Positions 1-5,326 of a DNA stretch of 5,326 nt are shown one piece after another. The stretch is taken from assembly GCA_017435025.1 (NCBI GenBank), contig JAFSFU010000157.1, forward strand, positions 1 to 5,326. The letters are read 5' to 3'. Each line of letters starts with the position of its first letter. Position 1 is the first letter of the stretch. A program made the translations under genes and the position numbers. The stretch is from Lachnospiraceae bacterium (lineage in GTDB: Bacteria; Bacillota_A; Clostridia; Lachnospirales; Lachnospiraceae). The notes beneath the pieces were generated by a model. It was not told the DNA's origin, did not search any database, and saw only the letters and a program-made list of their open reading frames with translations.

Positions 1-2155
1 CTTCGTTTGCAACGATCTGCATTGCGCGACCGCCAAGTACGAAGGACGGACGAACCAGTACCGGATAACCGATCTCAGCAGCGGCTGCAACACCATCTTC
101 AATCTTTGTTACCGCACGGCCTTTTGCACGCGGGATATCTAATTCATTCAGAAGGTTCTCGAATGCATTTCTGTCCTCTGCGCGATCGATTGCCTCGCAG
201 TCTGTACCGATGATCTTAACACCACGGTCTGCGAGCGGCTGTGCCAGGTTGATCGCTGTCTGTCCGCCGAGGGATGCGATAACGCCGTCCGGTTTCTCGA
301 ACTCGATGATGTTCATAACATCTTCGGTTGTTAACGGCTCGAAGTACAGTTTGTCAGCTGTTGTATAGTCTGTGGAAACTGTCTCCGGGTTGTTGTTGAT
401 GATGATCGCCTCGTAACCGGCTTTCTTGATCGTCATTACTGCATGTACAGTGGAGTAGTCGAACTCTACACCCTGACCGATACGGATCGGGCCTGCACCA
501 AGCACTACGATCTTCTTACGGTTTGTGAGGATGGATGTATTCTCACCTGTGTAAGAGGAGTAGAAGTACGGGATGTATGCGCCAGTATGGCATGTATCAA
601 CCATGCGGTATACCGGGAACATATTCTCGCTCTTACGAAGGTTGTAAACATCAACTTCCTTCCAGCCCCAGAGCTGGGAGATGAACTTGTCGCCGAAGCC
701 CATAACTTTGGCATTCTTTAATGTCTCAATATCGCCCGGATTTGCCTTTACTACTTCTTCCATCTTTACGATTCTCTCGATCGCCTCGAGGAAGTAGGAT
801 GTGATCTTTGTCACCTCATGCAGTTCAGCAACACTTACGCCTCTGCGGAGAAGCTCTGCAACAGCGAAGATGTTGTCATCCTGGAATGCATGCAGGTATT
901 CAAGGATCTCTTCGGTCGGTTTATGATCAAATTTTGCCATATGGAAGTGGCAAACACCAATTTCAAGGGAACGAACACCTTTGAGGAGACACTCTTCAAG
1001 AGTGGAACCGATGCCCATGATCTCACCGGTTGCCTTCATCTGTGTGCCCAGAGTATTGGCAGCGGATGTGAACTTATCGAACGGGAATCTCGGAAGTTTT
1101 GCGATTACATAGTCAAGGCTCGGCTCGAACGCTGCATTTGTATTTGCGATCGCAATCTCTTCCAGGCTCATACCAACAGCGATCTTCGCAGTTACACGAG
1201 CGATCGGGTAACCGGATGCCTTGGATGCAAGAGCGGAGGATCTGGAAACTCGCGGGTTAACCTCGATCAGGTAGTACTCGGATGTCTCCGGATTCAGAGC
1301 GAACTGTACGTTACAGCCACCTTCGATCTTAAGCTCACGGATCAGCTTGATAGCAGAATCGTTGAGCATCTTTTCGTCTTCTTTGGATAATGTCATGATC
1401 GGAGCCACAACCAGGGAGTCACCTGTGTGAACACCAACCGGATCGATATTCTCCATACCACAGATTGTGATCGCATGGTCATTGGAGTCACGCATTACTT
1501 CGAACTCGATCTCTTTGTAACCTTTTACGGATTTCTCAATGAGAACCTGGTGTACCGGAGAAAGCTTGAACGCGTTGAGACCAAGCTCAACAAGTTCTTC
1601 TTCATTGTATGCGAAGCCGCCGCCTGTACCGCCCAGTGTGAATGCCGGACGAAGTACTACCGGATAACCGATGCGCTTAGCTGCCTCTTTTGCCTCATCG
1701 ATGGAGTAAGTGATCTCAGACGGGATAACCGGCTCACCGATGGACTGGCACAGCTCTTTGAACAGCTCTCTGTCCTCTGCGCGCTCGATGGATTCGCTGG
1801 ATGTACCGAGAAGTTTTACACGGCACTCGCGAAGGATGCCCTTCTTCTCCAGCTGCATAGCCAGGTTCAAACCTGTCTGTCCGCCGATACCCGGTACGAT
1901 CGCATCCGGACGCTCGTAACGAATGATCTTTGCAATATATTCCAGTGTCAGCGGTTCCATATATACTTTATCAGCAATTACAGTATCTGTCATAATGGTA
2001 GCCGGGTTGGAATTACAAAGAACAACTTCATAACCCTCTTCCTTCAATGCAAGACACGCCTGTGTGCCTGCGTAGTCGAACTCAGCTGCCTGACCGATTA
2101 CGATAGGACCGGAGCCAATGATCAAAATCTTTTTAATGTCTGTACGCTTTGCCAT
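1..2155 (-). CDS. carB: Carbamoyl-phosphate synthase large subunit, N-terminal 718 codons (runs off left edge)
   Basis: This subunit makes carbamoyl phosphate from bicarbonate, two ATP and ammonia channelled from the glutaminase subunit CarA, feeding UMP and arginine synthesis in the cytoplasm. I translated the minus strand from the ATG at 2155 and found one uninterrupted frame to the window edge. It begins [20 protein letters not shown]. The first ATP-grasp unit (about 1-400) carries R129 in AEDR, R169 in [14 protein letters not shown]215, H243, Q284, E298 and N300 in [18 protein letters not shown]. These positions match E. coli CarB exactly or within one residue. An oligomerisation region (about 402-545) follows. 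The second ATP-grasp unit starts near 546 ([15 protein letters not shown], then R662 and R702 in VRPSFVLGG). The rest of that unit and the allosteric domain lie outside the window; E. coli CarB has about 1,070 residues. AGGAGG at 2164-2169 is 8 nt before the ATG. No carA ORF lies immediately upstream; instead there is a dedicated promoter and attenuator-like leader. Confidence 0.97.
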
Positions 2156-2205
2156 TTTCATTTCCTCCTATAATTACTCTTATGATAGTTTTCGGTGTTC
2201 TGCAT

Positions 2206-2249
2206 GGGCTTGGGAGACTACCATGAGACTGAAGTCCCTCTGTCTGCCC
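2206..2249 (-). other. Second hairpin in the carB leader, after the terminator
   Basis: Read on the minus strand, GGGC (2249-2246) can pair with GCCC (2209-2206). Inside it, GGGACT (2238-2233) can pair with AGTCtCCC (2219-2212), with one bulged T and an asymmetric internal loop of 7 and 2 nt. No U-run follows, so it is not a terminator. It starts directly after the U-tail of the attenuator and ends about 37 nt before the carB Shine-Dalgarno. It could stabilise read-through mRNA or bind a regulator. I compared it by eye with the PyrR-binding loop of Bacillus pyr leaders and could not make a convincing match. Its function is unknown. Confidence 0.4.
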
Positions 2250-2299
2250 AAAAAAAATCCCGATTTGTGAAATTGCAAATAAACATCACACAAATCAGG
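2250..2299 (-). terminator. Intrinsic terminator inside the carB leader (candidate attenuator)
   Basis: On the minus strand CCTGATTTGTG (2299-2289) pairs without mismatch, with one G-U, to CACAAATCGGG (2269-2259) across a 19-nt loop. This gives an 11-bp stem followed by A and eight T (2257-2250). Only the minus strand has the T-run, so it points towards carB. It lies about 95 nt upstream of the carB start and about 140 nt downstream of the predicted transcription start. The cold shock gene has its own stronger terminator further upstream, so this one most likely controls carB itself. The stem is AT-rich, and termination may therefore be partial and adjustable. The stop codon of the leader ORF lies in its 5' arm. 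Confidence 0.8.
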
Positions 2300-2408
2300 A
2301 AACAACACCATTCAATAAATCAATATGAAAAGAAATAACAGAGGAGATAAGAGAATTACTATTGCACTTATTGAAATCAGTTGTATTGAATTCCATCTGT
2401 GTAAACAT
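2295..2408 (-). CDS. Putative 37-residue leader peptide of carB
   Basis: The ORF starts at an ATG 9 nt after GGAGG (2422-2418), begins MFTQMEFNTTDFNK, ends LLNGVVS and stops with TGA at 2297-2295. It is rich in Ser and Asn, has no Arg, and resembles no family I know. Its interest is its position. The predicted transcription start (near 2436) is only about 14 nt before the Shine-Dalgarno, the second half crosses a U-rich tract, and the stop codon lies inside the 5' arm of the terminator. A ribosome near the stop would prevent that hairpin from forming. An overlapping ORF from the ATG at 2416 to a TGA at 2312 encodes a hydrophobic Ile/Leu-rich 34-residue peptide. Its ATG is only 1 nt from GGAGG, so I prefer the 2408 start. 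Short ORFs arise by chance, so expression is an inference. Confidence 0.5.
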   Translation of the reverse strand: MFTQMEFNTTDFNKCNSNSLISSVISFHIDLLNGVVS

Positions 2409-2442
2409 TCGCCCATTCCTCCATTCTTATGTTATCTGAGAT

Positions 2443-2471
2443 ATTTTATCGTGAATACAGGGCTTTGTCAA
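2443..2471 (-). promoter_or_regulatory. Sigma-A type promoter of carB
   Basis: A perfect -35 TTGACA (2471-2466) is separated by 17 nt from a -10 TAAAAT (2448-2443). This is one mismatch from the housekeeping consensus with ideal spacing. The stretch upstream of the -35 is A/T-rich. The predicted start of transcription is near 2436, which gives a carB leader of about 280 nt. The promoter lies downstream of the cold shock gene terminator, so carB has its own transcript. Confidence 0.85.
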
Positions 2472-2485
2472 GGGAGTTTTTATAG

Positions 2486-2504
2486 TTATAAAGAACCTTT
2501 ATAA
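2486..2504. repeat. Perfect 19-bp palindrome upstream of the carB promoter (possible operator)
   Basis: TTATAAAG, a 3-nt spacer and CTTTATAA form a perfect inverted repeat of two 8-bp arms. It lies 14 bp upstream of the carB -35 box and just beyond the cold shock terminator. An AT-rich dyad here could be the binding site of an activator, or just part of an AT-rich UP-like region. It is followed by A rather than a U-run on either strand, so it is unlikely to be a terminator. I do not recognise it as the site of a named regulator. Confidence 0.4.
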
Positions 2505-2507
2505 ATG

Positions 2508-2540
2508 AAAACAGCCGCACCGGAAAGGCCGGTACGGCTG
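2508..2540 (-). terminator. Intrinsic terminator of the cold shock gene
   Basis: On the minus strand CAGCCGTACCGG (2540-2529) pairs over 12 bp, with one G-U, to CCGGTGCGGCTG (2523-2512) around a 5-nt loop. It is followed by TTTT, C and ATTT. The stem is GC-rich and starts 23 nt after the cold shock stop codon. It insulates carB from the cold shock transcript. Confidence 0.9.
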
Positions 2541-2563
2541 CGAGTTCGTTCTTTAATTAAGAA

Positions 2564-2776
2564 TTAGCACTTAACAACGTTTACTGCACGAAGCTTTTTG
2601 CTGTTCTTCGGATCCTGCTCTGTCTCGAAAGTAACTTTCTGACCTTCTTCAAGAGTCTTGAAACCTTCGCCTACGATTGCGGAGAAGTGAACGAATACAT
2701 CGTCACCGCCGTTATCGTTGGAAATAAATCCGTAGCCTTTCTCAGAATTGAACCACTTAACTGTACCGTTATTCAT
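2564..2776 (-). CDS. csp: Cold shock protein, CspA/CspB family
   Basis: This 70-residue cytoplasmic protein is a single cold shock domain, a five-strand beta barrel that binds single-stranded RNA and DNA and acts as an RNA chaperone. It has the full family length. Visible signatures are the opening GTVKWFN (4-10), the RNP1 motif KGYGFI (13-18) and the RNP2 motif VFVHF (27-31), followed by the acidic mid-region and the usual end at the last beta strand. It terminates in KC, with one Cys at the last position. GGAGG at 2790-2786 is 9 nt before the ATG, which supports this start. It is transcribed alone from its own promoter with a leader of about 200 nt and ends at its own hairpin. Whether it is truly cold-induced or constitutively expressed cannot be read from the coding sequence; many members of the family are not cold-induced. 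Confidence 0.97.
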
Positions 2777-2973
2777 TACCTGGTACCTCCATAAATATAA
2801 ATTTGTTCCGTTAGAATGCCCTACAATAAATCCCCCTACATTTCTGCCGGACTAAATTTATTTGAATCTGAGTTTTCCCCTAATTCATGAAAAACCCACA
2901 TACCTCACCTGTTTCGTCGAATGTAACAATGACTTACGGTGTTGCATGTGAGTTCAATAGTGCATCGGAATAC
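2777..2973 (-). promoter_or_regulatory. Long 5' untranslated leader of the cold shock gene
   Basis: The predicted transcription start near 2973 leaves about 197 nt before the cold shock ATG. Long leaders of this kind are known to control cold shock genes, for example by temperature-dependent folding and stability in E. coli cspA. Here I see no enterobacterial cold-box motif, no terminator and no strong hairpin. A 21-codon ORF (2901-2836) lies within it but has a poorly spaced ribosome site. The regulatory role is inferred from the length and the gene family only. Confidence 0.45.
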
Positions 2974-2979
2974 CACTAA

Positions 2980-3008
2980 ACAATAGCACAAAAATTATAG
3001 ACTGTCAA
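2980..3008 (-). promoter_or_regulatory. Sigma-A type promoter of the cold shock gene
   Basis: A perfect -35 TTGACA (3008-3003) and a -10 TATTGT (2985-2980) are separated by exactly 17 nt. The flanking DNA is AT-rich, with runs of A and T just upstream. It lies downstream of the pyrC terminator and upstream of the cold shock leader, so it explains independent expression of that gene. Confidence 0.8.
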
Positions 3009-3064
3009 TTGTATTTTTTTGTACATATTCGTCAAAGAATTGACGATTTTCACGCAATTCCCTC

Positions 3065-3096
3065 AAAAAACGGGACAGCACGCTCCGGCTGCCCCG
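3065..3096 (-). terminator. Intrinsic terminator of pyrC
   Basis: On the minus strand CGGGGCAGC (3096-3088) pairs over 9 bp, with one G-U, to GCTGTCCCG (3079-3071) around an 8-nt loop and is followed by six T (3070-3065). It begins 12 nt after the pyrC stop codon and is the clear 3' end of that transcript. Confidence 0.92.
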
Positions 3097-3108
3097 CTAA
3101 AACATTTC

Positions 3109-4386
3109 TTATTTATCCTCGTATACAACCTGACCGCCGCAGATCGTATATTTTACACGACCATACAGCTCCGTTCCGATGAACGGTGTGTTGCAGGATT
3201 TGGACGCAATATCATTTTCTGTCACAGTCCAGCTCTCATTTTCGTCGAAGATCACAAGATCTGCATCTGCTCCCTCTGCCAGATAGCCCTTATCAAAGCG
3301 ATATAACTTCGCCGGGTTCAGACTCATCTTCTCCATCAGCTGCACCATAGTCAGATGACCTTGGCGAACCAGTTCTGTCACCGCGATCGCAAGCGCTGTC
3401 TCCAAACCGATGATTCCGCTTGGCGCCTTCCACACCGGCCGAACCGCCTTTTCCTCTGCACTGTGAGGTGCATGGTCCGTCGCGATCATATCGATCGAAC
3501 CATTCTTGATTCCCTCGATAATATCCTCGCGGTCCTTTGCTGTACGAAGCGGCGGATTCATCTTCGCCATCGCACCTTTTTCGAGCACAGCACTCTCATC
3601 GAGCGCAATGTGATGCGGAGTTACTTCCGCCCAGACATCTGCACCCAGCTCTTTCGCCAGTTTCACCATTTTTACTGCATTTTTAGAACTGATATGCTGA
3701 ATGTTCACGCTGGCACCGGTATGAAGCGCCAACATACAGTCACGTGCCACGAGAGCATCCTCAGCCAATGCCGGAGAACCATTGATTCCAAGAGCTTTTG
3801 CAGACGGTCCCGCATTGATTCCGTTTTCAGAGATGAATGCCGGATCCTCCTCGTGGAAGCTGAGCGGCACATCCAGCTCCTTCGCCTTAAGCATCGCAGT
3901 CTTCACCAGATTCTGGTCCATGATCGGAATACCGTCATCGGTAAACCCGGCTGCACCTGCTGCTTTCAGAGCCTCCATATCTACCAGTTCCTGTCCCTTC
4001 ATTCCAACAGTGATACATGCAGCTGGAAGCACGTTGATTCCGGTCTTCTTACCTTCCTCCAGAACATACTTCACAGTCTCCACATTATCCACCGGCGGTT
4101 TGGTATTGGCCATCGTCACAACGGTTGTAAAGCCGCCCTTTTTCGCCGCTGCCGCACCGGTCTGAATATCTTCTTTATAAGTAAGGCCCGGATCACGGAA
4201 ATGCACATGCACATCGATAAGACCAGGTGCCACTACCATGCCATCTGCATCAATGACCTGATTATATTCACCGGTCGATTCCACACAACCAATCGTTACA
4301 ATCTTTCCACCGTCAATTACAACGTCCTGTACCTGATCCAAACCGCTCTTCGGGTCGATCACGCGTCCGTTCTTAATTAAAATCAT
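3109..4386 (-). CDS. pyrC: Dihydroorotase, class I
   Basis: This is the third enzyme of de novo UMP synthesis. It cyclises N-carbamoyl-L-aspartate to L-dihydroorotate in the cytoplasm. The 425-residue length is normal for the class I (about 45 kDa) dihydroorotases of the amidohydrolase superfamily. The metal site is visible: H60 and H62 in DVHVHFRDPG, D150/D151 in GFTDDG, H178 in SFHEED, H231 in IQHIS, and the catalytic D304 in ATDHAPH. Substrate-loop features include R64, N94 in MANTKPP and MNPPLR (276-281). The bridging ligand looks like the Asp of Bacillus/Aquifex-type enzymes rather than the carboxylated Lys of E. coli PyrC. In this class activity can depend on association with aspartate transcarbamoylase; none is encoded here. 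GGAGG at 4398-4394 is 7 nt before the ATG. The gene is 77 nt downstream of the VOC gene with no convincing terminator or promoter between them, so it may be read through from upstream. Confidence 0.97.
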   Translation of the reverse strand: MILIKNGRVIDPKSGLDQVQDVVIDGGKIVTIGCVESTGEYNQVIDADGMVVAPGLIDVHVHFRDPGLTYKEDIQTGAAAAKKGGFTTVVTMANTKPPVDNVETVKYVLEEGKKTGINVLPAACITVGMKGQELVDMEALKAAGAAGFTDDGIPIMDQNLVKTAMLKAKELDVPLSFHEEDPAFISENGINAGPSAKALGINGSPALAEDALVARDCMLALHTGASVNIQHISSKNAVKMVKLAKELGADVWAEVTPHHIALDESAVLEKGAMAKMNPPLRTAKDREDIIEGIKNGSIDMIATDHAPHSAEEKAVRPVWKAPSGIIGLETALAIAVTELVRQGHLTMVQLMEKMSLNPAKLYRFDKGYLAEGADADLVIFDENESWTVTENDIASKSCNTPFIGTELYGRVKYTICGGQVVYEDK

Positions 4387-4463
4387 GTTGTTTCCTCCAA
4401 ATTTCCCCTCGTCGTCCTCGCAAAACCTGCTGCCCTCAAGTCACAGGTGAATTTTTCTATCTT

Positions 4464-4835
4464 TTATCTTGTCGGCAGCACTTCCAGCCAGTAATTGTCC
4501 GGGTCTGTGATGAAATAAATGCCCATCTTCGGATTTTCAAAACAGATACAGCCCATCTCTTTGTGTTTTTCATGTGCTGCCTCATAATCGTCCACGATGA
4601 ACGCCAGATGGAACTCATTATCACCGAGGTTATAATGGTCCTTCTCCCAATCACGGAGCCATGTTAATTCCAGCTTGTGCGGTGTCTCGCCGTCGCCTAA
4701 ATACACGATAATAAAACTGCCGTCTTCGGCTTCTTTTCTCTTCACTTCTTTCAGGCCAAGTGCCTCATCATAGAATTTCAGAGACTTCTCCAAATCGATA
4801 ACATTGATGTTGTTGTGCGCGAACTTAAATTTCAT
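4464..4835 (-). CDS. Glyoxalase I-like VOC family metalloprotein (lactoylglutathione lyase type)
   Basis: This is a vicinal-oxygen-chelate protein of about 123 residues with two beta-alpha-beta-beta-beta modules. Counting from the upstream ATG at 4841, the four expected metal ligands are all visible: H9 in FAHNNINV, E58 in HKLELTW, H78 in EFHLAF and E120 in YWLEVLP. This is the His-Glu-His-Glu set of bacterial glyoxalase I, so catalysis on a methylglyoxal-thiol adduct is plausible. The thiol is not evident, and related VOC proteins have other substrates. Two in-frame ATGs exist. The one at 4835 is 9 nt from AGGAGG (4850-4845) and gives the usual MKFKFAH start. The one at 4841 is only 3 nt away, so I chose 4835. 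The start overlaps the stop of the upstream hydrolase gene by 11 nt, and its Shine-Dalgarno lies inside that gene, which suggests translational coupling. Confidence 0.88.
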   Translation of the reverse strand: MKFKFAHNNINVIDLEKSLKFYDEALGLKEVKRKEAEDGSFIIVYLGDGETPHKLELTWLRDWEKDHYNLGDNEFHLAFIVDDYEAAHEKHKEMGCICFENPKMGIYFITDPDNYWLEVLPTR

Positions 4836-5326
4836 ATTCATGTCCCTCCTGTTTTATTTCTATGATCCGGTCACGATATCTCTCCGAACAGGGCAGAGTT
4901 TTCAAGCGTTCTGCCACGTCAAACTGTCCCCAGAAATGCATGGGGAAAATGGCCTTTACATGGACCTCTTTGACAAAATCATCGATTCCCAGATAAAAAT
5001 ACTGTTCCTGACGGGGATCCAGCGGCAAAAATGCAATATCGGCAGTCCGTCCGTGCATCTTCGCAATTTCTCTGCGGTACGCAGCTGTCATATCACGATT
5101 CCACTGCTCGTCCTCTCCGTCCCAGTACCAGTGATTCAGATCACCGGCATGATAAATTTCCTTTTCATCTACGGTGCACCAGAAAGCCACGCCTTCATCG
5201 GTGGACCGGTATGTCTCCACTTTCAGTCTATCATGTTCCCAGACTTCGTCCGGTTTCAGAAAATATGCCCGATCTTTCAAGTGCTCCGGCACACGTTTTC
5301 TCCAGATATCGGAAGACAATACAAAC
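4825..5326 (-). CDS. MBL-fold metal-dependent hydrolase, C-terminal part (5' end outside window)
   Basis: The frame is open to the right edge, so the N-terminus is missing. A TTG at 5319 is in frame, but the frame continues beyond it as FVLSSDIWRK, so it is unlikely to be the true start. The visible 166 or so residues carry the second half of a metallo-beta-lactamase fold. Numbered from the Leu at 5319, YHAGDLNHWYW (56-66) supplies the late Asp/His ligand region (D60, H63). FLPLDPR (97-103) and IFPMHFWG (124-131, H128) complete the metal site. The N-terminal HxHxDH motif expected in this family lies outside the window. The arrangement resembles the UlaG-like cytoplasmic hydrolases; the substrate is unknown. 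The downstream VOC gene starts inside its last codons. Glyoxalase II also has an MBL fold, so a linked aldehyde-detoxifying pair is conceivable, but the motifs do not establish this. Confidence 0.85.
   Translation of the reverse strand, partial: FVLSSDIWRKRVPEHLKDRAYFLKPDEVWEHDRLKVETYRSTDEGVAFWCTVDEKEIYHAGDLNHWYWDGEDEQWNRDMTAAYRREIAKMHGRTADIAFLPLDPRQEQYFYLGIDDFVKEVHVKAIFPMHFWGQFDVAERLKTLPCSERYRDRIIEIKQEGHEYEI

Follow-up and report, generated by a model that had tools for sequence, protein, structure and literature searches.

The attenuator that precedes pyrBI in E. coli consists of a Shine-Dalgarno sequence, a leader open reading frame (ORF) that reaches the terminator, a U-rich stretch and a GC-rich hairpin followed by U8, all of which are shared by the DNA analysed here. 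In its leader pyrL, which we took from NC_000913.3 as a yardstick, the U-rich stretch comprises 9 T of 15 at nt 61-75, and the hairpin lies about 29 codons in. In Gram-positive bacteria, the PyrR-type attenuator (RF00515) likewise brings about pyrimidine-responsive premature termination before pyr genes. E. coli carAB, which encodes the same enzyme as the gene considered below, is also under UTP-sensitive pyrimidine control; this control is exerted at the promoter, by reiterative transcription and DNA-binding proteins, and to our knowledge carAB has no leader attenuator.

We propose, with a probability of roughly 0.7, that the leader of carB in a Lachnospiraceae genome is a translation-coupled, UTP-responsive attenuator that works like that of E. 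coli pyrBI and is descended from an attenuator within the coding sequence of pyrC. The window, by which we mean the whole stretch of 5,326 nucleotides that was analysed (assembly GCA_017435025.1, contig JAFSFU010000157.1), has the gene order pyrC - cspA - leader - carB on its minus strand, with the following features:

2-2155, minus strand: carB of the pyr-operon type, running off the window; best named match L001, a locus titled Oscillospiraceae
2164-2169, minus strand: Shine-Dalgarno sequence AGGAGG of carB, 8 nt upstream of the start at 2155
2249-2311, minus strand: putative remnant of pyrC, which in that gene's frame reads MVLFPDLCDVYLQFHKSGFFL against VFPGFCDVHVHFREPGFSYKE (blastn to intact pyrC, E 1e-4)
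2250-2258, minus strand: AUUUUUUUU tail of the terminator (A2258, then T2257-2250)
2259-2299, minus strand: predicted intrinsic-terminator hairpin, arms 2299-2289 and 2269-2259
2295-2408, minus strand: leader ORF MFTQMEFNTTDFNKCNSNSLISSVISFHIDLLNGVVS, 37 codons, in the place of the pyrC 5′ end
2298-2340, minus strand: U-rich tract within the leader ORF, 25 T of 43, a candidate pause region
2418-2422, minus strand: Shine-Dalgarno sequence GGAGG of the leader ORF, 9 nt ahead of the ATG at 2408
2443-2471, minus strand: sigma-70-type promoter, TTGACA (2471-2466) - 17 nt - TAAAAT (2448-2443)
2564-2776, minus strand: cspA-type cold-shock gene, upstream of the leader
3109-4386, minus strand: separate, intact pyrC of another type (that of the window's family), without the attenuator signature

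A preliminary description of this DNA had listed the promoter, the Shine-Dalgarno sequence, the 37-codon ORF, the U tract, the stop codon in the hairpin and the AUUUUUUUU tail. We confirm this layout base by base, and a recount of the U tract at 2340-2298 gave the same 25 T in 43. The promoter matches the consensus at 11 of 12 positions and is the top one of 10 promoter-like matches in the window (mean of the shuffled window, 7.4). The arms of the hairpin pair without interruption over 11 bp, including one G-U pair, around an apical part of 19 nt, and the leader stop codon, TGA at 2297-2295, sits in the 5′ arm. The 63-nt stretch that holds the hairpin (2310-2248) folds at -19.2 kcal/mol versus a shuffled mean of -8.5 (z -4.9), a value equalled by 0 of 200 shuffles. 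Neither the part of the leader ahead of the hairpin (z 0.02) nor the spacer downstream of it (z 0.69) folds better than its shuffles, and the fold of the entire 297-nt leader is not unusual (z -1.0). On that z of 0.69, and because the sequences of relatives differ there, we dropped a hairpin between the terminator and carB. A leader fold pairing CUCCUCU with the leader Shine-Dalgarno sequence is likewise not supported (z about 0, and the complement is not seen in the genus relatives). A simple terminator scan of the window does not list the leader hairpin, probably because the loop limit of that scan is 8.

From this layout we infer the following mechanism. At low UTP, RNA polymerase would be slowed in the U-rich tract, such that the ribosome on the leader ORF would catch up, reach the stop codon in the 5′ arm and block the hairpin, and carB would be transcribed. 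With ample UTP, the polymerase would outrun the ribosome, the hairpin would form and transcription would stop at the U-run. Compared with the PyrR-type attenuator, ribosome and U-rich RNA would here replace the protein. The coupling to translation is supported by the geometry of the leader. Runaway transcription in Clostridia is suspected from Bacillus subtilis, and the coupling could be weak if these Clostridia share it; the leader would provide a direct test of transcription-translation coupling in Clostridia. In E. coli, ribosomes block terminators close to stop codons, with a steep dependence on distance at pyrBI (excerpted text of PMC4824070), and a short distance between stop codon and terminator also serves as a proxy for runaway transcription (excerpted text of PMC7858274).

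The leader is conserved in relatives. With CarB as the query, we collected the 80 nearest loci from named genomes, and genomes were also sampled by kinship. Among 200 genomes from the family of locus L011 (titled Lachnospiraceae), 107 gave DNA matches, mostly around the carB start, and a long leader match was found only in genome G058 (query 9-232, 65%). The genus of G058 comprises three genomes including G058 itself, in all of which the G058 leader region was matched. The corresponding loci L081, L113 and L114 carry a promoter in the same place, TTGACA - 17 nt - followed by TAAACT, TAGAAT and TAAACT, respectively. The leader Shine-Dalgarno sequence of L081 and L113 is that of the window in motif and spacing, and that of L114 is AGGAGG at 10 nt. 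Their leader ORFs, which begin with MYTQ (52 codons), MFTQ (51) and MFTL (47), contain 46-49% U and have their stop inside the hairpin; in L081, whose leader frame is ...AVFPGFCGVY*YFHKPGFF, the stop falls within the loop of the hairpin.

Together with the window and these three genus relatives, six of the 80 loci and two loci of an order-wide sample make up twelve leaders of this kind, which we call relic leaders. In eleven of them, an ORF of 28-52 codons with a Shine-Dalgarno sequence has its stop between -14 and +24 nt from the first base of the hairpin, and in L027, the sole exception, no clear leader ORF was found. The stop lies inside the hairpin in nine of the eleven, whereas E. coli pyrL (44 codons) runs through and past its terminator. 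A first ORF scan was filtered by stop position and a second one was run without that filter; other ORF candidates in the eleven are confined to L114, L009, L011 and L047, where they are 1-16 codons long and end at least 100 nt upstream, and to L115, which has an alternative start in the same frame. The fraction of T in the 45 nt ahead of the hairpin is 0.42-0.67 in ten of the twelve leaders, L027 (0.27) and L047 (0.31) not being U-rich at this place. The preliminary description had read the leader as a translation-coupled attenuator, pyrBI-like in logic, and the recurrence of leader ORF, stop at the hairpin and U-run in relatives supports this reading; the position of the ORF stop, which it had singled out for comparison, is kept at the hairpin in related leaders.

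The hairpin itself has been retained as a paired structure. In the seven relic hairpins that align without gaps, 81.8% of the cells pair, versus at most 59.7% when the arms are slid, and 5 of the 11 pairs have changed on both sides, which was reached by 1 of 500 shuffles. This covariation count is limited to seven of the twelve because MAFFT gapped L115; the random-change and apical tests cover eight of the twelve, namely those of 41 nt. In these eight, the energy is below that of simulated random change at equal divergence (p 0.002-0.056), the divergence having been set by the observed distance to the nearest intact gene. Pair counts beat random change (p<0.05) in only three of the eight.

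The likely origin of the leader can be read from its terminator. In an alignment, the hairpin of the window falls on the 5′ part of the pyrC coding sequence (PGFCDVHVHFREPGF), where the dihydroorotase signature FPGFCDVHVHFREPGFSYKE is encoded; the frame of the leader ORF at the hairpin is not the pyrC frame. Its apical part is identical to the consensus of intact pyrC at 14 of 19 positions, and since this part lies outside the 11-bp stem and 0 of 3000 shuffles were as good, a chance resemblance of the leader to pyrC can be rejected. By its sequence, then, the window leader looks like the remainder of a neighbouring pyrC gene that was lost. Several other relic leaders also match intact pyrC at the motif in blastn (L081, 5e-9; L009, 3e-12; L115, 2e-7; L004, 3e-5; L047, 4e-4), and L011 is pyrC-like only in the apical part (p 0.0003 to the consensus). 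L007, L027 and L128 have the leader architecture with undetectable pyrC similarity. The apical identities of L113 (9/19) and L114 (7/19) are not significant alone; these two loci by themselves show little pyrC similarity, and their descent rests on synteny within the genus. For the leaders of L007, L027, L128, L113, L114 and L011, descent from pyrC is argued from position and kinship.

This probable origin distinguishes the leader from its E. coli counterpart. We saw no homology between the leader and pyrL on reading both, which is as far as the direct comparison went. Since the leader hairpin aligns to pyrC codons, its origin is separate from that of pyrL, and the likeness to pyrBI is one of working, not of descent. 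Unlike that of pyrBI, the terminator of this leader looks like pyrC coding sequence, and where relatives have kept pyrC intact, the enzyme gene itself takes the part of the leader ORF. Also, the element precedes carB or pyrC-carB, whereas the E. coli attenuator precedes pyrBI.

Among the 80 nearest carB loci, pyrC lies just upstream in 71 (some of which end at contig ends), a relic leader in six (L004, L007, L009, L011, L027, L047), and neither was in reach in three. The 68 loci of the order-wide sample (177 genomes) comprise 29 with pyrC-carB, 20 with pyrC about 1.1 kb further upstream, 17 without pyrC within 2.3 kb and the two relics L115 and L128. When 11 relic genomes were searched with the Oscillospiraceae PyrC of L001, 9 had a dihydroorotase at another place; the search missed G002 and G005, and the match in G006 has one internal stop.

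If the window leader is a remnant, the genes that still are intact should be informative. Their catalytic DVHVHFREPG codons would double as the terminator hairpin, with pyrC itself as the leader ORF. From 116 loci with the motif we drew 99 distinct, long-enough pyrC genes (L174, without the motif, was dropped) and compared the 42-nt hairpin of each with 300 synonymous recodings that follow the gene's own codon use. The hairpin is more stable than expected, with a mean z of -2.33, p<=0.05 in 79 and z<0 in all 99. The 10 nt after the stem contain 6.77 T versus 4.99 expected and lie above expectation in 99 of 99 genes, and T at third positions in the 75 nt before the stem reaches 0.476 versus 0.204 in the gene body, being higher in 98 of 99; these counts are not independent because the genes are related. 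RNA-level constraint is thus present in intact pyrC.

A positional profile of 86 of the 99 genes, in which the hairpin begins a median of 40 codons past the predicted pyrC start (10th-90th percentile about 31-50), places the U enrichment more precisely. Third-position T starts from 0.23-0.26 at some 40-48 codons before the hairpin and reaches 0.53 and then 0.61 in the 12 codons that adjoin it; across hairpin and tail it is 0.42-0.55, and beyond them 0.14. The enrichment immediately ahead of the hairpin concerns U and not C: the latter, at third positions, is 0.24-0.28 from -30 to -7 and goes down to 0.15 in the last 6 codons. The U-rich tract of the window matches this rise. No comparable rise of U is seen at the carB start, and A-rich gene 5′ ends were rejected as a cause, as U goes up while A drops towards the pyrC hairpin. 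When terminator-like sites in coding sequence, on the coding strand, were ranked at 68 loci (2303 candidates), the pyrC site was the top one in 50; in 4 it took second or fourth place, and in 14 it was uncalled. In many gut Clostridia, intact pyrC thus probably carries, as far as sequence can tell, an intragenic pyrBI-like attenuator of which the window leader is a remnant. A search of open-access literature turned up no earlier description of an attenuator within the coding region of pyrC.

That the pyrC hairpin results from protein constraint alone can be rejected on the basis of the synonymous recoding and two control sets. Thirty pyrC genes of the window type, from the window's family, have a mean z of -0.55, 3.33 T in the tail versus 3.27 expected and an upstream third-position T of 0.225 versus 0.220; exceptions are L207, L214 and L215 (hairpin p<=0.05) and L195 and L199 (6 T in the tail). 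The pyrC of this type in the window itself has a hairpin z of -0.49 and 5 T in the tail versus 3.5 expected. A class-wide sample was collected through pyrC alone, from which we took 20 of the 29 matches at >=50% identity as kin and, as others, 20 from the more similar end of the remaining 62, of which L276 has no motif, leaving 19. The 20 kin show the signature (z -2.38, p<=0.05 in 16, at least 6 T in the tail in 19, third-position T 0.56 vs 0.28), and the 19 other dihydroorotases have z -0.30, p<=0.05 in one (L270), no tail with at least 6 T and third-position T of 0.30 vs 0.28. As a group, the 49 control dihydroorotases (30 + 19) carry no attenuator signature. Relocated pyrC genes of the kin type, in relic genomes and G127, are mixed: L226 has a strong hairpin (z -3.8) and a U-run, L223-L225 lack a strong hairpin but have parts of the signature. 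In the pyrC genes of other types, L227-L230, no signature was seen.

The signature also has a counterpart in the protein. Attenuator-bearing pyrC share 20% identity over the 35 residues that precede the motif (16% when shuffled) versus 66% over the 35 just after it, while in the controls the figures are 34% before (20% shuffled) and 52% after. The 20% vs 66% identity indicates that the PyrC N-terminus has largely lost protein-level constraint; thus freed, it would constitute the U-rich pause tract.

These observations suggest how a free-standing leader may arise. The ancestral state would be the intragenic attenuator of pyrC, a gene that most of the nearest relatives have immediately upstream of carB. 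Once pyrC had been replaced by a copy elsewhere, the gene would be lost except for its switch, which would remain as the leader of carB; in the window lineage, the rest of pyrC would have been lost and only the 5′ piece kept. More generally, we consider it fairly likely that many Oscillospirales possess a UTP-sensing, translation-coupled attenuator within pyrC and that on several occasions only the switch survived as a carB leader. On the carB tree described below, the relic-leader state requires 6 changes by parsimony, of which the starred branches force 2. If this is true, pyrBI-like control exists outside Gram-negatives, in lineages without detected PyrR; an attenuator lies in active-site codons, where RNA regulation visibly shapes protein sequence; and the birth of a leader-peptide attenuator, in which the enzyme gene dies and the switch stays, becomes traceable.

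The leader geometry would suit any sensor of ribosome position, and Phe, Ser and Ile abound in the leader peptides. The attenuator might hence be coupled to translation and respond to something other than UTP, namely the overall translation rate or the supply of Phe, Ser or Ile tRNA, with a lagging ribosome letting the terminator form. We regard this as rather unlikely: the listed leaders have no single-codon run in common, and a need for amino acids leaves unexplained why U is enriched at the third positions of intact pyrC codons (0.61 over the last 6 before the hairpin vs 0.20 in the gene body).

That the leader looks derived from a dead gene would also fit a fixed partial terminator, i.e., a pyrC remnant that lowers carB expression by a constant factor, with the leader ORF being the decaying start of a pseudogene. 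A decaying start, however, would not be expected to stay open up to the hairpin behind a Shine-Dalgarno sequence in 11 of 12 leaders, never ending more than 14 nt before it, nor to retain its start, Shine-Dalgarno sequence and N-terminus across the genus. Moreover, intact pyrC is under the same constraint on U and hairpin, and a constant terminator within a gene makes little sense, so that we hold this explanation to be quite improbable.

A third explanation, which we consider very unlikely, is that the U tract and hairpin are the target of a protein (an antiterminator like PyrR or CspA, or Rho at the U-rich RNA), with the leader ORF being incidental. In its favour, cspA adjoins the leader in the window's genus, and T richness, beside excess C, is one of two features of Rho-terminated RNA in B. 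subtilis (excerpted text of PMC13323073). Against it, the window's cspA has no match (E<=1e-8) in the 80 nearest carB loci, on which ground CspA was also rejected as a co-regulator, and the three genus genomes yielded neither PyrR protein nor an RF00515 match. Third-position C shows no enrichment ahead of the hairpin, being down to 0.15 over the last 6 codons, and a hairpin with U-run is the design of an intrinsic terminator, for which Rho is not needed.

With respect to PyrR, the window has no match to the PyrR RNA element (RF00515) at E<=1, and G058, G210 and G211 have none at E<=0.1 among the first-look candidates that were scored (103/155, 77/77 and 103/136, respectively). The PyrR protein (NF003549) was not found in these three genomes, which are possibly incomplete. 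The preliminary description had suggested a departure from the usual Gram-positive control by PyrR; the lack of detected protein and RNA element in three of three genus genomes is in line with this and makes a PyrR-independent, pyrBI-like control plausible. Elsewhere, the PyrR protein is above the cut-off in 5 of 17 genomes (G006, G230, G387, G323, G365) and not in the other 12. The same five have the best RF00515 matches among 22 genomes (E 5e-6 to 5e-4), and the gathering score was reached in 0 of the 22 searched. Matches below this score stand before L118 (G387), L119 (G365) and L128 (G323), upstream of pyrC or of a relic leader. By eye, loops in L027, L058, L064, L070, L076, L125, L152 and L160 resemble what we take to be the PyrR consensus. 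In some relatives, CTTGCCG-type terminators and PyrR-like loops precede the coding-region attenuator or the relic leader, and tandem control by pyrimidines is possible there.

Upstream of the leader, a terminator-like site at 2541-2511 goes with the cspA-type gene. G210 and G211 share the order pyrC-cspA-leader-carB, and G058 has cspA-leader-carB. A search of the window with Rfam covariance models (E<=1) returned as its only match the cspA thermoregulator over cspA (2509-2797, minus strand), at 75.6 bits below the gathering score of 78; in L114 the same element scores 79.6, above the cut-off. A riboswitch in the leader was discarded, the leader having no Rfam match. In L007 (8215-8320) and L027 (8272-8372), ZMP/ZTP riboswitches lie shortly downstream of carB, before purine-like genes.

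The carB of the window is 89% identical to that of L001 over the best segment and most likely starts at 2155, not at 2161, given the spacing of AGGAGG and the start of its relatives with MAKRTD. Three intact loci (L001, L008, L058) were read beyond carB; judged by their sequences, the genes that follow are presumably pyrK and pyrD, with pyrF, pyrE or pyrB further on. In a quick carB tree of 100 rows, in which 43 of 96 forks are open, L082 was entered twice, and five duplicate or shortened loci and most of L083-L110 were left out, the window's genus (support 99) falls inside a 15-row set with loci titled Oscillospiraceae (support 96). By family, the genomes of this genus go with a locus titled Lachnospiraceae, and the nesting of their carB among Oscillospiraceae-titled genes suggests transfer; judging from the tree, carB and its leader were probably acquired horizontally by the window lineage.

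The 330 nt upstream of carB in L082 (G127) hold a leader of the same architecture, with a U-rich ORF whose end lies shortly ahead of a strong hairpin and U7. By eye, this hairpin has no likeness to pyrC; a pyrBI-like leader of independent origin may stand before a diverged carB here. Many genomes of the order-wide sample have a carB with 62-70% similarity, as the sole or a second copy; its open frame is often long, at about 1350 codons, and may represent a fusion of CarA and CarB.
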